Origin: Terriglobus sp. TAA 43
Lineage (GTDB): Bacteria > Acidobacteriota > Terriglobia > Terriglobales > Acidobacteriaceae
NCBI RefSeq assembly: GCF_000800015.1
Contig: NZ_JUGR01000001.1
Location: forward strand, 1,612,001-1,676,000
DNA: 64,000 nt
Reading direction: 5' to 3'
Positions 1 to 64,000 of this stretch are shown here, in pieces (the stretch's first letter is position 1; every line of letters begins with the position of its first letter). The notes beneath the pieces are model-generated. The model saw nothing but the letters and a program-made list of their open reading frames with translations, was not told the origin of the DNA and searched no databases. The position numbers and the translations under genes are program-made.

Positions 1-1272
1 GCTTCCGTTCTCTCGCTGGCAGCCTGCCTCGGCCTTACCGCCTGCTCACGCGACTATACGGTCGGCTTTCTCTATGTGACCTCGTCCAAGGCCAGCACGA
101 CGACCAACCAGAACGGCGTGCTCAACGAGTTCGGCATCGACTACCAGACCGGATCGCTGATCCGCCTGGCATCGTCCGGCCAGGACACCGGCGGCCGTAA
201 CCCTGTGGCGCTTGCCATCACTTCTAACCAGAAGACCGTTTTCGTGGTGAACAAGGACGATAGCAATATCGTCAACTTCGCCATCGGCACGGACGGCAAG
301 CTGTACGCGCAGAAGACGGTCACCGTAGCGGGTTCGTTCCCCACGGCGCTCGCCATCTCTGGCGACAGCAAGTTCCTGTACGTCACCTTTACCTATCAGC
401 CGGGCTACACCACGGCGAACCCGGGTCCCGGCGGCGTGGAAGTCTTCCCGCTGTCGACAGATACCAGCACGGGTACGGTTTCCCTGGGAACCCCGCTCTC
501 CAACGGCGGCCTGAACTACTTCCCGCTTGGTTTCAACCCGGCAGGCATCTCCGTCACGAGCAACGTGAATAACAACACGCCGAGCTCCATCAACGGAACC
601 GATTGCACCGATAGCAGCTGCTCGTCGTATGTCTACGTCATTGACCAGGACGCCAACACGACGAACAACCTGCTGGCATTCCGCCGTACGCTCAGCAGCG
701 GCGTGATCACTGCCATCGGCCAGACGACCATCGCTCCTGGAACGGGTACCTCCACCGGTTACAACTCCGGCGTTCTGGCATCCGGTATCGCAGCTGTTCC
801 GCTCGGCAACCGTCTGTACATCACGGATAAGAGCGCGAACCAGATCATCGGGTACACGATTCCGTCGAGCGGCATCCCGCAGGCTATCCTGACCGGCCCG
901 TTCGCGACACAGTCGCAGCCAGTGGGCCTCACGATTGATCCTCGCGGCCAGTTCCTCTACACCGCGAACTACAACTCCAACACCGTGGGCGCTTACGCGA
1001 TCGCAAGCAACACCGGTGCTCTGTCCTCCACCAGCACCGGCGCACAGTCCACCGGTGGCGTGGGACCGACATGCGTGACGATTGAAAACGCGCTGGGCAT
1101 CTACCTGTACACGTCGAACTTCCTGGATAACACCGTTGGTGGCCTGCAGTTGAAGCCCGCAACCGGTGAACTGGTGAAGATCCGCAACACGCCGTTCCCG
1201 GCATCGTCGGGCCCGTCGTGCGCAGCGGCTGTCGCCAACGGAACGCACTCGACACAGTTGGTCACACAGTAA
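1..1272 (+). CDS. Beta-propeller lipoprotein (YVTN/lactonase-like), 5' truncated
   Basis: The frame is open from the first base, so the true start lies outside the window. The 423 visible residues begin with the end of a lipoprotein signal peptide: a hydrophobic run closing in the lipobox LTAC (residues 12-15), so the mature protein is probably lipid-anchored at Cys15 outside the cytoplasm. The remainder is a series of blade-like repeats with YVTN-type strands (FLYVTF, YVYVIDQ, RLYITDK, FLYTANYNSNTVGAYAI), as in 6-phosphogluconolactonase-like seven-bladed propellers. It is rich in Thr, Ser, Asn and Gly. A paralogue with the same architecture lies at 5702-6838. No catalytic residues were identified; such proteins may bind ligands or partners rather than act as lactonases. 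A strong hairpin follows the stop codon. Confidence 0.8.
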   Translation, partial: ASVLSLAACLGLTACSRDYTVGFLYVTSSKASTTTNQNGVLNEFGIDYQTGSLIRLASSGQDTGGRNPVALAITSNQKTVFVVNKDDSNIVNFAIGTDGKLYAQKTVTVAGSFPTALAISGDSKFLYVTFTYQPGYTTANPGPGGVEVFPLSTDTSTGTVSLGTPLSNGGLNYFPLGFNPAGISVTSNVNNNTPSSINGTDCTDSSCSSYVYVIDQDANTTNNLLAFRRTLSSGVITAIGQTTIAPGTGTSTGYNSGVLASGIAAVPLGNRLYITDKSANQIIGYTIPSSGIPQAILTGPFATQSQPVGLTIDPRGQFLYTANYNSNTVGAYAIASNTGALSSTSTGAQSTGGVGPTCVTIENALGIYLYTSNFLDNTVGGLQLKPATGELVKIRNTPFPASSGPSCAAAVANGTHSTQLVTQ

Positions 1273-1290
1273 CCATCAAGTCAGAACAGA

Positions 1291-1328
1291 CGAAAGGGAT
1301 GCGATCAACTCGCATCCCTTTCGCTTTT
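1291..1328. terminator. Bidirectional hairpin terminator
   Basis: A perfect 12-bp stem (arms 1293-1304 and 1310-1321) with a 5-nt loop is followed by a short T-rich stretch. It sits between two converging genes, the propeller lipoprotein (+) and the DUF899 gene (-), and could end both transcripts. Confidence 0.75.
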
Positions 1329-1365
1329 GCGCTTCAATTCCCTTCCCTGAAGAGCTCGTTCGAAT

Positions 1366-2103
1366 CTATTTAGCAGGTGGGTTTGCGTCGAGGTCGATCT
1401 GGTGGAGTATGCCGCCCACACCATCGAGGCTCGGATACCACTTGGGGTCGCGTCCTTCCGGCGTCATATCAAACATCGTCCACAGCGTGTCAGGATCCGG
1501 TGCACCACGCGGGTCCTGTTCCGGGTCGTTCATCTCCATGCTCATTTCAGGAGCCCAGAAGTGAAAGATACGGCCATCGCGACGAGCAAAAACGTTCATG
1601 CCGGGTACGTCGGCATCCTCAGGTGAAACGTAGGTGCGCGTGAAGGCACCATCGGAATCGGAATACAGCTTCAGGTACTTCCAGCCACGTTCTTTCTTCC
1701 AGTCCTCAAGCCGTTCGATGGGCGAACGTGCGAACACCGCAAGAGAAGCCTTCTGCATGAAGTTGCGTGCCGCGGCTTCCCATGAACTGAGCATGGACGT
1801 GCACATGGGGCAGGGACGTTTCCGTTGCGGCCCGAACATGTAGCTATAAACCAGCAGCGTGTCCTTGTCGCCGAAGAGGTCGGAGAATTTCACCGGACCA
1901 TTGGGGCCAACGAGTGTGTAGTCCTCGGGGATTTCACCTCCCATCGGCAGGGCGCGGCGCTTCTCTGCTACGGCTGCAATGTGGCGCCGCAGTTCAATCT
2001 CTTCAGCCAGAAGTTTGTTGCGAGCCTGGCGGTAGGTGGACGATTCGTTCGGGTGATTTGCCTTGTTCTTTGCTGCAAGTTCGGTAGCTGGAGTCAACGA
2101 CAT
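1366..2103 (-). CDS. DUF899-type thioredoxin-like protein
   Basis: The 245-residue product matches the remembered layout of the DUF899 family: an N-terminal helical part with a YRQARNKLLAEE segment, then a thioredoxin-fold core with FSDLFGDKDTLLVYSYMFGP and a cysteine pair in RPCPMCTSM, and a C-terminal part with FHFWAPEMS. DUF899 proteins are predicted redox or dithiol proteins of unknown substrate. I start at the ATG at 2103 (MSLTPATE), preceded by a GGAG-type ribosome site; the upstream in-frame start at 2148 would run through the palindrome at 2117-2141. It stands alone between two terminator-like hairpins or gene ends. The palindrome just ahead of the start suggests a dedicated repressor or activator. 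Confidence 0.8.
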   Translation of the reverse strand: MSLTPATELAAKNKANHPNESSTYRQARNKLLAEEIELRRHIAAVAEKRRALPMGGEIPEDYTLVGPNGPVKFSDLFGDKDTLLVYSYMFGPQRKRPCPMCTSMLSSWEAAARNFMQKASLAVFARSPIERLEDWKKERGWKYLKLYSDSDGAFTRTYVSPEDADVPGMNVFARRDGRIFHFWAPEMSMEMNDPEQDPRGAPDPDTLWTMFDMTPEGRDPKWYPSLDGVGGILHQIDLDANPPAK

Positions 2104-2116
2104 GGGGTGCGTCTCC

Positions 2117-2141
2117 TGAATGTGGACATTGTACACATTCA
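2117..2141 (-). promoter_or_regulatory. Inverted repeat, candidate operator of the DUF899 gene
   Basis: Two perfect 8-bp half-sites, TGAATGTG and CACATTCA, are separated by 9 bp, ending 13 bp before the chosen ATG at 2103. The centre also holds TGTAC-like symmetry. Size (25 bp) and position fit a dimeric repressor site overlapping the promoter or ribosome site. No regulator gene for it was recognised next door. Confidence 0.5.
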
Positions 2142-2205
2142 CACACAATGCTTGGCAAGCAGCCTGCGCTATGAAATCGAACTCGAAATTCGAGTGGTGA
2201 AAGTC

Positions 2206-3129
2206 TTACTCCGCGGGTTGCGGATGATTGCGTTGCAACAGCAGCGAAACCACAATCGTGATCGCGAGCATTGCAAAGATCACCACGAGCGATACCAGCG
2301 GTGTGACCTCATACCAGGGCGCCGCCAGCATCTTGGCTGCGGCGAAGGCCAGCACAGCCGCAAGTCCAAAGTGCAGATAGGCAAGCTTTTCAAGCGCGTG
2401 TGTGAGAACGAAGAACAGGCTACGCAAACCCATCACCGCGAGGATGTTCGACGTGTACGCGATGAACGTGTGCCGTGTAATCGAAAGCACGGCAGGGATG
2501 GAATCAAGCGCAAACACGAAGTCTGCAAACGCAATGCCAACCAGCGCTAAAGCAAGCACCGTGGGAATGCGTCGGCCATTCTCAACAGCCGTGAAAGAAT
2601 CCTGCGAAAGCGAGATGGGTTGGCGCTTCTCCAGCCATATCTGCCACTTCGGTTTCTTTGGATGTACGTGATCTTCCGGCATCACGAGACGCACCGCAGC
2701 GATGAGCAGGATGACTGCGAAGATATAGGTGACCCAATCGAACTTCTCCAGGATCGCCACACCGGCAACAATGAATCCTGCACGCATGACCACTGCTCCG
2801 AGGATGCCGAAGAAGAGGACACGGCGCTGCTTGTCCGGCACAATGCGGAAGCTCTTGAAGATCAGCAGAAAGACAAAGAGGTTGTCGATGGAAAGCGACT
2901 CTTCCAACGCATAGCCCGCCAGAAATTCCTGTCCAAGCTGCGGATGCAGGTGGACGTAGACATACGCTCCGAAGGCAACAGCACCCAGTATCCACAGGGC
3001 TGTTGCTGCATAGGAACGCTTGGGCGCGCTCTCCGGTGTCGTCTTGTGCAGCAGCAGGACTTCAAGCGCCAGCAAAACCAGCAGCAAGACGTGGAAGACA
3101 ATCCAATCAATGGGCTGGGCGTTGGGCAT
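2206..3129 (-). CDS. TerC/Alx family integral membrane protein
   Basis: The 307-residue protein has about eight hydrophobic segments and the TerC family hallmarks: an acidic segment LEESLSIDNLFVFLLIF around residues 70-86 and FADFVFALDSIPAVLSIT around residues 200-217, with conserved Asp residues within membrane helices thought to bind metal ions. Members (TerC, Alx, MeeF/MeeY types) are linked to manganese export, pH or tellurite stress and metallation of exported proteins. A TTG start at 3177 is also open, but the ATG at 3129 places the first helix close to the N terminus as usual. It lies downstream of tatC on the same strand but beyond a clear terminator, so it is probably transcribed separately. 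Confidence 0.85.
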   Translation of the reverse strand: MPNAQPIDWIVFHVLLLVLLALEVLLLHKTTPESAPKRSYAATALWILGAVAFGAYVYVHLHPQLGQEFLAGYALEESLSIDNLFVFLLIFKSFRIVPDKQRRVLFFGILGAVVMRAGFIVAGVAILEKFDWVTYIFAVILLIAAVRLVMPEDHVHPKKPKWQIWLEKRQPISLSQDSFTAVENGRRIPTVLALALVGIAFADFVFALDSIPAVLSITRHTFIAYTSNILAVMGLRSLFFVLTHALEKLAYLHFGLAAVLAFAAAKMLAAPWYEVTPLVSLVVIFAMLAITIVVSLLLQRNHPQPAE

Positions 3130-3189
3130 CAGTAGATTTGATGCTAATGCTTTTGGCGCGAGTCCGCGAGAAATCAACAGTTTGCGAAA

Positions 3190-3222
3190 AGAGAAAACCC
3201 CGTTCGCGATTCACGAACGGGG
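3190..3222 (-). terminator. Rho-independent terminator of the tat operon
   Basis: A perfect 9-bp GC-rich stem (arms 3198-3206 and 3214-3222, 7-nt loop) is followed on the minus strand by TTTTCTCTTTT. It lies 27 bp after the tatC stop codon. Confidence 0.85.
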
Positions 3223-3249
3223 TCAGATCATTTTTATGAAAGCAGACGA

Positions 3250-4077
3250 CTAGCCTGCAGGCAGTTCCTTCTTCTTGCGTCGGGCTGGATGTGCAACGTA
3301 GGCCACGCCGATGCTGAGTCCATACAGCACGAGCATTGGGGCTGCAAAGAGGCACATGCTGAGCGGGTCTGGCAGCGGGCAGATGATGCCCGCAATCACA
3401 AAGATGATCAGGATGGCGTAGCGGGCATGCCGCACCAGAAACTTGGCGTCCACGATGCCGAACAGCGAAAGAAAGAAAATCAGGATGGGCAGTTCAAAGG
3501 TGATGCCCAGGCCGAAGATGATGGCCGTGAAGAAGCTGGTGTATTCATCAATTGTGATGATGGCGTTGAAGCGATGGCCAAACTCACCAATGAGAACGTG
3601 CAGAGCCGAGGGCAGAACCCAACGGTAGCCAAAGTATGCTCCGGAGAAAAAGAGCAGAACTGTGGCTGCCATGAACGGCACCACAAATTTCTTTTCGTTC
3701 TTGTACATGCCCGGCGAGATGAACAGCCAGAGCTGATACAGGATGTAAGGCGCAGCCAGGATGCCACCACCGTACAAGGCAGTCTTCAGATAAATGTTCA
3801 GACCGTCAGTAGGGTGAGTGATGTTGAGCTGATAGTGCAGCTGATCCATTGGCCGCTGCACGATGTTGAAGAGCTGCTCGTGCCAGTAGTACGCAACACA
3901 AAAACCAATCAGCAGTGCAACGACGGAATGGATGAGGCGGGAGCGCAGCTCAGTGAGGTGCTCCATCAAGCTCATGCCAGGGAGTTCGGCGCGTTCGTGT
4001 ACCGCTTCGCGTGCTTTTTCGATTACGTCGGACATTCCGTCTTTCTTACTATCAGTCGTTGTGTCGGTGGTCGGCAT
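3250..4077 (-). CDS. tatC: Sec-independent protein translocase TatC
   Basis: TatC is the multi-spanning receptor of the twin-arginine translocase, which exports folded proteins. The product has six predicted membrane segments, the N-terminal cytoplasmic signature MSLMEHLTELRSRL just before helix 1, a periplasmic loop with P(T)DGLNIYLK, and a central LYQLWLFISPGMYKNEKK stretch, all typical of TatC. Length is 275 residues from ATG 4077, which overlaps the tatA/B stop by 26 bp; an ATG at 4035 giving MSDVIEKAREAV is an equally possible start without overlap. It is translated after the tatA/B gene and closed by a strong terminator. Two proteins in this window carry twin-arginine signals (14626-15582 and 20369-21373) and are likely clients. 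Confidence 0.95.
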   Translation of the reverse strand: MPTTDTTTDSKKDGMSDVIEKAREAVHERAELPGMSLMEHLTELRSRLIHSVVALLIGFCVAYYWHEQLFNIVQRPMDQLHYQLNITHPTDGLNIYLKTALYGGGILAAPYILYQLWLFISPGMYKNEKKFVVPFMAATVLLFFSGAYFGYRWVLPSALHVLIGEFGHRFNAIITIDEYTSFFTAIIFGLGITFELPILIFFLSLFGIVDAKFLVRHARYAILIIFVIAGIICPLPDPLSMCLFAAPMLVLYGLSIGVAYVAHPARRKKKELPAG

Positions 4078-4531
4078 CCGTGTCGGCCGGAACAAGTTCG
4101 TGGATTTCTTCGCGAGGTTCTTCGCTGCTGATGCCAGCTTCAGAGGTGATCTCCTGATGCTCGGTATGCTCGGCTGTGGCGAAGTCCGGCGTGGGATAGC
4201 TGCCGGCTTCCGTGGGTAAACCGGTGGAGGGCGGCATCATCTTCAACGATCCAGCTTCAGCGATGGGCGTGGATTCTGTGACAGCACCTTCAATGGTTTC
4301 GCCGGAAGGAGTCTCAGAGACAGGGCCAGCGAGCGCGGCCACCTTTGCCTCGTGCTCCTTCTGCTCTTCCACGCGAAGTTCATCTTCCATCTGCATGCGG
4401 AATTCGTTGGAGGCGCGGCGGAACTCAGCCATCAGTTTGCCAAGCTGGCGCGCCAGTTTGGGCAGGTTCTTCGGACCCACCAAGATGAGGGCCAGAATGA
4501 AGATGACAACGGAGTCCTGAAAGCTGGGCAT
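4052..4531 (-). CDS. tatB: TatA/TatB family translocase subunit
   Basis: The 159-residue protein has the TatA/Hcf106 plan: one N-terminal membrane helix (residues 6-18), the hinge VGPKNLPKLAR, an amphipathic helix, then a long charged tail rich in Glu, Pro and Thr. The tail length and the absence of the Phe-Gly pair typical of TatA hinge regions favour TatB-like, but many non-proteobacterial genomes use one protein for both roles, so the symbol is tentative. It sits directly upstream of tatC and 53 bp downstream of a DUF2203 gene on the same strand. No other TatA-like gene is in the window. Confidence 0.85.
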   Translation of the reverse strand: MPSFQDSVVIFILALILVGPKNLPKLARQLGKLMAEFRRASNEFRMQMEDELRVEEQKEHEAKVAALAGPVSETPSGETIEGAVTESTPIAEAGSLKMMPPSTGLPTEAGSYPTPDFATAEHTEHQEITSEAGISSEEPREEIHELVPADTDADHRHND

Positions 4532-4584
4532 CGTGACTGTAAGGATAACAAGTTGGAGACGCTACGGGACATCTAGCGCGACAG

Positions 4585-5013
4585 TTACTGCAGTTTGTCG
4601 CCGCGGGTGAAGCGTTCATCCAACGGTTTGCGCTCATCCCATCCCGCTTCAGCCGCATGCCACTGGGTAATGTTCTTTTCACCCTGCAGCCAGCACAGCA
4701 TCACAACCTCATCGCCGAGCTGAAATGGAAATTCCAGCAGGCCGCTGGCCAGGTCGTGGACCTCCACACCAATGGCCTCAATCTCAGTCAGCGTGTCCTT
4801 TGCCTGGGTAACGGCGGCGGTGTGTTCGGCCTTGATGCGGGACACTTCCTGCAGGTCCACACGCAAGCCACCGGAAAGGAAAATGGCCTGTGACAGCCCT
4901 GCCAGTGAGTTTTCGCGAATGGTGGCCACGGAGGCGGCCTCCTGCGCGCGTTGCAGCAGAGAATCCAGCACGGGAAGCAGCGTGTGTGCTTCGGGAAGAG
5001 TAAAGGTACGCAT
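4585..5013 (-). CDS. DUF2203 family protein
   Basis: The 142-residue soluble protein fits DUF2203: it begins MRTFTLPEAHTLLPVL, continues with long helices, contains the GGLRVDLQEVSRIK stretch and ends with DEVVMLCWLQGEKNITQWH followed by WDERKPLDE. Members are short helical proteins of unknown role. The start at 5013 has a strong GGAGA ribosome site; a longer frame upstream to 5175 would run into the promoter region of the divergent regulator and is rejected. It is the first gene of the probable DUF2203-tatA/B-tatC operon and is divergent from a PerR-like regulator, so the 179-bp spacer may serve both. Confidence 0.8.
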   Translation of the reverse strand: MRTFTLPEAHTLLPVLDSLLQRAQEAASVATIRENSLAGLSQAIFLSGGLRVDLQEVSRIKAEHTAAVTQAKDTLTEIEAIGVEVHDLASGLLEFPFQLGDEVVMLCWLQGEKNITQWHAAEAGWDERKPLDERFTRGDKLQ

Positions 5014-5153
5014 GGGGTTTCTCCTTTCCGCAGAGGGGCTTCGCGCAAGGATACGGCGCATGGGCCCTAAGTTCAACCAAGGGAGTTTCATCCTATCCGC
5101 ATCAGCGATGCCCGATGGGAGAAATTCATACCGGTGGGGGCTGGGTATCTGTC

Positions 5154-5187
5154 TTGACACTGCCAGTTGAGGCATTTCTACTAAATG
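5154..5187 (+). promoter_or_regulatory. Candidate promoter and Fur-type palindrome of the PerR-like gene
   Basis: A TTGACA box (5154-5159) is followed by an AT-rich stretch with possible -10 boxes near 5177-5186. The same stretch holds a 15-bp palindrome CATTT-CTACT-AAATG (5173-5187) ending five bases before the ATG at 5193. Position and AT content fit self-repression by the encoded Fur-family protein. If the -10 is correct, the transcript would have almost no leader. Confidence 0.4.
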
Positions 5188-5192
5188 TTGAT

Positions 5193-5624
5193 ATGCCTGA
5201 GACTCTCCGATCCTTCCGCGAACTCTGCGCCCGCCACGGGATTGCGGTGACGCATCAGCGGCAGGTGCTGTACGAGACGATGCAGAGCATGTATGGCCAC
5301 CCGTCGCCGGAAGAAGTCTTTGAGGCGGTGAAGAAGCGTATTCCGTCCATCTCGCTGGCTACCGTGTACAAGAACATCCATCTTTTCGTGGAAAGCGGCG
5401 TGTTTCGCGAGGTTTCTATCCACCACGGAACCCTGCGCGTGGAGATGAACGATATGCCGCACCATCACATGGTGTGTTCGGTATGCCGTAAGGTAACGGA
5501 CCTGCCGGACGGCGATCTCGGGACCCCCCTGTTGCAGGTCGCAATGCCGGCTGGCTTCCTGGTGGAACGCGTTTCTATCGACGTGATCGGCATCTGCCCT
5601 GACTGCCAGGCTCGGCCAAACTAA
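5193..5624 (+). CDS. perR: Fur family metalloregulator, PerR-like
   Basis: The 143-residue protein has a winged-helix DNA-binding half (SLATVYKNIHLF at residues 54-65) and a C-terminal metal-binding, dimerising half. The structural zinc cysteines are present as C95-x2-C98 and C135-x2-C138. Residues matching the regulatory metal site of Bacillus PerR are H36, H90, H92 and D103; Asp at this last position is typical of PerR, where Fur has Glu, while the fourth PerR Asp is Glu84 here. This supports a peroxide sensor, though a Fur-like iron role is not excluded. ATG 5193 is chosen because residues upstream are unrelated to the family. It is divergent from the DUF2203-tat operon. Confidence 0.85.
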   Translation: MPETLRSFRELCARHGIAVTHQRQVLYETMQSMYGHPSPEEVFEAVKKRIPSISLATVYKNIHLFVESGVFREVSIHHGTLRVEMNDMPHHHMVCSVCRKVTDLPDGDLGTPLLQVAMPAGFLVERVSIDVIGICPDCQARPN

Positions 5625-5701
5625 AGATTTTGCAGCATGATTCCTCTCCTGTTGCGTCCAATGGATTGACTTTCCCTGCCGTCAGGAGTGGTGTTTTTTC
5701 C

Positions 5702-6838
5702 ATGCTTCCGTTTCGTCGCGCTGTTCCCTTACTGATATCTGGCCTGTTGCTCCTGAACGGTTGCGGCACCGGCAAATTCTTCACGCCGGAAAACGGTAAT
5801 TCGGGCGGCGGCGGGAACAGCGGCGGTGGAACGAACTCGGGAAATTATCTTTTCGTTGCGAATGCAGGTGCGAATACGGTCTCGGGCCTTAGCATTTCTT
5901 CTTCGGGAACCCTCTCGACGCTCAACGGCTCGCCTCTCACCTACAGCTTTCCGCCCACGGCCGTTACCGTCAGCCGCGACAACAAGTATGTGTGGGTGGG
6001 AACCGTCTCACAGATCTTCGGCTATACGATTGGCAGCGACGGCACGTTAAGTTCGTTGAACAGCGGTAACGCCATTGCCAACGCAAACTGTGCGGACATG
6101 CAGACCTCGCCGGATGGCAAATGGCTCATCGTGCTCGATGGCAGCGGCAATGCGCTGGATCTGTTCAGCATTGGCAGCGATGGCTCGTTGAGCATCGGAC
6201 CGAGCGGAGGCATTGGATTCACTGTCTCGGGGACGGTCGTGCCCAAGCAACTCCGCATTGCGCCCTCGGGTGGGTTCGTCATTGCCGCTATGGGCACTGC
6301 GGGCGAGTTGTTCTTCAGCTTCAACAGCACCACCGGAGCGCTTCAATACCTGACGCAGACCGCACCGCCCAGTTTCACCAGCGATAATGCCATCGCGATC
6401 GACAGTACCAGCAGCTATCTCTACGAAGCACGCAGCGGCACCAATCCGGGCCTCGTGGTGAACACCATCACAGCCGCCGGCATTCTCACGCCGACCACGT
6501 CAACGACCTATACCGCCGGGTCACAACCGTACTCCGTAGTACTGGATAAATCCGGCAAGTACGTTTACGTGGCCAATCGCGGCGACAACAACATCTCGGG
6601 CTGGTCGATTGACGCAAACGCGAAGCTGACGGCCATCAGCGGATCGCCTTTTGCGTCCGGTGTCGCTGTGACGTCGTTGGGAGCAGATTCCACCGGCAAA
6701 TACATCGCCGCAGCCGCATACTCTGGGTCACCGGATGTCACACTGTACAGCTTCGACAGCACAACCGCAGGCAAGTTGAATTCGGCCGCAACATCGTCCA
6801 CCGGCACAAACGCCAGCATCGTCGCGCTCTCGTACTAA
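5702..6838 (+). CDS. Beta-propeller lipoprotein (YVTN/lactonase-like)
   Basis: This 378-residue protein starts with a lipoprotein signal peptide ending in the lipobox LNGC, followed by a Gly/Asn/Ser-rich linker and then repeated propeller blades (YLFVANAGANTVSGLSI, YVWVGTVSQIFGYTIG, YVYVANRGDNNISGWSI). It is a paralogue of the truncated gene at the left edge. I choose ATG 5702, which gives a compact basic N terminus and signal helix; an AGGAG lies 14 bp upstream. An in-frame TTG at 5630 would add an unlikely extension. The function is unknown; extracytoplasmic binding or a sugar-lactone role are both possible. Confidence 0.85.
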   Translation: MLPFRRAVPLLISGLLLLNGCGTGKFFTPENGNSGGGGNSGGGTNSGNYLFVANAGANTVSGLSISSSGTLSTLNGSPLTYSFPPTAVTVSRDNKYVWVGTVSQIFGYTIGSDGTLSSLNSGNAIANANCADMQTSPDGKWLIVLDGSGNALDLFSIGSDGSLSIGPSGGIGFTVSGTVVPKQLRIAPSGGFVIAAMGTAGELFFSFNSTTGALQYLTQTAPPSFTSDNAIAIDSTSSYLYEARSGTNPGLVVNTITAAGILTPTTSTTYTAGSQPYSVVLDKSGKYVYVANRGDNNISGWSIDANAKLTAISGSPFASGVAVTSLGADSTGKYIAAAAYSGSPDVTLYSFDSTTAGKLNSAATSSTGTNASIVALSY

Positions 6839-6915
6839 AGGGTTGCCTCCCGCCTCAGGCGTGGTTCGTCACACGCCTCGTCAACGTGGCGATGCTATCC
6901 TCAGACTCAGTGCGG

Positions 6916-8076
6916 ATGTTGCGATTGTCTCCATTTTCGGCCCGATTTGCGTGTGTTCTAGCCCTGGGATCTACGGTCTCGCTGGTCTCCGGCTGCAATC
7001 ATTTCAAGCCGAAGGTGCTGACGCATTACGTCTATGTGACGGCCAAGGGCACTTTCCTCCGCGATCGCATCGCCGCGGTATCGAACCGGACCGGCAACGT
7101 GGTCAACGGTCAGCGGCTGGAAATTCTGGAACAAAATCGCCGCTTTTACCGTGTGAAGACGGACAACGGCGAGATTGGCTGGATTGACGAACGCGCCGTC
7201 GCCACAGAAAAAATTGCGGACGCCTTCGAGCAGCTCCAGAAAGACCACGAGAACGATGCCGTCGTCGCCACAGGCACGGTCAGCGACGATGTCTATCTGC
7301 ACATCTCCCCCGGCATTCAGACGGATCGTTTCTACCGTCTTGCCGACGGCGACAAGCTAAAGCTTCTCCAACGCGCTTCCATCCAGAAGCCTCTTCCTCC
7401 CGGCCAGACCGTGGAAAGCATGGCTCGCGCCAAGGGCATCCAGGTGAAGGAAGGTGAAGTGCTGAAACCGCCCATGCAGGACTGGTGGCTGGTGCGCGAC
7501 ACGAAGAATCACACTGGCTGGATGACCAGCGGCCTGCTCAACACCGATGTGCCGGAGGCCATCTCGCGTTATGCCGAGGGCCAGCGCATCGTGGGCGCTT
7601 ACATCATCAACAAGGTGATAGATCCGGAGATTGAGGGCGCCAGCAAAGAGGTCCCGCAGTACGTCACCGTCACCAGCCCATACGAGGCCGGCCTGCCCTA
7701 CGACTTCAATCAGGTTCGCGTCTACTCGTGGAATTTGAAGCGGCATCGCTACGAAACGGCGAACCGCGATCGAAACATCCTGGGCTATTTCCCCGTAAAG
7801 ATTGCTTCCGATCCCGGAACTCCAGCGCATGACCGCCTGCCGGGTACGGGCCCCGCCCCCACCTACATCTACACTGTGCTGGCAGCCGGTGCACCCGTGC
7901 CGCAGGCCGACACGAATGGCCAGATCCGCGTGGCCAAGGGCCAGCTTGTTACCAAGACATACCGCCTGGAAGGCAACATTACGCGACGCGTCCTTCCTCC
8001 AGGCACCCAACCGCCCGCCGAGGCCCAGCTACAACCCGTGGAGAAGAAGGAAAAGGCAGGCAAGAAGCGCCGCTAA
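6916..8076 (+). CDS. SH3-domain lipoprotein
   Basis: The 386-residue product has a signal peptide with lipobox VSGC (Cys about residue 27 from ATG 6916), then two bacterial SH3-like segments. The first (residues about 35-90) has TFLRDRIAAVSNRTGNVV and YRVKTDNGEIGWIDE; the second (about 110-215) has DVYLHISPGIQTDRFYRL and WWLVRDTKNHTGWM. Such domains usually bind peptidoglycan or proteins of the cell envelope. The C-terminal third is not recognised and ends in a Lys/Arg-rich tail. Starts at GTG 6886 and ATG 6892 are also open. It follows the propeller lipoprotein by 77 bp on the same strand and may be co-transcribed. Confidence 0.75.
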   Translation: MLRLSPFSARFACVLALGSTVSLVSGCNHFKPKVLTHYVYVTAKGTFLRDRIAAVSNRTGNVVNGQRLEILEQNRRFYRVKTDNGEIGWIDERAVATEKIADAFEQLQKDHENDAVVATGTVSDDVYLHISPGIQTDRFYRLADGDKLKLLQRASIQKPLPPGQTVESMARAKGIQVKEGEVLKPPMQDWWLVRDTKNHTGWMTSGLLNTDVPEAISRYAEGQRIVGAYIINKVIDPEIEGASKEVPQYVTVTSPYEAGLPYDFNQVRVYSWNLKRHRYETANRDRNILGYFPVKIASDPGTPAHDRLPGTGPAPTYIYTVLAAGAPVPQADTNGQIRVAKGQLVTKTYRLEGNITRRVLPPGTQPPAEAQLQPVEKKEKAGKKRR

Positions 8077-8131
8077 CCCCACATCCAACGTTTCCTCTCC
8101 GTTTCGCGTCTTTCTCCCAAATGGGAACTGA

Positions 8132-9202
8132 ATGACGCGGTATGGCGTTCCACGAAAAGAACTTCTGCGAATCCCGACCGTCTTGTACTTCATGCGCCTT
8201 TTGCCTTGGCTGTGCGGCCTGATCTTTTTTTGCGCCGCCACACCGAACGTTGTCATGGCACAGGAAGCCGGACAAGCATCCATGCTTGCCAAGGCGTCTC
8301 TCGTGGGCACGGTACAGGACGGAGACGGCGCCCTGTTGCCCGGCGCGCGCGTGGAAGTCCTGTCCGGCGGTGTGACCGTGGTCGCCTTCGCCGACGAAGA
8401 TGGCGTCTTTCACGCGTACGGCGTCACGCCCGGCACCTATCGACTGCACATCACCGCGAACGGTTTCTTCGCGGACACGCGCACCGGAGAGATTCTTCCC
8501 GGCGAAGAGAAGGATCTGGATTCGATTGAGCTGCGTCCCCTTGGTGAGTTCGCGACCGTCACCGTGATCGCGACAGAAAAAGAGGTCGCCACGGAGCAGG
8601 TGAACCTCGAGATGAAGCAGCGCGTACTCGGCGTCGTCCCCAATTTCTATGTGGTCTACGATGCGAGCCCGGCTCCTCTCTCCAAGGGACAGAAGTTTCA
8701 CCTGGCATGGCGTTCCACGCTGGACCCGTTTTCATTTGCAAGTGCGGCCATCGTCGCCGGAGTAGAACAAGCCAACAACAGCTTCAGCGGCTATGGCACA
8801 GGCCCCTCCGGCTATGCCAAACGCTATGGTGCATCCTTCGCAGACGGAGCCATCAGCACATTCCTCGGCGGCGCCATTCTTCCGGTCGTCTTTCATCAGG
8901 ACCCGCGCTATCGCTATCAGGGAACAGGTTCTGTCCTATCCCGCACGCGCCACGCCGCCGCCAGCGTGATCTTCTGCCGCAACGACCAGAACAAGACGGT
9001 CTTCAACTACTCCAATGTCATTGGGAACTTCGCCTCTGCAGGCATCAGCAATCTCTACTATCCCGCCAGCGATCGCAACGGAGCAGGACTAACGCTACAG
9101 AATGCGGCCGTAGGAACAGCGTTCGGCATCTTCGGCGCAATGATGCAGGAGTTCGTGGTCCCCAAGCTGACGCCGCGTTTGCACGGACGCGACAAACGAT
9201 GA
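8132..9202 (+). CDS. Secreted carboxypeptidase-regulatory-domain protein with acidobacterial C-terminal module
   Basis: The 356-residue protein has a signal segment ending VVMAQ near residue 44, a carboxypeptidase-regulatory-like beta-sandwich (about residues 55-135, GTVQDGDGALLPGARVEV and GVTPGTYRLHITANGFF), then a C-terminal region with repeated small-residue hydrophobic stretches (FASAAIVAGVEQA, FADGAISTFLGGAILP, NAAVGTAFGIFGAMMQEF) and the DPRYRYQGTGS motif. The same N-terminal domain heads Oar-like TonB receptors such as the one at 45185. The C-terminal module could sit in the outer membrane; I know of no assigned function. A hairpin follows the gene. Confidence 0.7.
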   Translation: MTRYGVPRKELLRIPTVLYFMRLLPWLCGLIFFCAATPNVVMAQEAGQASMLAKASLVGTVQDGDGALLPGARVEVLSGGVTVVAFADEDGVFHAYGVTPGTYRLHITANGFFADTRTGEILPGEEKDLDSIELRPLGEFATVTVIATEKEVATEQVNLEMKQRVLGVVPNFYVVYDASPAPLSKGQKFHLAWRSTLDPFSFASAAIVAGVEQANNSFSGYGTGPSGYAKRYGASFADGAISTFLGGAILPVVFHQDPRYRYQGTGSVLSRTRHAAASVIFCRNDQNKTVFNYSNVIGNFASAGISNLYYPASDRNGAGLTLQNAAVGTAFGIFGAMMQEFVVPKLTPRLHGRDKR

Positions 9203-9211
9203 GATGTATCC

Positions 9212-9244
9212 GTTGCGAGCGAGTCCGAACAACTCGCTCGCAAC
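9212..9244. terminator. Hairpin between convergent genes
   Basis: A perfect 13-bp stem (9212-9224 with 9232-9244, 7-nt loop) lies between converging stop codons. No clear T-run follows on either strand, so it may protect 3' ends rather than act as a classical terminator. Confidence 0.6.
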
Positions 9245-9250
9245 GAAGCC

Positions 9251-11494
9251 TTAATTCACGCGCTCAAACACCACAACGGTTGAGTCGTAGTCATCACGCA
9301 TATTCAGCGTGACGCCCGCGCCCATCAGCACCGCACCGCTCACAGTCTGCTCGCCGCGATACTTCTCCGCATCCAGCGCACGCACGCGATACATGGCATT
9401 CGCATCCAGTCCCTTCAAACGCACCGGCGGATACGCCACACGCAGCCGCTGCGAATGCAGATACGCCAGCAGCACAGCCTGCGATCCATCGCGAGACACA
9501 TACTGCATCTGCGTCTCATCGCGATCCAGCGGCGACTGCAAACGATACTGCGCGCCTTGTTGCACCGTTGTACGAATCGTCTTGTAGAACGACACCAGCT
9601 TCGCGCTCAGCGCCATATCCGCATCGCTGAACTTGTTCAGATTGTTGCCAACGCCAAGCGCACCCTGCATCGCAACAACAAAGCGATACTGCAGCGGGAT
9701 ACCGCGCCGCTCCGGGTGCGAAATATCTGTTGTCCACGCCACCATCACCTGCGGCGTATAGGCGTGGCTGAAGCCATACTGCAGATCAAGCCGATCCAAC
9801 GCATCGGTGTTGTCGCTGGTCCACACCTCATCGGTGCGCTCCAGAATACCCAGGTCCACACGGCCACCACCACCGCTGCACGATTCAATCTCCAGCTTCG
9901 GATGCTTCTTCCGCAGGCGATCCAGAATCTCATACAGATTCTGCACATACTTCACGTTGATGGCCTTCTCCGCATCCACATCACGATGCGCAGCACTCGT
10001 ACCCGGAGCTGTATCCCATCCCGGCTCGCTCCAGTTGCGGTTGTAATCCCACTTCAGATACGCAATGTCATTCTCAGTAACCAGCTTGTCCAGCCACTCA
10101 AACGTCCACTCCTTCACGTCTTCACGCGCCAGGTTCAGCAGCAGTTGATTGCGCTGTTCCGTACGCTGACGATCCGGCATCTGCATCGCCCACTCAGGAT
10201 GTTTGCGATACAGATCGCTGTTCGGGTTCACCATCTCCGGCTCAACCCAGATGCCGAAATCCATACCCAGGCCATGCACCTTATCAATCAGCGGCTTCAA
10301 ACCGTTCGGAAACTTCTGCTTGTTCAGATACCAGTCACCCAGCCCGCGATGATCGTCATTGCGTTCACCAAACCAGCCATCGTCAATCACGAAGCGTTCC
10401 ACGCCCAGCTTCGCTGCCTTCTCCGCCAGTTGCATCTGCATCTGGTCGGTAAAGTTCATCTCCGTCGCTTCCCAGCTGTTGTAGACAATCGCGCGCGGCT
10501 TCGGTGGCTGTCCCGCACCCTGTCGCAGCGGCAGAATCTCATCCGTCTGGAAACGATGCAGCACACGCGACGCGGCACCCTGCCCGCCGTCGGTATAACC
10601 CGCATAAAACTTCGGCGTCTCCATGGACTGTCCCGCAGCCAGCGTGGCATGGAAATCAAACGGATTGAACCCGCCCGTCACCTTCACCATGTGCAGACTC
10701 GTGTCTTCCACCGTCATCCGCCAGCTTCCGCTCCAGCCAAGTTCCCCAAACCAAACCGGCCCCGCATCTTCCGTCGTCTGGTCCGTACGGCCAATCGCAA
10801 ACCAGGGATTCGCGCGATGCGACGTGCTTCCCTTCCGGCTCTCCAGCACACGCTCGCCCGCCTGGATCCTTTCGTTATGCAACTGCCACTCACCGCCCCA
10901 CATGCCGGTAAGCCAGTTCAGACTGTAGGCAGACTTCTCCGTCTCGGGATACTGCGGCAGCGTCCACGTAGCGCTCGCAGCCTGCTCCAACTGCACCGGC
11001 GTCTTACCCGTGTTCTCAATGCGCGACCATCGCGCAATCACACCCTCGGGATACGCCTTGTAATACAGGTGAACGCGCAACGGCTGCGCTGTATCCTTCA
11101 GCACAATCTCCAGCTCATCCGCGCTGGTCTTCGCGGATTCAAACTTCAGGATCGACGTCCGGTCGCCATTACTGAAATCCGCCTTCAGAGCCGACTCCGT
11201 GAACAGGCCCTCGCCCCACGCTGGATACTCCATCGGCATGGTTGAAATCTGTGGATCGAACGAAGCGCGCTCCGGCGGAGCCTTCACCGCAGGCAGCGCC
11301 GCGTTTGCAGGCAGTTTCGGGCCCCAGTACAACGACTGCAGCATGCCCAGGTCGTTCACGCCCACGGCATAGGTCATCGTGCCCGCGCTCACAAACCACG
11401 TCTTCTTCGCGGCGTCTTCGCGTACCGCAACCTGCGCCACCAACGAAGAACTCGCCACGGCGCACAGAACCAACGAAACCATCTGTTTCAGCAT
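9251..11494 (-). CDS. Exported alpha-galactosidase, GH36 family
   Basis: The 747-residue enzyme hydrolyses terminal alpha-1,6-galactose from plant oligosaccharides or galactomannan in the family. A signal peptide (residues 1-20, ending SSLVAQ) indicates export. After an N-terminal beta-supersandwich domain comes the TIM barrel with FVIDDGWFGERNDD (369-382), FGIWVEPEMVNP (413-424), KWDYNR (481-486) carrying the nucleophile Asp483, and SDNTDALDR (560-568) carrying the acid/base Asp. A C-terminal beta-domain with YRVRALDAEKYRGE completes the GH36 plan. ATG 11494 is chosen because it starts the signal peptide. It is transcribed alone and divergently from aroB with 55 bp between starts. Confidence 0.92.
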   Translation of the reverse strand: MLKQMVSLVLCAVASSSLVAQVAVREDAAKKTWFVSAGTMTYAVGVNDLGMLQSLYWGPKLPANAALPAVKAPPERASFDPQISTMPMEYPAWGEGLFTESALKADFSNGDRTSILKFESAKTSADELEIVLKDTAQPLRVHLYYKAYPEGVIARWSRIENTGKTPVQLEQAASATWTLPQYPETEKSAYSLNWLTGMWGGEWQLHNERIQAGERVLESRKGSTSHRANPWFAIGRTDQTTEDAGPVWFGELGWSGSWRMTVEDTSLHMVKVTGGFNPFDFHATLAAGQSMETPKFYAGYTDGGQGAASRVLHRFQTDEILPLRQGAGQPPKPRAIVYNSWEATEMNFTDQMQMQLAEKAAKLGVERFVIDDGWFGERNDDHRGLGDWYLNKQKFPNGLKPLIDKVHGLGMDFGIWVEPEMVNPNSDLYRKHPEWAMQMPDRQRTEQRNQLLLNLAREDVKEWTFEWLDKLVTENDIAYLKWDYNRNWSEPGWDTAPGTSAAHRDVDAEKAINVKYVQNLYEILDRLRKKHPKLEIESCSGGGGRVDLGILERTDEVWTSDNTDALDRLDLQYGFSHAYTPQVMVAWTTDISHPERRGIPLQYRFVVAMQGALGVGNNLNKFSDADMALSAKLVSFYKTIRTTVQQGAQYRLQSPLDRDETQMQYVSRDGSQAVLLAYLHSQRLRVAYPPVRLKGLDANAMYRVRALDAEKYRGEQTVSGAVLMGAGVTLNMRDDYDSTVVVFERVN

Positions 11495-11549
11495 GTCAGC
11501 AACTCTATCGCGCTCCACGCCCCGCTGGCGACCCTGCAATAATGGATGT

Positions 11550-12665
11550 ATGAGCGATATCCGTGTTGAAGCTGCGTCCGCAAGCTATACCGTCCATGTG
11601 GACCGCAACATCCTCGCGTCCATCGCAGCGCGCACAGCGCCTCTCGCAAAGAAGATTTCGCAGGTCTTTATCGTCACCTCGCCGGAGATTGACCTACTTT
11701 GGGCCGGGTCCGTCCGCAACGGATTTGAAGCCCTCGGTAAACAGGTAACGACGTTACTCATCCCTGCAGGCGAATCGCACAAACGCATGACCACCATCGA
11801 GCGCCTGCTGGAAGAACTGGCGCAGCATGGAGCCGACCGCGACACACTCCTCGTCGCACTTGGCGGCGGCGTCCTCGGCGACCTGACCGGCTTCCTCGCC
11901 GCCATCTGGATGCGCGGCGTGCCATTCATTCAGGTGCCTACGACTCTGCTCTCGCAGGTGGACTCCTCCGTGGGTGGCAAGACCGGCGCAAATCTCGCCG
12001 CAGGCAAAAACCTCGTAGGCGCGTTCTATCATCCGCTCGCGGTCTTCGCAGACCTCGATACGCTATCGACACTGCCGCCACGCGAACTCCACGCAGGCCT
12101 GCAGGAGAGCGTAAAAGCCGGCGTCATCCGCTATCCCAAGCTCTTCGCATTCATGGAGCAGAACGCAGAAGCCATTCGCAACGGCGACATCACGGTACTG
12201 CAGCGCGTCATTGAAGACAGCATCCGCATGAAGGCTGAAGTCGTTGAAGAAGACGAGCGCGAAAGCGGCCTGCGCATGATCCTGAACTTTGGCCACACCG
12301 TGGGCCACGCCATTGAAGCAGCCACCGGCTACAAGCAATTGCTGCACGGCGAAGCCATCGGATGGGGCATGATCGCCGCTGTCCGCCTCTCTCAATCGCG
12401 CAACCTGCTCGATGAAGCCACTGCATCACGCATCACAAATCTGGTGCATGCCTTTGGTCCCCTGCCGCCGTTTGAAGCAGAAGCGCAGCGTCTCGTCACC
12501 CTCACCGGTTCTGACAAGAAAAAGCGCAGCGGCACACTCTCCTTCATCCTGCCCACCAGCATCGGCACAGTCGATATTGTGCGCGACGTCACAGAAGCGG
12601 AACTCCTCGCCGCCGTGGAATCCATGCTTGCGGAGATGCGCGCACCTGAGACGGTGACTGCATGA
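11550..12665 (+). CDS. aroB: 3-Dehydroquinate synthase
   Basis: AroB converts DAHP to 3-dehydroquinate, the second step of the shikimate pathway, using NAD+ and a divalent metal. The 371-residue protein shows the NAD-binding GGGVLGD (105-111), PTTLLSQVDSSVGGK (130-144) and metal ligands at about E186, H249 in NFGHTVGHAIE and H266 in LLHGEAI. The ATG at 11550 gives the normal family length; the frame is open further upstream but antisense to the divergent galactosidase. Its stop overlaps the start of menG in an ATGA, so the two are translationally coupled and link chorismate supply to quinone synthesis. Confidence 0.95.
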   Translation: MSDIRVEAASASYTVHVDRNILASIAARTAPLAKKISQVFIVTSPEIDLLWAGSVRNGFEALGKQVTTLLIPAGESHKRMTTIERLLEELAQHGADRDTLLVALGGGVLGDLTGFLAAIWMRGVPFIQVPTTLLSQVDSSVGGKTGANLAAGKNLVGAFYHPLAVFADLDTLSTLPPRELHAGLQESVKAGVIRYPKLFAFMEQNAEAIRNGDITVLQRVIEDSIRMKAEVVEEDERESGLRMILNFGHTVGHAIEAATGYKQLLHGEAIGWGMIAAVRLSQSRNLLDEATASRITNLVHAFGPLPPFEAEAQRLVTLTGSDKKKRSGTLSFILPTSIGTVDIVRDVTEAELLAAVESMLAEMRAPETVTA

Positions 12666-13414
12666 CCGCTCTGCAATCCGCGAAAGGCGCACGTCCCGAA
12701 GGCGCAACAACAGACGAAGAAGCAGCCATCGCCGTACAAAAAATGTTCGATGAGATTGCGCCGCAGTACGACCGCGCCAATCACATCCTCAGCATGGGCA
12801 TGGACCGCGTCTGGTGGAACAGCACCGCACGCTTCTTCGACGCAACACTGAAGCAGCCACAATCGCGCGTGCTCGACCTCTGTTGCGGCACCGCAGATAT
12901 GACGGCGGCTCTGCTCGCGCGTCGTCCTGCGAACGCAGAATCCATCCTCGCCGTCGACTTCTCGCACGAGATGATCGAACGCGGTCGCATCAAGATGCAG
13001 GGCAAACCCGTCGAATTCATCGAGGCCGACGCCCTCAACCTGCCCATTGATGACGCATCGCTCGACCTCGTCGTCAGCGCCTTCGGCTTCCGCAATCTCG
13101 CAGACTACAACGCAGGCCTGCGCGAAATCCGTCGCGTCCTCAAGCCCGGCGGCCGCATCGGCATCCTCGACTTCTCCATGCCGCCCGCGCCGCTGAAGCA
13201 GATGTACCGTCTCTACTTCCGCCATGTTCTGCCACGCATCGGCGGCATGATCTCCGGCTCGCAGGATTCGTACGCCTATCTTCCCGCCAGCGTAGAGCGT
13301 TTTCCCGCACCAAAAGACTTCTTACGCATGATGGAAGCCGCGTCATTCAACGAAACTCGTTGGCAGCCATATCTCTTCGGCATCGCGGGCCTCTGGTCCG
13401 CAACCGCCTTGTAA
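12662..13414 (+). CDS. menG: Demethylmenaquinone methyltransferase
   Basis: This UbiE/MenG family enzyme of 250 residues carries out the final C-methylation of (demethyl)menaquinone with S-adenosylmethionine. It has KMFDEIAPQYDRANHILS near the N terminus, the SAM-binding VLDLCCGTADM (70-80), FGFRNLADYNAGLREI and a C-terminal YAYLPASVERFPAPK, all diagnostic of the family. The first ~20 residues are an unconserved extension. It overlaps aroB by 4 bp. Acidobacteria normally use menaquinone, so menG is preferred over ubiE. Confidence 0.92.
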   Translation: MTALQSAKGARPEGATTDEEAAIAVQKMFDEIAPQYDRANHILSMGMDRVWWNSTARFFDATLKQPQSRVLDLCCGTADMTAALLARRPANAESILAVDFSHEMIERGRIKMQGKPVEFIEADALNLPIDDASLDLVVSAFGFRNLADYNAGLREIRRVLKPGGRIGILDFSMPPAPLKQMYRLYFRHVLPRIGGMISGSQDSYAYLPASVERFPAPKDFLRMMEAASFNETRWQPYLFGIAGLWSATAL

Positions 13415-13512
13415 CAACTCGAACATCAGCATCCTGCATACTGGGTGCGGCATCTCATAAGTGAGCCGGGGACCCACGGCGAATTCCACCAACAAAACAC
13501 AGGAGCAACACG

Positions 13513-14559
13513 ATGTCACAGGCATCCGCTTACGCCGCGCAGTCGGTAAAGACACCCCTCGGCCCCTTTTCATTTGAGCGCCGCGAGCCCGGCCCGAACG
13601 ATGTTCTCATCGACATCAAATTCTGCGGCATCTGCCACTCGGATCTGCACCAGGTACGCGACGAGTGGGGCGGCGGCATCTTCCCCATGGTTCCCGGCCA
13701 CGAAATCGCAGGCGTAGTCCGCGCCATCGGTTCCGCTGTCACGCACTTCAAGGTAGGCGATAACGTCGGCGTAGGTTGTTTCGTCGATAGCTGCCGCACC
13801 TGCGTGGAATGTACCGCGGGCGACGACAACTACTGCCAGGTAGGCATCACGCTCACCTACAACGGTCGCGACAAGGAGGGCCAGCCCACCTACGGTGGCT
13901 ACTCGGACCACATCGTTGTCGACGAGAACTACGTCCTCCACATTCCTGAGAACCTGCCGCTCGACGCAGCATCACCGCTGCTCTGCGCAGGCATCACGCT
14001 GTACAGCCCGCTGAAGCATTGGGGTGCAGGCCCCGGCAAGCGCGTTGCGATCGTTGGTCTCGGCGGCCTCGGTCACATGGGCGTCAAGCTGGCACACGCC
14101 ATGGGCGCACACGTCACCGTACTGAGCCAGAGCATGAAGAAGGCAGACGACGCGAAGAAGCTCGGCGCCGACGAGTTCTACGCCATGAGCGATCCTGAAA
14201 CGGTGAAGAAGCTCCACAACAGCTTCGACCTCATCATCAGCACCGTGGGCGTGGCCATGGACTTCACACCGTACCTCTTCATGTTGAAGAAAGACAGCAC
14301 CATGGTTCTGGTCGGCGCACCCGAAGGCAACTCGCAACTCAACTCCTTCGGCCTTATCGCCAACCGCAAGTCCCTCGCTGGTTCCATGATCGGTTCCATC
14401 GAAGAGACGCAGGAAATGCTCGACTTCTGCGGTCGCCACAACATCGTAAGCGACATTGAAGTCATCAAGGCCGATTACATCAACGAAGCCTACGAACGCA
14501 TGCTGCAGAGCGACGTTCGCTACCGCTTCGTGATCGACCTCGAGTCACTGAAGAAGTAA
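13513..14559 (+). CDS. Zinc-dependent NAD(P)-alcohol dehydrogenase, cinnamyl-alcohol-dehydrogenase type
   Basis: The 348-residue medium-chain dehydrogenase oxidises alcohols or reduces aldehydes. Catalytic zinc residues are Cys41 in CGICHSDLH, His63 in PGHE and Cys158; the structural zinc is held by C94, C97, C100 and C108. The nucleotide site is GLGGLG (182-187) and the residue after the second strand is Ser205, which favours NADP(H). The whole reads like the YahK/AdhA branch, acting on many aldehydes. It follows menG by 98 bp and has its own AGGAG ribosome site, so a separate transcript is likely. Confidence 0.9.
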
Positions 14560-14578
14560 ACCGCATTAGCAAAACAAC

Positions 14579-14609
14579 AAAGGGCATGGCGCAAGCCATG
14601 CCCTTTTCG
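14579..14609. terminator. Rho-independent terminator
   Basis: A 10-bp stem (14581-14590 with 14595-14604) with a GCAA loop is flanked by A and T runs, so it can serve the alcohol dehydrogenase (+) and the converging isomerase-like gene (-). Confidence 0.85.
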
Positions 14610-14625
14610 TATGCATAAACACTGG

Positions 14626-15582
14626 TTATTTCTCGTTCAACACGCGAATCTCATAATCCAGCTCGCGCCGAGTCTCCGCGATCACATCACGTCCATCCGC
14701 GCCCACATACTCCAGCTCGTAGAAACACGGAATCTTCCATCCACGATCACGATTCATCTTCAGTATCTGCGCGGCCGGCGTCACTCCCTCACCAAACGGA
14801 ACGCTCGCTCCATCGTTGGCTTTGCGGTCATGCACATGCATGTTCGTAATCTTGTCATGCAGTGCTTCCAGCGCAGCCACAGCATCAAGACCACTCGCCG
14901 CATAGTGCGCAACATCCAGGTTGATGCGGTACATCGACGACATAGCCAGCACCTGGCGGAAGTGATCCATCGTCGCAAGATCATCTGGATCCTTCGTCAC
15001 CGCGTGGTTATGAAACGCGACCATGATCCCATGCTTCTCTGCAAACGGAGCCACGCGCTTTGCCATCGACACTTTGCTGGAAGCCGTAATCAACTTCAGG
15101 CGCAGGATCTTCGCCGCCATAAAACCATGCTCAATTTCCGCATCGGTCATCGTCGGTTCAAAGCTGTAGTTATAAGAAAACAAGCCGATATGCGCGAGGT
15201 CGAACCGATGTCGAATATCCGCAAAATGCCCCGGAGGAGTATTCGTACGCCACGCCCGTAACGCATTCCTGCGGCTCTCGCGTTCGGCTTGCGGAACCTG
15301 TGTTGCAGGCTCCGTCGCAGCACCACTCCACGGCGACCAGTAACGCACCGGCAACGCAAACGGCTCTGCCTGTGGCGCCCAAAGCTCCAGCTGATTCACT
15401 TTCAACTGGCGCGTGCCATCCAGGATCGTGTCAATCGCCTGCAGCCCACCCTGACGCACATTGTGAAAGGTGTATGTCTGCAAACCAAGCTGCACACCAC
15501 CCACTTCCAACGCCCACGATGGCATGGACAGAAGCGATGCCGCAGCGCCCATTCCCTTCAACACTTGCCGCCGATTCAGCAT
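14626..15582 (-). CDS. Tat-exported sugar phosphate isomerase/epimerase-like protein
   Basis: The 318-residue protein begins with a twin-arginine signal (NRRQVLKGMGAAASLL, then an Ala-rich h-region ending SWALE). The mature part is a xylose-isomerase-like TIM barrel (AP endonuclease 2 superfamily): FHNHAV around residues 190-195, INLDVAHYAASG with Asp/His metal ligands, MHVHDRKAND and ELEYVG near the end. Family members isomerise or epimerise sugars using a divalent metal; many exported acidobacterial and Bacteroidetes members have no known substrate. It is the last gene of a three-gene run with a 4-TM protein and a GT2 enzyme, 18 bp after the former. Confidence 0.85.
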   Translation of the reverse strand: MLNRRQVLKGMGAAASLLSMPSWALEVGGVQLGLQTYTFHNVRQGGLQAIDTILDGTRQLKVNQLELWAPQAEPFALPVRYWSPWSGAATEPATQVPQAERESRRNALRAWRTNTPPGHFADIRHRFDLAHIGLFSYNYSFEPTMTDAEIEHGFMAAKILRLKLITASSKVSMAKRVAPFAEKHGIMVAFHNHAVTKDPDDLATMDHFRQVLAMSSMYRINLDVAHYAASGLDAVAALEALHDKITNMHVHDRKANDGASVPFGEGVTPAAQILKMNRDRGWKIPCFYELEYVGADGRDVIAETRRELDYEIRVLNEK

Positions 15583-15600
15583 CTCTTCTCCTGCGTGCGT

Positions 15601-15972
15601 TTAGCTCAACTGGATATAGGCGGGAATCGCACATCCCACCAACACACAAAGCATCAGCAACACAGTGTCGCCAATGGTCTGCTGATGCGGCATCTTGTTC
15701 CGTGCGCGGATCATCGCGAAGCAAAGCAACGCCGCAATCGCCGCCAGGGTCACCGCAGCCAACGGCATGGTCGAGAAAAAGTACAACCCGGTGCACGCTG
15801 CCACTGCGCCCGCCACAATCCACGACAGTCCAAGCTGCATATAGTAAGCACGACTCATGCGCGAGCCGTCCGTCAGCACCCCGCGTCCTTCGCGTGTAAT
15901 CAGGAAGCCCAACACCAGGTGGACCGCAATCGCAGCAAGATACCCAAGCACAATACCTGCAAACGCTCCCAT
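15601..15972 (-). CDS. Small four-helix membrane protein
   Basis: The 123-residue product has four hydrophobic segments (about residues 4-25, 46-64, 68-86 and 102-120) separated by short charged loops, and no recognised motif. It lies between a processive GT2 (21 bp upstream) and a Tat-exported isomerase-like gene (18 bp downstream), so it may belong with polysaccharide or sugar handling at the membrane. Function unknown. Confidence 0.7.
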   Translation of the reverse strand: MGAFAGIVLGYLAAIAVHLVLGFLITREGRGVLTDGSRMSRAYYMQLGLSWIVAGAVAACTGLYFFSTMPLAAVTLAAIAALLCFAMIRARNKMPHQQTIGDTVLLMLCVLVGCAIPAYIQLS

Positions 15973-15993
15973 GGACTGCCCTCCACTAATTTG

Positions 15994-17643
15994 TCAGATG
16001 CCGACAGGATACGGCTTCTCATGCAGTTCTGCACCCGCATTCCCGCCGCGCTCAAAACGTCCTTGCAGCAGGCTCAACAAACCCGTGTACCAGTAACCCA
16101 GTACAAACAAAAGCAGGAACGGCACCGTGAAGTAATTCTCGCTGCTGAACGCATACCAGACCGTGAACGCGAAGTAACATCCAATCGCAAGTTCAATCCA
16201 CGGAATAATGCCCAGCCGCTTGCGATACTTCTTCGCCGCAACAGTCGCCTCGCCCTTCTTCTGCACGCGATACTTCGGCGTACGCGCAAACGCGCTCTGC
16301 ACACCAAACAACGCTTCCATCACCGCCTTGGTATTGGTGATGGTCAAACCAACACCCAGCGCCATCAGAAACGGCAGATACAGAAACGTCTTGTACCAGG
16401 TCTTCGGGAACAGCTCTTTTTGCGACACAAGGTAGAAGCTTGAGATCGACATCGTACTCGCCATGAACAGCGGGAAGTCGATCAGCAACATCTGCACCCA
16501 GCCCTGCCACGAACGAATAATCATCGCCGGCATCAGCAACACGCTTAGGATGATCATCAACGGATAACTGATGTTCGCCGTCAGGTGATACCACGCCTCC
16601 AGCTTCGTATGCTTCGGCGCATCGCTGGCCAACACACGCGGCAAAATCTTCTTGCCAGTCTGGATCAATCCCTTTGCCCAACGCGCCTGCTGCGTCTTGA
16701 ACGCAGTCATTTCAATCGGAAGCTCTGCCGGGCATTCCACATCCTGCAGATACTTAAACTTCCATCCCTTCAACTGCGCACGATAGCTCAGGTCCGTATC
16801 TTCGGTCAGCGTGTCATGTTGCCATCCACCGGCCTCATCAATCGCCGTACGACGCCAAGCACCCGCGGTGCCGTTGAAGTTAAAGAACACACCCGCACGC
16901 GAACGTCCGCCATGCTCCAGCACAAAGTGGCCATCAAGCAGGATCGCTTCCACCTGCGTCAGGAAGCTGTAGTTGCGATTCAGATGCGTCCAGCGCGTCT
17001 GCACCATGCCCACGCCCGGCTCTGCAAAATGATTAACAACCTTATATAACCAGTCCGTCGGCGGCACAAAGTCCGCGTCGAAGATCGCAATCAACTCGCC
17101 CTTCGCGGTCTTCAATCCCGCATCCAGAGCGCCGGCCTTGTAACCATGGCGATCCGTACGATGCAGATAGTAGATCGGCTGCGGTTCCAACCCCGCCGTG
17201 CCTTCCGCATACTTTCGCACAATCTCAGCAGCTACTTCGTGCGTTTCATCAGTCGAGTCATCCAGCACCTGGATCTCAAACCGGTCACGCGGATACTCAA
17301 TGCGGCAGCACGCATCCACCAGCCGGTCCACCACATACTGCTCGTTGAAGATGGGCAACTGGATCGTCACGAACGGCAGTTCGTTCTCCGCAAACTGCAT
17401 CGGAGCGTTCGTACTCGTCGCTTCCTTCTTCTTATTGCGGAAGTACAGCCACACCAACTGGTAGCGGTGGATGCCGTAAAACGCCAGGATCACCATCACA
17501 ATGAAGTAAGGAATCAGCAGTGCAATATCAAAGCTGTTCCAGTGATACATGCCCTTGAAGGTGTTCTGCATGTAGTGGGTCTTCCAATAGTGCTGAAGAC
17601 CGTGCTGCTGCTGAAACAGCAGAGTCAGGACAAGGGTGTGCAT
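15994..17643 (-). CDS. Processive GT2 glycosyltransferase, cellulose-synthase-like
   Basis: The 549-residue membrane enzyme has one or two N-terminal helices, a cytoplasmic GT-A domain and four to five C-terminal helices. The D,D,D,QxxRW signature is complete: LDDSTDET, IFDADFVPP, TEDTDLSYRA and QQARWAKG. This set defines GT2 enzymes that polymerise and extrude beta-glycans (cellulose, mannan, hyaluronan types). The QARW form with GTAGAWRR and the short length resemble CslA/glucomannan-type or long-branch acidobacterial enzymes rather than BcsA, which would carry a PilZ domain; none is seen here. ATG 17643 is preferred; the longer frame to 17850 crosses the terminator of the neighbouring gene. 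It heads the run with the 4-TM and isomerase-like genes. Confidence 0.88.
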   Translation of the reverse strand: MHTLVLTLLFQQQHGLQHYWKTHYMQNTFKGMYHWNSFDIALLIPYFIVMVILAFYGIHRYQLVWLYFRNKKKEATSTNAPMQFAENELPFVTIQLPIFNEQYVVDRLVDACCRIEYPRDRFEIQVLDDSTDETHEVAAEIVRKYAEGTAGLEPQPIYYLHRTDRHGYKAGALDAGLKTAKGELIAIFDADFVPPTDWLYKVVNHFAEPGVGMVQTRWTHLNRNYSFLTQVEAILLDGHFVLEHGGRSRAGVFFNFNGTAGAWRRTAIDEAGGWQHDTLTEDTDLSYRAQLKGWKFKYLQDVECPAELPIEMTAFKTQQARWAKGLIQTGKKILPRVLASDAPKHTKLEAWYHLTANISYPLMIILSVLLMPAMIIRSWQGWVQMLLIDFPLFMASTMSISSFYLVSQKELFPKTWYKTFLYLPFLMALGVGLTITNTKAVMEALFGVQSAFARTPKYRVQKKGEATVAAKKYRKRLGIIPWIELAIGCYFAFTVWYAFSSENYFTVPFLLLFVLGYWYTGLLSLLQGRFERGGNAGAELHEKPYPVGI

Positions 17644-17740
17644 TGAGGTGAACAGAAGCGTTGCTCCGCAGATGAAAATGGCTCCCCTGATTCTACCGGA
17701 GCAGGTCAAACCGCCTGATAAATCGCAATTTGTGGGTGAT

Positions 17741-17780
17741 AAAGCAAAATGCCCACGCCCCCAGGATGAGACGTGGGCAT
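17741..17780 (-). terminator. Rho-independent terminator of the SMP-30-like gene
   Basis: A 9-bp stem (17749-17757 with 17772-17780) is followed on the minus strand by TTTTGCTTT. It lies 18 bp after the stop codon at 17799. Confidence 0.8.
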
Positions 17781-17798
17781 TGAATAACCGCCAAAAGC

Positions 17799-18686
17799 CT
17801 ACTTCAACGGAACCGGAACAGCCTTTCCTGCGCCACGTTCCGCAATCCACAGCGTATTGCCCGCAGGTTCCACGCCGGTCGGCGTCTTCAAACCATCCTT
17901 GATCACCGTCACATGCGCGCGGTCGCCATCAATCGTCAGCGAAGCCACCATACCGCTGCCATTCGCCGCCACGTAAATCTTTCCATTGGCCGCCCGCATG
18001 CCATCCGGTCCCTTCACCGGCTGATCCATCCAGATGTCCACCGGCGCGCCCGCCTTACCGTTCGCGTCCACCGGAATGCGGTACAGCTTGTTGAAGAACA
18101 CGTTGTTGATGTACAGCACGCCATCCAGGAACGTGATGCCATCAATGCCGTTCAGCACGCGGTTATCAGAAAACACCTCTGCAGTCGTCGCTCCGGCAGG
18201 CAGACGATAGATCTTGCCCACGGACGTGTCCGAGATATAGAGCGCCTTGTCCGGGCCAATCGCAAAGTCGTTGCAGGTGGTGTTGTCGCCCGGTAGGGCC
18301 CAACGCAGTTTCTGCGTGCCAGTCTTCAAATCAAACCCACGCAACGCCGTATGCCGCTGCGCCGGCTTCGTATTCGGCACCGGCGTCAATTGGCACGTCC
18401 AAAGCGTGTTCGTCGCACCATCCGCCAACATGCCAAAGAAGAACGTCCCCGGCCCTTCGGCGCTTGCATCCACAAACTTTTCCGCAGTCGTCGCGCCGGG
18501 AGCCACCTTGTACACAAACGGCGAACTCGCGCTGCCTACATACAGCGTTCCACCAGGAGCCACGGTCAGGCTCTCCGGCTGCGACTTCTCGTCGCCAATC
18601 AGCACCTGTGCCGACGCAATGCTCCCTGCCAGTCCCACACCGAAAGCCAGGCCAAGCGCAAGGCCGCGAACACACTTCATCGTCAT
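17799..18686 (-). CDS. Exported SMP-30/gluconolactonase-like beta-propeller
   Basis: The 295-residue protein has a signal peptide (KCVRGLALGLAFGVGLAGSI, ending ASAQ) and a six-blade propeller with strands such as GTLYVGSASSPFVYKV, ALYISDTSVGKIYRLP, GVLYINNVFFNKLYRIP and IYVAANGSGMVASL. This resembles SMP-30/strictosidine-synthase-like lactonases; metal ligands could not be assigned with certainty. ATG 18686 is chosen because a GGAG lies 7 bp upstream. It is monocistronic, between two terminators. It is the third propeller in the window but is periplasmic rather than lipid-anchored. Confidence 0.8.
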   Translation of the reverse strand: MTMKCVRGLALGLAFGVGLAGSIASAQVLIGDEKSQPESLTVAPGGTLYVGSASSPFVYKVAPGATTAEKFVDASAEGPGTFFFGMLADGATNTLWTCQLTPVPNTKPAQRHTALRGFDLKTGTQKLRWALPGDNTTCNDFAIGPDKALYISDTSVGKIYRLPAGATTAEVFSDNRVLNGIDGITFLDGVLYINNVFFNKLYRIPVDANGKAGAPVDIWMDQPVKGPDGMRAANGKIYVAANGSGMVASLTIDGDRAHVTVIKDGLKTPTGVEPAGNTLWIAERGAGKAVPVPLK

Positions 18687-18778
18687 AGCAGAACTCCGCA
18701 GAAAGGAAATCGAAAGGCCTCGGAAGAGGCAGACGAAGGATACCGCAAGCCCCACTGCGTATGTAACCCGCAAACGAT

Positions 18779-18801
18779 AAAAGCCCTCCCGAAGGAGGGC
18801 C
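18779..18801 (-). terminator. Rho-independent terminator
   Basis: A 7-bp GC stem (18784-18790 with 18795-18801) with a TTCG loop on the minus strand is followed by a run of five T. It closes the small gene at 18822-19268. Confidence 0.8.
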
Positions 18802-18821
18802 TTTCATCAAAACCACAAACC

Positions 18822-19268
18822 TTAGTGCGAATGCACTTCACGCCCGGCCACGCGGTCATACATGTACTTATCGCTGGTCGTGCCCAGGCTCTCGTTGTAC
18901 AGCATGGTCGCGCCTGCAGCCTCATCCAGCTCCTGCTGGAAGTCGTGGATCGCACGCAGATGGTCGGCGGTGGCCACAATCTCCAGCTTCCCGGCCTTCA
19001 GAAACTTCTGGTAGCCCTTGTCCACCAGGCTGGCAATCTGCCCGTTCAACACCCATCCGGCGCGCGACACAATCTCTGCCGGTGCGGGCGCGGGCACAAT
19101 CTTTTCGTTCGCCGCAGGGTTCGGCCGGATCTCAGCAGCCACGCCATGCTTCGAAACGCGATACGTTCCCGAACCGCCGCCGCCCTGTGCAACATCAAAC
19201 TTCTGCGAACCCAGCGCGGATAGAACATCGTTGAAGCTGCGCTTCTCGGTCTTCTTCTTGAAAAACAT
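18822..19268 (-). CDS. Conserved hypothetical protein
   Basis: The 148-residue protein starts MFFKKKTEKRSF, has a Gly-rich loop (residues 28-33), an Ala/Pro linker, then a helical second half with LNGQIASLVDKGYQKFLKAG and a C-terminal segment with TMLYNESLGTTSDKYMYDR. No signal peptide or membrane helix is seen. I do not recognise the family; the clear ribosome site (GAGGGA) and terminator support a real gene. It is divergent from the cysteine synthase gene with 93 bp between starts. Confidence 0.65.
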   Translation of the reverse strand: MFFKKKTEKRSFNDVLSALGSQKFDVAQGGGGSGTYRVSKHGVAAEIRPNPAANEKIVPAPAPAEIVSRAGWVLNGQIASLVDKGYQKFLKAGKLEIVATADHLRAIHDFQQELDEAAGATMLYNESLGTTSDKYMYDRVAGREVHSH

Positions 19269-19361
19269 GGAACGTCCCTCGGGCGTTTTTCCGTTCGTCG
19301 ACGCAAACGGGTTACGATTTACTTTCGCATATTGCAGGCAGGGAGAGCCAATCACATCACC

Positions 19362-20315
19362 ATGGCAGCCACCGCAACCGACGTCTCGAAGCTAGGAAAA
19401 AGTGTCGTGGACCGCATTGGGAACACCCCAATGCTCAACCTGACCCGTATCGTCAGCCACCTCCCCGGAATCACCCTGCTGGGCAAGGCGGAGTTCGCCA
19501 ACCCCGGCGGCAGCGTCAAAGACCGCCCCGCCCTGAGCATTGTGCAGGCCGCCATGGCCGCCGGTGAACTCGGCGACGCCCAACCCGAGCGCGCCCTCCT
19601 GGACGCCACCAGCGGCAACACCGGCATCGCCTACGCCATGCTGGGCGCGGCGCTGCAGTTCCCCGTCACCCTCTGCGTCCCCGCCTCCGCCAGCCCGGAG
19701 CGCAAGAAAATCCTGCAGGCCTACGGCGCAGAAGTCATCTTCACCCCCGCGGGCGACGGCAGCGACGGCGCCATCCGCAAGGTCCGCGAACTCTACCAGT
19801 CAGAGCCGGACAAGTACTTCTACGCCGACCAGTACGGCAACGACAACAACTGGAAGGCCCATTACCGCACCACCGCCAACGAAATCTGGCAGCAGACCGA
19901 AGGCACCCTGACGCATTTCATCGCCGCCATGGGCACCAGCGGCACCTTCATGGGCAACACTCGCCGGCTGCGCGAGTTAAATCCCAAAATTCAGTGCATC
20001 AGCATGCAGCCTGACTCGCCCTTCACCGGCCTGGAAGGCCTCAAGCACATGCCCACGGCCATCGTTCCGCCCATCTACGACCCCAACCTGGCCGACCGCA
20101 ACATCTGGGCTGAAACCGAACCCGCCTACGCCATGTGCAAGCGCCTCGCCAGCGAACTTGGCGTCATGGTCGGCGTCTCCGCCGGCGCAAACGTCGACAC
20201 CGCCCTCCGCATCGCGCAGGAAGAGTCAGACGCTGGCCGAGAAGCCGTCATCGTCACCGTCCTCTGCGACGGCGCAGAAAAGTACCTCAGCGAACGCTTC
20301 TGGACAGAAAACTAA
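19362..20315 (+). CDS. cysM: Cysteine synthase (PLP-dependent), CysM type
   Basis: The 317-residue enzyme joins O-acetylserine (or thiosulfate) with sulfide to make cysteine. It has the PLP lysine in NPGGSVKDRPA, the TSGNTGIAYAML substrate loop, the phosphate-binding GTSGTF, and VGVSAGANV near the C terminus. The sequence around GGSVKDR and the lack of a C-terminal CBS pair point to the CysK/CysM group; the CysM choice is tentative. ATG 19362 is preferred with GGGAGAG 14-20 bp upstream; a TTG at 19332 is also open. A strong terminator follows. Confidence 0.88.
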   Translation: MAATATDVSKLGKSVVDRIGNTPMLNLTRIVSHLPGITLLGKAEFANPGGSVKDRPALSIVQAAMAAGELGDAQPERALLDATSGNTGIAYAMLGAALQFPVTLCVPASASPERKKILQAYGAEVIFTPAGDGSDGAIRKVRELYQSEPDKYFYADQYGNDNNWKAHYRTTANEIWQQTEGTLTHFIAAMGTSGTFMGNTRRLRELNPKIQCISMQPDSPFTGLEGLKHMPTAIVPPIYDPNLADRNIWAETEPAYAMCKRLASELGVMVGVSAGANVDTALRIAQEESDAGREAVIVTVLCDGAEKYLSERFWTEN

Positions 20316-20327
20316 TCCCGAAACAAG

Positions 20328-20353
20328 AAAACCCCGTCGCCAGACGGGGTTTT
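20328..20353. terminator. Bidirectional terminator
   Basis: An 11-bp stem AAAACCCCGTC/GACGGGGTTTT (20328-20338 with 20343-20353) with a GCCA loop lies between converging genes; it gives a T-run on both strands. Confidence 0.9.
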
Positions 20354-20368
20354 CATTTCCGCTCAAAG

Positions 20369-21373
20369 TCAAGACTGCCCGCTGCCGCTTTCAAACACCA
20401 TCACCTTCGTTCCGGCACTCGAGGCCCGCATCGAATCCTGCGTCACCAGCAGCGTCACGCCCGGCGTCAACTCTCGATCCAGCGCCAAACGAAACTCCTC
20501 CGGCATCTTCACCCGAGCGCGTTCCGCGGCACTCATCTCCTGCCCTGGCGACAGCGTCTGTCCCGGCAACGGCAATTGCAGCCAGCGGAAGTCAGCACCC
20601 TCAATCGACTTCAGCGTGAAGCCCATCGTCTCCGCAATCGGCCCATCAATCGTCACCGGGCAAGACCCGATTAACACACCATTCCGCAGCACCATCAGCC
20701 GCTTGTCCGCACCGCTCAACACCAGCGACATCGGCCCCGTGGGACTCTTCTCCGGCTGCCACACCACACCGCCCGCCAGGGTGTTCTGATCCACCGCCTG
20801 CGCCGCCTCCAACAAATTCGGAGCAGGCGCAATCCTCGGCACCGCATCGCTATCGGTCACAACCACCGTCATGCCCAGCTTCGTCTCGCCATATAGCTTC
20901 TGCGCAAACGCCTTCGGCAACCGCACACACCCATGCGACGCCGGATATCCCGGCAGGTTCCCCGCATGCAGCGCAATGCCGCCCCACGTCAGCCGCTGCA
21001 TATACGGCATCGGCGCGTTGTCATACAGATTCGAGTGGTGCACCACCTGCTTCTGCAGCACCGTGAACACGCCCGTAGGCGTCTCATGCCCAGTCTTGCC
21101 TGAAGACAAGGTTGATACCGCAATCAGCACACCATTGCGATACACATAACAACGCTGCAGGGATAAGCTCACAATCGCCAGGATCGGGCCACTCGGCGCC
21201 AGCGACGGCGCCCACAGAAACTGCCCCGGCTTCAGCGCCCGGATCGCCGTCTCCGCATCGTCGCCAGTCAACGGAGGTTCAGGTGGCAATGGCGCTTTCT
21301 TCTGCGCAGCCAACCGCAACCCAATCAGCGAAACCGCAATTCCAGCCACCACATCGCGCCGCGTCCACTGCAT
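20369..21373 (-). CDS. Tat-exported L,D-transpeptidase with a second degenerate YkuD-like half
   Basis: The 334-residue protein begins with a twin-arginine signal (WTRRDVVAGIAVSLIGLRLA). The first half is a YkuD catalytic domain with His136 and SHGCVRLP (S146 H147 G148 C149 R151), the cysteine nucleophile that makes 3-3 cross-links in peptidoglycan or attaches lipoproteins. The second half repeats the opening strands of the fold (MSLVLSGADKRLMVLRNGVL against AIVSLSLQRCYVYRNGVL) but has no His/Cys active site. It is convergent with cysM and lies 38 bp downstream of the DUF4230 gene. Confidence 0.88.
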   Translation of the reverse strand: MQWTRRDVVAGIAVSLIGLRLAAQKKAPLPPEPPLTGDDAETAIRALKPGQFLWAPSLAPSGPILAIVSLSLQRCYVYRNGVLIAVSTLSSGKTGHETPTGVFTVLQKQVVHHSNLYDNAPMPYMQRLTWGGIALHAGNLPGYPASHGCVRLPKAFAQKLYGETKLGMTVVVTDSDAVPRIAPAPNLLEAAQAVDQNTLAGGVVWQPEKSPTGPMSLVLSGADKRLMVLRNGVLIGSCPVTIDGPIAETMGFTLKSIEGADFRWLQLPLPGQTLSPGQEMSAAERARVKMPEEFRLALDRELTPGVTLLVTQDSMRASSAGTKVMVFESGSGQS

Positions 21374-21411
21374 TCTGTGAACCTCCGTAGCCAGAGCTTA
21401 CCGCACCGCCA

Positions 21412-22125
21412 CTAATGCACCGTCACCTGATTGAACCCCAAACCACGCAACAAGCTCTCCATTCCCGTCCTGGCATTTGCCCGAGCCGTGTCCAGTATGC
21501 CGTCGTTCGAAGCTGCCTGCAGAATCTGCTGCTCTGCCGTCTTCTGCGTATCCATCTCCAGGCTCGGGTCCGCCTGCACCAGCAACCCCGTCGTCCGTGC
21601 AAACACCTTCGTCTTCGCCGTATCAATCTTCGAAGTAAAGATCTGCGAAGGCGGCAGGTCCACCGTTACCGACCGCCCATCCACCTTCACCTGTTCCGGC
21701 TTCAACTGCGACAGATCAACCCCGGCAATCACCTGCCCATGCACCACCAGGATCAGCCGATCCCCAAACAGCAAATCCGGCAACACCGCATTCTGGTGCT
21801 TACCCTCAACCACCGTGTCCACGGAATAGCTCACCGTCTCCAGCCGGTTCAGCCGCTGAATCTGGCTCACCACATCCGGCGCACTGGCGTTGAACGTGTC
21901 GCGACCACCCATCAGGAAGCTTGCCACCTTCCCGGCAGCATCATTGTTGCCCGCATGACGCAGCAGCCACACCGCGCCCACGCATCCCAGCACAAAGAAG
22001 ATCAGCAAGCCGAGCAACACCGCACCCACACGGCTGCGCGGCTTTTCCTTGTAAGCAACCCTCTGTTCGCGCGCCACCTGGTACTGGCGCCACCGTTCCT
22101 CATCCACCACAGGTTCGTCTGCCAT
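21412..22125 (-). CDS. DUF4230-type membrane-anchored protein
   Basis: The 237-residue protein has a basic cytoplasmic N terminus, one membrane helix (about residues 34-55) and an extracytoplasmic domain with RLNRLETVSYSVDTVVEG, GDRLILVVHGQVIAGVDLS, VTVDLPPSQIF and KTKVFARTTGLLVQAD. This pattern is that of DUF4230 as I remember it; the function is unknown. ATG 22125 (MADEPVVDEERW) is chosen; the longer frame to 22242 is not supported by a ribosome site. It is upstream of, and probably co-transcribed with, the L,D-transpeptidase. Confidence 0.7.
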   Translation of the reverse strand: MADEPVVDEERWRQYQVAREQRVAYKEKPRSRVGAVLLGLLIFFVLGCVGAVWLLRHAGNNDAAGKVASFLMGGRDTFNASAPDVVSQIQRLNRLETVSYSVDTVVEGKHQNAVLPDLLFGDRLILVVHGQVIAGVDLSQLKPEQVKVDGRSVTVDLPPSQIFTSKIDTAKTKVFARTTGLLVQADPSLEMDTQKTAEQQILQAASNDGILDTARANARTGMESLLRGLGFNQVTVH

Positions 22126-22427
22126 AGTTAGTACGATGCGCGGCGCAAACCCGCGCTGCCTCTCTGCACGATAAAAGGAAGATAAGAAGGCCGTTCCTAT
22201 ACCCCGGGAGCGAGCGAAGCAAGCCACCCAATCTTCGTACAACTCCCTGCCATTTGCTATAGCCAGTTGTCATTCCGCTATATGAGAATGAATTAGCTCT
22301 TCATCATGAGTGTCAAAAGACACCACAGCAAAAAAGATCCAGATCTGCCGTATTTGAGACGACTATCTCCCATAAATGAATCCTCGATAACAAGTTTTCA
22401 TCATTCCGTATAGATAGCCGTAATCTC
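22126..22427. other. Intergenic region between divergent genes
   Basis: This 302-bp spacer must hold the promoters of the DUF4230 gene (-) and the diguanylate cyclase (+). It is AT-richer than its surroundings near 22250-22420. A short hairpin GTGTC-AAAA-GACAC (22310-22323) is the only structure I see; no gene or clear operator. Confidence 0.5.
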
Positions 22428-24032
22428 ATGAACGTCGGAGCGCATCTGAGCGAGGAAAATTCGCGTATTCGGGCATGGCTTTCGAAAGCGCCGCCCATTC
22501 TGCTTTGGTCCTGCATCATTGTTCTATTCGTAGGATCGGTAGTCCCGTATGTCCTCTCCGCCTCAACTGCGTTTTGGTGGTGCAGGATACTGCTGACTGC
22601 AGAAAGCCTCGCCGCTGCGTATTTCTGTTTCCGCAGATTCCTCACCTCAGACAACGCTGGACGATGCCTCTGGATGTGCCTCGTCATCGCAGCTTCCATC
22701 CGTTCCTGCGCCCTGCTTCTTGAAGCCGTGGAAGAGAAGATATGGAAAGTCCCTCCCCATTACACTCATCCATCCGACCTTCTTTTCTTCGCATGGCTCT
22801 TACCGCTCGTGTTGTTACTGAGCGTTCCAACAGAAAGCGAAAAGGATCGTTTTTTCTATTGGGCAAGCGCCTTTCAGATTGCATTGTTATTAGTTCTTTT
22901 TTCCTATTTCGCCTTTGGTGGCTTCCGATTCCTCAGGCCACAAACGGCATTAGATTCAGGCAATAAAGCCTTCATAGCCTTCCTTGCAGCCAAGTTCGTA
23001 GTCGCTATCGTCGCGGGCCTACGTTGGTGGAGCAAACCGCGTTCAGCATCGGTGCGGCAGTTCTTTGCGGTCGCATTTATTGCAACATCTGTCTATGCCG
23101 TAACCAGCCTGACTTACAACGTGATCGCCTTGTCCTACCCGCACGCTTCGTTGCATTGGGCATGGTTGTTGTCACTTGCGGAACTAACGCTCATCTCTCT
23201 CGCCGTGCATCTTCCGCCCGTCCGTCACAACAATTCGCGTTCCTCAACGCAGGACCTTCTGGTCTCTGTTTTGGATCACGGTGCACCCGTCGCATTGCCT
23301 ATCGCGGCCGGAGTCATGAGCGTACTGATCGCCCCAGCCTACTTCTTCGTTTCCCTGGCCTCTACCAGCATTTCCTTAGGCGTCTTTGCAATCCAGACCA
23401 TTCGTGTGCAGGTTCGTTATCGCGAGAGTCAATCAAGCATGGCGGCGCTCCACACGCAGCTTCAAGACCTCGCACTGACTGACCCGCTCACTGGAATCGG
23501 AAACCGACGCGGCTATGACATCCATCTCGTTCAGGCATGGGAGTGGGCAGCTCAATCATCCCGCTCATTCGCCCTGCTCGTGATCGACATCGATCACTTC
23601 AAGATATTGAATGACCTCTTCGGACACCACGAAGGCGACTTATGCCTGCGCGCTGTATCGCATGTCTTGGTCTCCGTCTCGCGCAACAAGCGCGACTACA
23701 TATCAAGATACGGCGGTGAAGAATTCGCCTTCATACTGCACGACGTCGACGCAGACAAAGCTGAAAAGGTGGCGACACGTATCTGTCGCGCCATTGAAGC
23801 ATTGCAATTCAGAAATAAGACACCCATAGGAGATATCGTCACCGTAAGTATCGGTATCGCAGCCTCATGCGATGCCAACTCTCCTACCGAGCTATTCCAA
23901 CTGGCCGATGCGGCTCTCTATCAGGCAAAGTCAACCGGAAGAAACCGTGTATCCAAATCCAGAATTCCCCTCACAACGATCCCGCTCCCAGAAGCTGGAC
24001 AAGGCGTGAGCTCTAGCTACCAGGTGCATTAA
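22428..24032 (+). CDS. Membrane-bound diguanylate cyclase (GGDEF)
   Basis: The 534-residue protein has about eight to nine membrane helices (residues 24-330) and a C-terminal GGDEF domain. The active-site loop is RYGGEEF (427-433); metal and substrate residues are seen in DIDHFKILND (387-396) and LTDPLTGIGNRRG. It should make cyclic di-GMP from two GTP. The inhibitory I-site RxxD, five residues before GGEEF, reads NKRD, so product feedback through the primary I-site is probably lost. The membrane part is not a MASE domain I can name and may sense a signal. It converges with an MFS gene, their ends overlapping by 4 bp. Confidence 0.9.
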   Translation: MNVGAHLSEENSRIRAWLSKAPPILLWSCIIVLFVGSVVPYVLSASTAFWWCRILLTAESLAAAYFCFRRFLTSDNAGRCLWMCLVIAASIRSCALLLEAVEEKIWKVPPHYTHPSDLLFFAWLLPLVLLLSVPTESEKDRFFYWASAFQIALLLVLFSYFAFGGFRFLRPQTALDSGNKAFIAFLAAKFVVAIVAGLRWWSKPRSASVRQFFAVAFIATSVYAVTSLTYNVIALSYPHASLHWAWLLSLAELTLISLAVHLPPVRHNNSRSSTQDLLVSVLDHGAPVALPIAAGVMSVLIAPAYFFVSLASTSISLGVFAIQTIRVQVRYRESQSSMAALHTQLQDLALTDPLTGIGNRRGYDIHLVQAWEWAAQSSRSFALLVIDIDHFKILNDLFGHHEGDLCLRAVSHVLVSVSRNKRDYISRYGGEEFAFILHDVDADKAEKVATRICRAIEALQFRNKTPIGDIVTVSIGIAASCDANSPTELFQLADAALYQAKSTGRNRVSKSRIPLTTIPLPEAGQGVSSSYQVH

Positions 24033-25240
24033 ACCGATTCAACCTCAATCGATTTCCTCTGTCCGCGCCACCACAACAGCATCGCCACACACGGTACATA
24101 CAACAGCACCGGCGCAAGCCAGATAGCCCCCGGATACTTCGGAATCCGCGTCCGCGTGACCGAATACAAACTGGAAGCCACCACCGGCCCACCCACTGCA
24201 ATCAGGCTGTTCAGGCTCGTCAACACACCCTGCAACTCACCCTGTCGCGACTCATCCACACTGCGCGACAACATCGACTGCACGGACGGCAGCGCTATCC
24301 CACCAAGACAAAGCAGCGGCAGAATTGAAAACGCAGCCAGCGTCGTTGAAGCAATGGAATACAGCCCATACCCCACCGTATCCGCCACAATACCTGCCAG
24401 CACGCTGCCTCGTTCTCCCACCCAACGTTGAAAGCGTTCCGGCAGTATCGATTGAAAAATCGCGTGCAACAGCCCAAACACGGCAAACGAAACACCCACC
24501 ACAAACGGCGTCCATCCAAACCGGCTGTTGCCATAGATCACCCACAACACCGAAGGCACCTGCCCCACCATATCCATGGTGCAAAACACATACAGCATGG
24601 GCGCAATGCCATGTAGACGAAACACATTGCGCAACGATGCAAACGGATTCAACTGCGCCAGCGTGATCCGCTTCACCTCCGTCACCTTCCGCGACTCCGG
24701 CAACACAAACACCGCCAGCACCGCGCCCACAATGTTCAAAGCGGCCGCCAGAAAAAACGGCGCACGCAACGAATACATGCCTGCAATGCCGCCCAGCACT
24801 GGCCCGGCAATGAAACCCACACCAAAGCACGCATTCATCTTTCCGAACGCGCCAGACCGTTCTTCTTCCGGCGTAATGTCCGCCAGATAGGCATTCGCGA
24901 CGGTCAGATTCGCGCCAGAAAATCCAGCCAGGATACGCGCCGCATACAGAACCCACAGCGTGGGCGCCAGCCCCATCATCAGGTCATCAAAGGCCGTGCC
25001 CAACAGTGAAAGCAGTAGCACCGGTCTGCGCCCAAAGCGGTCGCTCAAGGCACCCAGAACCGGCGAAGCAAAGAACATACTCAGCGCATACGCAGACAGC
25101 AGGAAGCCATACGCACGCGCAGGGTCGCCCGAATCGTGCATCAACGAACGCAGCAATCCCGGCAACGTAGGAAACACAATCCCGATGCCCATGGCATCAA
25201 GAACAACGACAAAGAAAATAAGAAGGCGGGCTCGCGCCAT
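24029..25240 (-). CDS. MFS transporter, TetA-like drug/proton antiporter family
   Basis: The 403-residue protein has twelve hydrophobic segments and the MFS loop 2-3 motif GALSDRFGRRPVLLLS, plus the antiporter motif C-like GFIAGPVLGGIAG in helix 5. Order and length match the TCR/Tet(A) group of 12-helix exporters; the substrate cannot be told and antibiotic resistance is not implied. ATG 25240 (MARARLLIFFVVVL) is chosen over a start 10 codons upstream. It is transcribed alone, with no adjacent TetR regulator. Confidence 0.85.
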   Translation of the reverse strand: MARARLLIFFVVVLDAMGIGIVFPTLPGLLRSLMHDSGDPARAYGFLLSAYALSMFFASPVLGALSDRFGRRPVLLLSLLGTAFDDLMMGLAPTLWVLYAARILAGFSGANLTVANAYLADITPEEERSGAFGKMNACFGVGFIAGPVLGGIAGMYSLRAPFFLAAALNIVGAVLAVFVLPESRKVTEVKRITLAQLNPFASLRNVFRLHGIAPMLYVFCTMDMVGQVPSVLWVIYGNSRFGWTPFVVGVSFAVFGLLHAIFQSILPERFQRWVGERGSVLAGIVADTVGYGLYSIASTTLAAFSILPLLCLGGIALPSVQSMLSRSVDESRQGELQGVLTSLNSLIAVGGPVVASSLYSVTRTRIPKYPGAIWLAPVLLYVPCVAMLLWWRGQRKSIEVESV

Positions 25241-25696
25241 AAGAAAGAACTCCACACTCACTGCAAACAACGTGGTCGCCGCAATCAGCGGCAGGCATGC
25301 ACAAGGTGCGCGCTTAGGGAACGCGCAGTGCAGTTACTTCACGGTTTGGGTGGAGATCCTCATCAATGCGTCACATCAATCCGGAGTGCCGGACCAACTG
25401 TGACGATACCACATTCACTTCTGAGCAAAGCAGGTGTTTATGGGCAAAAAAACGGCCCTCCGGGAGGAGGGCCAATCTGCCTTGGTTCTCTCTGCTTTGG
25501 AGAGCCTGCTTGGCGAGCGGTTCTCGATACCACTCAGCCAATCTTTTGAGCTACCGGAGATTCATTACCTCGGTTGCTGAACTTGTCGGCGAAAGAGATT
25601 CCTTTCGCGAATCTTTGGTTGCCTTCTCTGGGTGACTCTGGGCGCCGTATGCGTGGCTGCGTATACGACGCCCGGTTTTCCCCGGAGGAGGGAAAG
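25241..25696. other. Non-coding region with several hairpins
   Basis: This 456-bp spacer lies between two minus-strand genes. From right to left it holds an imperfect long hairpin near 25638-25672, a CGAAAG/CTTTCG hairpin near 25590-25608, a stretch of possible pairing and a strong terminator at 25446-25473. The part from about 25446 to 25696 may be a long 3' untranslated region of the OmpA-like gene or a separate small RNA read on the minus strand. Short frames here lack ribosome sites and coding character. Confidence 0.5.
25446..25473 (-). terminator. Rho-independent terminator
   Basis: A perfect 8-bp GC stem (25454-25461 with 25466-25473) is followed on the minus strand by GT and seven T. 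It is 224 bp past the stop of the OmpA-like gene, unusually far, which suggests a transcribed non-coding RNA in between. Confidence 0.85.
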
Positions 25697-26611
25697 TTAC
25701 TGAAGCGATCCGCTACCGGTCGTTCCGGCAACGTTGTTATTCGGAGCGCCCGTGGACGAAACCGTGGGGCTATCCATGCTCGCCAGGCTGTTGTGCAGCA
25801 GCGTCACACGTACGCCGTTGGAAACAGTCTGCTCACCGTCAGCGGTGGCGGCCTTAGCCTTGCCCATGCCCGAGCGGTAGATGCGATAGATCGGAACCTG
25901 CTTTTCGGTTACGAGGTAGCGAACCACCGAGTCGGCCATTGCAGTCGAGGTCTGAACACCGCCACGGCTGTAACCCTGTACTTCGATGATGTAGCCCTTC
26001 TCGCTGGCCAGCTTGTCGGCCATCTCGTCCAGATCAGCCTTGCCCTTCGGTCCCAGTGCGGTGCGGCCCTTGGCGAATGCCACCGGGGTCGATTCCACAG
26101 TCTGGTACTGGTCCAGGTTCTGAACCGTTCCGTCCAGAGCATCGGTCTTGGTCGAAGCAGTCGTTGCGGTCGTGTTCGCCTGGTCAGCGCGGTTGCCGGC
26201 TTCGGTGGCGTGCTGGTCGGCCAGTGCAGCCGAGTCGCTTGCCTTCTTGATGCCTGCGGTAGCGCGGGTGTCTACGTCGCGAATGTCATTAGCGTTCTTC
26301 GCCTGGAGCTGATCCAGCTCGTTCACACGGTCCTTGACCGGGTCCATCTGGCGTTTTACCCACTTCTTGCGGGCCAGGGGGTTCATATGACCCCAGAAGC
26401 CTTCCTTCGACTGCATCTGCAGGGGCTGGCCGGTCGAGTAACTGGAGTTATCGGCAGCATCCTGCTTCGCTGCGGGAGCAGCCTGGGTTTGAGTAGCCTG
26501 TGCCTGGTCGGTCGAATTCTGCGCGTAAGAAGGCGCAGCAAGAACTCCTGTCAGTAGCAGTGCTGTAACCGACAGAGTTGCAGTCTTGATCAGATCATTC
26601 CGCTTCTTCAT
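25697..26611 (-). CDS. Exported OmpA-like protein with Ala-rich helical stalk
   Basis: The 304-residue protein has a signal peptide (KKRNDLIKTATLSVTALLLT, cleaved after SYAQ), a Gln/Ala-rich linker, a predicted coiled-coil stalk (about residues 95-180, DRVNELDQLQAKNANDIRDV and repeated Ala/Thr/Asp) and a C-terminal domain resembling OmpA peptidoglycan-binding domains (VESTPVAFAKGRTALGPKGK, IIEVQGYSRGGVQTSTAMAD, VRYLVTEKQVPIYRI). The usual D-x10-R ligands for diaminopimelate are not obvious, so binding is uncertain. The ATG at 26611 has a strong GGAAGGAG ribosome site. A long 3' region with hairpins follows. Confidence 0.75.
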   Translation of the reverse strand: MKKRNDLIKTATLSVTALLLTGVLAAPSYAQNSTDQAQATQTQAAPAAKQDAADNSSYSTGQPLQMQSKEGFWGHMNPLARKKWVKRQMDPVKDRVNELDQLQAKNANDIRDVDTRATAGIKKASDSAALADQHATEAGNRADQANTTATTASTKTDALDGTVQNLDQYQTVESTPVAFAKGRTALGPKGKADLDEMADKLASEKGYIIEVQGYSRGGVQTSTAMADSVVRYLVTEKQVPIYRIYRSGMGKAKAATADGEQTVSNGVRVTLLHNSLASMDSPTVSSTGAPNNNVAGTTGSGSLQ

Positions 26612-26712
26612 AAGTGTGTTGCTCCTTCCGGGGGAACGCTGCAGTAGCTTCTGCAACGCTGTTACGCCAGATACAAGAGCAGTCAACATGCCAAACCACA
26701 CCAAATCCGTAA

Positions 26713-26744
26713 CACCTTTAATTACTTTCTCTTAAGAAAAGGTG
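26713..26744 (-). promoter_or_regulatory. Inverted repeat upstream of the OmpA-like gene
   Basis: CACCTTT and AAAGGTG are separated by 18 bp of AT-rich sequence about 100 bp before the start at 26611. It could be an operator around a promoter; no sigma boxes can be placed with confidence. Confidence 0.3.
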
Positions 26745-27097
26745 AGTATTAACGTCCGATCAATTCACGGAATTTTCTTCCCTCTCGGAAAGAAGAATCT
26801 GACCAAATTCTGCCCACTGCCATCGCTCCATAAGCAGCATGTTAAAAGTGGTAAATCTCTTGCACACTGGGCATTTACCCCGGAAATTCGCCATCTCTTT
26901 CGGGCACCAGGAGCCACCCCCGGGACCAGACAACATAAACGGGCGAGCACAAGCCACCTCGGGAACGGTGTCAAGCCCTCAGAGCATTCAAACCTAACAA
27001 AATAAGGGAAATAGAGTTGGCATGGTATTTCCGCCAAACCGCTAGAATAGAACCAGAGAGAAAAGGGCTGCGCCGTAGCGCGTCCCTAACTTCTTTA

Positions 27098-27180
27098 GAA
27101 AGACGATTTTGCTTCTAACCCCAATGGGATGACGATTTTAGCGCCACTCAAAACGTAAACCCAATAGAAAGACGATTTTA
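27098..27180. repeat. Three short direct repeats around GACGATTTT
   Basis: The core GACGATTTT occurs at 27102-27110, 27131-27139 and 27171-27179. Two copies share the longer frame CCCAAT-N4/5-A-x-GACGATTTTAG and copies one and three share AGAAAGACGATTTT. Spacings are 29 and 40 bp, so this is a small degenerate array rather than a CRISPR. Confidence 0.6.
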
Positions 27181-27205
27181 GAAAACAGGGGGGGAGGGGG
27201 GTACC

Positions 27206-27733
27206 CTACCGCAACTCCGTATGGGTAATCGTAATCACTGGCGGCTGCACATCCCAGTTCGCCGGAACCGATTCAAAGATCAGCCGGAAGTCCCGATGGT
27301 CGCCCGGCTTGATGGGATCGGCGGAAACCATCTGCAGATCCACGTAAGGCACGCGCGTCCGGACAAGCATCAGCGGTGTCGTCTCACGATGCGGCTGCGT
27401 TCCATCCGTCGTGGCAAACGTCACCTGTGCGGTTGCCGCAGTCAGACTCTTCGCTGTGTTGTTGGTGATAGTGCCATCCAGATAGGTCGACTTGCCGCCA
27501 GCACCGTTCGTCGCCTCGGACATGGAACGGTCACTGATAGGCAGCAGCGTGGCGTTCGCGTCCGGCGGCAACGCAGCACCCGCATTTGCCGGTGTCCGCC
27601 GCAGTGTCGCCACGGCAGCAATCACGATGAGAAGTACGACAGCGCCAGCCGCAATCAACCACGTCTTGGTAGAAACGGTGCTTTCTGGTTCCGCACTCGT
27701 AAGGAAAGGCGTATGCTTCTGCTCATCTTCCAT
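27206..27733 (-). CDS. DUF2393-type membrane-anchored protein
   Basis: The 175-residue protein has a short cytoplasmic N terminus, one membrane helix (residues 25-44) and an extracytoplasmic beta-domain with YLDGTITNNTAKSLTAATAQ, PLMLVRTRVPYVDLQMVS and KPGDHRDFRLIFESVP. This matches the acidobacterial proteins I recall as DUF2393, resembling FxLYD-type beta-sandwiches; function unknown. It stands alone; a palindrome lies 56 bp before its start. A G-rich tract directly follows its stop. Confidence 0.65.
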   Translation of the reverse strand: MEDEQKHTPFLTSAEPESTVSTKTWLIAAGAVVLLIVIAAVATLRRTPANAGAALPPDANATLLPISDRSMSEATNGAGGKSTYLDGTITNNTAKSLTAATAQVTFATTDGTQPHRETTPLMLVRTRVPYVDLQMVSADPIKPGDHRDFRLIFESVPANWDVQPPVITITHTELR

Positions 27734-27788
27734 CGCTTGGAGTCTACTACGCAGATTCCTCTATAGGGATTTATCACCAGGTAACACC

Positions 27789-27812
27789 GCTTATGGCAAA
27801 GTGACCATAAGC
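27789..27812. promoter_or_regulatory. Palindrome in the DUF2393 upstream region
   Basis: GCTTATGG and CCATAAGC are perfect 8-bp half-sites separated by 8 bp, 56 bp before the start at 27733. A second perfect hairpin (27839-27848 with 27851-27860) lies 27 bp further. These could be operators for the DUF2393 gene (-) or for the small frame at 27885 (+). Confidence 0.4.
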
Positions 27813-27884
27813 AACATTGTCCGACTTGTCTCTGTGTCTGTGCCGCTTGTAAGCGGCACAACCTCTCCCCCCGGAGAAACGGCC

Positions 27885-27974
27885 ATGCATACCGTGAATG
27901 CCACACACGAATGGACCTACCGCATAGCGGCATGCGGCTGCGGACTCCTGTTTCTATGGGTCCTGTTCTTCTAG
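27885..27974 (+). CDS. Possible 29-residue membrane peptide
   Basis: An ATG preceded by GGAG at 9 bp opens a frame of 29 residues: a polar start, then a hydrophobic end with AACGCGLLFLWVLFF, which would span the membrane. It sits between two minus-strand genes, after two palindromes, and has its own ribosome site. It could equally be chance; no homologue is known to me. Confidence 0.3.
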   Translation: MHTVNATHEWTYRIAACGCGLLFLWVLFF

Positions 27975-27983
27975 CCTGAGGCT

Positions 27984-28796
27984 CTAATCCAGCCGAGCGC
28001 GCTTGATCTTCTGCCGGAAGTCCTCGCCCTGCATCTCGACCGTCGTACACATCTCCATCAACCGTGAACGCATACGTTCGCCAATGCGATCGCCCAGCGT
28101 CTCCTCGCGCGTGACGTAGCGGGCCGAAGGAGCCGTCTCCTCTGACGCCACACCACGCGGCGGCAGGTTCGGATAGTTCGTGGTGATGATCGTGGTCCGC
28201 TTGTCGTTGTAGCGGGTATTCAGGATGTGCGCGACAGTGTCCCAAACCCAATCGGTTGGCTTCGACGCACCGATCTCGTCCAGCACCAGCACCTCAGCCT
28301 CGAACACCGGCGCAAGCACTTCCAGCTCGGTCGAGGCAACGCGCGGGTTGTAGCTGTTCTGCACCTGCTTCAGCAGCTCACGGTAGTCGTAGAACAGGCC
28401 AGTTGCACCCCGCTCTTCCACCAGAGCCTGCAACACACCCACAGCAAGATGGGTCTTACCCACGCCGATCGCACCCGTCAGCAGCAGACCGCTGCCATCG
28501 TTCACCAACGGATAGCCATCCACGAACTGCCGTGCACGTCGTAGCGCCGACTGCAGAGAGCGGTGCGCACCATCCCCGAAGTTGGGTTCGTAGGAATCCA
28601 GCGTGCAGTGTTCATACCGGCGAGGAATACGAGCCAGGTTCAGCACTCGTCGCGTACGCCGTTGCGCACGGCACACACAAGGCACAGCCGACCGGCGTCC
28701 CTGTGCATCCTCCACGATGCGCATGCCTTGCCCGTCGCAGTAGGTGCAAACCGGCTCCAACTCCGTACCAAACCCGATCTGATCTACCGTCGCCAT
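27984..28796 (-). CDS. DnaC/DnaI-like AAA+ ATPase (helicase-loader type)
   Basis: The 270-residue protein has an N-terminal cysteine cluster (C17, C20, C40, C42) like the zinc-binding part of DnaI, then an AAA+ core with Walker A GAIGVGKT (108-115), Walker B VLVLDEIG (Asp173, Glu174) and sensor 1 TIITTNYP. Such proteins load the replicative helicase or serve transposons (IstB). No transposase or inverted repeats are nearby, and the position next to housekeeping genes favours a chromosomal helicase loader. ATG 28796 is chosen; the 32-residue upstream extension is low-complexity and lacks a ribosome site. Confidence 0.85.
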   Translation of the reverse strand: MATVDQIGFGTELEPVCTYCDGQGMRIVEDAQGRRSAVPCVCRAQRRTRRVLNLARIPRRYEHCTLDSYEPNFGDGAHRSLQSALRRARQFVDGYPLVNDGSGLLLTGAIGVGKTHLAVGVLQALVEERGATGLFYDYRELLKQVQNSYNPRVASTELEVLAPVFEAEVLVLDEIGASKPTDWVWDTVAHILNTRYNDKRTTIITTNYPNLPPRGVASEETAPSARYVTREETLGDRIGERMRSRLMEMCTTVEMQGEDFRQKIKRARLD

Positions 28797-28904
28797 GGGA
28801 ATACTCTTCCCTAACGGTAACCGATGCGGCAGCGGAGAGGTAGCTGTGGATGTCTGAGGAGAAGTGCGCCGCTGCTGTGGGCAACGGCGCACTGGATGGA
28901 AGGG

Positions 28905-29462
28905 TTACTGCACGGCTGCGACAGCGTCGCCCTTGACGGGTTCGGCTGCGTTGCACACCATCGGCACGGCGCCATCGGCAGGCTTGCACTCCTGGTAAGC
29001 CACGACTTCGCCCTTGTGGTCAACGCAGGTGGTGGAAGTAGCCGCATTGGCACGCTTGGTCCAGCTCTTGGCCACACCCAGGCACGCACGCACCTGCGGG
29101 AGCTTGGCCTTCAGCATGGTGGCGTCACCCACCACCTGGAAGTCCATCGGGTAGGGGAACTTGTCCGGCTTCGCCACCACGGAGTTCACACGGATGACGG
29201 CTGTAACGTCATGGTGTTCCGGCGGAGGCATATTGGTGCTGGGAGAGACGAACCCCGGTGCCAGCCCCGTACACCCGGCCTCAACCTGCGCCTGCGTCGT
29301 CGGCTGACCGCTGGCGTCCATGTTGGCGCACGGGTGGGTGGCACTGGTCTTGTTCTGGGTACCCGGTGGGGTGGCCATTCCATTAGCGCTAGTCTGCGCC
29401 CCCGCCACCACTCCCATAGATAACGCCATCCCTAAAGCAATGCTGCACGATACTGCATTCAT
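28905..29462 (-). CDS. Exported hypothetical protein, cysteine-containing
   Basis: The 185-residue protein has a signal peptide (residues 1-23, ending AGAQ), a Thr/Gln/Pro-rich linker and a region with six Cys residues in HPCANM, EAGCTG, RACLG, TTCVDH, YQECKP and MVCNA, which may form disulfides outside the cytoplasm. A GGGGGAG ribosome site lies ahead of the ATG at 29462. I do not recognise the family. It precedes the DnaC-like gene by 108 bp on the same strand and is divergent from rpmE. Confidence 0.65.
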   Translation of the reverse strand: MNAVSCSIALGMALSMGVVAGAQTSANGMATPPGTQNKTSATHPCANMDASGQPTTQAQVEAGCTGLAPGFVSPSTNMPPPEHHDVTAVIRVNSVVAKPDKFPYPMDFQVVGDATMLKAKLPQVRACLGVAKSWTKRANAATSTTCVDHKGEVVAYQECKPADGAVPMVCNAAEPVKGDAVAAVQ

Positions 29463-29588
29463 TTTGTGGCTCCCCCTTACGGCGCGTGATTCTAACTCTC
29501 TTTATGGAGAGTCGAATAGCAGGTATCGAGTTGTCTACGGAAGAAACTACCGCTTTGGCCGGAACAATTTGCCCCACCCGCCTACCCA

Positions 29589-29617
29589 TTGCCCAAGCCC
29601 AGAAACCGCGATAAAAT
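29589..29617 (+). promoter_or_regulatory. Candidate sigma-70 promoter of rpmE
   Basis: TTGCCC (29589-29594) and TAAAAT (29612-29617) are separated by exactly 17 bp, which would start the transcript near 29624 and leave a leader of about 110 nt before rpmE. Confidence 0.5.
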
Positions 29618-29732
29618 GATCGAAGCGCCCGTTTTTAACAGGTCAGCGCATGGAACCTCGATGCCGCGTGAACACACCGCAGGCAAGCGAACCGCGACTG
29701 GGCGACCATCTTCAGAGAGTTGAGTATTCGCA

Positions 29733-29960
29733 ATGCCGAAGCAGGGAATCCACCCGAACTACGTCGCGACCACTGTTAAGTGCGCCTGCGGCAACAGCTT
29801 TGAGACGAAGTCCACCCACAAGGGCGACATCTTCCTCGAAATCTGCAATGTCTGCCACCCGTTCTACACGGGCAAGAACAAGGTCATCGACACGGCTGGT
29901 CGTATCGAGCGCTTCAAGCGCAAGTTCGCCAAGAGCGACGCCGCCAACGCTGCCAAGTAA
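29733..29960 (+). CDS. rpmE: 50S ribosomal protein L31 (zinc-binding form)
   Basis: The 75-residue protein starts [20 protein letters not shown] and has the zinc ligands C17, C19, C38 and C41 in [11 protein letters not shown], defining the C+ form of L31 that sits between the ribosomal subunits. Length and the basic C-terminal tail are typical. Its own promoter and terminator make it monocistronic. Zinc-containing L31 is often replaced by a C-minus paralogue under zinc starvation; none is in this window. Confidence 0.97.
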
Positions 29961-29984
29961 CCCGCAGACAAGCAACAACCTGGG

Positions 29985-30013
29985 GAGCCTCCGGTCCGCC
30001 GGAGGCTCTTTCC
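29985..30013 (+). terminator. Rho-independent terminator of rpmE
   Basis: A perfect 10-bp GC-rich stem (29985-29994 with 29999-30008) with a TCCG loop is followed by TTTCC, 24 bp after the rpmE stop and just before dusB. Confidence 0.8.
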
Positions 30014-30026
30014 ATGAGCACACACG

Positions 30027-31334
30027 ATGAAGAAAGACTGGTACAACTACGCCGCCGCTGTCGCCGATCACGCTCCGCGTGAAACAGGCTTGCCGGTCCC
30101 TGCCGAATTCACCATCGGCAATGTGCGCATTGCACCGGCGACCGTACTAGCACCCATGGCGGGTATCACCGACACTGTCTTTCGTCGTTTCATCAAGAAC
30201 GCCTCGCTCTTTAGCGAAGAAACCACCAGCGACATTGCGAATGTCGATCAGGCACGTAGCAATCAGCAGTCTGGATGCGGCCTCATCATGACGGAGTTCA
30301 CCTCCGCCGACGGTCTGTCGCGCATGCGCGAGGTCAAGCGCAAACGCTACCTGACCTACTACGACGATGAGCATCCCATCTCTGCACAGATCTTCGGATC
30401 GAACCCGGAGACGCTTGCAGACTCCGCACGCATCTGCCAAGACGCAGGCTTCGACATCGTCGACCTTAACCTGGGCTGCCCTGCAAAGCGCGTTGTCGCT
30501 TGCAACGGTGGCAGCGGTTTGCTGCGCGATCTGCCGTTGATTGAAACCATCTTCAAGCGCGTCCGCGGCGCGGTGTCGATTCCCTTCACCGTCAAGTTCC
30601 GCATGGGATGGAACGACCACCAACTCGTCTGCGTTCCGCTGGCAAAGATGGCTGAGGATTGCGGCCTGAACGCGGTCGCTCTGCACGCTCGCACACGCGA
30701 ACAGGGCTACACCGGCAACGCGCGCTGGGAGTACATCGCCGCGGTAAAGGATGCTGTGAAGATTCCCGTTATCGGCAACGGTGACGTGCGCACCCCGGAA
30801 GATGCCGCCAACATGATTGCTGCGACTGGTTGCGATGCCGTGATGATCGGCCGCGCTGCACCCGCCAATCCGTGGATCTTCCGCCAGATCGCACAGTACA
30901 CGGCAACCAAGGCTGCGACCGGGACCGGCACCTACACACTGGCCACCGAACAAGATCGCTATCGCATGATCCGCACCTACTTCACCATGCTCTTCGATGA
31001 GTTGGAGCAGGAACACCCAGAGATCGACTTCACACCACTGCCCACCGAGAGCATGACGCCAGCAGAGCTATCGGCCTACAACCACGAGCGCAACAAGGTC
31101 CGCGATCGTGAAAGCGCCCGCCGCGATGTCATCGGCAAGATGAAGCAGTTCGCAAGCTGGTTCACACACGGAGTCCCCGGCGGTTCCACTCTGCGCCGCA
31201 GCATCTTCGAAAGCAAGCAGGCCGAACAGGTCATGGACGCAGTCGATCGCTTCTTCGCGATGGACCCAGCCCAGCGCATACAAAGCACCGCCGACCTGCA
31301 ACCCGCCGCCTTCGCAGACTTCCAAGACAGCTAA
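30027..31334 (+). CDS. dusB: tRNA-dihydrouridine synthase, DusB-like, with insertions
   Basis: This flavoenzyme reduces uridines in the tRNA D-loop with NADPH. FMN and substrate motifs are clear: LAPMAGITDTVFRR, IFGSNPETLADSAR, NLGCPAKRV with the catalytic Cys, HARTREQGYTG, VIGNGDVRTPEDA and MIGRAAPANPWIFR. At 435 residues it is about 110 longer than E. coli DusB. One extra segment of about 25 residues follows FRRFIKN; another, with PLPTESMTPAELSAYNHERN, lies in the C-terminal helical domain, and the tail is longer. ATG 30027 lies directly after the rpmE terminator, and no strong ribosome site is seen. The 3' end overlaps the converging gene by 4 bp. Confidence 0.9.
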   Translation: MKKDWYNYAAAVADHAPRETGLPVPAEFTIGNVRIAPATVLAPMAGITDTVFRRFIKNASLFSEETTSDIANVDQARSNQQSGCGLIMTEFTSADGLSRMREVKRKRYLTYYDDEHPISAQIFGSNPETLADSARICQDAGFDIVDLNLGCPAKRVVACNGGSGLLRDLPLIETIFKRVRGAVSIPFTVKFRMGWNDHQLVCVPLAKMAEDCGLNAVALHARTREQGYTGNARWEYIAAVKDAVKIPVIGNGDVRTPEDAANMIAATGCDAVMIGRAAPANPWIFRQIAQYTATKAATGTGTYTLATEQDRYRMIRTYFTMLFDELEQEHPEIDFTPLPTESMTPAELSAYNHERNKVRDRESARRDVIGKMKQFASWFTHGVPGGSTLRRSIFESKQAEQVMDAVDRFFAMDPAQRIQSTADLQPAAFADFQDS

Positions 31335-31666
31335 ACAACGGCTGTCATGCAGGCAGCACAAAGCTTCGCCTTGGGTGTCCGCAGAGGTTTTCCGCATGCC
31401 TTACAAGGTGAGCCATACAGCGAAAGCCGATGGTGTATGACAACGTTTGCATGACAACCAACCAAACCTGTGAGTTCTTCATATCGAAGACGCACAGGCC
31501 CAAAACGCTCATCAATCGTCATGCCTTGCAGCGGTAGATTCCGAAGTCTCCGAAACTCCTGGGTTGCACTCATGCACTCGCCGTAGAGTTGACTGATCGA
31601 AGCGAACTCTTCTTCGTCAAGCATCGGAACTTCGGATCGACACCGCCAACGCCAAATCACTTTCAT
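31331..31666 (-). CDS. Small zinc-ribbon hypothetical protein
   Basis: The 111-residue protein ends in a four-cysteine ribbon CKACGKPLRTPKAKLCAAC (about residues 88-106) preceded by a helical region with FASISQLYGECMSATQEF. A GAGAGG ribosome site precedes the ATG at 31666. I do not recognise the family; the ribbon suggests zinc and perhaps nucleic acid or protein binding. It converges on dusB with a 4-bp overlap. Confidence 0.6.
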   Translation of the reverse strand: MKVIWRWRCRSEVPMLDEEEFASISQLYGECMSATQEFRRLRNLPLQGMTIDERFGPVRLRYEELTGLVGCHANVVIHHRLSLYGSPCKACGKPLRTPKAKLCAACMTAVV

Positions 31667-31730
31667 CGCATGATCCTCTCACGCAACAAATTGCGCGTAT
31701 GGTTAGCCAAGTTTAAATAGGACAACAGAT

Positions 31731-31763
31731 TAAAAAGCAAAACGGCGGCCCTAAGGGCCGCCG
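31731..31763 (-). terminator. Rho-independent terminator of yceI
   Basis: A perfect 9-bp GC stem (31743-31751 with 31755-31763) and a three-base loop are followed on the minus strand by TTTTGCTTTTT, 18 bp past the yceI stop. Confidence 0.88.
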
Positions 31764-31780
31764 TTTCAGCACAAGTTCAC

Positions 31781-32359
31781 TTACTGCTTCGCAAGATCCA
31801 GATCGATGGTCAATTTCACATCATTACCGATCACAGAAGCCGGATAGGTTGGGGCCAAACCAAACGCAAGGCGATCCACGGTGGTTGTTGCGGAGAAGCC
31901 GATGTGCTGCTTCTTGTCCAGGCCAGTCACAGGGCCGTTCGGTCCATCGACCGTCAGGACCACAGGCTTGGTGACGCCGTGCACCGTCAGATTGCCGTTG
32001 ATGATCAGGCCGTCCTTGCCCCTCTTGATGGACGTGCTGGTGAACTCGCCCGTCGGATACTTCGCAGTGTCGAAGAAGTGGTCACTCTTCAGATCGTCAT
32101 CACGCATGCTGTTCTGCGTATCGACCGACGCAGTGTTGATAGTGATGTTTACCTTGGATTTGGTGATGTCCTTCTCATCAAACGTCACATCGCCACCGGA
32201 GACAGCAAAGTGGCCACGTACTTTCGAAATCGCAAGGTGGGTAGTGGCAAAGTCGATCCCGCTATGTGCGGCGTCCGGCTTCCAGTTTGAGATCTGAGCG
32301 GGAGCGAGCGGGGAAAGCAGCAGCGCTGCGCCAAGAGCGAGAGTTGTGCGACGGATCAT
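31781..32359 (-). CDS. YceI family exported lipid-binding-like protein
   Basis: The 192-residue protein has a signal peptide (residues 1-22, ending LAPAQ) and the YceI lipocalin-like barrel: SGIDFATTHLAISKVRGHF, TINTASVDTQNSMRDDDLKS, HFFDTAKYPTGEFTSTSI and the VHGVTKPVVLTV strand. YceI proteins bind isoprenoid quinones or similar lipids in the periplasm. ATG 32359 begins the signal peptide; an upstream in-frame start at 32413 is unlikely. It is monocistronic and divergent from selO. Confidence 0.9.
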   Translation of the reverse strand: MIRRTTLALGAALLLSPLAPAQISNWKPDAAHSGIDFATTHLAISKVRGHFAVSGGDVTFDEKDITKSKVNITINTASVDTQNSMRDDDLKSDHFFDTAKYPTGEFTSTSIKRGKDGLIINGNLTVHGVTKPVVLTVDGPNGPVTGLDKKQHIGFSATTTVDRLAFGLAPTYPASVIGNDVKLTIDLDLAKQ

Positions 32360-32534
32360 TGGGTCAAATTCCTCTTTCGATTCAGTCCGTGGCGCAGTCT
32401 CAACCGCCGCCACAATATCCTTCTATGTCGAAATAGATGCGCCGTCCCACGTTCGGATTCATTCGGTATAAAACTTTTCCCTCCGCACCCATGCTCGCCG
32501 CGTCGTTCGCGTTTTGCGATCATCAAAAGTGATG

Positions 32535-33995
32535 ATGAGCCGATCGCAGATTCCTTTCCAAAACACTTACGCACGACTACCTGAGAACTTTTACGGTCGA
32601 GCGAACCCCGCGCAGGTCCCATCGCCACGCGTCATTCGTTTTAACGAAGGGCTGGCCAAAGAACTCAACATTATTCCCGGGGACGACCTTGCCGAAATCT
32701 TCTCTGGCAACCAGGTCGCAGATGGCTCCGAGCCGCTTGCTATGGCCTATGCGGGCCATCAGTTCGCCACCTTCGTCCCAGCACTTGGTGATGGCCGCGC
32801 CAATCTTCTTGGCGAAATCAATGGCAAAGACATTCACCTGAAGGGTTCAGGGCGCACGCCGTTCTCGCGACGTGGCGATGGCAAAGCCGCACTCGGCCCG
32901 GTGCTGCGTGAATACATACTCAGCGAAGCGATGCATGCGCTCGGGGTGCCGACGACGCGCGCACTCGCTGCGGTTACGACGGGCGAAAAGGTTATGCGGG
33001 AGGAGATACTGCCCGGCGCTGTGTTCACTCGTGTCGCATCGAGTCATATTCGGGTAGGGACGTTTCAATACTTCGCCGCGCGTCAGGACAACGATTCCGT
33101 ACGCATCCTTGCGGACTATGTGATTGACAGGCATTACCCCGAAGCGAAAGAAACTTCGAAGAAGTACAAGACAATGCTGCAAGGCATTGGCGATCGCCAG
33201 GCGAAGCTCATCGCCAAGTGGATGGACCTGGGCTTCATTCACGGCGTAATGAACACGGATAATACCGCCATCAGCGGCGAAACCATTGACTACGGGCCAT
33301 GCGCATTCATGGAGCAGTATCACCCCGCCACAGTGTTCTCATCCATCGATCGCAATGGCCGTTACGCCTATCAGAACCAGCCAGCCATCATGATCTGGAA
33401 TCTCTCACGATTAGCTGAATGCCTGCTGCCATTGTTGCAAGAAGAGGAAGGCAGCGAACAAGGCGCGCTGGACGCCGCCTATGAAGTACTGAATTCCTTT
33501 CAAACAGCTTTTGAAAAAGCCCACGTCAACGGACTACGGAGTAAGTTAGGCCTGGCATCAGAACATGCTGACGACCTGGACCTTGCTGCCGATCTGCTGC
33601 AGCGAATGGCCGCGAATCAGGCTGATTTCACGCTCACTTTCCGCCGCCTTGCTGATGTCCTGGAAAAGCACGAAGACTATCCCGTCGCTTCCCTGTTCCG
33701 CGATCCATCTGCCTTCGCTGAGTGGTCACGGCGTTGGCAAGCTCGCACTGCACAAGAGAATCGATCGGTAGAAGATCGCATCGCTTCGATGCGTGCAGCT
33801 AATCCCATCTACATCCCTCGCAATCATCTTGTGCAGGAAGTGATTGATGCCGCTGTACTGCGAGAGGACTTTACTCCCTTTGAGCGTCTTCTGGAGGTAA
33901 CGTCGCAGCCTTTCGTGGAGCGCGAAGGGCTGGAACACTACAGCGCACCTGCAAAGCCGGAAGAGCGTTTGCTGCAGACATTCTGCGGTACATAA
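32535..33995 (+). CDS. selO: Protein adenylyltransferase SelO (YdiU family)
   Basis: SelO is a pseudokinase-fold enzyme that transfers AMP from ATP to proteins in redox stress. The 486-residue protein carries GHQFATFVPALGDGRANLLGE, the ATP-binding LKGSGRTPFSRRGDGKAALG, ASSHIRVGTFQYFA, GFIHGVMNTDNTAISG with the metal-binding Asn/Asp, and IDYGPCAFMEQYHP, all family hallmarks. It ends TFCGT, with a cysteine third from the end, the place of selenocysteine in human SELENOO and of the regulatory cysteine in bacterial homologues. Two ATG codons (32532, 32535) are possible. It converges with comEC, 8 bp apart. Confidence 0.93.
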   Translation: MSRSQIPFQNTYARLPENFYGRANPAQVPSPRVIRFNEGLAKELNIIPGDDLAEIFSGNQVADGSEPLAMAYAGHQFATFVPALGDGRANLLGEINGKDIHLKGSGRTPFSRRGDGKAALGPVLREYILSEAMHALGVPTTRALAAVTTGEKVMREEILPGAVFTRVASSHIRVGTFQYFAARQDNDSVRILADYVIDRHYPEAKETSKKYKTMLQGIGDRQAKLIAKWMDLGFIHGVMNTDNTAISGETIDYGPCAFMEQYHPATVFSSIDRNGRYAYQNQPAIMIWNLSRLAECLLPLLQEEEGSEQGALDAAYEVLNSFQTAFEKAHVNGLRSKLGLASEHADDLDLAADLLQRMAANQADFTLTFRRLADVLEKHEDYPVASLFRDPSAFAEWSRRWQARTAQENRSVEDRIASMRAANPIYIPRNHLVQEVIDAAVLREDFTPFERLLEVTSQPFVEREGLEHYSAPAKPEERLLQTFCGT

Positions 33996-34003
33996 AGATG
34001 TAA

Positions 34004-36727
34004 CTATCGCTCTGACATAAGAGCCGACATGTTGATGCTGCCATCAGCATGCAGGAGATAGCGGATTGCGCCCATAGTGTCTGTTCGTGCCGTCTTCACA
34101 TGTGCCCCTTGAAGCCGTTGCAACACTTGCATGCGTGGATGACCGAATGGATTTCCTCTTCCGCAAGAGATCACCGCGCATTGCGACTGAAGTTGTTGGA
34201 GAAACTCTTCACTGGTGGATGTGTTGCTTCCATGGTGGCCAACTTTTAACAACGTAGAAGTTGGCAAACCATGGCGCAACATTGCTTCTTCAGAAGCGCG
34301 CTCCGCGTCGCCAGCCACTAGTACTGATGATTTGCCGTACTGCAAGCGAAGCACTAACGAGTCATCATTCGCTGGTTCGTTTCCGTTTTGATATCCCGGC
34401 ACAGGACTCTCTGCGGTAATGCTAACGCTTCCAAGTTGTGCGGTATCTCCTAAGTGCATGCGCCGAACGCTAACGTTATCGGCCCCCGCTTCTTCAACGA
34501 GGTCTTGCAGCAAGGGCGATGCGGCATCCACGCTGATCCACAATTCCCGTGGATGAAAGTTGCGAAGAACGGCCAGCGCGCCTCCGATATGGTCGCTGTG
34601 CGCATGCGTGACTACAAGCACATCAATCGTGCGGATCCTTTGTCGCCACAGCATGGGTGAAACAATCTCTTCCCCGATATCGAAGTTAGAAGTTGTGTTT
34701 TGCGTCCGTGATCCCATGGGACCGCCAGCATCAATGACCATGACTTTCCCCTCGGGCGTTGTCACAAACTCCGAGTCTCCTTGCCCCACGTCAATCGATG
34801 TGAAGGACAACGCGTCACCTGCAAACGCCGGACGAGACGGTAGTAAAAGGACGACGAATGCAGCGACCGTCAGAACACATCCAATCCATGCAGATCTGCG
34901 TCGATGTTCATGCAGCAGAAGTATCGCGAGTAGCCACAACAAACATGCTGCAGCAATGCATGCGGGAAGCGGTGATGGGGCTCGCATATCCGCACCATGA
35001 GACGCATTCAGCGTGCGCACGACATAACCAATGCCATGCAGGCTAAGGGCCGTCATCGCTGCCGGAATTAGTGCAAGTAAGGGGTGCAGCAGAGAAAGCA
35101 GGAACGTTGTCATGGCACATCCCATAACAAATCCAATCAATGGAAGTGCTAGTAGATTTGCAGGTGCTGCGAATGGCGTCAGACGGTGGAAGTACACCAT
35201 CATTGGCAAGGTCATTACAAGTTCTGCCATGAGTATGCTCAGGATGGCTTCGGAAACAACCAAGATTATCCGTAGTAACCATGCGGGCACACGCTGCGCG
35301 ATGGGCATGCCATACCGCTTCGGCAACCAGCCCGTAAATAGCCGGCCCGCAACGCGGCAAGCGATGCGAAGCTGGGCCAGATACGGCGCGTAATGCACAT
35401 CAAGATGAGTGTGTTCGATGTATTTCAGCGCATCGGCACACGGGCCTAACGTGCGCGATACAAGCGGCAAGGCGATACCACCCACTGCAAACACAGAAAG
35501 CACTGTCATCTGCAGGCTTGCTTCAAACAGTGCATTCGGGTCGAGACATAGCATTCCCAGAATGGCAATACCGAGAGCGTTCATCACCTGGCGTTCGCGG
35601 TCGAGAACCATTGCGAGAAGGTAGATCGTGGACATGAACAGTGCGCGACGGACCGGTTCTCCAAAACCGGTCAGCACCGCATATCCACTTACCCCCAACA
35701 GCGTGCAGAGAGCTGCACCCCACGGTGCCATGCGAAGCCGTAGAAAAAACTGATAGAACACAGCCATCAGGATCGCAATGTGAACTCCTGCGACGACGAA
35801 TAGGTGAAAAGACCCCGTGCGCTCAAACGCCATCCGGACATTACGTTGCAGCGCCGTACGGTCCCCAAAGAGCATTGCGCGCAACATAGAAGCATCCGTT
35901 GCATTCCACTGCATGACATACGGAAGATATCTCATCCACGGAGAGATGGTGAGTAACGTAATGCGATCAGATGACCAATGCTGCGCACGTTGAAACCAAC
36001 ATCTAAACGAAATAGAAGACGGAGGCAGTACGCGGAGTTGCTTCACATCGGCAGTTGCCGCGATGATGATTCCGGCATCCTGCAACCGATCCGCATAGTT
36101 CCATATGTCCGGATCGCGAAATCGATCCTGAGGATGCATGCGGAGCGTAAGTTCTACGTGTGTGCCGCAAGGAAGATAGGGAACATCCTGTATGGCATTG
36201 TGTGATGAAAGCGTTGCCTGAATGCCCCCACTCACGGGGCGCATCACCGAAATGTCGGGCGTGATTTCTTCAGCACGTAAAGCATTCAGCTGCAGAACTT
36301 CACGTGCATTTCCTTCCGCTTCCTCCTCCTCCCAAGCGTCATCATCAGGCTTTGATGCAACAGAAGTGGAGATCATGCGGGAGTTCGTCACCACAGCTTC
36401 TACCTTGCGCTGCAGTGTATCGGCGTAAGGAATCAGCGATGCATTCTGTGTGGATGGCCGCAGCAATACAGTCGCCCACCCCAGTGCGATGAAGGCAACA
36501 GCAGTTGCAAACCACGCCATGCGTGGAGCTCTTGCCACTGCCGATGCAGCAACAACAAGAAGAAGAACGCACGTGAGTAAGACATGCATTGGCGGTTGCC
36601 ACCAATTGCGGAAAAGGATGCCGAGCGCAAAACATCCGGCTATCACCAGCGCGGGACTGTTGTGGAGGCGCAGCGGCTGCACGCTACTGAATTGGGCGGG
36701 GTGCGTATAGACCTCGCCGAAGAACAT
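34004..36727 (-). CDS. comEC: ComEC/Rec2 DNA-uptake channel
   Basis: ComEC carries single-stranded DNA across the inner membrane during natural transformation. The 907-residue protein has N-terminal helices with an OB-fold-like segment (DUF4131), a central competence domain with about eight helices (MLFGDRTALQRNVRMAFERT, FVVAGVHIAILMAVFY) and a C-terminal metallo-beta-lactamase-like domain (SIDVGQGDSEFVTTPEG, VTHAHSDHIGG, LVAGDAERASEE, KVGHHGSNTSTSEE). HAHSDH gives an apparently intact metal site, so nuclease activity is plausible. ATG 36727 has AAAGGTG 8 bp upstream; a GTG at 36793 that overlaps the rlmD stop is an alternative. It is last in the nadC-to-comEC run. Confidence 0.92.
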   Translation of the reverse strand: MFFGEVYTHPAQFSSVQPLRLHNSPALVIAGCFALGILFRNWWQPPMHVLLTCVLLLVVAASAVARAPRMAWFATAVAFIALGWATVLLRPSTQNASLIPYADTLQRKVEAVVTNSRMISTSVASKPDDDAWEEEEAEGNAREVLQLNALRAEEITPDISVMRPVSGGIQATLSSHNAIQDVPYLPCGTHVELTLRMHPQDRFRDPDIWNYADRLQDAGIIIAATADVKQLRVLPPSSISFRCWFQRAQHWSSDRITLLTISPWMRYLPYVMQWNATDASMLRAMLFGDRTALQRNVRMAFERTGSFHLFVVAGVHIAILMAVFYQFFLRLRMAPWGAALCTLLGVSGYAVLTGFGEPVRRALFMSTIYLLAMVLDRERQVMNALGIAILGMLCLDPNALFEASLQMTVLSVFAVGGIALPLVSRTLGPCADALKYIEHTHLDVHYAPYLAQLRIACRVAGRLFTGWLPKRYGMPIAQRVPAWLLRIILVVSEAILSILMAELVMTLPMMVYFHRLTPFAAPANLLALPLIGFVMGCAMTTFLLSLLHPLLALIPAAMTALSLHGIGYVVRTLNASHGADMRAPSPLPACIAAACLLWLLAILLLHEHRRRSAWIGCVLTVAAFVVLLLPSRPAFAGDALSFTSIDVGQGDSEFVTTPEGKVMVIDAGGPMGSRTQNTTSNFDIGEEIVSPMLWRQRIRTIDVLVVTHAHSDHIGGALAVLRNFHPRELWISVDAASPLLQDLVEEAGADNVSVRRMHLGDTAQLGSVSITAESPVPGYQNGNEPANDDSLVLRLQYGKSSVLVAGDAERASEEAMLRHGLPTSTLLKVGHHGSNTSTSEEFLQQLQSQCAVISCGRGNPFGHPRMQVLQRLQGAHVKTARTDTMGAIRYLLHADGSINMSALMSER

Positions 36728-36789
36728 GCTGCGCGCACCTTTGACACACTCGATTGCCGTATTGTGTTTTGCCTCAATGCCCTTGGTTG

Positions 36790-37995
36790 TCACGCGGTCT
36801 CGCGTCGAAATATAGCGATCGTTTCAGTGTGGAATGTCTGCGGAAAGAGATCCAGAAGATGAAAAGCTGCGAAGGTGTAGCCGCCTTCTGACAACGTCTT
36901 TGCGTCCCGCGCAAATGTGCCTGCATCGCAGGAAACGTACACTATTTCGTGCGGTTTGAGCCGTAGCAGTGACCGTAATGCGGACAAGGAAGCGCCGGCA
37001 CGCGGTGGGTCCATCACAACAAGATCAGGCGTAACAAACGCGCGCGAAAGGAAGTCCTGAACCGTTGCGTGGGCTACACGATGCCGCGGGTATTCCGCCA
37101 TGAGGGACGTCAGATCGGATACCGCTGGTTCGCCAATTTCTACAGCGATGCCCTGATCAAAACGCTTGGCCAAGGGGACAGAGAAAAGTCCCGCGCCTGC
37201 AAACAGATCCAAAACGAAATTGCCGCTGCGATGATCCACCACCACCTTCACCATCTCTGAAGTGAGAAAACGATTCACCTGGAAGAAGGCATTGCGTGTG
37301 ATGCGATAGATACTGTCTGCAACGCGATAGGCTAGCTGCGACTCGCCCCAGCGGGCAATTTCAATGCGCTGCGTGGCCTGCACGCGCTTGGATTGTGCCT
37401 TGTCTGGAGCGGCTGCGGAGAGACCGCTTCCAACCAGTTGAGGAAATTCATTTCGCACCGTATCGCAAAGGAGACGAAGTTGCGCAGGCGCATTGCGACT
37501 TACTTCTGCGACCGGCGCATCACAATGCATGGATATCTGAACGCCTCGCTCTTCGCTATCGGTGAAGAGCTCCATCGCAACCGCTCCTTCCGGCCAACAG
37601 AGCTTTTCTTCACGTACAAGATCGCGCATCCTCAATGCCATGCGAATCAGCAACGGAGAAGCGATAGGACACTCATCAATCGAGAGAAAATCATTGCTGC
37701 CGCGGCGACTGTAGCCGATGCTGTCGTTGTCAATGCGCAAGCGGATGCGATTGCGATATTCCCATGGTTCGGCGCTGTGTGTTTCGATGGCAGGAACAGA
37801 GGAAATACCTGATGCGTGCAGAACATCTATCAACATGGCCTGCTTTGCAATGAGTTGATCTTTGTAAGTGATGTCCTGCACCTGACATCCGCCACACTGG
37901 CCGAAATGCGGACAACGAGCCGGGACACGATGCGGCATGGCGTCAATGATGGAGAGCAGCTTCTGTTCCGGCGCGATCTGTGCTGCGTGTCTCAT
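36790..37995 (-). CDS. rlmD: 23S rRNA (uracil-5-)-methyltransferase, RlmD type, without TRAM domain
   Basis: The 401-residue enzyme methylates a uridine with SAM. The iron-sulfur cysteines are C28, C34, C37 (CPHFGQCGGC) and C109 (SIDECPIA). The SAM site is VLDLFAGAGLFSVPLA, and the catalytic cysteine is in YVSCDAGTFARD after VVMDPPRAG. Most RumA/RlmD proteins have a TRAM RNA-binding domain of about 60 residues before the cluster; here only 27 residues precede C28 and the upstream frame belongs to another gene, so the domain is absent. RlmC or TrmA-like specificity cannot be ruled out. It starts 3 bp after the upstream gene ends. Confidence 0.88.
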   Translation of the reverse strand: MRHAAQIAPEQKLLSIIDAMPHRVPARCPHFGQCGGCQVQDITYKDQLIAKQAMLIDVLHASGISSVPAIETHSAEPWEYRNRIRLRIDNDSIGYSRRGSNDFLSIDECPIASPLLIRMALRMRDLVREEKLCWPEGAVAMELFTDSEERGVQISMHCDAPVAEVSRNAPAQLRLLCDTVRNEFPQLVGSGLSAAAPDKAQSKRVQATQRIEIARWGESQLAYRVADSIYRITRNAFFQVNRFLTSEMVKVVVDHRSGNFVLDLFAGAGLFSVPLAKRFDQGIAVEIGEPAVSDLTSLMAEYPRHRVAHATVQDFLSRAFVTPDLVVMDPPRAGASLSALRSLLRLKPHEIVYVSCDAGTFARDAKTLSEGGYTFAAFHLLDLFPQTFHTETIAIFRRETA

Positions 37996-37998
37996 CGC

Positions 37999-38697
37999 TT
38001 ATTCGACGCTCATGTAGAACAGGCTAAGACGCGGCACGCCGCGCGCTTCCATCAGACGCTTGTGAACAAATTGTTCGGTTACCTGCTTCAACTGCACAGC
38101 CGACATCTTACCGCGATAGGGAGCTAATTCGCGCGCTGCCTGCGCGCGCAGAACCACCACTTCTTCTTCCGTTGCAGAAAGCATCAGGGCAGCAAACATG
38201 CGCTCTTCCAGAGCAGTTAATGTAATCTCCAGACCCTCAGTGGATGGCGCCGACTCCGTCTCCACTTCATCTGCAAGAGCGCGGAGCCGTTCCGCAAGCG
38301 AGACGAATGCAGCGTCCTGCTGCGCCCTAACAGCTGCTGCATTCTGGCGAAGATAGGCTGCGATGCGTTGTGGCTGAAATCCGCTGTCTTCTTCGCTTAC
38401 AGCTGTTTTCGCGACACCCACAGCAGCATCACGCATTGCCTCTGTTGCAGCCATGACGGCCTGTGCACACCATGCGAGCCCGTTGACCTTGCGAACGCGT
38501 CCAGCAGTTTTTTGTGCGCGTTGATCGTATCTATCAAACGCGTCGTCAATGCCCTGCAGAACGGCTTCCAGAGGCACGCCTGCCTCTCTCCACATTTCAA
38601 TCAGCGCCCAATCCAACGTACTGAGCAGTAGCAGGGTTCCTCTGCGCTGCTGGAAACGGATTTCGATCTCTGTAAAGTAGTTGAAGTAATTCAGCAA
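37999..38697 (-). CDS. Conserved hypothetical helical protein in the comEC run
   Basis: The 232-residue protein is almost wholly helical and rich in Ala, Glu, Gln and Arg. It contains LLLLSTLDWALIEMWREAGVP, followed by AVLQGIDDAFDRYD, and a C-terminal stretch SAVQLKQVTEQFVHKRLME. No domain is recognised; the pattern 'IEMWREAGVPLEAVLQGID' recalls small DNA-binding helical bundles but this is only an impression. The start is a TTG at 38697 with GGAG 11 bp upstream inside the coaX end. It is tightly packed between coaX (7 bp) and rlmD (3 bp), which supports a real gene. Confidence 0.7.
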   Translation of the reverse strand: MLNYFNYFTEIEIRFQQRRGTLLLLSTLDWALIEMWREAGVPLEAVLQGIDDAFDRYDQRAQKTAGRVRKVNGLAWCAQAVMAATEAMRDAAVGVAKTAVSEEDSGFQPQRIAAYLRQNAAAVRAQQDAAFVSLAERLRALADEVETESAPSTEGLEITLTALEERMFAALMLSATEEEVVVLRAQAARELAPYRGKMSAVQLKQVTEQFVHKRLMEARGVPRLSLFYMSVE

Positions 38698-38704
38698 CGC
38701 GCAT

Positions 38705-39532
38705 TTACTCCGAGCGTTGTGTTGTGGTCATGGTGCGGCGGCGCACGCGATCCTGATTGCGCTCGTAAATCAAGCGAACACCATCCAGCGTCAGGTTTTC
38801 GTCCACGTGGCGAATCGTACGCGAGGTCTCAGCCAGCATGCGCGCAAAACCTCCGGTGGCCACCACTTTAGTCTCAGTTGCCAACTCAGCAATCATTCGC
38901 TCACAGATGCCGTCCACCAGGCCGATATAGCCGTAATAGAGCCCGATCTGAATGTGATCCACCGTGTTGGTACCGATCACTTTGCCCGGCTTGCGAATGT
39001 TCACACGTCCCAATTTTGCTGCACGCTCAAACAACGCATCTGCACTGATGCCAATACCAGGGGCAATTGCGCCTCCCAGATATTCGCCGCGTTGCGAGAT
39101 CACATCAAACGTTGTCGCAGTGCCAAGATCCACAACGATGGTTGGCCCACCATAACGTTCAAAAGCCGCGACGCAATTCACTATGCGGTCTGCTCCCACT
39201 TCAGCCGGATTGTCCACCAGCACTGGAAGGCCCGTCTTCACACCCGGCTCCACGAAGAGCGGTTTCACGCCAAACAACTTTTCAATGACATCGCGGAACA
39301 GCGAATCAATCGGAGGCACCACGGATGAAATAGCCACTCCGGTTACCGCCGTGATATCGACTCCATCCATGTTGAAGAGAGCGCGCAACACCATGCGCAG
39401 TTCATCCAGCGTTCTTTGCACTGGAGTGGCAATACGCCAGCAGTGCGTTTGCGCTACGGGCGCTTCTGGGCTGGCCGGGCGGTACAGCCCTAGTACTGTG
39501 TTGGTATTGCCTACGTCGATCGCCAGCAGCAT
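38705..39532 (-). CDS. coaX: Type III pantothenate kinase
   Basis: CoaX phosphorylates pantothenate, the first step of coenzyme A synthesis. The 275-residue protein has the ATP-binding LLAIDVGNTNTVLGLY at the start, VLVDNPAEVGADRIVN with the pantothenate-binding GADR, VVDLGTATTFDV and GGAIAPGI, all diagnostic. It lies 30 bp downstream of birA, the other cofactor gene of the run, and just ahead of the helical hypothetical gene. Confidence 0.96.
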   Translation of the reverse strand: MLLAIDVGNTNTVLGLYRPASPEAPVAQTHCWRIATPVQRTLDELRMVLRALFNMDGVDITAVTGVAISSVVPPIDSLFRDVIEKLFGVKPLFVEPGVKTGLPVLVDNPAEVGADRIVNCVAAFERYGGPTIVVDLGTATTFDVISQRGEYLGGAIAPGIGISADALFERAAKLGRVNIRKPGKVIGTNTVDHIQIGLYYGYIGLVDGICERMIAELATETKVVATGGFARMLAETSRTIRHVDENLTLDGVRLIYERNQDRVRRRTMTTTQRSE

Positions 39533-39562
39533 TCCTTTACTCCCTGCTTGTCGTCGGTTGTT

Positions 39563-40372
39563 TCACAACTCGCGAACTCCGCCATGGCGCACTACTCGTT
39601 CAGTGCCGTCGTCGCAATGGATGCGGAGAAGGCCCTCGGTTGTGAGTCCGGCGGTTTTGCCAGTATAGCCTTCCTGCTCCGCTACATGAACGCGCTTGCC
39701 GCGCACCCATGAGCTTTTCTGTTCCATACGATGGAAGACCTCATTGCTGTCCGAGTCAAGTTGCCGCAATTCCCCATCCATCTGCAGAAGCAGGGCAATG
39801 GCAAGCTCTTCCCTGCTCACGCTAACCCCCAGCTCACGACGCAATGACGTCGCAACAGTGGCAAGTTCCGCAGGAAATTCCAGCTGGTTCAGGTTGATCC
39901 CAAGCCCGATGGCCGCGTGCCGGAGTTCGCCGGATGGTGTGGAAACCGCCTCGGTCAGAATGCCACCCACCTTGCGTGCAGGATTCGCACCTGTCACCAG
40001 ATCGTTTGGCCACCGAATATCCGTGATGCGTGACGCGGTAACTTGTCCAACTGCTTCAACGGCAGCCAGCGCCGTGATCATGGAGAGTTTCAGTACTTCG
40101 GAGCTTCGCAATGCCGGTCGCACCAGCATGGTCAGATAGAGGCCGCGATCCGGCTCTGAATGCCACGTGTGACCGCCGCGTCCTCGCCCTGCGGTCTGCT
40201 CGTCTGCAATGTAAACCTTGCCGGATTCCGCCCCTGCCTGCGCATCGGCGAGCGCCTGTATGTTTGTGCTGCCGATGGTGGCGAAGTGCTGCAGTCTGCC
40301 GTGGAAGATGGTTCCTTGCAGGGCTTCATTCACACGACCGACAGCAAAACTACCCATCGCCTCAGTACACAT
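39563..40372 (-). CDS. birA: Biotin-[acetyl-CoA carboxylase] ligase, without regulatory domain
   Basis: BirA activates biotin as biotinyl-AMP and attaches it to the carboxyl carrier protein. The 269-residue protein has the biotin/AMP loop GRGRGGHTWHSE, TDIRWPNDLV with the conserved Lys replaced in context by NDLVTGANPARKVGGILTE (the KVGGIL lysine present), and a C-terminal SH3-like cap. No winged helix precedes the ligase core, so this is a class I enzyme that does not repress biotin genes. Start codons at 40372 and 40357 are both possible; the first overlaps the nadC end by 11 bp. Confidence 0.92.
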   Translation of the reverse strand: MCTEAMGSFAVGRVNEALQGTIFHGRLQHFATIGSTNIQALADAQAGAESGKVYIADEQTAGRGRGGHTWHSEPDRGLYLTMLVRPALRSSEVLKLSMITALAAVEAVGQVTASRITDIRWPNDLVTGANPARKVGGILTEAVSTPSGELRHAAIGLGINLNQLEFPAELATVATSLRRELGVSVSREELAIALLLQMDGELRQLDSDSNEVFHRMEQKSSWVRGKRVHVAEQEGYTGKTAGLTTEGLLRIHCDDGTERVVRHGGVREL

Positions 40373-41258
40373 CCGCCGTAATACGCATGCTCAAATCCAC
40401 CGCTACAGACGATCGCGTGAGCGCACCCACGGAAAGGAAGTCCACGCCCGTTTCCGCGTACTCCCGTGCATTTTCCAGTGAGATGTGTTCCGCAACCTCC
40501 AGCACCACCTTCGGCGCTTTCGCACGCATCACTTCCACGACTTCGGTAGTCTGCTTTGGCGACAAACCGACAAGCAGGAGAGCATCGGCACCCGCCGCGA
40601 CCGCATCCTCCGCGTCCTCCAGGCTGCGGACCTCAATCTCGATCTTCTGTCCCGGTTTGCGTGCGTTTGCCACTCGCTGTACGGCTTTCGTGATGCCTCC
40701 TGCGATAACCACGTGGCTGGTCTTCAACATGATGCCGTCCTGCAGGTCCAAACGATGGTTCGCACCGCCGCCGCAAGTCACAGCGTACTTGTCCAACAGT
40801 CGTAAGCCGGGTACCGTCTTGCGGGTGTCCAGAATCTTCGCGTGTGTTCCCTGGGTGAGCTGCACAAACTCATTCGTCAGGGTGGCGATACCGCTCATGC
40901 GCTGCATCAGGTTGAGAATGACGCGCTCGCAGGAAAAGATGGCCGCTGCGGAATGCCGGATAACGGCCACGGTCTGGCCCTTCCGCACACGTACGCCATC
41001 GAACATTTCTGAATGGCTGATGACCTCATAGCGGCCACTGCTCTTCTGTCCACTACGCGTCTGCATCGCTGCAAATGCGTCGAACACAGCGCAAATTACG
41101 CCCAGGCCACAGATAATGCAATCCTGTCGCACGAGGATCGCCGCGGATGCGCGCAGATTCGGATCAATTGCCAGCGCCGTCGTGACGTCGCTGGTGGCCT
41201 TATCTTCCGCGAGAGCGGCTTCCACGATTGCTGCAATTTTTCTGCTTTTCCAGTCCAT
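40362..41258 (-). CDS. nadC: Nicotinate-nucleotide pyrophosphorylase (carboxylating)
   Basis: NadC converts quinolinate and PRPP to nicotinate mononucleotide in NAD synthesis. The 298-residue protein has EDKATSDVTTALAI near the N terminus, RMSGIATLT, ILDTRKTVPGLRLLDKYAV, GGGANHRLDLQDGIMLK and the barrel end EVSLEnt-like EVAEHISLENAREYAETG (here EHISLENAREYA), and GVDFLSVGALTRS. It is first in the run and overlaps birA. No nadA or nadB is in the window. Confidence 0.95.
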   Translation of the reverse strand: MDWKSRKIAAIVEAALAEDKATSDVTTALAIDPNLRASAAILVRQDCIICGLGVICAVFDAFAAMQTRSGQKSSGRYEVISHSEMFDGVRVRKGQTVAVIRHSAAAIFSCERVILNLMQRMSGIATLTNEFVQLTQGTHAKILDTRKTVPGLRLLDKYAVTCGGGANHRLDLQDGIMLKTSHVVIAGGITKAVQRVANARKPGQKIEIEVRSLEDAEDAVAAGADALLLVGLSPKQTTEVVEVMRAKAPKVVLEVAEHISLENAREYAETGVDFLSVGALTRSSVAVDLSMRITADVY

Positions 41259-41337
41259 CCGATCACAATCCTAAAGGTGCAAAGCGCATCCTACGGTAAA
41301 GATGCCATAACGGCAATGCGCGTCGGCTGCGAGATAA

Positions 41338-41742
41338 ATGATTCCTGAAATGCTGCCCGAAACCCTGGCCCATCAGGCCGCCATTCTGATTCTGCTGGCC
41401 ATCCCCATTGCCTGCATGAGTTGGACAGTGACGCATGAAGAAGTGTTTCGCGAACCGCGCGAATACTGCAAGGATCTCAGCCAGAACGCACGTTCCCTGC
41501 CGCGACGGAAGTTTTTCTACCTCTTCACCTGCGAATACTGCTTCAGCCATTACGTCACCGCACTGGTGCTGCTTGTTACCCACTTCCAACTGTTGTACTC
41601 CGGTTGGCGGGGTTACGTTCTCGCTGAGTTCGCGCTGGTTTACCTCGCCAACGTTTACATGAGCCTTTACAACCGTCTCCGACTTGATATCAAGCACGAA
41701 AATGTAAGCATCGCCGTGGAAGAAGCGCAGAAGCCCGAATAG
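41338..41742 (+). CDS. Small membrane protein with a Cys pair
   Basis: The 134-residue protein has three hydrophobic segments (about residues 14-28, 72-88 and 90-108) and the conserved-looking loop KFFYLFTCEYCFSHYVT with a CxxC pair just before helix 2, similar in shape to DUF1360-like proteins (FxTCPxC). The function is unknown. It is divergent from nadC (79 bp) and converges with hom (3 bp between stops). Confidence 0.65.
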   Translation: MIPEMLPETLAHQAAILILLAIPIACMSWTVTHEEVFREPREYCKDLSQNARSLPRRKFFYLFTCEYCFSHYVTALVLLVTHFQLLYSGWRGYVLAEFALVYLANVYMSLYNRLRLDIKHENVSIAVEEAQKPE

Positions 41743-41745
41743 GAG

Positions 41746-43038
41746 CTAGTCTTCCGCCCTGTCGTCGTCCACGAGCATCTGCAGGCACAACGGCGCCTCC
41801 AGCATCGTGTTCATTCTGGCAATGGCCTTTACCGCGGCCTCCACCGTGGAGGTCAACGTGGGTTCCGTGGTAACAACGAAGGGTAGCGCATCCTTGGGAT
41901 AGCCGGGCCGCTGCAGGATGCTGTCAATGTTCGCCCCCACCTTGGTCAAAGCACCCGAGATAGCCGACACTATGCCCGGCTTGTCCCGCACGATGAAGCG
42001 GAGATAGTGCGGTGCCAGGAACTCGCCCGTAACGGCCTTTTTCTTGACCGGCAGTGCTACCGAGTTTGAACCATGCACCACGGCCAACAGGTCGCTGACG
42101 ATGGCCACCGCCGTTGGGTTGCCACCAGCGCCGTGTCCACTGAAAACAACATCGCCACCAAATTCACCGGACGTTACGACCATATTTTGCGTACCGTGGG
42201 ACCAGGCAATGGGAGAACTCTTCGGCACCAGCATGGGCGCGACGCGTGCACGCAGCACGCCAGCGCGAAGCTCAGCACGTGCAATCTGTCGAACAGTGCA
42301 GCCAAGTTCCTTTGCATAGGCAAAGTCCACGGCGCTCACGTTGCGGATGGTCTGCGCAGGCACTTCATCGGGGTTGATACCAATCTGCATGGCGGCACGC
42401 ACCAGGATGCAGAGCTTCGCGCGCGCATCGTAACCATCCACGTCCGCCGTGGGGTCAGCTTCGGCGTAGCCCGCCGCCTGCGCCTGCTTCAGCACATCCG
42501 CGTATTCCGCCCCCTGCTCCATGTGCGACAGCATAAAGTTGCAGGTGCCGTTCAGAATGCCGCTTAGACGCGTAATGCGATCGCCCTGCAAGCCATGCAG
42601 CGTAGCCGGAATGACCGGGACACCACCGGCAACTGCGGCGTTGTAAACCAGGACGCGATTGTTCTCACGCGCCAGCTTGGCAAGGCCTGCGCCTTTGTAA
42701 GCGATTAATTGCTTGTTCGCGGTGACGACGTGCTTGCCGCTGCTGAGAGCCTTACGCAGCCAGCCTTCAATGGGATCGATACCACCGATGGTCTCAATGA
42801 CGACATCGACATCCGACTTCAGGATGTCCTGAATGTTTTCCGTCCAGACAATCCCGCTGTTCAGGCCTTTGGCCGTCGCGCCAGAGCGTTTGCGTTCCAC
42901 GCCGCGGTTGTAAATATGCGTAAGTTCGATGCCAGGGAACTTCTGGCCGCGCAATAACTGCGCCACCGACGACCCCACCGTGCCGAAGCCGAGAATTGCA
43001 ACCTTTGTTGCCGCCTTTGCCGCAGTCTGCTTCGCCAT
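41746..43038 (-). CDS. hom: Homoserine dehydrogenase with ACT domain
   Basis: The enzyme reduces aspartate semialdehyde to homoserine, on the way to threonine and methionine. The 430-residue protein has the NAD(P) motif ILGFGTVGSSVAQLL (residues about 14-28), VVIETIGG, HVVTANKQLIAYKG, AAVAGGVPVI, ILNGTCNFMLS and the catalytic ADPTADVDGYDARAK region. A C-terminal ACT domain (about residues 345-425, YLRFIVRDKPGIVSAISGAL) suggests feedback inhibition by threonine. It starts 5 bp after the end of guaD and is probably co-transcribed with it. Confidence 0.95.
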   Translation of the reverse strand: MAKQTAAKAATKVAILGFGTVGSSVAQLLRGQKFPGIELTHIYNRGVERKRSGATAKGLNSGIVWTENIQDILKSDVDVVIETIGGIDPIEGWLRKALSSGKHVVTANKQLIAYKGAGLAKLARENNRVLVYNAAVAGGVPVIPATLHGLQGDRITRLSGILNGTCNFMLSHMEQGAEYADVLKQAQAAGYAEADPTADVDGYDARAKLCILVRAAMQIGINPDEVPAQTIRNVSAVDFAYAKELGCTVRQIARAELRAGVLRARVAPMLVPKSSPIAWSHGTQNMVVTSGEFGGDVVFSGHGAGGNPTAVAIVSDLLAVVHGSNSVALPVKKKAVTGEFLAPHYLRFIVRDKPGIVSAISGALTKVGANIDSILQRPGYPKDALPFVVTTEPTLTSTVEAAVKAIARMNTMLEAPLCLQMLVDDDRAED

Positions 43039-43043
43039 AGTGT

Positions 43044-43529
43044 TTAGTAGTCGATCCTTTCATTGCTGTTCTGCCATGCCTGGAACGAGCGAATGGCTTC
43101 GTCCGGCAACATGCGTTGAAACGGGATGCGTCGCTGTTCGAGCGGCCTGTTGACTTCGTCATACAAAAACTGATCGTCAAACCCTATCGCGGCTGCATCG
43201 GCTTTGGTATTCCCATAAAAAACCGACCGGCATCGCGACCAGTAGAGCGCCGCCATGCACATGGGACAGGGCTCGCATGAGGTGTAGATGTCACAGTCCT
43301 CAAGCTGAAAGGTCTCCAACTTCGCACACGCCGCGCGGATCACATTTACCTCGGCATGTGCCGTGGGATCATTCGTGCTGGTAACAGTATTTGCCCCAGC
43401 AGCGATGACTTCTCCATTGCGCACTACTACCGCCCCGAACGGCCCGCCGTTACCCGAAATGACATTGTCTGTTGCCAGCTCAATTGCCATGCGCATGAAC
43501 TTCGGATCGGGGGAAACGGTATTGCTCAT
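43044..43529 (-). CDS. guaD: Guanine deaminase, CDA-fold (GuaD type)
   Basis: The 161-residue deaminase has the zinc site H58-A-E60 in NDPTAHAEVNVIR and C88/C91 in SCEPCPMCMAALYW. The sequences GGPFGAVVVRNGE, AAAIGFDDQFLYDEV and the C-terminal FQAWQNSNERIDY follow Bacillus GuaD rather than TadA, so guanine to xanthine is the best guess; related enzymes act on isoguanine or creatinine-like substrates. ATG 43529 gives the family length; the frame continues 59 codons upstream without homology. It precedes hom. Confidence 0.85.
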   Translation of the reverse strand: MSNTVSPDPKFMRMAIELATDNVISGNGGPFGAVVVRNGEVIAAGANTVTSTNDPTAHAEVNVIRAACAKLETFQLEDCDIYTSCEPCPMCMAALYWSRCRSVFYGNTKADAAAIGFDDQFLYDEVNRPLEQRRIPFQRMLPDEAIRSFQAWQNSNERIDY

Positions 43530-43763
43530 TCGGTAATGCCTCCCCCTAAGTATCGCAGGGCGCCATGAGAATGGCGAGTTCAGGGCACCGTCATGGTCCG
43601 GCCCGTTACTATAAAACCTTCGCCCGAGTGGTGAAGTGGAAAGCCAACTGCAGACTGGGTTTGCTACCGTAGATGCGATGGAGACCGGAGCCATACGCCG
43701 GTGCAACGGTATGCCGCGCGGTTGTCACGGGTATGCCGTCAGAGTTAGCAGCCGAGGAGTTTG
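43530..43763. promoter_or_regulatory. Divergent spacer with possible long leader and direct repeats
   Basis: The 234-bp spacer separates guaD (-) from the aldehyde-dehydrogenase homologue (+). A TACTAT box (43607-43612) could start a plus-strand leader of about 145 nt. The leader holds a 9-bp direct repeat GGTATGCCG at 43708-43716 and 43730-43738 and GC-rich segments able to pair. I could not match it to a known riboswitch. Confidence 0.3.
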
Positions 43764-45116
43764 ATGCCACTGCAGTCCCTTAATCCGGCAACAGGAGACG
43801 TGCTCCGCACCTTTGAGATGTGGGACGAAGAGGCGTTGCGAACACGCATTGCGCAAGCCCATGAAGCGGCCACCCTCCAACGCATGCTTCCCCTTGAACA
43901 TCGTCTCCTATGCCTACGAAAACTCGCCTCTCTTCTCGAAGAAGAAGGTTCAGAACTAGCGCGCTCCATTACGCAGGAGACGGGGAAAACCATTCTTGCT
44001 TCTGCAGCCGAAGTGGCGCGATGCGCTGACGCATGCCGTTACTATGTCGAACATGCCGTGCGGATGCTGGCTCCTGAACTTCTGCCCGGAGAGGGGGAGC
44101 ATGCCTACGTGCAATGGAGTCCCATTGGCGTGGTGTTGGTCGTCCTGCCGTGGGAGTCTCCGTTTTGGCACGCTTTCCGCTTTTGTGTACCCGCCCTGGT
44201 TGCGGGAAACACCTTGTTGTTAAAGCACGCTGGAAGTGTGCCGCAGTGTTCGCTTCGCATTGAGGCACTGGTGCGACGCGCTGGATTTCCCCGTGGCGCT
44301 GTCACTGCCCTGTTAATCGAAGACAGACTGGTGGAGACGGCGCTGGCGGACGATTACGTTGCCGCAGTATCTGTCTGCGGAACGGAAGCCACCGGGCGCG
44401 CACTGGCGGCAAAAGCCGGATGGCAATTGAAGAAAAGCGCTCTCCAACTGCCGGGCAACGATCCGATGATCATAATGCCTTCTGCCGATCAGGATGCCGC
44501 CATTGCTGCCGTGATTGACGCCATCTGCAGGGGTGACAGCGTTCGACGCGTGATCCTGCACTCTGAGATGTATACAGCGGTCATGGGACGACTCATCGCC
44601 GCTGTGGAATCGCTATCTGTAGGAGACCCGCTGCGAGAAGAGACGCGCATAGGCCCACTGGGAACAGCCGACGCGGTGAAGCTTCTGGAGGAGCAGGTGA
44701 AGGCGGCAGTTACCGCGGGTGGCCGCCTTCTGACCGGTGGAACCCGCATGGTGGGCCGCGGAAATTTCTTCGAGCCGACATTGCTCGCCGACGTCCCGCG
44801 AAACTCTGCGGTGGCACGCGATGCTTTCTCGGGTCCTCTCTGTATGCTGTTCCGAGCCAACGATCTGCAGGATGCCATCGCAATCGCGAATGACACGCCG
44901 ATGGGACGCGCTGCTTCCATATGGACGAAAGAACCAGGGGAACAGCAGCAGCTCATCCACGGTGTGGATGCAGGCTTTGTTGCGTTAAATGCGCTTCCAG
45001 CGGATGACCCACGGCTGCCGGTGGGCGGCGCGAAACGCTCCGGATATGGGCGGGAACTTGGCAGCCAGGGCATGCGCGAGTTTCTGGTTGCCAAGACAGT
45101 CTCGCTCGGCAAATAG
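43764..45116 (+). CDS. Aldehyde dehydrogenase homologue lacking catalytic residues
   Basis: The 450-residue protein follows the Sad/succinate-semialdehyde dehydrogenase plan (SLNPATGDVLRTFEM, WSPIGVVLVVLPW, VPALVAGNTLLLKHA, AVSVCGTEATGRAL, GVDAGFVALNALPADDPRLP, GGAKRSGYGRELG). Its key residues differ: PWES (129-132) replaces PWN-x with Glu for the oxyanion Asn; LQLPGNDP (227-234) replaces ELGGxDP with Gln for the general base; and the loop expected to read NxGQxC is shortened to CRGDSVRRV (255-263), with no cysteine at the nucleophile position. It is therefore likely inactive as a dehydrogenase, though intact as a fold. GAGGAG precedes the ATG at 43764. Confidence 0.85.
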   Translation: MPLQSLNPATGDVLRTFEMWDEEALRTRIAQAHEAATLQRMLPLEHRLLCLRKLASLLEEEGSELARSITQETGKTILASAAEVARCADACRYYVEHAVRMLAPELLPGEGEHAYVQWSPIGVVLVVLPWESPFWHAFRFCVPALVAGNTLLLKHAGSVPQCSLRIEALVRRAGFPRGAVTALLIEDRLVETALADDYVAAVSVCGTEATGRALAAKAGWQLKKSALQLPGNDPMIIMPSADQDAAIAAVIDAICRGDSVRRVILHSEMYTAVMGRLIAAVESLSVGDPLREETRIGPLGTADAVKLLEEQVKAAVTAGGRLLTGGTRMVGRGNFFEPTLLADVPRNSAVARDAFSGPLCMLFRANDLQDAIAIANDTPMGRAASIWTKEPGEQQQLIHGVDAGFVALNALPADDPRLPVGGAKRSGYGRELGSQGMREFLVAKTVSLGK

Positions 45117-45135
45117 TCCGTTTCTACAAAACAAG

Positions 45136-45166
45136 AAAGAGGCGCACCCGCAAGGTGCGCCTCTTT
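45136..45166. terminator. Bidirectional terminator
   Basis: A perfect 13-bp stem (45136-45148 with 45154-45166), beginning AAA and ending TTT, lies between the converging aldehyde-dehydrogenase homologue (+) and the TonB receptor (-). Confidence 0.9.
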
Positions 45167-45184
45167 CATTTGTCTACTTGCCGA

Positions 45185-48100
45185 TTAGAAGTTGAAGCTC
45201 ATCTGCAGCGTGATCGTACGGACTGCGGCGGAGCTGCCGCCCGGTCCCATGCTGGACAACGAGGTGGACTTGCCGAAGAGGTTCTTCGAAGGATCCGCGT
45301 TGTACGAACTCAGCGAGCCGTTGGGAGTGGAGTACGGAACGTAGTTGAACAGGTTCTGAATCTGTGCGCCTACGCTGAGCGTGTACTTGTGTCCTGAGGA
45401 TGCGCCGCCGCCGCCGAAGCCGCCAGGACCGCCAGGTCCACGACCGCCACCACCACCGCCGCGAGGACCGCCACCACCCGGAGGCATTCCACCGCCAGGA
45501 CCATTTTGGCCGTTCTGGCCATTCTGTCCGTTACGGCCACCACGAGCTGCAGCGCCTGTCTTAGCGCCAAAGCCGAAGACCTTCACGACACGCAGGTTAC
45601 CCTGCACATTCGACGGCCCGGTGCAATAGCCCTGGGGAACGCGGTTTCCGGAAGTAACGCCAGTCGCGATGAAGTCCGTAGCCGTTTTGCAGTTTCCGGA
45701 GATGCCGTTCGCAAAACCAGCACGGTCATTGATGATGGTGTCGCCATTCAGGTCCGATCCGGTCGTGATGTTGTACGGGCTACCGGAGTTCACACTGAAG
45801 AACGGGCTCAGGTTGATTCCGTACGGCGCATTCCAGTTGCCGAAGAGGAAGACGCGGTTCGTGGCATTGAACAGTGCACGACCGTAATCTGTCTTCGGAT
45901 TCAGGCTGTCCGTCGGGAAGGAATCCGCGCCATTCGTGTTCGCTTTCGCATTGCTATAGACATAGAAGCCGAAGAGCGAGAAGCGCGGGCTGAGTTGCGT
46001 ACGTACATTCACGATGAGCTGGTTCTGGCGATACACACCGCCAGACTGGTACTGGTACACGTAGTTTCCAGCTGCTGTCGGAATCGAACGCGACATATAC
46101 ATGTGATCGCCGATCGTGTTCAGGTAGTTGAACGAGACCGTAGACCGCTTGCCCACCTGCTGATCGGCTCCCAGGGCCAGCTGCATGTTGTAAGAAGAAC
46201 GCAGATCCGGACCAAGCTGATAGATCGTCTTCGAACCGGCTGTTCCCGTGCCGCAATTTCCGGGATTGGAAGGGCCGCAATTTGTCGTGATTGCACCAAC
46301 GCTGCCATCCGCGTTGCGAGGGCCGCTATAGATGTTCGTGATCTGGTTGATGCCGTTCTGACGTTGCGTCTGGATAACATCGCTCAGATTGAAGCGGTCA
46401 TAAAAGATGCCCCACCCGGCGCGAATCACAGTACCAGGATTCCCCTTTTTCGAAGGAACACCGTAGGAAAGAGCGACACGCGGAGCGATATCGGCCTTGC
46501 TATTAATCGCACCCTGAGATTCCAGTCGTGCGCCATAGCTCAGCGTCATGTTCGGCTTGATCTTCCAATCATCTTCACCATAGAAACCAACATCTGTCAG
46601 CGACTGTTCCGCGCGTGGATTATTAATCGTGGTGACGCGGTACTGGAACGGCTGACCATGGACGTAGTTGTAATCCGATGTTGTAGGAGTGCAGGTCGTC
46701 ACCGTAGTCGTGGTCGTGCAGTTGGTGGTGGGACCATAGGTGAACGCACCGTTTGAACCTGCATTGGAATACAAGGCTTCGCGGTTGACACGCAACCGCA
46801 CGCCCGCGCGGATGAAGTTCTTTTGCAGAGCGATCGAAGTGTAGTTCTGCAGTTCCAGATGATCGTTCGTGCTGTTCTGGGTTCCTGCACTGGAACCACC
46901 ACCCGTAAAGTAGCCAGTCAGTGTCAATGTAGGCGTTGTAGTCTGGGGCGCCTGTGAAGTGATCTCACGAACCAGTTGCAGACGCGTTTCGTTGATCAGC
47001 TTGCTGCTGATGATCTGCGTGTCACTGATGGTGAGCTGGTGCTCGTGGCTTCCGGTGTTGTAGGCCGTGGTGTTCAGCGACGTGGAACCAAGACCAGCGT
47101 TGTTGGCGGTGTTGTGCTCAAACTGATAGCGGATCGTCAGCGTATTCTTCTCGCCCAGGGCCACGTCATAACGCGGGGTCAGATCCCAGCGCTTCTGTGG
47201 ATGGAACGTTGCGCGCGACGCATCCGGAAACGTGTTCAGAGCGCAGGTGAGATCGCCGGGCTGGCAAAGCACATTGGAAGCCGGGCCTGTGCTGATAATT
47301 TGTCCAGCGAAGATGCTGTTGTCTTCAATGTCACGGTAGCTACCGGCAATGGAGTACGAGCTGGTCTTGGTCGCGGGACCAGTCAGCGATCCGATGAAGA
47401 AGATGCGGTGATAATCCGGCTGCTGGTTTGCGGCACCGAGGAATGGGCTGGACGTATTGAACGACTTGTCGTTGCCCTGCAGGCTGAAGTTACCGTGGTA
47501 TTTGTCCGTACCCGGCTTCGTGAAGACTTCCACACGACCAAAGCCCTGCTTGTCGAACTGAGCCGAAAACGGATTCTGGTTCACGCGGATTTCGCGGATC
47601 GAAGACTTCGGCGGAAGCGTACCGCCCGTGAAACCGTCCACGTAAATCTGTCCGCCGTTCGGACCCGCCGAAGGACCGGCCAGTGCCGACAGCTCGCTGG
47701 AAAGCTCATCCGGGTCATCAGAGAGTGCTTCCAGGTCCTTGTCCTTGATGACGACAGAGCTGCCGTTGGAATCCGGATCGGTGGAAACCTGCGTGTTCTG
47801 CGTGGTCACGTTGATTTCCGTAGACTCTGCCTGAACCGTCATGGCCGTATTGAGGTTCACGGTTGCCGTGCCCACTCGCACACCCTGGCGCACGAACGAA
47901 GCAAAACCCTGCATCGTAACCGTCACAGAGTAGGTGCCGGACGGAACATTGCGGAACGTGTACGCTCCATCCGCACCGGAGGTGGTCACCAGCGCTTGGC
48001 CCTTAGCGGGCGTCAGTGTCACTGTGGCGCCGGGGATCGCAGCCTGATCCGGATCCAGCACAAATCCTGTAACAGTGGCCGCGGATGCCGTCTGGGCATA

Positions 48101-48196
48101 CGCCATCGGCGCGCAAAGGGTTGCGCTACCGGCCAAGCTTACCGAAAGAATTGCAATCGACAGTCGTCGAGAGCTTGTAAGGCAAAAGTTCATCAT
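45185..48196 (-). CDS. Oar-like TonB-dependent receptor with carboxypeptidase-regulatory domain
   Basis: The 1003-residue outer-membrane protein has a signal peptide (ending MAYAQ, about residue 35), a carboxypeptidase-regulatory-like domain (about 40-120, VTGFVLDPDQAAIPGATVTL, VPSGTYSVTVTMQGFASF), a plug (DELSSELSALAGPSAGPNGGQIYVDGF split motifs, SSIREIRVNQNPFSAQFDKQ) and a 22-strand-type barrel ending in a C-terminal Phe. This is the Oar/SusC-like design common in Acidobacteria, for large or complex ligands. A run of NGQNGQNGQNGPGGG and Gly/Pro/Arg repeats, about 50 residues, interrupts the last part of the barrel near residue 930. It lies 90 bp downstream of the DUF5666 gene and is closed by a terminator. 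Confidence 0.9.
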   Translation of the reverse strand: MMNFCLTSSRRLSIAILSVSLAGSATLCAPMAYAQTASAATVTGFVLDPDQAAIPGATVTLTPAKGQALVTTSGADGAYTFRNVPSGTYSVTVTMQGFASFVRQGVRVGTATVNLNTAMTVQAESTEINVTTQNTQVSTDPDSNGSSVVIKDKDLEALSDDPDELSSELSALAGPSAGPNGGQIYVDGFTGGTLPPKSSIREIRVNQNPFSAQFDKQGFGRVEVFTKPGTDKYHGNFSLQGNDKSFNTSSPFLGAANQQPDYHRIFFIGSLTGPATKTSSYSIAGSYRDIEDNSIFAGQIISTGPASNVLCQPGDLTCALNTFPDASRATFHPQKRWDLTPRYDVALGEKNTLTIRYQFEHNTANNAGLGSTSLNTTAYNTGSHEHQLTISDTQIISSKLINETRLQLVREITSQAPQTTTPTLTLTGYFTGGGSSAGTQNSTNDHLELQNYTSIALQKNFIRAGVRLRVNREALYSNAGSNGAFTYGPTTNCTTTTTVTTCTPTTSDYNYVHGQPFQYRVTTINNPRAEQSLTDVGFYGEDDWKIKPNMTLSYGARLESQGAINSKADIAPRVALSYGVPSKKGNPGTVIRAGWGIFYDRFNLSDVIQTQRQNGINQITNIYSGPRNADGSVGAITTNCGPSNPGNCGTGTAGSKTIYQLGPDLRSSYNMQLALGADQQVGKRSTVSFNYLNTIGDHMYMSRSIPTAAGNYVYQYQSGGVYRQNQLIVNVRTQLSPRFSLFGFYVYSNAKANTNGADSFPTDSLNPKTDYGRALFNATNRVFLFGNWNAPYGINLSPFFSVNSGSPYNITTGSDLNGDTIINDRAGFANGISGNCKTATDFIATGVTSGNRVPQGYCTGPSNVQGNLRVVKVFGFGAKTGAAARGGRNGQNGQNGQNGPGGGMPPGGGGPRGGGGGGRGPGGPGGFGGGGASSGHKYTLSVGAQIQNLFNYVPYSTPNGSLSSYNADPSKNLFGKSTSLSSMGPGGSSAAVRTITLQMSFNF

Positions 48197-48286
48197 GACC
48201 CTCAAAGAAGGTGAAGTGTGTATGCTTCGGTGTTACCGCCGCAGCACAGGAGTTGTTGGTCTATCTCGCGGTTGAGAGGCGAAACG

Positions 48287-49510
48287 CTATTGCGGTCCGC
48301 CCCCACCACCCTCGGCGCCGCCAGAGCCAAGGCTCCAGGGCGAAATTGTCATCTCACTGGCCGCAGGTCCGGTCAGCAGGGGTTCTACGCCGCTCAGCAG
48401 CGTAATTGCCGTAAACGGACCGGCACTGCCATTGCCCGAGGCCACAATCATCAGGGCCTCTCCCGGCTTCAGGGCTGCCAAGGTCGTCTTGGGAAGACGC
48501 GGAATCATGGTAGCTAAATCAGCAGCACGTCCGCCAGGACGTCCGCCGAAACCGCCGGGGCCACCCGACGGGGCACCACCCGAAGGAGGACCACCTGCCG
48601 GAGGACCGGCAGGACGCTCAGCGCCAGCCTGACCGCCGCCCGCGGGGGCTCCTTCGCCTCCAGGACGACGCGCACCAGCCGCACCACCGCCGCCGAACCG
48701 AGCAGCCATTTCCGGCGGCATAGCGTGCAGATCACTGGCATCGCTGATGAGCACAGTTTCGTTCTTCTTTGTGGCCAGATCTTTGATTACAAAGCTATTT
48801 GCGGCCGCATTGATGGAAACAATCGTGCCGGAGAGATTCTTGAAGGTGCCGGACACAATCTCATCGGCGGTAATGTTTGTGCCGTCCGGCGATTTGTCAC
48901 CACGCACACGAAGCTGGTCTCCCGACTGAATCGCAGCCAGCGTGCTGGGTTGCGCCTCTTCAAACTTGACCGATCCCGGAGCATAGCGGCGATAAATGGT
49001 GCTGCCCGTGGTGGTCACGGTCACGTCCTTCTTGCCGGAGCTGATGGCGATGGTGTTCGCACCCGCATCCACAGACTTCACGATGCCGCCTGAACCACGC
49101 TTCGCCCAATCCGCCTGCGAAGCCGCATTGCGCTGCGCAATGGCCGCGGACTTGATCATGATGAGGCGGGTGGCCGTCAGCGCTCCACCATCACCGGGAG
49201 TTCCTGTGGCCAGAACACGGTCACCCACTGCGAGCTGATCCAGCGTCGCGGCGGAAACGGTCTTCATGTCTGCGCTCTGCTGAATTCGGGCGCCGTCTCC
49301 AACCGTTACCGTCGTGGCAGCAGCGCTGCCGTCCGGAACCACGGTCAGAGTGTTGCCAGAGATGCTCTTCACCGTGCCCAGCACGCGACCGGCTGCGGGT
49401 GCGGCCTGCGCAGACGCGACCGAAGTCCATGCCAAAGGCGCGATTGTAGCGCCCATGACGGCGGCCAGCGCCAGTCTCCGTGAAATCGTTTGTAGCGTCC
49501 CCGACTGCAT
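48287..49510 (-). CDS. Exported DUF5666-repeat protein with Gly/Pro-rich segment
   Basis: The 407-residue protein has a signal region (SRRLALAAVMGATIAPLAW, ending SVASAQ; the RR pair leaves Tat export possible), then three or four beta-rich repeats of the DUF5666 type (GRVLGTVKSISGNTLTVVPD, GGIVKSVDAGANTIAISSG, LSGTIVSINAAANSFVIKD), each followed by ligand-like GDRVLATGTPG segments. A Gly/Pro/Arg-rich stretch of about 65 residues follows, then a short domain (KPGEALMIVASGNGSAGPFT) and a Gly-rich tail. The role is unknown; DUF5666 is thought to be an OB-like envelope domain. ATG 49510 is chosen over TTG 49525. It likely shares a transcript with the Oar-like receptor. Confidence 0.75.
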   Translation of the reverse strand: MQSGTLQTISRRLALAAVMGATIAPLAWTSVASAQAAPAAGRVLGTVKSISGNTLTVVPDGSAAATTVTVGDGARIQQSADMKTVSAATLDQLAVGDRVLATGTPGDGGALTATRLIMIKSAAIAQRNAASQADWAKRGSGGIVKSVDAGANTIAISSGKKDVTVTTTGSTIYRRYAPGSVKFEEAQPSTLAAIQSGDQLRVRGDKSPDGTNITADEIVSGTFKNLSGTIVSINAAANSFVIKDLATKKNETVLISDASDLHAMPPEMAARFGGGGAAGARRPGGEGAPAGGGQAGAERPAGPPAGGPPSGGAPSGGPGGFGGRPGGRAADLATMIPRLPKTTLAALKPGEALMIVASGNGSAGPFTAITLLSGVEPLLTGPAASEMTISPWSLGSGGAEGGGGGPQ

Positions 49511-49678
49511 CCAGCGATGGTTCAACGTCCTGCTCCAGTGATGAAAGGGTCTTCCAGGAGTGCGGAAATCCTGTACTCACTTAGAAATACGGACGTGTCT
49601 TGTGAAAGTTTCGTTAGAAAAAGCTATTTCTGGCAAAAAACGGCGCAACCTGTCATTTCAGCAATCCAACGCCATCCG

Positions 49679-51442
49679 CTATTCCGGTGGGTCCTGATCC
49701 AGCGGCTGCGGCGGCCAGTGATACACAGCCATGCTTAGCGGCGGAAGCTGAACAAAGTCCTCTTTCCGGTCGGGAGCAACATCGCTGCACAACAGTAGTT
49801 CCGATCCCGGCTCCACCGCGAAGCTGGTCGCTGTCTCCGCAAAGTTCATCATTGTCCGCACATTGCCACGATCCGTGTAAATCCACCGCTCCTCTTCATT
49901 GCAATGCACCACCATGCGACCGAAATCGCCAAGATTCAAAGCCAGCATTCTGCGACGAAGATGGATCAGATCGCGATACCAGCGATACATTTCGACATGC
50001 TTCGGTTCTTGCAACTCGTCCCATTTCAGAATGGAAGCTTCAAATGTCTTCGGATCTTCCGGCGCAGGCACATCCTCCGTCCACCCAAATGCTTGAAAGT
50101 CCTTCTTGCGGCCTTCACGAACCGCTTTGCGCAGCTCTTCGTCCTGGAAATCAGCGAAATACATCCACGGCGAGGAAGCCGCCCATTCCTCTCCCATAAA
50201 CACCATGGGAAGGAACGGAGCTGTCATGACAACTCCCGCTGCCAGCTTCGCCTTTCGCATGCCCACCAGTTGTTCCAACCGTTCGCCGTTGGCGCGATTG
50301 CCGATCTGATCGTGATTCTGAATGTAGCCAAGGAAACGGTGAAAGCTGATCTTGTGAATCTGACGTCCATGATTGTGCTGGCGGAAACGGGAGTAGCGAC
50401 CGTCATACAGAAACACTTGCTGAAGCGTGGTCGCCAGATTTTCAATCGTGCCGAAGTCTTCGAAATAGCCATGCGGCTCATGGCGTAGCAGCGTGAACAA
50501 TGAGTGGTGAAAGTCGTCACTCCATTGCGCGTCCAAACCAAAACCATTTGCCTCACGTGGGGTGACGAAGCGCGGGTCATTCAAATCGGTTTCGCCGATC
50601 AGGAATAGGCAGCGACCCAGCGATGCCGACAGGTCCTCTACCTCACGCGACAGTTGCTCCAGGAAATGCATGGCGGAACGGTCAATCAGTTCGTGCACTG
50701 CATCCAGGCGCAAGCCGTCAAAGTGGTAATCCCGCAACCACATGATGGCGTTATCGATGAAGAAACGACGCACCTGGTCACTTCCACCCGCTTCCAGATT
50801 GATGGCCGCGCCCCACGGTGTGTGATGACGATCCGTGTAATACGGCCCGAACATCTGCGTGTAATTGCCCGCTGGCCCAAAGTGGTTCATGACCACATCC
50901 AGGATGACGCCGAGCCCTTTCGCATGGCACGCGTTGACAAACCGCTTCACTCCATCTGGGCCACCGTATGTTTCGTCTGGCGCATAAGGCGAGACACCGT
51001 CATAACCCCACGAGAACTTTCCCTCAAACGATGAGATGGGAAGCAGTTCGATATGAGTAATGCCCAGCTCGAAAAGGTAGTCGAGTTTTCCAATCGCTGC
51101 TTCGAAGGTTCCTTCCTTCGTAAACGTCCCTACGTGCATCTCGTAGATCACCGCAGAAGGAAGGGGAATTGGCCGAAACTTCTCGTCAGTCCATGGGAAA
51201 TGAGAATGATCCAGCACGCGCGATTCAGAATGCACATCCTTCGGCTGCCAAAACGAACGTGGATCGGGATATGGTCGTGGATCGTCATCGAGAAGAAAGG
51301 CATAGTTGCTGCCATGGCCCGCTGCTTCCACGTCGGTCTTCCAGAAGCCTCGCTGTGACGGTCCCTCCATCGGATAATCCACGCCGTCTACGCGTACGGA
51401 TACCTTGTTGCGCCGAGGCGCCCAAACCGAAAAATGATGCAT
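49679..51442 (-). CDS. treZ: Malto-oligosyltrehalose trehalohydrolase
   Basis: TreZ cuts trehalose from the end of maltooligosyl-trehalose made by TreY. The 587-residue GH13 enzyme has an N-terminal beta-domain (FSVWAPRRNKVSVRVDG), then the barrel with YEMHVGTFT, ELLPISSFEGKFSWGYDGV, DVVMNHFGP, FDGLRLDAVH with the nucleophile Asp, FLIGETDLND with the acid Glu and IQNHDQIGNRA. The motif order and GKFSWGYDGV are specific for TreZ against branching enzyme. GTG 51445 and ATG 51442 are adjacent possible starts. It is 58 bp downstream of treY. Confidence 0.95.
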   Translation of the reverse strand: MHHFSVWAPRRNKVSVRVDGVDYPMEGPSQRGFWKTDVEAAGHGSNYAFLLDDDPRPYPDPRSFWQPKDVHSESRVLDHSHFPWTDEKFRPIPLPSAVIYEMHVGTFTKEGTFEAAIGKLDYLFELGITHIELLPISSFEGKFSWGYDGVSPYAPDETYGGPDGVKRFVNACHAKGLGVILDVVMNHFGPAGNYTQMFGPYYTDRHHTPWGAAINLEAGGSDQVRRFFIDNAIMWLRDYHFDGLRLDAVHELIDRSAMHFLEQLSREVEDLSASLGRCLFLIGETDLNDPRFVTPREANGFGLDAQWSDDFHHSLFTLLRHEPHGYFEDFGTIENLATTLQQVFLYDGRYSRFRQHNHGRQIHKISFHRFLGYIQNHDQIGNRANGERLEQLVGMRKAKLAAGVVMTAPFLPMVFMGEEWAASSPWMYFADFQDEELRKAVREGRKKDFQAFGWTEDVPAPEDPKTFEASILKWDELQEPKHVEMYRWYRDLIHLRRRMLALNLGDFGRMVVHCNEEERWIYTDRGNVRTMMNFAETATSFAVEPGSELLLCSDVAPDRKEDFVQLPPLSMAVYHWPPQPLDQDPPE

Positions 51443-51500
51443 CACAAATCCTCCCCACGGCTCTTCGTGCGCCGCTTCTCGTTTCTCAGATGCCTAGCTA

Positions 51501-54221
51501 TTAAACGGTCAAGTCGCGACCGCGCGTCTTTCTTACGTCACGACCGTCGGTCGTCTCGCTGTCACGCACCATTAACGCAACAGGAAAATCATCAAGCAGT
51601 GTACTGATGCGAATCTGCGCACCACCGGTGTGTATACGACCCGTCATGCGATCCGTCCACTTGCCCGGCGGTAAGGCAAGCACCGTACCGCTCCAGTTGT
51701 TGTCCAATTTATGTGGGAATCGCGCCACCACCGTGATTACATCTTCTGAACGTACATAAGCGATCACGTGATCCGCCTTTGATCCCGATGGGAGAAGCGG
51801 TTCATACGTCGCGGACTGATCGAAAGATGCTGGACGCTCATAACGAAGTTGCAGTGCCTGCAAAATCACCCAAAGCTTGGGGTATCCCTGCTCAAAATGA
51901 GCCAGCGCAAAACGTGCAGCGTCTTCACGTGACAGGTTCCGAAGCTCAGCCAGCATGTTGCGACGCAGATCGTAGTCCACCGGTCTGCGATTATCCGGAT
52001 CTACCAGCGAATAGTCCCAGAGCTCAGCACCCTGATACAGATCGGGAACGCCCGGCGAGGTGCATTTCAGCAGCGTCTGCGCCAATGAATTGACACATCC
52101 GTCGCGACGAATGCGTTGCACAAACGATTCCATCTCGGCAACAAATGAAGCATCGTTCAGAATCCGTTCGATGAACAAGTTCAAAGCATCTTCATAGGCT
52201 TGATGGTTTGCCAGCCATGACGTGATGCGCTTTGCTTCGCGCATGGCCTTCTGCATGTACTGCTTCAACCTGTCTTCAGGAATGGGCCATGCACCTATCA
52301 ACGTCTGGTACAGGAAATACTCTGTATTCGGATCAGGGTACGGGCCCGTACGATACTTCGCGTTGACACGTGACCATCGCTTTACTTTTGCGGCCCAACG
52401 CGCAGGCATCTCCGCCAACACAGCAATTCTTGCGCGCACATCATCCGCACGTTTGGTGTCGTGCGTGGACAACGTCAACATCGTCGTGGGAAAGGTCGCC
52501 TGCATGTGCGCGTTGTAAGCGTGAAACTGCTCTATGCTGTTGCCATCCAGGCCCGGATCGCCACCCACTTCGTTCAACGAGGTAAGTCGGTTGAAGGTAT
52601 AGAAAGCAGTGTCTTCCACGCCCTTCGCCATGATTGGAGAGGTGAACTGCTGGAAACGCGCGACGAATTCGCCTTCCAACTTTCCCGTAATCTTCAATGT
52701 CAGAACGTCGCGCATGAAATCAAACAGGCCAGCATCAATGTCTGGCTTCCGCCGCTTCGCTTCTTCAATCGCTTTACCGATGTGTTCGCGATCTTCATCC
52801 GTAATCTCTTGCTCTTCCGGCGTCCACACGACATAGGTTCGATAGATATCGAAACACGCCGCAACGTTACGAATCGCGCGTCGAATCTGTGCGCGCGTAT
52901 AGTCCCGGCTATCGCGGTTGTTCTCACAAATAGCAACAAATATGTTCGCCAGGCGATTTACATCGCTTGCCAATGTTTCCTGCGCAATCTTCGATTTCTT
53001 CTCGAACATGACATCGGCATAGCTTTCCTGTTCGTTCGTGAAGTCACGATAGATGGCATCAATTCTGCGCAAACCGTTTGGATCCACCAGCAGACCATTG
53101 CAGAGATTCATGAAGTCATAGCCGCTTGTTCCCTGCACAGGCCAATCCTGCCGCAGCCACTCACCTGGCTCCAGAATCTTCTCCACCACAATCCACCCAT
53201 GAGGGGATCGTGACCGCAAACGTTCCAAATACTGTTTGGGATCCCGCAGACCATCAGGATGATCAATGCGCACACCATCCAGCACGCCCTTGTCCAGCCA
53301 GTACAAAATCAGCTCGTGCGTCTCTTCGAAGACGTATTCACGCTCCATGCGCAGACCGATGAGCGAGTTGACATCGAAGAATCGACGGTATCCCAGTTCC
53401 TGATCAGAGGTGCGCCAGTAAGCAAGACGGAAGTTCTGCGCATTCAGGATTTCGTCCAGAGCATCAATGTTCCCATTCAGTTCTGCAAGCGCTTCGTCTA
53501 TCGAACGGCAGATGGCTTCTTCTTCGCGACACAGTCGTTGCAGCAGCCCAAGCAACACTTGCTTATCGCGATGCCGCGCAAGCTGCACACTGCGATCGGT
53601 GGAATCGGGCGCAGGTAAACGTGCGAAGGAAACAGCAAGGAAGTTCAGCGTGTCAGAAGGTGCAAGCTCTGCAGCGCGCGCCAGAAGACCATACAAGGAA
53701 CGTGGAGCAACAGGAAATTCCTGCTCGCCATAACGAACTCTGAACTGCACGCCTTCGCGATCGATGTGTATTTCGCGCTTTTCCAGCACGCGACCATACT
53801 GATCTCCAAGAACCGGCATCAGCACTTTATCGCGCAGCTTTTCTTCTGAGGAGTTCCAGTCGATATCGAAAAACGTGGCAAAACGGCTGGACGGTCCATT
53901 CTCCAGAACGTCCCACCACATGCGATTCGTGCGATCGACGGACATGTGGTTCGGCACAATGTCCAGAACCTGGCCTAACCCAAGCTGTCCGAGCTTCTTC
54001 GAAAAAGCCTCGTGTCCCTCTGCCCCGCCCAATTCCGCGTTCACGCGATGATGATCGACGACGTCGTAACCGTGCGTAGATCCACTGCCCGCCTGGAGAT
54101 AGGGTGAGCTGTATACATGGGAAATGCCGAGATCACGAAGGTACTCCGCAATTGCAATGGCCTGGGAAAATGTAAATCCGGCATGCAGCTGCAGGCGATA
54201 TGTAGATAGCGGTGTGCGCAT
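51501..54221 (-). CDS. treY: Malto-oligosyltrehalose synthase
   Basis: TreY converts the reducing end of maltodextrin into a trehalose linkage. The 906-residue GH13 enzyme starts with STYRLQLHAGFTFSQA, has YSSPYLQAGSGSTHGYDVVD, VLDIVPNHMSVD, GVRIDHPDGLRDP with the nucleophile Asp, WIVVEKILEPGE with the acid Glu, VQGTSGYDFMN, GVEDTAFYTFNRL and STHDTKRADDVRAR. All are hallmarks of the family and the length is slightly above the usual 700-850 residues. It lies 171 bp downstream of the GH15 gene and ahead of treZ, on the same strand. Confidence 0.96.
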   Translation of the reverse strand: MRTPLSTYRLQLHAGFTFSQAIAIAEYLRDLGISHVYSSPYLQAGSGSTHGYDVVDHHRVNAELGGAEGHEAFSKKLGQLGLGQVLDIVPNHMSVDRTNRMWWDVLENGPSSRFATFFDIDWNSSEEKLRDKVLMPVLGDQYGRVLEKREIHIDREGVQFRVRYGEQEFPVAPRSLYGLLARAAELAPSDTLNFLAVSFARLPAPDSTDRSVQLARHRDKQVLLGLLQRLCREEEAICRSIDEALAELNGNIDALDEILNAQNFRLAYWRTSDQELGYRRFFDVNSLIGLRMEREYVFEETHELILYWLDKGVLDGVRIDHPDGLRDPKQYLERLRSRSPHGWIVVEKILEPGEWLRQDWPVQGTSGYDFMNLCNGLLVDPNGLRRIDAIYRDFTNEQESYADVMFEKKSKIAQETLASDVNRLANIFVAICENNRDSRDYTRAQIRRAIRNVAACFDIYRTYVVWTPEEQEITDEDREHIGKAIEEAKRRKPDIDAGLFDFMRDVLTLKITGKLEGEFVARFQQFTSPIMAKGVEDTAFYTFNRLTSLNEVGGDPGLDGNSIEQFHAYNAHMQATFPTTMLTLSTHDTKRADDVRARIAVLAEMPARWAAKVKRWSRVNAKYRTGPYPDPNTEYFLYQTLIGAWPIPEDRLKQYMQKAMREAKRITSWLANHQAYEDALNLFIERILNDASFVAEMESFVQRIRRDGCVNSLAQTLLKCTSPGVPDLYQGAELWDYSLVDPDNRRPVDYDLRRNMLAELRNLSREDAARFALAHFEQGYPKLWVILQALQLRYERPASFDQSATYEPLLPSGSKADHVIAYVRSEDVITVVARFPHKLDNNWSGTVLALPPGKWTDRMTGRIHTGGAQIRISTLLDDFPVALMVRDSETTDGRDVRKTRGRDLTV

Positions 54222-54392
54222 CGTCTCCTATACAGGCTGCTCCGTGCCGCGCACAGTGGCAACCTTTTTCGTTGTACTGATCCTGTGGTTCTCCCCCCTT
54301 AGGTGCCGCTCCAGCGGTGTGAGGTTGTTCGGTGCGAGGCTGCCCACGTCAGTCGGCGGCAGTCGCCGCCACTCTGCGCCGATTCAACAGCG

Positions 54393-56246
54393 TTATGCAA
54401 ACTCCAAAGCCTCGCTCCAGGGACCTTTTCCACCGCTGAGAATGGTGGCCGCGTGAGCCATCGTGAGGTGCGAGAACGCTTGCGGGAAATTGCCTACCTG
54501 ACGCATTTCTCGCATGTCATATTCTTCGGAGATCAACCCCAGCGGATTCCGTAACTTCAACAGACGTTCATACATGGCGCGTGCCTCTTCTTTCTGTCCC
54601 GTCAGGTACATCACGCCTGTCATCCAGAAAGAACAAGCAAGAAACGCGCCTTCGCCTGGTGGCAAACCATCGTCACTCTCCACGTTGTATCGGAGGACAA
54701 GATCGCCCCTCTGCAGTTCCTTTTGAATCGCCTGCACGGTTCCCACCACACGCGGATCATTCGCCGGCAGAAATCCAACAAGAGGAATCCTCAACAGTGC
54801 AGCATCCAACGCGTGCGAACCATAAGCCTGCACAAATGTATTTCTGTCAGAGTCATACCCGTTGATACATACATCGCGGTGAATCGCATCGCGAACGCCG
54901 CGCCACCTTTGCACGGCCTGCCGTAATGTCTCATCACCTGGATCGCCCGAGCGCTCGTATGCTTCGATCGCACGCGCGAACGCAACCCAAGCCATCACTT
55001 TGGAATGCACAAAATGCTGTTGTGGCCCGCGCGTTTCCCAAATGCCACTATCGGGCTGCCGCCAGATGTTTTCAAGGTGTTCGAGCATGTTGACCACCAG
55101 AGAACGCACGGCTGTTCTCCAGATATCGTCTTTGAGTGTCGGCGTGCGCGCGAGTGCCGAAATCACTTCTCCGAACACGTCCATTTGCAACTGTTCTGCT
55201 GCTTTGTTCCCGATATTTACTGGCATTGAATTCTCATATCCCGGTAACCAATCGGCCTGCCATTCCGTCAGTTGCCTCTCGCCACCGAGTCCATAGAGCG
55301 ACTGCATTTGTTCCGCGGAACCTGCTATGGCCCGCAACAGCCAGCCGCGCCACGCCAATGCTTCCTCTGTGTAACCCTCATGCAGAAGCACTAGTAGAGT
55401 GAAAGCTGTATCGCGCAACCAGCAGAATCGATAGTCCCAATTGCGAATGCCACCGATCTCCTCTGGCAATGACGTAGTCGGCGCAGCGACCAGGCCGCCT
55501 GTAGGACGATACGTCAGAGCCTTCAAGGTAATGAGGGATCGCTCAACGCAGTCCTCCCAGTCCGTGCTGCCTTTTCGTTGCGATGTCCAGTCCGTCCAGA
55601 AGACTTCCGTGTCGCGATAAGCATCCTGAGGATCGAATGCGACAGGAGCTTCCTGAAGCGAAGAACCATACGACAGCACAAAGGAGACTGTTTGCCCTTC
55701 ACTGACTTCGAAATCACTCACGGTCGTGAGGTCTTCGCCATGTAGAGGAGCCGCTGTCCGCAAAACGACGAGTTCTGGTCCCGCGATGGCTCTCATGTGA
55801 TGATCCACGCGTTCTACCCAGGGAATAGTGCGGCCGTAGTCAAATCGCAGGACGAGGTCCATCCGCATCTTTACAGAGCCGCGAAGCCCTTTCACAATCC
55901 TCACAACATCTGAATTATTCCCGCGAGGCGGCATGAAGTCGCTGACAAGAACTTCGCCGTTCTGCGTCTTCCACACCTTCTCCACGATCAGAGTGTGGGG
56001 CTTGTATCGCCATTCATCGCCGGTCACCCTTTCGTCTTCTGATGGCCGAATCTGAAAATAACCATGCTCCGCCGTTCCCAGTAACGCCGCAAAGCATGCA
56101 CCGGAAGCAAATGTTGGCCAACAGAGCCAATCCAGTGACCCGTTTCGGCAAATAAGCGCTGCCGTTTCGCAATCCCCAATCAAGGCGTAGTCTTCAATCC
56201 GAGCCGCGTGTAGAGGCTTCTCTGTTTTGTGTTCTTCCTTGGTCAA
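54393..56246 (-). CDS. GH15 glucoamylase/trehalase-like enzyme
   Basis: The 617-residue protein matches bacterial and archaeal GH15 enzymes, several of which are trehalases. It has IEDYALIGDCETAALICRNG at the N terminus, LDWLCWPTFAS, IGGIRNWDYRFCWLRDTAFT with the general-acid region, YENSMPVNIGNKAAEQLQMD and GIWETRGPQQHFVHSKVMAW, and the second catalytic Glu near EGAFLACSFW. Placement with treY/treZ and treS favours trehalose as substrate, but maltodextrin hydrolysis is possible. The start is taken as TTG 56246, with GGGAGA 7 bp upstream; the upstream frame to 56291 lacks a ribosome site. It is divergent from glgE. Confidence 0.88.
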   Translation of the reverse strand: MTKEEHKTEKPLHAARIEDYALIGDCETAALICRNGSLDWLCWPTFASGACFAALLGTAEHGYFQIRPSEDERVTGDEWRYKPHTLIVEKVWKTQNGEVLVSDFMPPRGNNSDVVRIVKGLRGSVKMRMDLVLRFDYGRTIPWVERVDHHMRAIAGPELVVLRTAAPLHGEDLTTVSDFEVSEGQTVSFVLSYGSSLQEAPVAFDPQDAYRDTEVFWTDWTSQRKGSTDWEDCVERSLITLKALTYRPTGGLVAAPTTSLPEEIGGIRNWDYRFCWLRDTAFTLLVLLHEGYTEEALAWRGWLLRAIAGSAEQMQSLYGLGGERQLTEWQADWLPGYENSMPVNIGNKAAEQLQMDVFGEVISALARTPTLKDDIWRTAVRSLVVNMLEHLENIWRQPDSGIWETRGPQQHFVHSKVMAWVAFARAIEAYERSGDPGDETLRQAVQRWRGVRDAIHRDVCINGYDSDRNTFVQAYGSHALDAALLRIPLVGFLPANDPRVVGTVQAIQKELQRGDLVLRYNVESDDGLPPGEGAFLACSFWMTGVMYLTGQKEEARAMYERLLKLRNPLGLISEEYDMREMRQVGNFPQAFSHLTMAHAATILSGGKGPWSEALEFA

Positions 56247-56406
56247 GGAATTTCTCCCGGTAGATAAGGGGTATAAGGGCAACGCAGGCAAACGCCTGAT
56301 TCATCTCCGGCATCCTTACCTGAAGACGTGCTGGGACGACTCAGCGTGATTGGATGCAGCAACGGCCTCCACGGAGTGTCTGCAAAGGACGGCAAGGAGG
56401 AATTGC
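56247..56406. promoter_or_regulatory. Divergent control region of the trehalose/glucan locus
   Basis: The 160-bp spacer must carry the promoters of both arms. It contains a small palindrome CAGGC-AAAC-GCCTG (56285-56298) near the middle left and an exact AAGGAGG Shine-Dalgarno sequence (56394-56400) for glgE. No sigma boxes are certain. Confidence 0.45.
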
Positions 56407-58539
56407 TTGAAGCCGAAGGAAGGCCGAAGCCGCGTCATCATCGAAAATGTGCAACCGCAGGTAGACTGCGGACGCCATGCAGTCAAGCGCGTAGTAGGTG
56501 ACCGCGTTCTTATATCAGCGGCCATCTATTCGGATGGACACGATCACGTTGCAGCAAAACTTCTCTACCGCCGCGAGTCAGAAGAGACCTGGCGCACCAC
56601 GCCTTTTATGGAACGCGGCAATGATGTCTGGGAAGCTGAGTTTACGGCGGATGCCATAGGTCCGTGGGTTTACACCGTGCAGGCATGGGTCGATCATTTC
56701 GGCACGTGGGTTCACGATCTGCATAAGAGAATCGACGCGCAAACGACAGCAACCCCCACCGAAATGCCCGGCGGTCCTGAACAGAACGAGGGTGGTTCTG
56801 CGACAGACGGAAATACCGTTGCCCTGGAAGATCTGAAAGCGCCCCAAAAGTCACCCACAGGAGCCAGCACCCCAGCCCCCTCGAACGATATCGCGCTGGC
56901 CCTTCGTACTGGCGCCATTCTGCTTGATCAAGCCTCAGCACGCGCACGCACTTCAGACGCGCAGACTCTCAAAGGAGCGGCAAGCTCCCTTCGTTTTCTT
57001 GCGGAAAAGAACGCGAATTTCTATGAATTCCCTCTCAGCAACGACCTCATCCTCCTGGCACTTCAATACCCAGATTTAAGCTTCGTCACTACGTACTCCA
57101 AAGGGTTTCCGCTCTGGGTGGATCGCGAACGCGCGCGATTCTCCACGTGGTACGAATTTTTCCCGCGCTCCTGCGGTGCTAACGGCGGACACGGCACGCT
57201 GCGCGATGCGATGGCTTTACTTCCGGACGTAGCAGCGATGGGATTTGATGTGGTCTATTTCCCTCCGATTCATCCCATCGGCACAGCATTTCGCAAAGGT
57301 CGGAATAATTCCATCTTTGCCGTGCCGGATGACGTGGGAAGTCCATGGGCTATCGGCAATCGTGATGGAGGCCACAAAGCCATCCTGCGTGAACTAGGAA
57401 CCTTCGCCGATTTTGAACAACTCATCGGCACAGCGCAGAAACTGAACATGGAAATCGCACTAGACATCGCGTTCCAGTGCGCCCCCGATCATCCGTGGGT
57501 TCACGATCATCCAAATTGGTTCAAAATTCGTCCAGATGGCAGCATTCAATACGCGGAGAATCCTCCCAAGAAGTACCAGGACATCTATCCCATTAATTTT
57601 GAATCGGACGACTGGCGTGCCCTGTGGGAAGAGTTATGCAACGTCTTTCTTTTCTGGATCGACAAAGGCGTACGCATCTTCCGCGTAGACAATCCGCACA
57701 CGAAGGCAATTCCCTTCTGGGAGTGGTGCATCGCCGAAATTCATCACGCACATCCTGAAGTCATCTTCCTGGCAGAAGCATTCACACGCCCGCACGTGAT
57801 GTACGGGTTGGCAAAGATTGGCTACACGCAGAGCTACACGTATTTCTCGTGGCGAACGGAGAAGCACGAGCTCACGCAATATATGCAGGAGATCACGACG
57901 CCTCCCGTCAGCGAATTCTTCCGGCCTAACCTTTGGCCAAACACCCCTGACATTCTGGTTGAATTTCTGCAGGAGGGTGGCCGGGCAGCCTTTCAGCAAC
58001 GCGTCATTCTTGCCGCAACACTGAGCGCCAGCTACGGCATCTATGGCCCCACCTATGAACTGTGCGAACACGTTCCAGCGAAACCCAAAAGCGAAGAGTA
58101 TCTGGACAGCGAAAAGTATCAGCTCCGCACATGGGATCGCAGCGATCCAGTTTCGATTGCACCCCTGATCACGCTGTTGAATCGGGTGCGTAGCGCCCAT
58201 CCAGCTTTACAGACCAACGATTCTCTCCACTTCCACGGCATTGGCAATGATTCGCTCATCGCCTACAGCAAACGAGCAGGAGACGATGTAGTGTTGACCA
58301 TTGTGAACCTTGATCCACATCAAACTCAGGTTGGATGGACGGACCTGCAACTGATGGACCTCGGCATGCCGTTGGCGGGTGAGTACGAGGCCCACGACCT
58401 TCTCAGTGGAGAGACTTACCTGTGGCAAGGGTCTTATAACTATGTCAGCCTGAATCCGGAAAAAATGCCGGCACACATCCTGTTACTGCATCCCAAGCAT
58501 CTTTCCGAACATACCGCCGCGGAGAGTACCGAAGATTGA
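56407..58539 (+). CDS. glgE: Alpha-1,4-glucan:maltose-1-phosphate maltosyltransferase
   Basis: GlgE elongates alpha-1,4-glucan with maltose from maltose-1-phosphate. The 710-residue GH13_3 protein has an N-terminal beta-domain ([20 protein letters not shown]), [60 protein letters not shown] with the nucleophile Asp428, and [11 protein letters not shown] with Glu457. About 45 residues rich in Pro, Gly, Thr and Ala (112-160) are inserted after HDLHKRIDA, where known GlgE proteins run straight into a helix. The start is TTG 56407, six bases after a perfect AAGGAGG. Its TGA overlaps the TTG of treS-mak (TTGA), implying coupled translation. Confidence 0.95.
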
Positions 58540-61500
58540 GCGCAAGCATCGTACGTCCGAAGAGGAAGAAGTCCGGCAGCGCCACTGACCCGCTCTGGTT
58601 CAAAGATGCGGTTATCTATGAACTGCACGTAAAAGCGTTTGCTGATAGCAACAACGATGGCATTGGTGACTTTCCCGGCCTGATGGGAAAGCTGGATTAT
58701 CTGCAGGAGCTTGGCGTCACATGCATCTGGTTGTTGCCCTTTTTCCCTTCGCCGCAGCGTGACGATGGCTATGACATCTCTGACTATCTGAGCGTCAACC
58801 CCGCTTACGGTACCGTCAACGACTTTCAGGCGTTCCTTGCTGCTGCGCACGCGCGCGGCATGCAGGTGATGATCGAGCTGGTCATCAATCACACCAGCGA
58901 TCAGCACCCGTGGTTTCAGGCTGCACGCAATGCACCGGCCGGGTCGCCTGAACGCAACATGTACGTGTGGAGCGATACGGACAAGCTGTACGAAGGTGTC
59001 CGCATCATCTTCACCGATACAGAAAAATCCAACTGGACATGGGATGCGGTTGCTGGACAGTACTACTGGCATCGCTTCTTCTCGCATCAACCGGACCTGA
59101 ATTTTGACAATCCGGTAGTGCGCGAAACAGTTGCCGACATCATGCGTTACTGGCTGGATATGGGCGTTGATGGACTTCGCCTCGACGCGATTCCTTACCT
59201 GATCGAGCGTGATGGAACCTCATGCGAGAACGTTCCAGAGACGCATCTGGTCATCAAAGAACTTCGCGCGGTCATGGAGTCGGAATACGAAAACTGCATG
59301 ATTCTGGCGGAAGCGAATATGTGGCCGGAAGATGTGCGACCGTATTTTGGCGACGGCGATGAATGCCACATGGCCTTCCACTTTCCGCTAATGCCGCGCA
59401 TTTACATGGCTCTGCGACAGGAAGACCGCCTGCCCATCACAGAAATCATGGCGCGTACGCCGGATATTCCATCGAATTGTCAGTGGGGAATCTTCCTGCG
59501 CAATCATGATGAGCTCACCTTGGAGATGGTCTCGGACGATGAGCGCGATTACATGTATCTGGCCTATTCGGCAGACCCGCGTATGCGTATCAACGTTGGC
59601 ATTCGCCGCCGGCTTGCTCCACTTCTGGATAACAATCGGCGCCGCATTGAATTGTTGAATTCGCTTCTGCTCTCCTTCCCCGGTACGCCGATTCTTTATT
59701 ACGGCGATGAGATCGGCATGGGTGACAACATTTACCTCGGCGACCGCAACGGTGTGCGTACGCCGATGCAGTGGAACAGCGATCGCAATGCAGGCTTCAG
59801 CCGCGCCGTTCCCGCTAAGTTGTATTCACCTGTGATCATGGACCCCATTTGGGGTTATGAAGCGATCAACGTAGAGGCGCAGGAAAGCGACACCTCCTCA
59901 TTGCTGCATTGGACACGCAACATGATTGCGTTGCGCAAACTGTTCCAGGTATTCGGTCGCGGCACACAGGAGTTCCTGCGACCAGAGAATCGGAAAGTAC
60001 TCGCGTATCTCCGTGAGTACGAGTCAGAACGCGTGGTGTGCGTTGCAAATCTGTCGCGCTTCGCGCAGCCTGTGACACTCGATCTTTCACGTTTCAAAGG
60101 AATGGTTCCGGTAGAGATGCTTGGGTACGTACCGTTTCCCAAGATCACCGATGAACCTTATCCCGTGACGCTTGGCCCATACGCTTTCCTCTGGCTGGAA
60201 CTGCAGCCTGCACCACAGGATGAATCAGAAACTCCGTCGACGCTGGACGTGCAAACAGCCGAGCTGGTTCTGCCCGCTGGCAACCTGCAAAGCGCCATCA
60301 CAGGAGCGGGAGCAGAGCTGTTGCAGGAAACGTTCCTTCCCAAGTTCTTGCTGACACAACGATGGTTCGGGGCAAAGGCACGCACCATCAAAGCGATTCG
60401 CATTACAGGGAGCGTTCCCCTGCAGCGATTCGACGCGGCAATTCTGATTCTGGAAATCTGCTACGTCGAAGGCGATAGCGATCTCTATACATTTCCCGTT
60501 GCCTATATTTCGGCCGGACGCGCGGACAACATTCGCGCAGAATCGCCACAAAGCATCATTGCCGCGGCGCAGATGGGGATAGGTACAGGCGGTGCACTGG
60601 TAGATGGCCTCGTCATAGAAGAAGTCCGCCAGGAATTGCTCCGTATCATCGAATCCGAGCTGACGCTCACCAGCGATGCCCAAGGTGCGCTTACAGGAAA
60701 ACGCAGTTCAGCGTTTGCATCACTGCGCGGAACTGAAGAAAACATTCCATCGCGCAAAACTTCTGCAGAACAAAGTAATTCATCTCTGCTCTACGGTGCC
60801 TCGTTCATCCTGAAGTTGTTCCGCAGACTGCAGCCTGGCGAAAATCCCGACGCGGAGATTGGCAGATTCCTAACCGAAACAGCCCATTTCCAACACATTG
60901 CTCCATTCGCAGGAGAAGTGCTGTACACCCCGAAGGATGGTGATACGACCACATTGGGCCTACTGCAGGGCCTGATAGCGAATGAAGGTGACGGATGGGA
61001 GTGGATGCTGTCGCAAATCCGTCACTCAGCCGACAGCCCTGCGTACGCCAATGCAGTTCGATTGCTTGGGCAACGAACTGGCGAGATGCACCGCGCACTT
61101 GCCACGCCGACCAGCAATCCTGCATTTGCAGCGGAAACAACCGATACCGACGCTCTGGGTCGGGATGGCGAGCGTCTGGAATCGCAAATCAACATTGCCA
61201 TCAACTCATTCAAGATGAGCTTCGCGAAATTGCCCGATGCCCTTCTCCCATCGGTGGCAACGCTCATCAGTCGTCGGGATGACATGTTCACTCTTGCAGA
61301 AAGCCTCCGCCATCTTTCGGCAGCAGATGCAGGCATCCGCACACGGATCCATGGCGATTACCACCTTGGCCAGGTACTTCACACAAAAGAAGACTTCGTC
61401 CTGCTCGATTTTGAAGGGGAACCAGCCCGTTCACTTCAGGAACGTCGGATGAAACAATCGCCGCTGCGCGACGTCGCTGGCATGCTTCGTTCTTTCTCTT

Positions 61501-61772
61501 ATGCAGCGGCAGCGGGCTTTGGGACGAAACCCTCCGCAGAACGCGAGGCGTGGGAGCATGCCGCAGCAAATGCATTCCTTGAAGGCTATCGACAAGCCAC
61601 TGTTTCATCGCACCGTGCGACCACGGAAGTGGAAGCAACCCTGCTGCGAGCCTATCTACTGGAAAAGGCGCTTTACGAGATCATTTATGAAGTAAATAAT
61701 CGGCCCGACTGGATTGCTATTCCGCTCGCTGGCATACTTGGTCTGCTGGATATGACAGGAGGCCGGGCATGA
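58536..61772 (+). CDS. treS: Trehalose synthase-maltokinase fusion
   Basis: The 1078-residue protein joins two activities. Residues about 1-570 are TreS, which interconverts maltose and trehalose: [56 protein letters not shown] (Asp217), [12 protein letters not shown] (Glu259) and [13 protein letters not shown]. Residues about 600-1075 are maltokinase (Mak/Pep2), which makes maltose-1-phosphate: [17 protein letters not shown], and the kinase motifs HGDYHLGQ (939-946) and [11 protein letters not shown]. Fusion would pass maltose straight to the kinase and on to GlgE. The start TTG 58536 overlaps the glgE stop; the end overlaps the next gene by ATGA. Confidence 0.95.
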
Positions 61773-63010
61773 GTACCACCGCAGCCATGGAGATGCGCAT
61801 GGAATCACAGGTGGCGAGCAATGCCGTGAGCACGGAGACTGTCCTCTGTCTCGGATCATGGTATGCCGATGCCCCCTTTGATCATCTGCAACCGCTGTTA
61901 GCGGTGTTGCGTGAGGCCCTTGGTGATCGGGCTGCATCCACGCTGATCGCTTATCCGGTTTCCGATCCCGAAGCTTCTTCATGGCATGAAGATGGCTTAT
62001 CGCTGCAACCGTACCAGTCGCTCGCGAGCATCCACACATTGACCGTGCAAACCTCCGCGGCATATCTGAGCTTGTACGAAGTCATGCGGGCACACGACGC
62101 TTCGTGCGGCATGCTGCTGGGTGCAGAAGCACATTCGCTATCTCCGATCGCAATTCGCGGCCTGCTCGATGCCGTCCTCATGGAACATGCAGACGTAGCG
62201 CTTCCCCGCTACAGCATCGGGCCTCACGACGGTCTGATCAATGCGGCCATCCTTCATCCACTCACCCGCGCACTCTTTGGCGTGCGAAACGCCTTTCCTA
62301 TGGCGCTGGATCTTGCACTTTCCACACGAGCGGCTGAACGTATGGCCGCAGCGGCCCAACAACAAACAGCCACGGGACAACCCGACGCCCTACTATGGCC
62401 AACGGTTGAAGCCGCGGCTGCCGGATTCTCAGTTGCTGAAGTTTCTTCCGGTGTTCGCGAAATACCCCATCCAACAACGGCTGACCTCGCCACCATTCTC
62501 GGCGCGCTGACTGCATCACTGTTCACCGAAATTGAAACGAAAGCCAGCTATTGGCAGCGCACACGTCCGCCCGTTGTTATGCATTCGATCAACGACGTGC
62601 CTGACGTGAACGCTCCAGCACCGTCGGTGTCGCCGGAAGAAACATCAGAGCTGATCGAGAGTTTTCGCATAGGCTACGGCAACCTGCATGAGCTATGGTC
62701 GCTCGTACTGCCGCCGCAAACACTTCTTGGCCTGAAGCACCTGTCCCGTCTGCCCGCAGAGAGTTTCACCATGCCAGATACGTTGTGGGTGCGCATCGTC
62801 TATGACTTTGTGCTCGCGCACCGCCTGCGTACCATCAACCGCGGACACCTTCTGGGTGCGCTCACCCCGTTGTATCTGGCCTGGGTTGCGTCACACATAC
62901 AAGCCAACTCCAACGTAGAAAACCCTCCAGAGATACTTGCGCGCGCCTTTGAGGCAGACAAACCCTATTTGGTTTCGCGTTGGCGCTGGCCCGATCGCTT
63001 CAACCCTTAG
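61769..63010 (+). CDS. GT-A glycosyltransferase relative with altered metal motif
   Basis: The 413-residue protein resembles the glucosyl-3-phosphoglycerate/mannosylglycerate synthase-like group in its middle ([75 protein letters not shown]) and in its helical C-terminal part ([50 protein letters not shown]). Where relatives have a metal-binding DAD(L)RS motif, this one reads GAEAHSLSP (about residues 115-123), and the N-terminal nucleotide site is weak. It may be an inactive partner or use another chemistry. It overlaps treS-mak by 4 bp. Assignment rests on remembered motifs. Confidence 0.65.
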
Positions 63011-63040
63011 CACGTCCGGAACACACAGGAGATTTCCATC

Positions 63041-63766
63041 ATGTTTTCGCAAGTCAAAGATGCTCTCATGGATTCCTTCAGCCGGGTGCTCACCAAGCTG
63101 GCTGTCTTTCTGCCTGGCGTACTGGCGTTGCTGCTGGCAGTAGTGCTACTGACGCTGATCGGTGCTGCATTGGCATGGGCTATTCGAGCGATGCTAACGC
63201 GTCTTCGTTTTGACGAACGCGTGGGAGAACGCAACTCCGCCGGCGTGTCTGATTGGGCACCGTCGCATAGTCCTTCGCTGCTCATCAGCCGTGTTGTCTT
63301 CTGGATGTGCGTGGTGCTGGGCTTTGCCATCGGCGTATCAGCATACGATGCCGCTGGAACAAGTGATCTTGCTCCGTTCATCCTGCCCTATCTCGCGCAC
63401 TCTGTCGGCGCACTGATCATCTTGATCGCGGGCACCATCCTTGCACGTTACCTTTCGCGCTCCGTGCTCATCAGCGCCGTCAATGCGCGTTTGAACTATG
63501 CGCGCGCACTGTCCCTCGGCGTGAAGTGGCTTGTATTGATATTCACAGCCGCAATGGTTCTGGATCATATGGATGTTGGCGGACGAATTGTTGAGATCGG
63601 TTTCGGCATCCTTTTCGGAGGAATGGTGCTGGCACTGGCATTGGCCTTCGGACTCGGTTCACGCGATGTCGTGGCGCGCTCGATGGAGCGCACTGCGGAG
63701 AAGGCCACACCGATCGACCGCGCCGCGGAACGCAGTGATACACCCCGCGGCGTGCGCCACTTTTAA
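63041..63766 (+). CDS. Mechanosensitive-channel-like transmembrane protein (TM-helix repeat)
   Basis: The 241-residue protein has four to five hydrophobic segments (about residues 19-50, 78-98, 108-132, 150-172 and 180-205) and resembles the conserved TM-helix repeat found at the start of small mechanosensitive channels (GGRIVEIGFGILFGGMVLALALAFGLGSRDVVA). It lacks the MscS beta and C-terminal domains. Thirty bp separate it from the glycosyltransferase gene, so it is likely the last gene of the trehalose operon, which makes sense for osmotic stress. A GGAGA ribosome site precedes the ATG. Confidence 0.75.
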   Translation: MFSQVKDALMDSFSRVLTKLAVFLPGVLALLLAVVLLTLIGAALAWAIRAMLTRLRFDERVGERNSAGVSDWAPSHSPSLLISRVVFWMCVVLGFAIGVSAYDAAGTSDLAPFILPYLAHSVGALIILIAGTILARYLSRSVLISAVNARLNYARALSLGVKWLVLIFTAAMVLDHMDVGGRIVEIGFGILFGGMVLALALAFGLGSRDVVARSMERTAEKATPIDRAAERSDTPRGVRHF

Positions 63767-63784
63767 TGCAGACTGTGTCATCGA

Positions 63785-64000
63785 CTACGGAAGCGCAGGA
63801 TAGTCTGTGTATCCCTCAGGCCCGTGTGAATAGAACGACGCGGGGTTGGGAGCATTGAGCGCCGCACCTTCCTTCAAGCGCCGCGGAAGATCAGGATTCG
63901 CGATAAATTCCTTGCCAAATCCGACCGCATCCGCGTCTCCACGCGCAAGAATCGCATTCGCACTCTGCAGAGTGAATCCTTCATTCACCACATAAACGCC
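63785..64000 (-). CDS. Old Yellow Enzyme-type NADH:flavin oxidoreductase, 5' part outside window
   Basis: Only the last 71 residues are in the window. They include GDADAVGFGKEFIANPDLPRR and end with YSHGPEGYTDYPAL, the FMN-phosphate-binding and C-terminal signatures of the NemA/alkene reductase branch of Old Yellow Enzymes, which reduce activated alkenes or nitro compounds. The frame is open to the window edge. It converges with the MscS-like gene, 18 bp between stops. Confidence 0.85.
   Translation of the reverse strand, partial: GVYVVNEGFTLQSANAILARGDADAVGFGKEFIANPDLPRRLKEGAALNAPNPASFYSHGPEGYTDYPALP

Follow-up and report, generated by a model that had tools for sequence, protein, structure and literature searches.

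Analysis of the gene located at 43764-45116 of the window (the whole stretch of 64 000 nucleotides of DNA that was analysed) revealed an aldehyde dehydrogenase (ALDH) of the Sad/SSADH type in which the three catalytic residues are missing, and the same form of the protein, hereafter called the dead form, is found in four other genomes of the genus. Our preferred explanation, which we consider probably correct, is that an inherited Sad-type ALDH lost its triad once, beside a urate/allantoin gene cluster, and has since been kept for a function that does not use ALDH chemistry. The features of the window that bear on this explanation are the following:

41746..43038, minus strand: homoserine dehydrogenase, used as a species marker, and a conserved flank
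43044..43529, minus strand: deaminase-like gene flanking the ALDH site (TadA model at 76.5 bits, below the cut-off of 150)
43530..43763, no strand: intergenic region with putative short remnants of the missing urate/allantoin cluster (alignment to G201 and G202)
43764..45116, plus strand: Sad-type ALDH gene, 450 amino acids, predicted to be catalytically dead (ORF, Pfam profile, alignment and AlphaFold2 model)
44154..44156, plus strand: codon 131, GAG (Glu), replacing the oxyanion Asn (DNA and alignment)
44445..44447, plus strand: codon 228, CAA (Gln), replacing the general base Glu (DNA and alignment)
44514..44552, plus strand: shortened nucleophile loop, residues 251-263, without Cys at the catalytic place (alignment)
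45135..45167, no strand: terminator-like inverted repeat separating the ALDH gene from the TonB-receptor-like gene that converges on it
45185..48205, minus strand: presumably a TonB-dependent-receptor-like protein, a name that we take from sequence features; conserved flank on the other side

The open reading frame runs from an ATG at 43764 to a stop codon ending at 45116, with no internal stop and a GAGGAG immediately 5′ of the start, and the inverted repeat beyond it has a stem of 14 to 15 pairs. Its designation as terminator-like rests on that stem and not on the count of such sites, 2 observed against 1.8 in shuffled sequences. The intact frame and the ribosome site of the original prediction were recovered, its terminator as a terminator-like site, and so was the assignment to a full-length Sad/SSADH-type enzyme: the protein matches Aldedh PF00171 over its full length at 355 bits (cut-off 23), and its best NCBIfam model is the NADP-dependent succinic semialdehyde dehydrogenase NF006915, at 438 bits, a score below the curated cut-off of 730. 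The closest solved structures are those of SSADH, 3vz3 and 4it9, the former being the Synechococcus sp. PCC 7002 enzyme according to PMC7510979. From an input of seven rows, AlphaFold2 gave five models with pLDDT of 66.9 to 85.6. The best one (pLDDT 85.6, pTM 0.85) is weak at about 411-440, a stretch that includes Asp414, and it aligns to 3vz3 with a TM-score of 0.96 at 40% identity; on this model, the ALDH fold is predicted to be retained. Rows for the structure alignment were also sought through scans of viral contigs, two of which brought three loci each and two none.

The active site was compared with 51 canonical rows, i.e. the same-family loci among the matches listed (162 genomes matched a profile made from the five dead proteins). 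Distant paralogues, namely L001-L005 and L007 from the window's own genome and L046-L051, are excluded from these rows, and L045 is a partial gene. All 51 rows have Asn at position 131, Glu at position 228 and Cys in the Cys262 column (SySSADH-like numbering). In the five dead proteins, position 131 is E, E, Q, E and E, position 228 is Q, H, H, H and H, and the Cys262 column is a gap in all of them, which bears out what had been read from the window alone, i.e. that Asn131 has become Glu, that Glu228 has become Gln and that there is no nucleophile Cys. The loss is wider than first stated, for Glu359, Phe361 and Ser419 are replaced as well. The first two, which belong to the EExFGP motif and are kept in 51/51 canonical rows, are A and S in the window protein, the motif reading DAFSGP or DALAGP in the five dead proteins. 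Of the residues that contact the substrate carboxylate, Ser419 is Asp in 5/5, with Trp135 and Arg139 retained in 5/5. Further changes common to the five, in the same numbering, are Gly230 to Pro, Leu387 to Arg (residue 382 of the window protein), Gln136 to His and a replacement of Phe425; Trp130, Lys154 and Gly259 are also retained in all, the Pro preceding Trp130 being Ser in G202.

What these changes should mean for activity can be judged from cce4228, an enzyme of the same branch from Cyanothece: in PMC7510979, the single mutants C262A, E228A and N131A are each inactive. Since all three residues are lost here, the window protein should, by analogy, be devoid of ALDH chemistry. Loss of the EExFGP motif alone need not kill activity, because the Glu360Ala mutant of cce4228 is given there with 65% of its catalytic efficiency left. 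Cys255, which had been named as a possible nucleophile able to rescue the enzyme, is not a conserved nucleophile, as two of the five proteins have C at this position, two have A and the remaining one has G. Rescue by another Cys was also rejected: the five proteins have no invariant Cys besides Cys87 and Cys162, neither of which lies at the nucleophile place, and both are ordinary family residues, present respectively in 98% and 94% of the canonical rows. Ser157 (NADP 2′-phosphate) was discarded as a candidate lost residue, because no more than 31 of the 51 canonical rows have Ser there. The base Glu by itself is not universal, for it is missing in own4, one of the excluded paralogues of the window genome, in which the Asn and the Cys are present. 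Another Aldedh gene, G095:C1:3734560-3735861, contains one in-frame TGA.

At 1e-70, matches were obtained in 16 of the 19 genomes of the genus, and the dead form is present in five of them: the window genome (G000) and G095, G031, G201 and G202, whose proteins are respectively 91%, 89%, 66% and 63% identical to that of the window. One of them, G201, is the complete sequence of Terriglobus roseus DSM 18391 (NC_018014.1). When the profile of the five was run against 398 family genomes, the five scored 888-952 bits and the next match, a canonical enzyme, 670. Contigs of named genomes, with near genomes left out, were also scanned with two short peptide patterns; T. roseus alone was found, which is weak evidence of absence from the others. 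Sequencing error, or decay of one copy, was rejected as a cause of the dead form, which is common to five assemblies.

In the ALDH gene tree (midpoint-rooted, built from 27 of 56 rows trimmed to the C-terminal 470 residues), the five dead copies form one clade (100/100) beside the canonical G207, G208 and G200, so that the triad would have been lost once, in their common ancestor. A tree of the neighbouring homoserine dehydrogenase, also midpoint-rooted, recovers the same grouping of species and puts G206, G209 and G210 among or beside the five; it covers 17 of the 19 genomes (G204 and G205, which are partial, were left out), and for G206, whose match has one internal stop, the longest-matching open stretch was used. 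Because the two trees agree on placement, a paralogous or horizontal origin is not favoured. The genus search found no close ALDH relative in G206, G209 and G210, the contig of G206 ending just before the ALDH place. Canonical ALDHs at the same locus (G207, G208, G194, G150 and others) have the same neighbours as the window gene, with 49-57% identity within the genus and in G150; those of the sister species keep Asn131, Glu228, Cys262, Glu359 and Phe361, whereas the window protein does not. Orthologues keeping the canonical residues had been proposed as a sign that the window copy is simply degenerating. On this point the outcome is split: the four nearest orthologues are without the residues, and it is the next sister group that keeps them. 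Such a split dates the loss, rather than indicating decay of the window copy.

The genomic context points to where the loss took place. In T. roseus, the ALDH gene follows seven colinear genes, six of which are identified above NCBIfam cut-offs: allantoinase, OHCU decarboxylase, hydroxyisourate hydrolase, urate oxidase, allantoate amidohydrolase and ureidoglycine aminohydrolase. For the seventh, the one model whose cut-off is exceeded is a broad hydantoinase/carbamoylase model. From their order, we infer that the seven form one operon. A survey of neighbourhoods by tblastn with named proteins covered 30 genomes, the window genome, L098 and L100 not being among them, and some neighbourhood edges are cut by the stretch examined. 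The ALDH gene ends the urate/allantoin cluster in 15 of the 30, mostly between the deaminase-like and the TonB-receptor-like genes. At least one flank is shared, with no cluster at the site, in nine others, two with the dead form (G095, G031) and seven with a canonical copy (G200, G166, G034, G098, G130, G067, G116). None of the usual neighbours was seen in G032, G011 and G096, and no ALDH was seen in the remaining three, G209, G210 and G206 (contig end). The seven canonical genes standing beside a usual flank without the cluster are L125, L060, L084, L085, L088, L091 and L092; the cluster has apparently been lost repeatedly in these genomes, with the ALDH retained. For G034, G098, G130, G067 and G116, its absence is established at the ALDH site only. 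Whole-genome searches for uricase, which is present in 12 of the 19 genus genomes, found none in G000, G095, G031, G200, G166, G209 and G210. At L120 and L121, in G209 and G210, both the cluster and the ALDH are missing, and the deaminase-like gene adjoins the TonB-receptor-like gene. The latter gene, at 45185-48205 in the window, has a glycine-rich stretch and often lies next to the cluster across several genera; its product is a candidate uptake system for the cluster substrate. In at least seven genomes, a canonical copy is present with no cluster at its site, and the role of the dead ALDH therefore looks separable from urate degradation.

Among the species with the dead form, the cluster is intact in two (G201, G202) and gone in three (G000, G095, G031). 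In the window, 234 bases separate the deaminase-like gene from the ALDH gene, and this intergenic region aligns in G095 (84%) and G031 (72%). It contains two short matches to the cluster, in the expected order. One, at bases 19-49 (43548-43578), matches the deaminase/allantoinase junction of G201 and of G202 over 31 bases at 84% (E 2.6e-4 each). The other corresponds to a place close to the 3′ terminus of the final amidohydrolase gene and is matched by G202 at bases 122-151 (43651-43680; 30 bases, 87%, E 2.6e-4), by G201 at bases 130-151 within it (22 bases, 91%, E 9e-4) and also by G206 (E 0.009). G200 gave only chance-level matches to the window intergenic region (E 0.38). From these sequences, it is most likely that the cluster was present in the ancestor of the three cluster-less species and was deleted once the triad had been lost; that the triad went before the deletion follows from G201 and G202, which share the dead triad and have the cluster intact. 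G000, G095 and G031 have the 22-base piece of the amidohydrolase gene in identical form, and this remnant may now serve as a regulatory sequence.

The dead ALDH is under strong purifying selection among the three closest species. The dN/dS ratio (NG86) is 0.055 for G000/G095 (dN 0.048, dS 0.873), 0.065 for G000/G031 (dN 0.061, dS 0.944) and 0.067 for G095/G031 (dN 0.058, dS 0.866); for the G201/G202 pair it is 0.096 (dN 0.110, dS 1.149). We relied on NG86 and on close pairs only, several ML and YN00 estimates being saturated. For eight other genes, the ratio goes from 0.012 to 0.169 between G000 and G095, a range that includes the dead ALDH, and from 0.043 to 0.096 between G201 and G202, where the dead ALDH is joint highest of the nine. 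These values bear directly on the possibility that the gene is a degenerating relic, i.e. that its use was lost when the cluster was deleted and that it is now disappearing, although stops have not yet interrupted it. Such a relic would fit with the ALDH gene being the only full gene of the cluster site remaining in three species, with the length of the branch leading to them (0.40 changes per column, versus 0.057 in homoserine dehydrogenase) and with the near sister lineage, G209 and G210, in which the gene must be dispensable since the searches revealed no close ALDH relative there, and no uricase either. However, ratios so far below 1, and within the range of the other genes, largely exclude decay; moreover, the dead triad is older than the deletion, being shared by two species with an intact cluster, and the ALDH fold is predicted to persist. 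We therefore regard a relic as very improbable; the long branch, which does tell against a simple account, indicates that a phase of relaxed or changed selection preceded the present constraint.

Comparison of the six dead-clade pairs that link the two subgroups (mean identity 0.65) with 67 canonical pairs of like identity indicates where constraint has shifted. Identity is lower in the dead clade at residues 126-150 (0.65 versus 0.89), 251-275 (0.21 versus 0.65) and 401-425 (0.60 versus 0.74), segments that contain triad or substrate residues, as well as at 176-200 (0.45 versus 0.59), for which we know of no active-site role. It is higher at 26-50 (0.69 versus 0.46) and 376-400 (0.83 versus 0.67), and also at 51-75 and 301-350. 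At 131 columns, 97% or more of the canonical rows agree; the dead proteins all retain the canonical residue at 84 of these, all five have changed it at 25, and they are mixed at 22. With the dead clade defined by only five sequences, 26 positions are invariant in the five and occur in less than 5% of the 51 canonical rows, e.g. S132, H136, P230, A354, R382, A407 and D414; L070 (a second copy of the G207 gene) and L008 (the query itself) were dropped from this column analysis. I.e., as we read the alignment, the body would be kept for binding, and the pocket would no longer perform the old chemistry. The positions invariant in the five and rare elsewhere might also be taken as traces of a newly acquired activity of non-redox type, as a hydrolase, a lyase or an isomerase, operating via His136, His/Gln228, Arg382 and Asp414. 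But position 228 holds Q in one protein and H in the others, position 131 holds E in all except one, which has Q, and the three segments around the old active site are less conserved than in canonical pairs, when the reverse is expected of a new active site, so that we consider such an activity quite improbable.

By sequence, the window protein corresponds to what is called a pseudoenzyme, defined in PMC10211241 by the lack of conserved catalytic motifs, and the original prediction of a pseudoenzyme kept for another role is strengthened by the changes common to five species, by purifying selection and by the inactivity of the cce4228 mutants. The course of events that we propose is as follows. 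A vertically inherited Sad/SSADH-type ALDH would have lost its whole triad once, in the ancestor of the five species, at a time when its gene ended the urate/allantoin cluster, and the dead gene would have been retained afterwards for a function not using ALDH chemistry. The protein would keep the ALDH body and the adenine-side Lys154, and its nicotinamide/nucleophile side would have been rebuilt with Ser132, His136, Pro230, Ala354, Arg382 and Asp414 (window numbering), invariant in the five. Such a combination of rebuilt pocket and kept body would most likely serve for binding without turnover, either of a ligand or of a partner ALDH subunit, the dead ALDH then working as an oligomeric binding or regulatory protein. 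On the evidence from sequence, we lean slightly towards a stand-alone binding or regulatory protein. A sensor of NAD(P), one of the roles suggested at the outset, is weakened as a possibility by the changed residues on the nicotinamide side, though Lys154 is kept. More tentatively, and with the odds rather against it, the pseudoenzyme that arose beside the cluster, rebuilt its ligand pocket and outlived the cluster may be a metabolite sensor or regulator caught in mid-change from a pathway enzyme.

The dead ALDH could instead be a regulatory subunit, forming mixed oligomers with an active ALDH and altering the activity of the latter. The C-terminal stretch is well conserved among the dead proteins, all five genomes encode further Aldedh proteins, and PMC10211241 describes a variant of ALDH2 that is itself inactive but has an effect within mixed tetramers. 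However, a search at 1e-70 found in G031 and G201 no counterpart of G000:C1:1242401, the active Sad-type paralogue nearest to the dead protein, and this paralogue was rejected as a partner common to the five; we find a regulatory subunit unlikely, if less so than a new activity.

In the open-licence literature, we found no bacterial ALDH pseudoenzyme and no paper on the T. roseus gene. The Synechococcus SSADH (3vz3, 4it9) and the Cyanothece cce4228 resemble the dead proteins in fold and in Lys154, Trp135 and Arg139, but differ from all five in Asn131, Glu228, Cys262 and Ser419, which are replaced or missing in the latter. The closest known case is animal ALDH16A1, ALDH16 having a double-domain build: both are ALDHs that are without the triad and yet kept, but the window protein is single-domain, 450 amino acids long, bacterial, of Sad type and associated with a urate cluster site. 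Judging from the ALDH tree, which holds no ALDH16, we infer that the loss in the dead clade was independent of that in ALDH16. In PMC10650815 and PMC8160307, human ALDH16A1 is without the whole triad, is called a pseudoenzyme and has a proposed binding role, its actual role being unsettled. An association of ALDH16A1 with gout and uric acid also appears in PMC10650815; on present evidence, its likeness to the urate cluster found here is a coincidence. Beside ALDH16A1, the protein described here offers a small single-domain bacterial case, in which the loss can be placed on a tree and canonical orthologues, predicted to be active, occupy the same locus in sister species, and through T. roseus DSM 18391, a named and completely sequenced organism, it opens the question of why a dead metabolic enzyme is kept.
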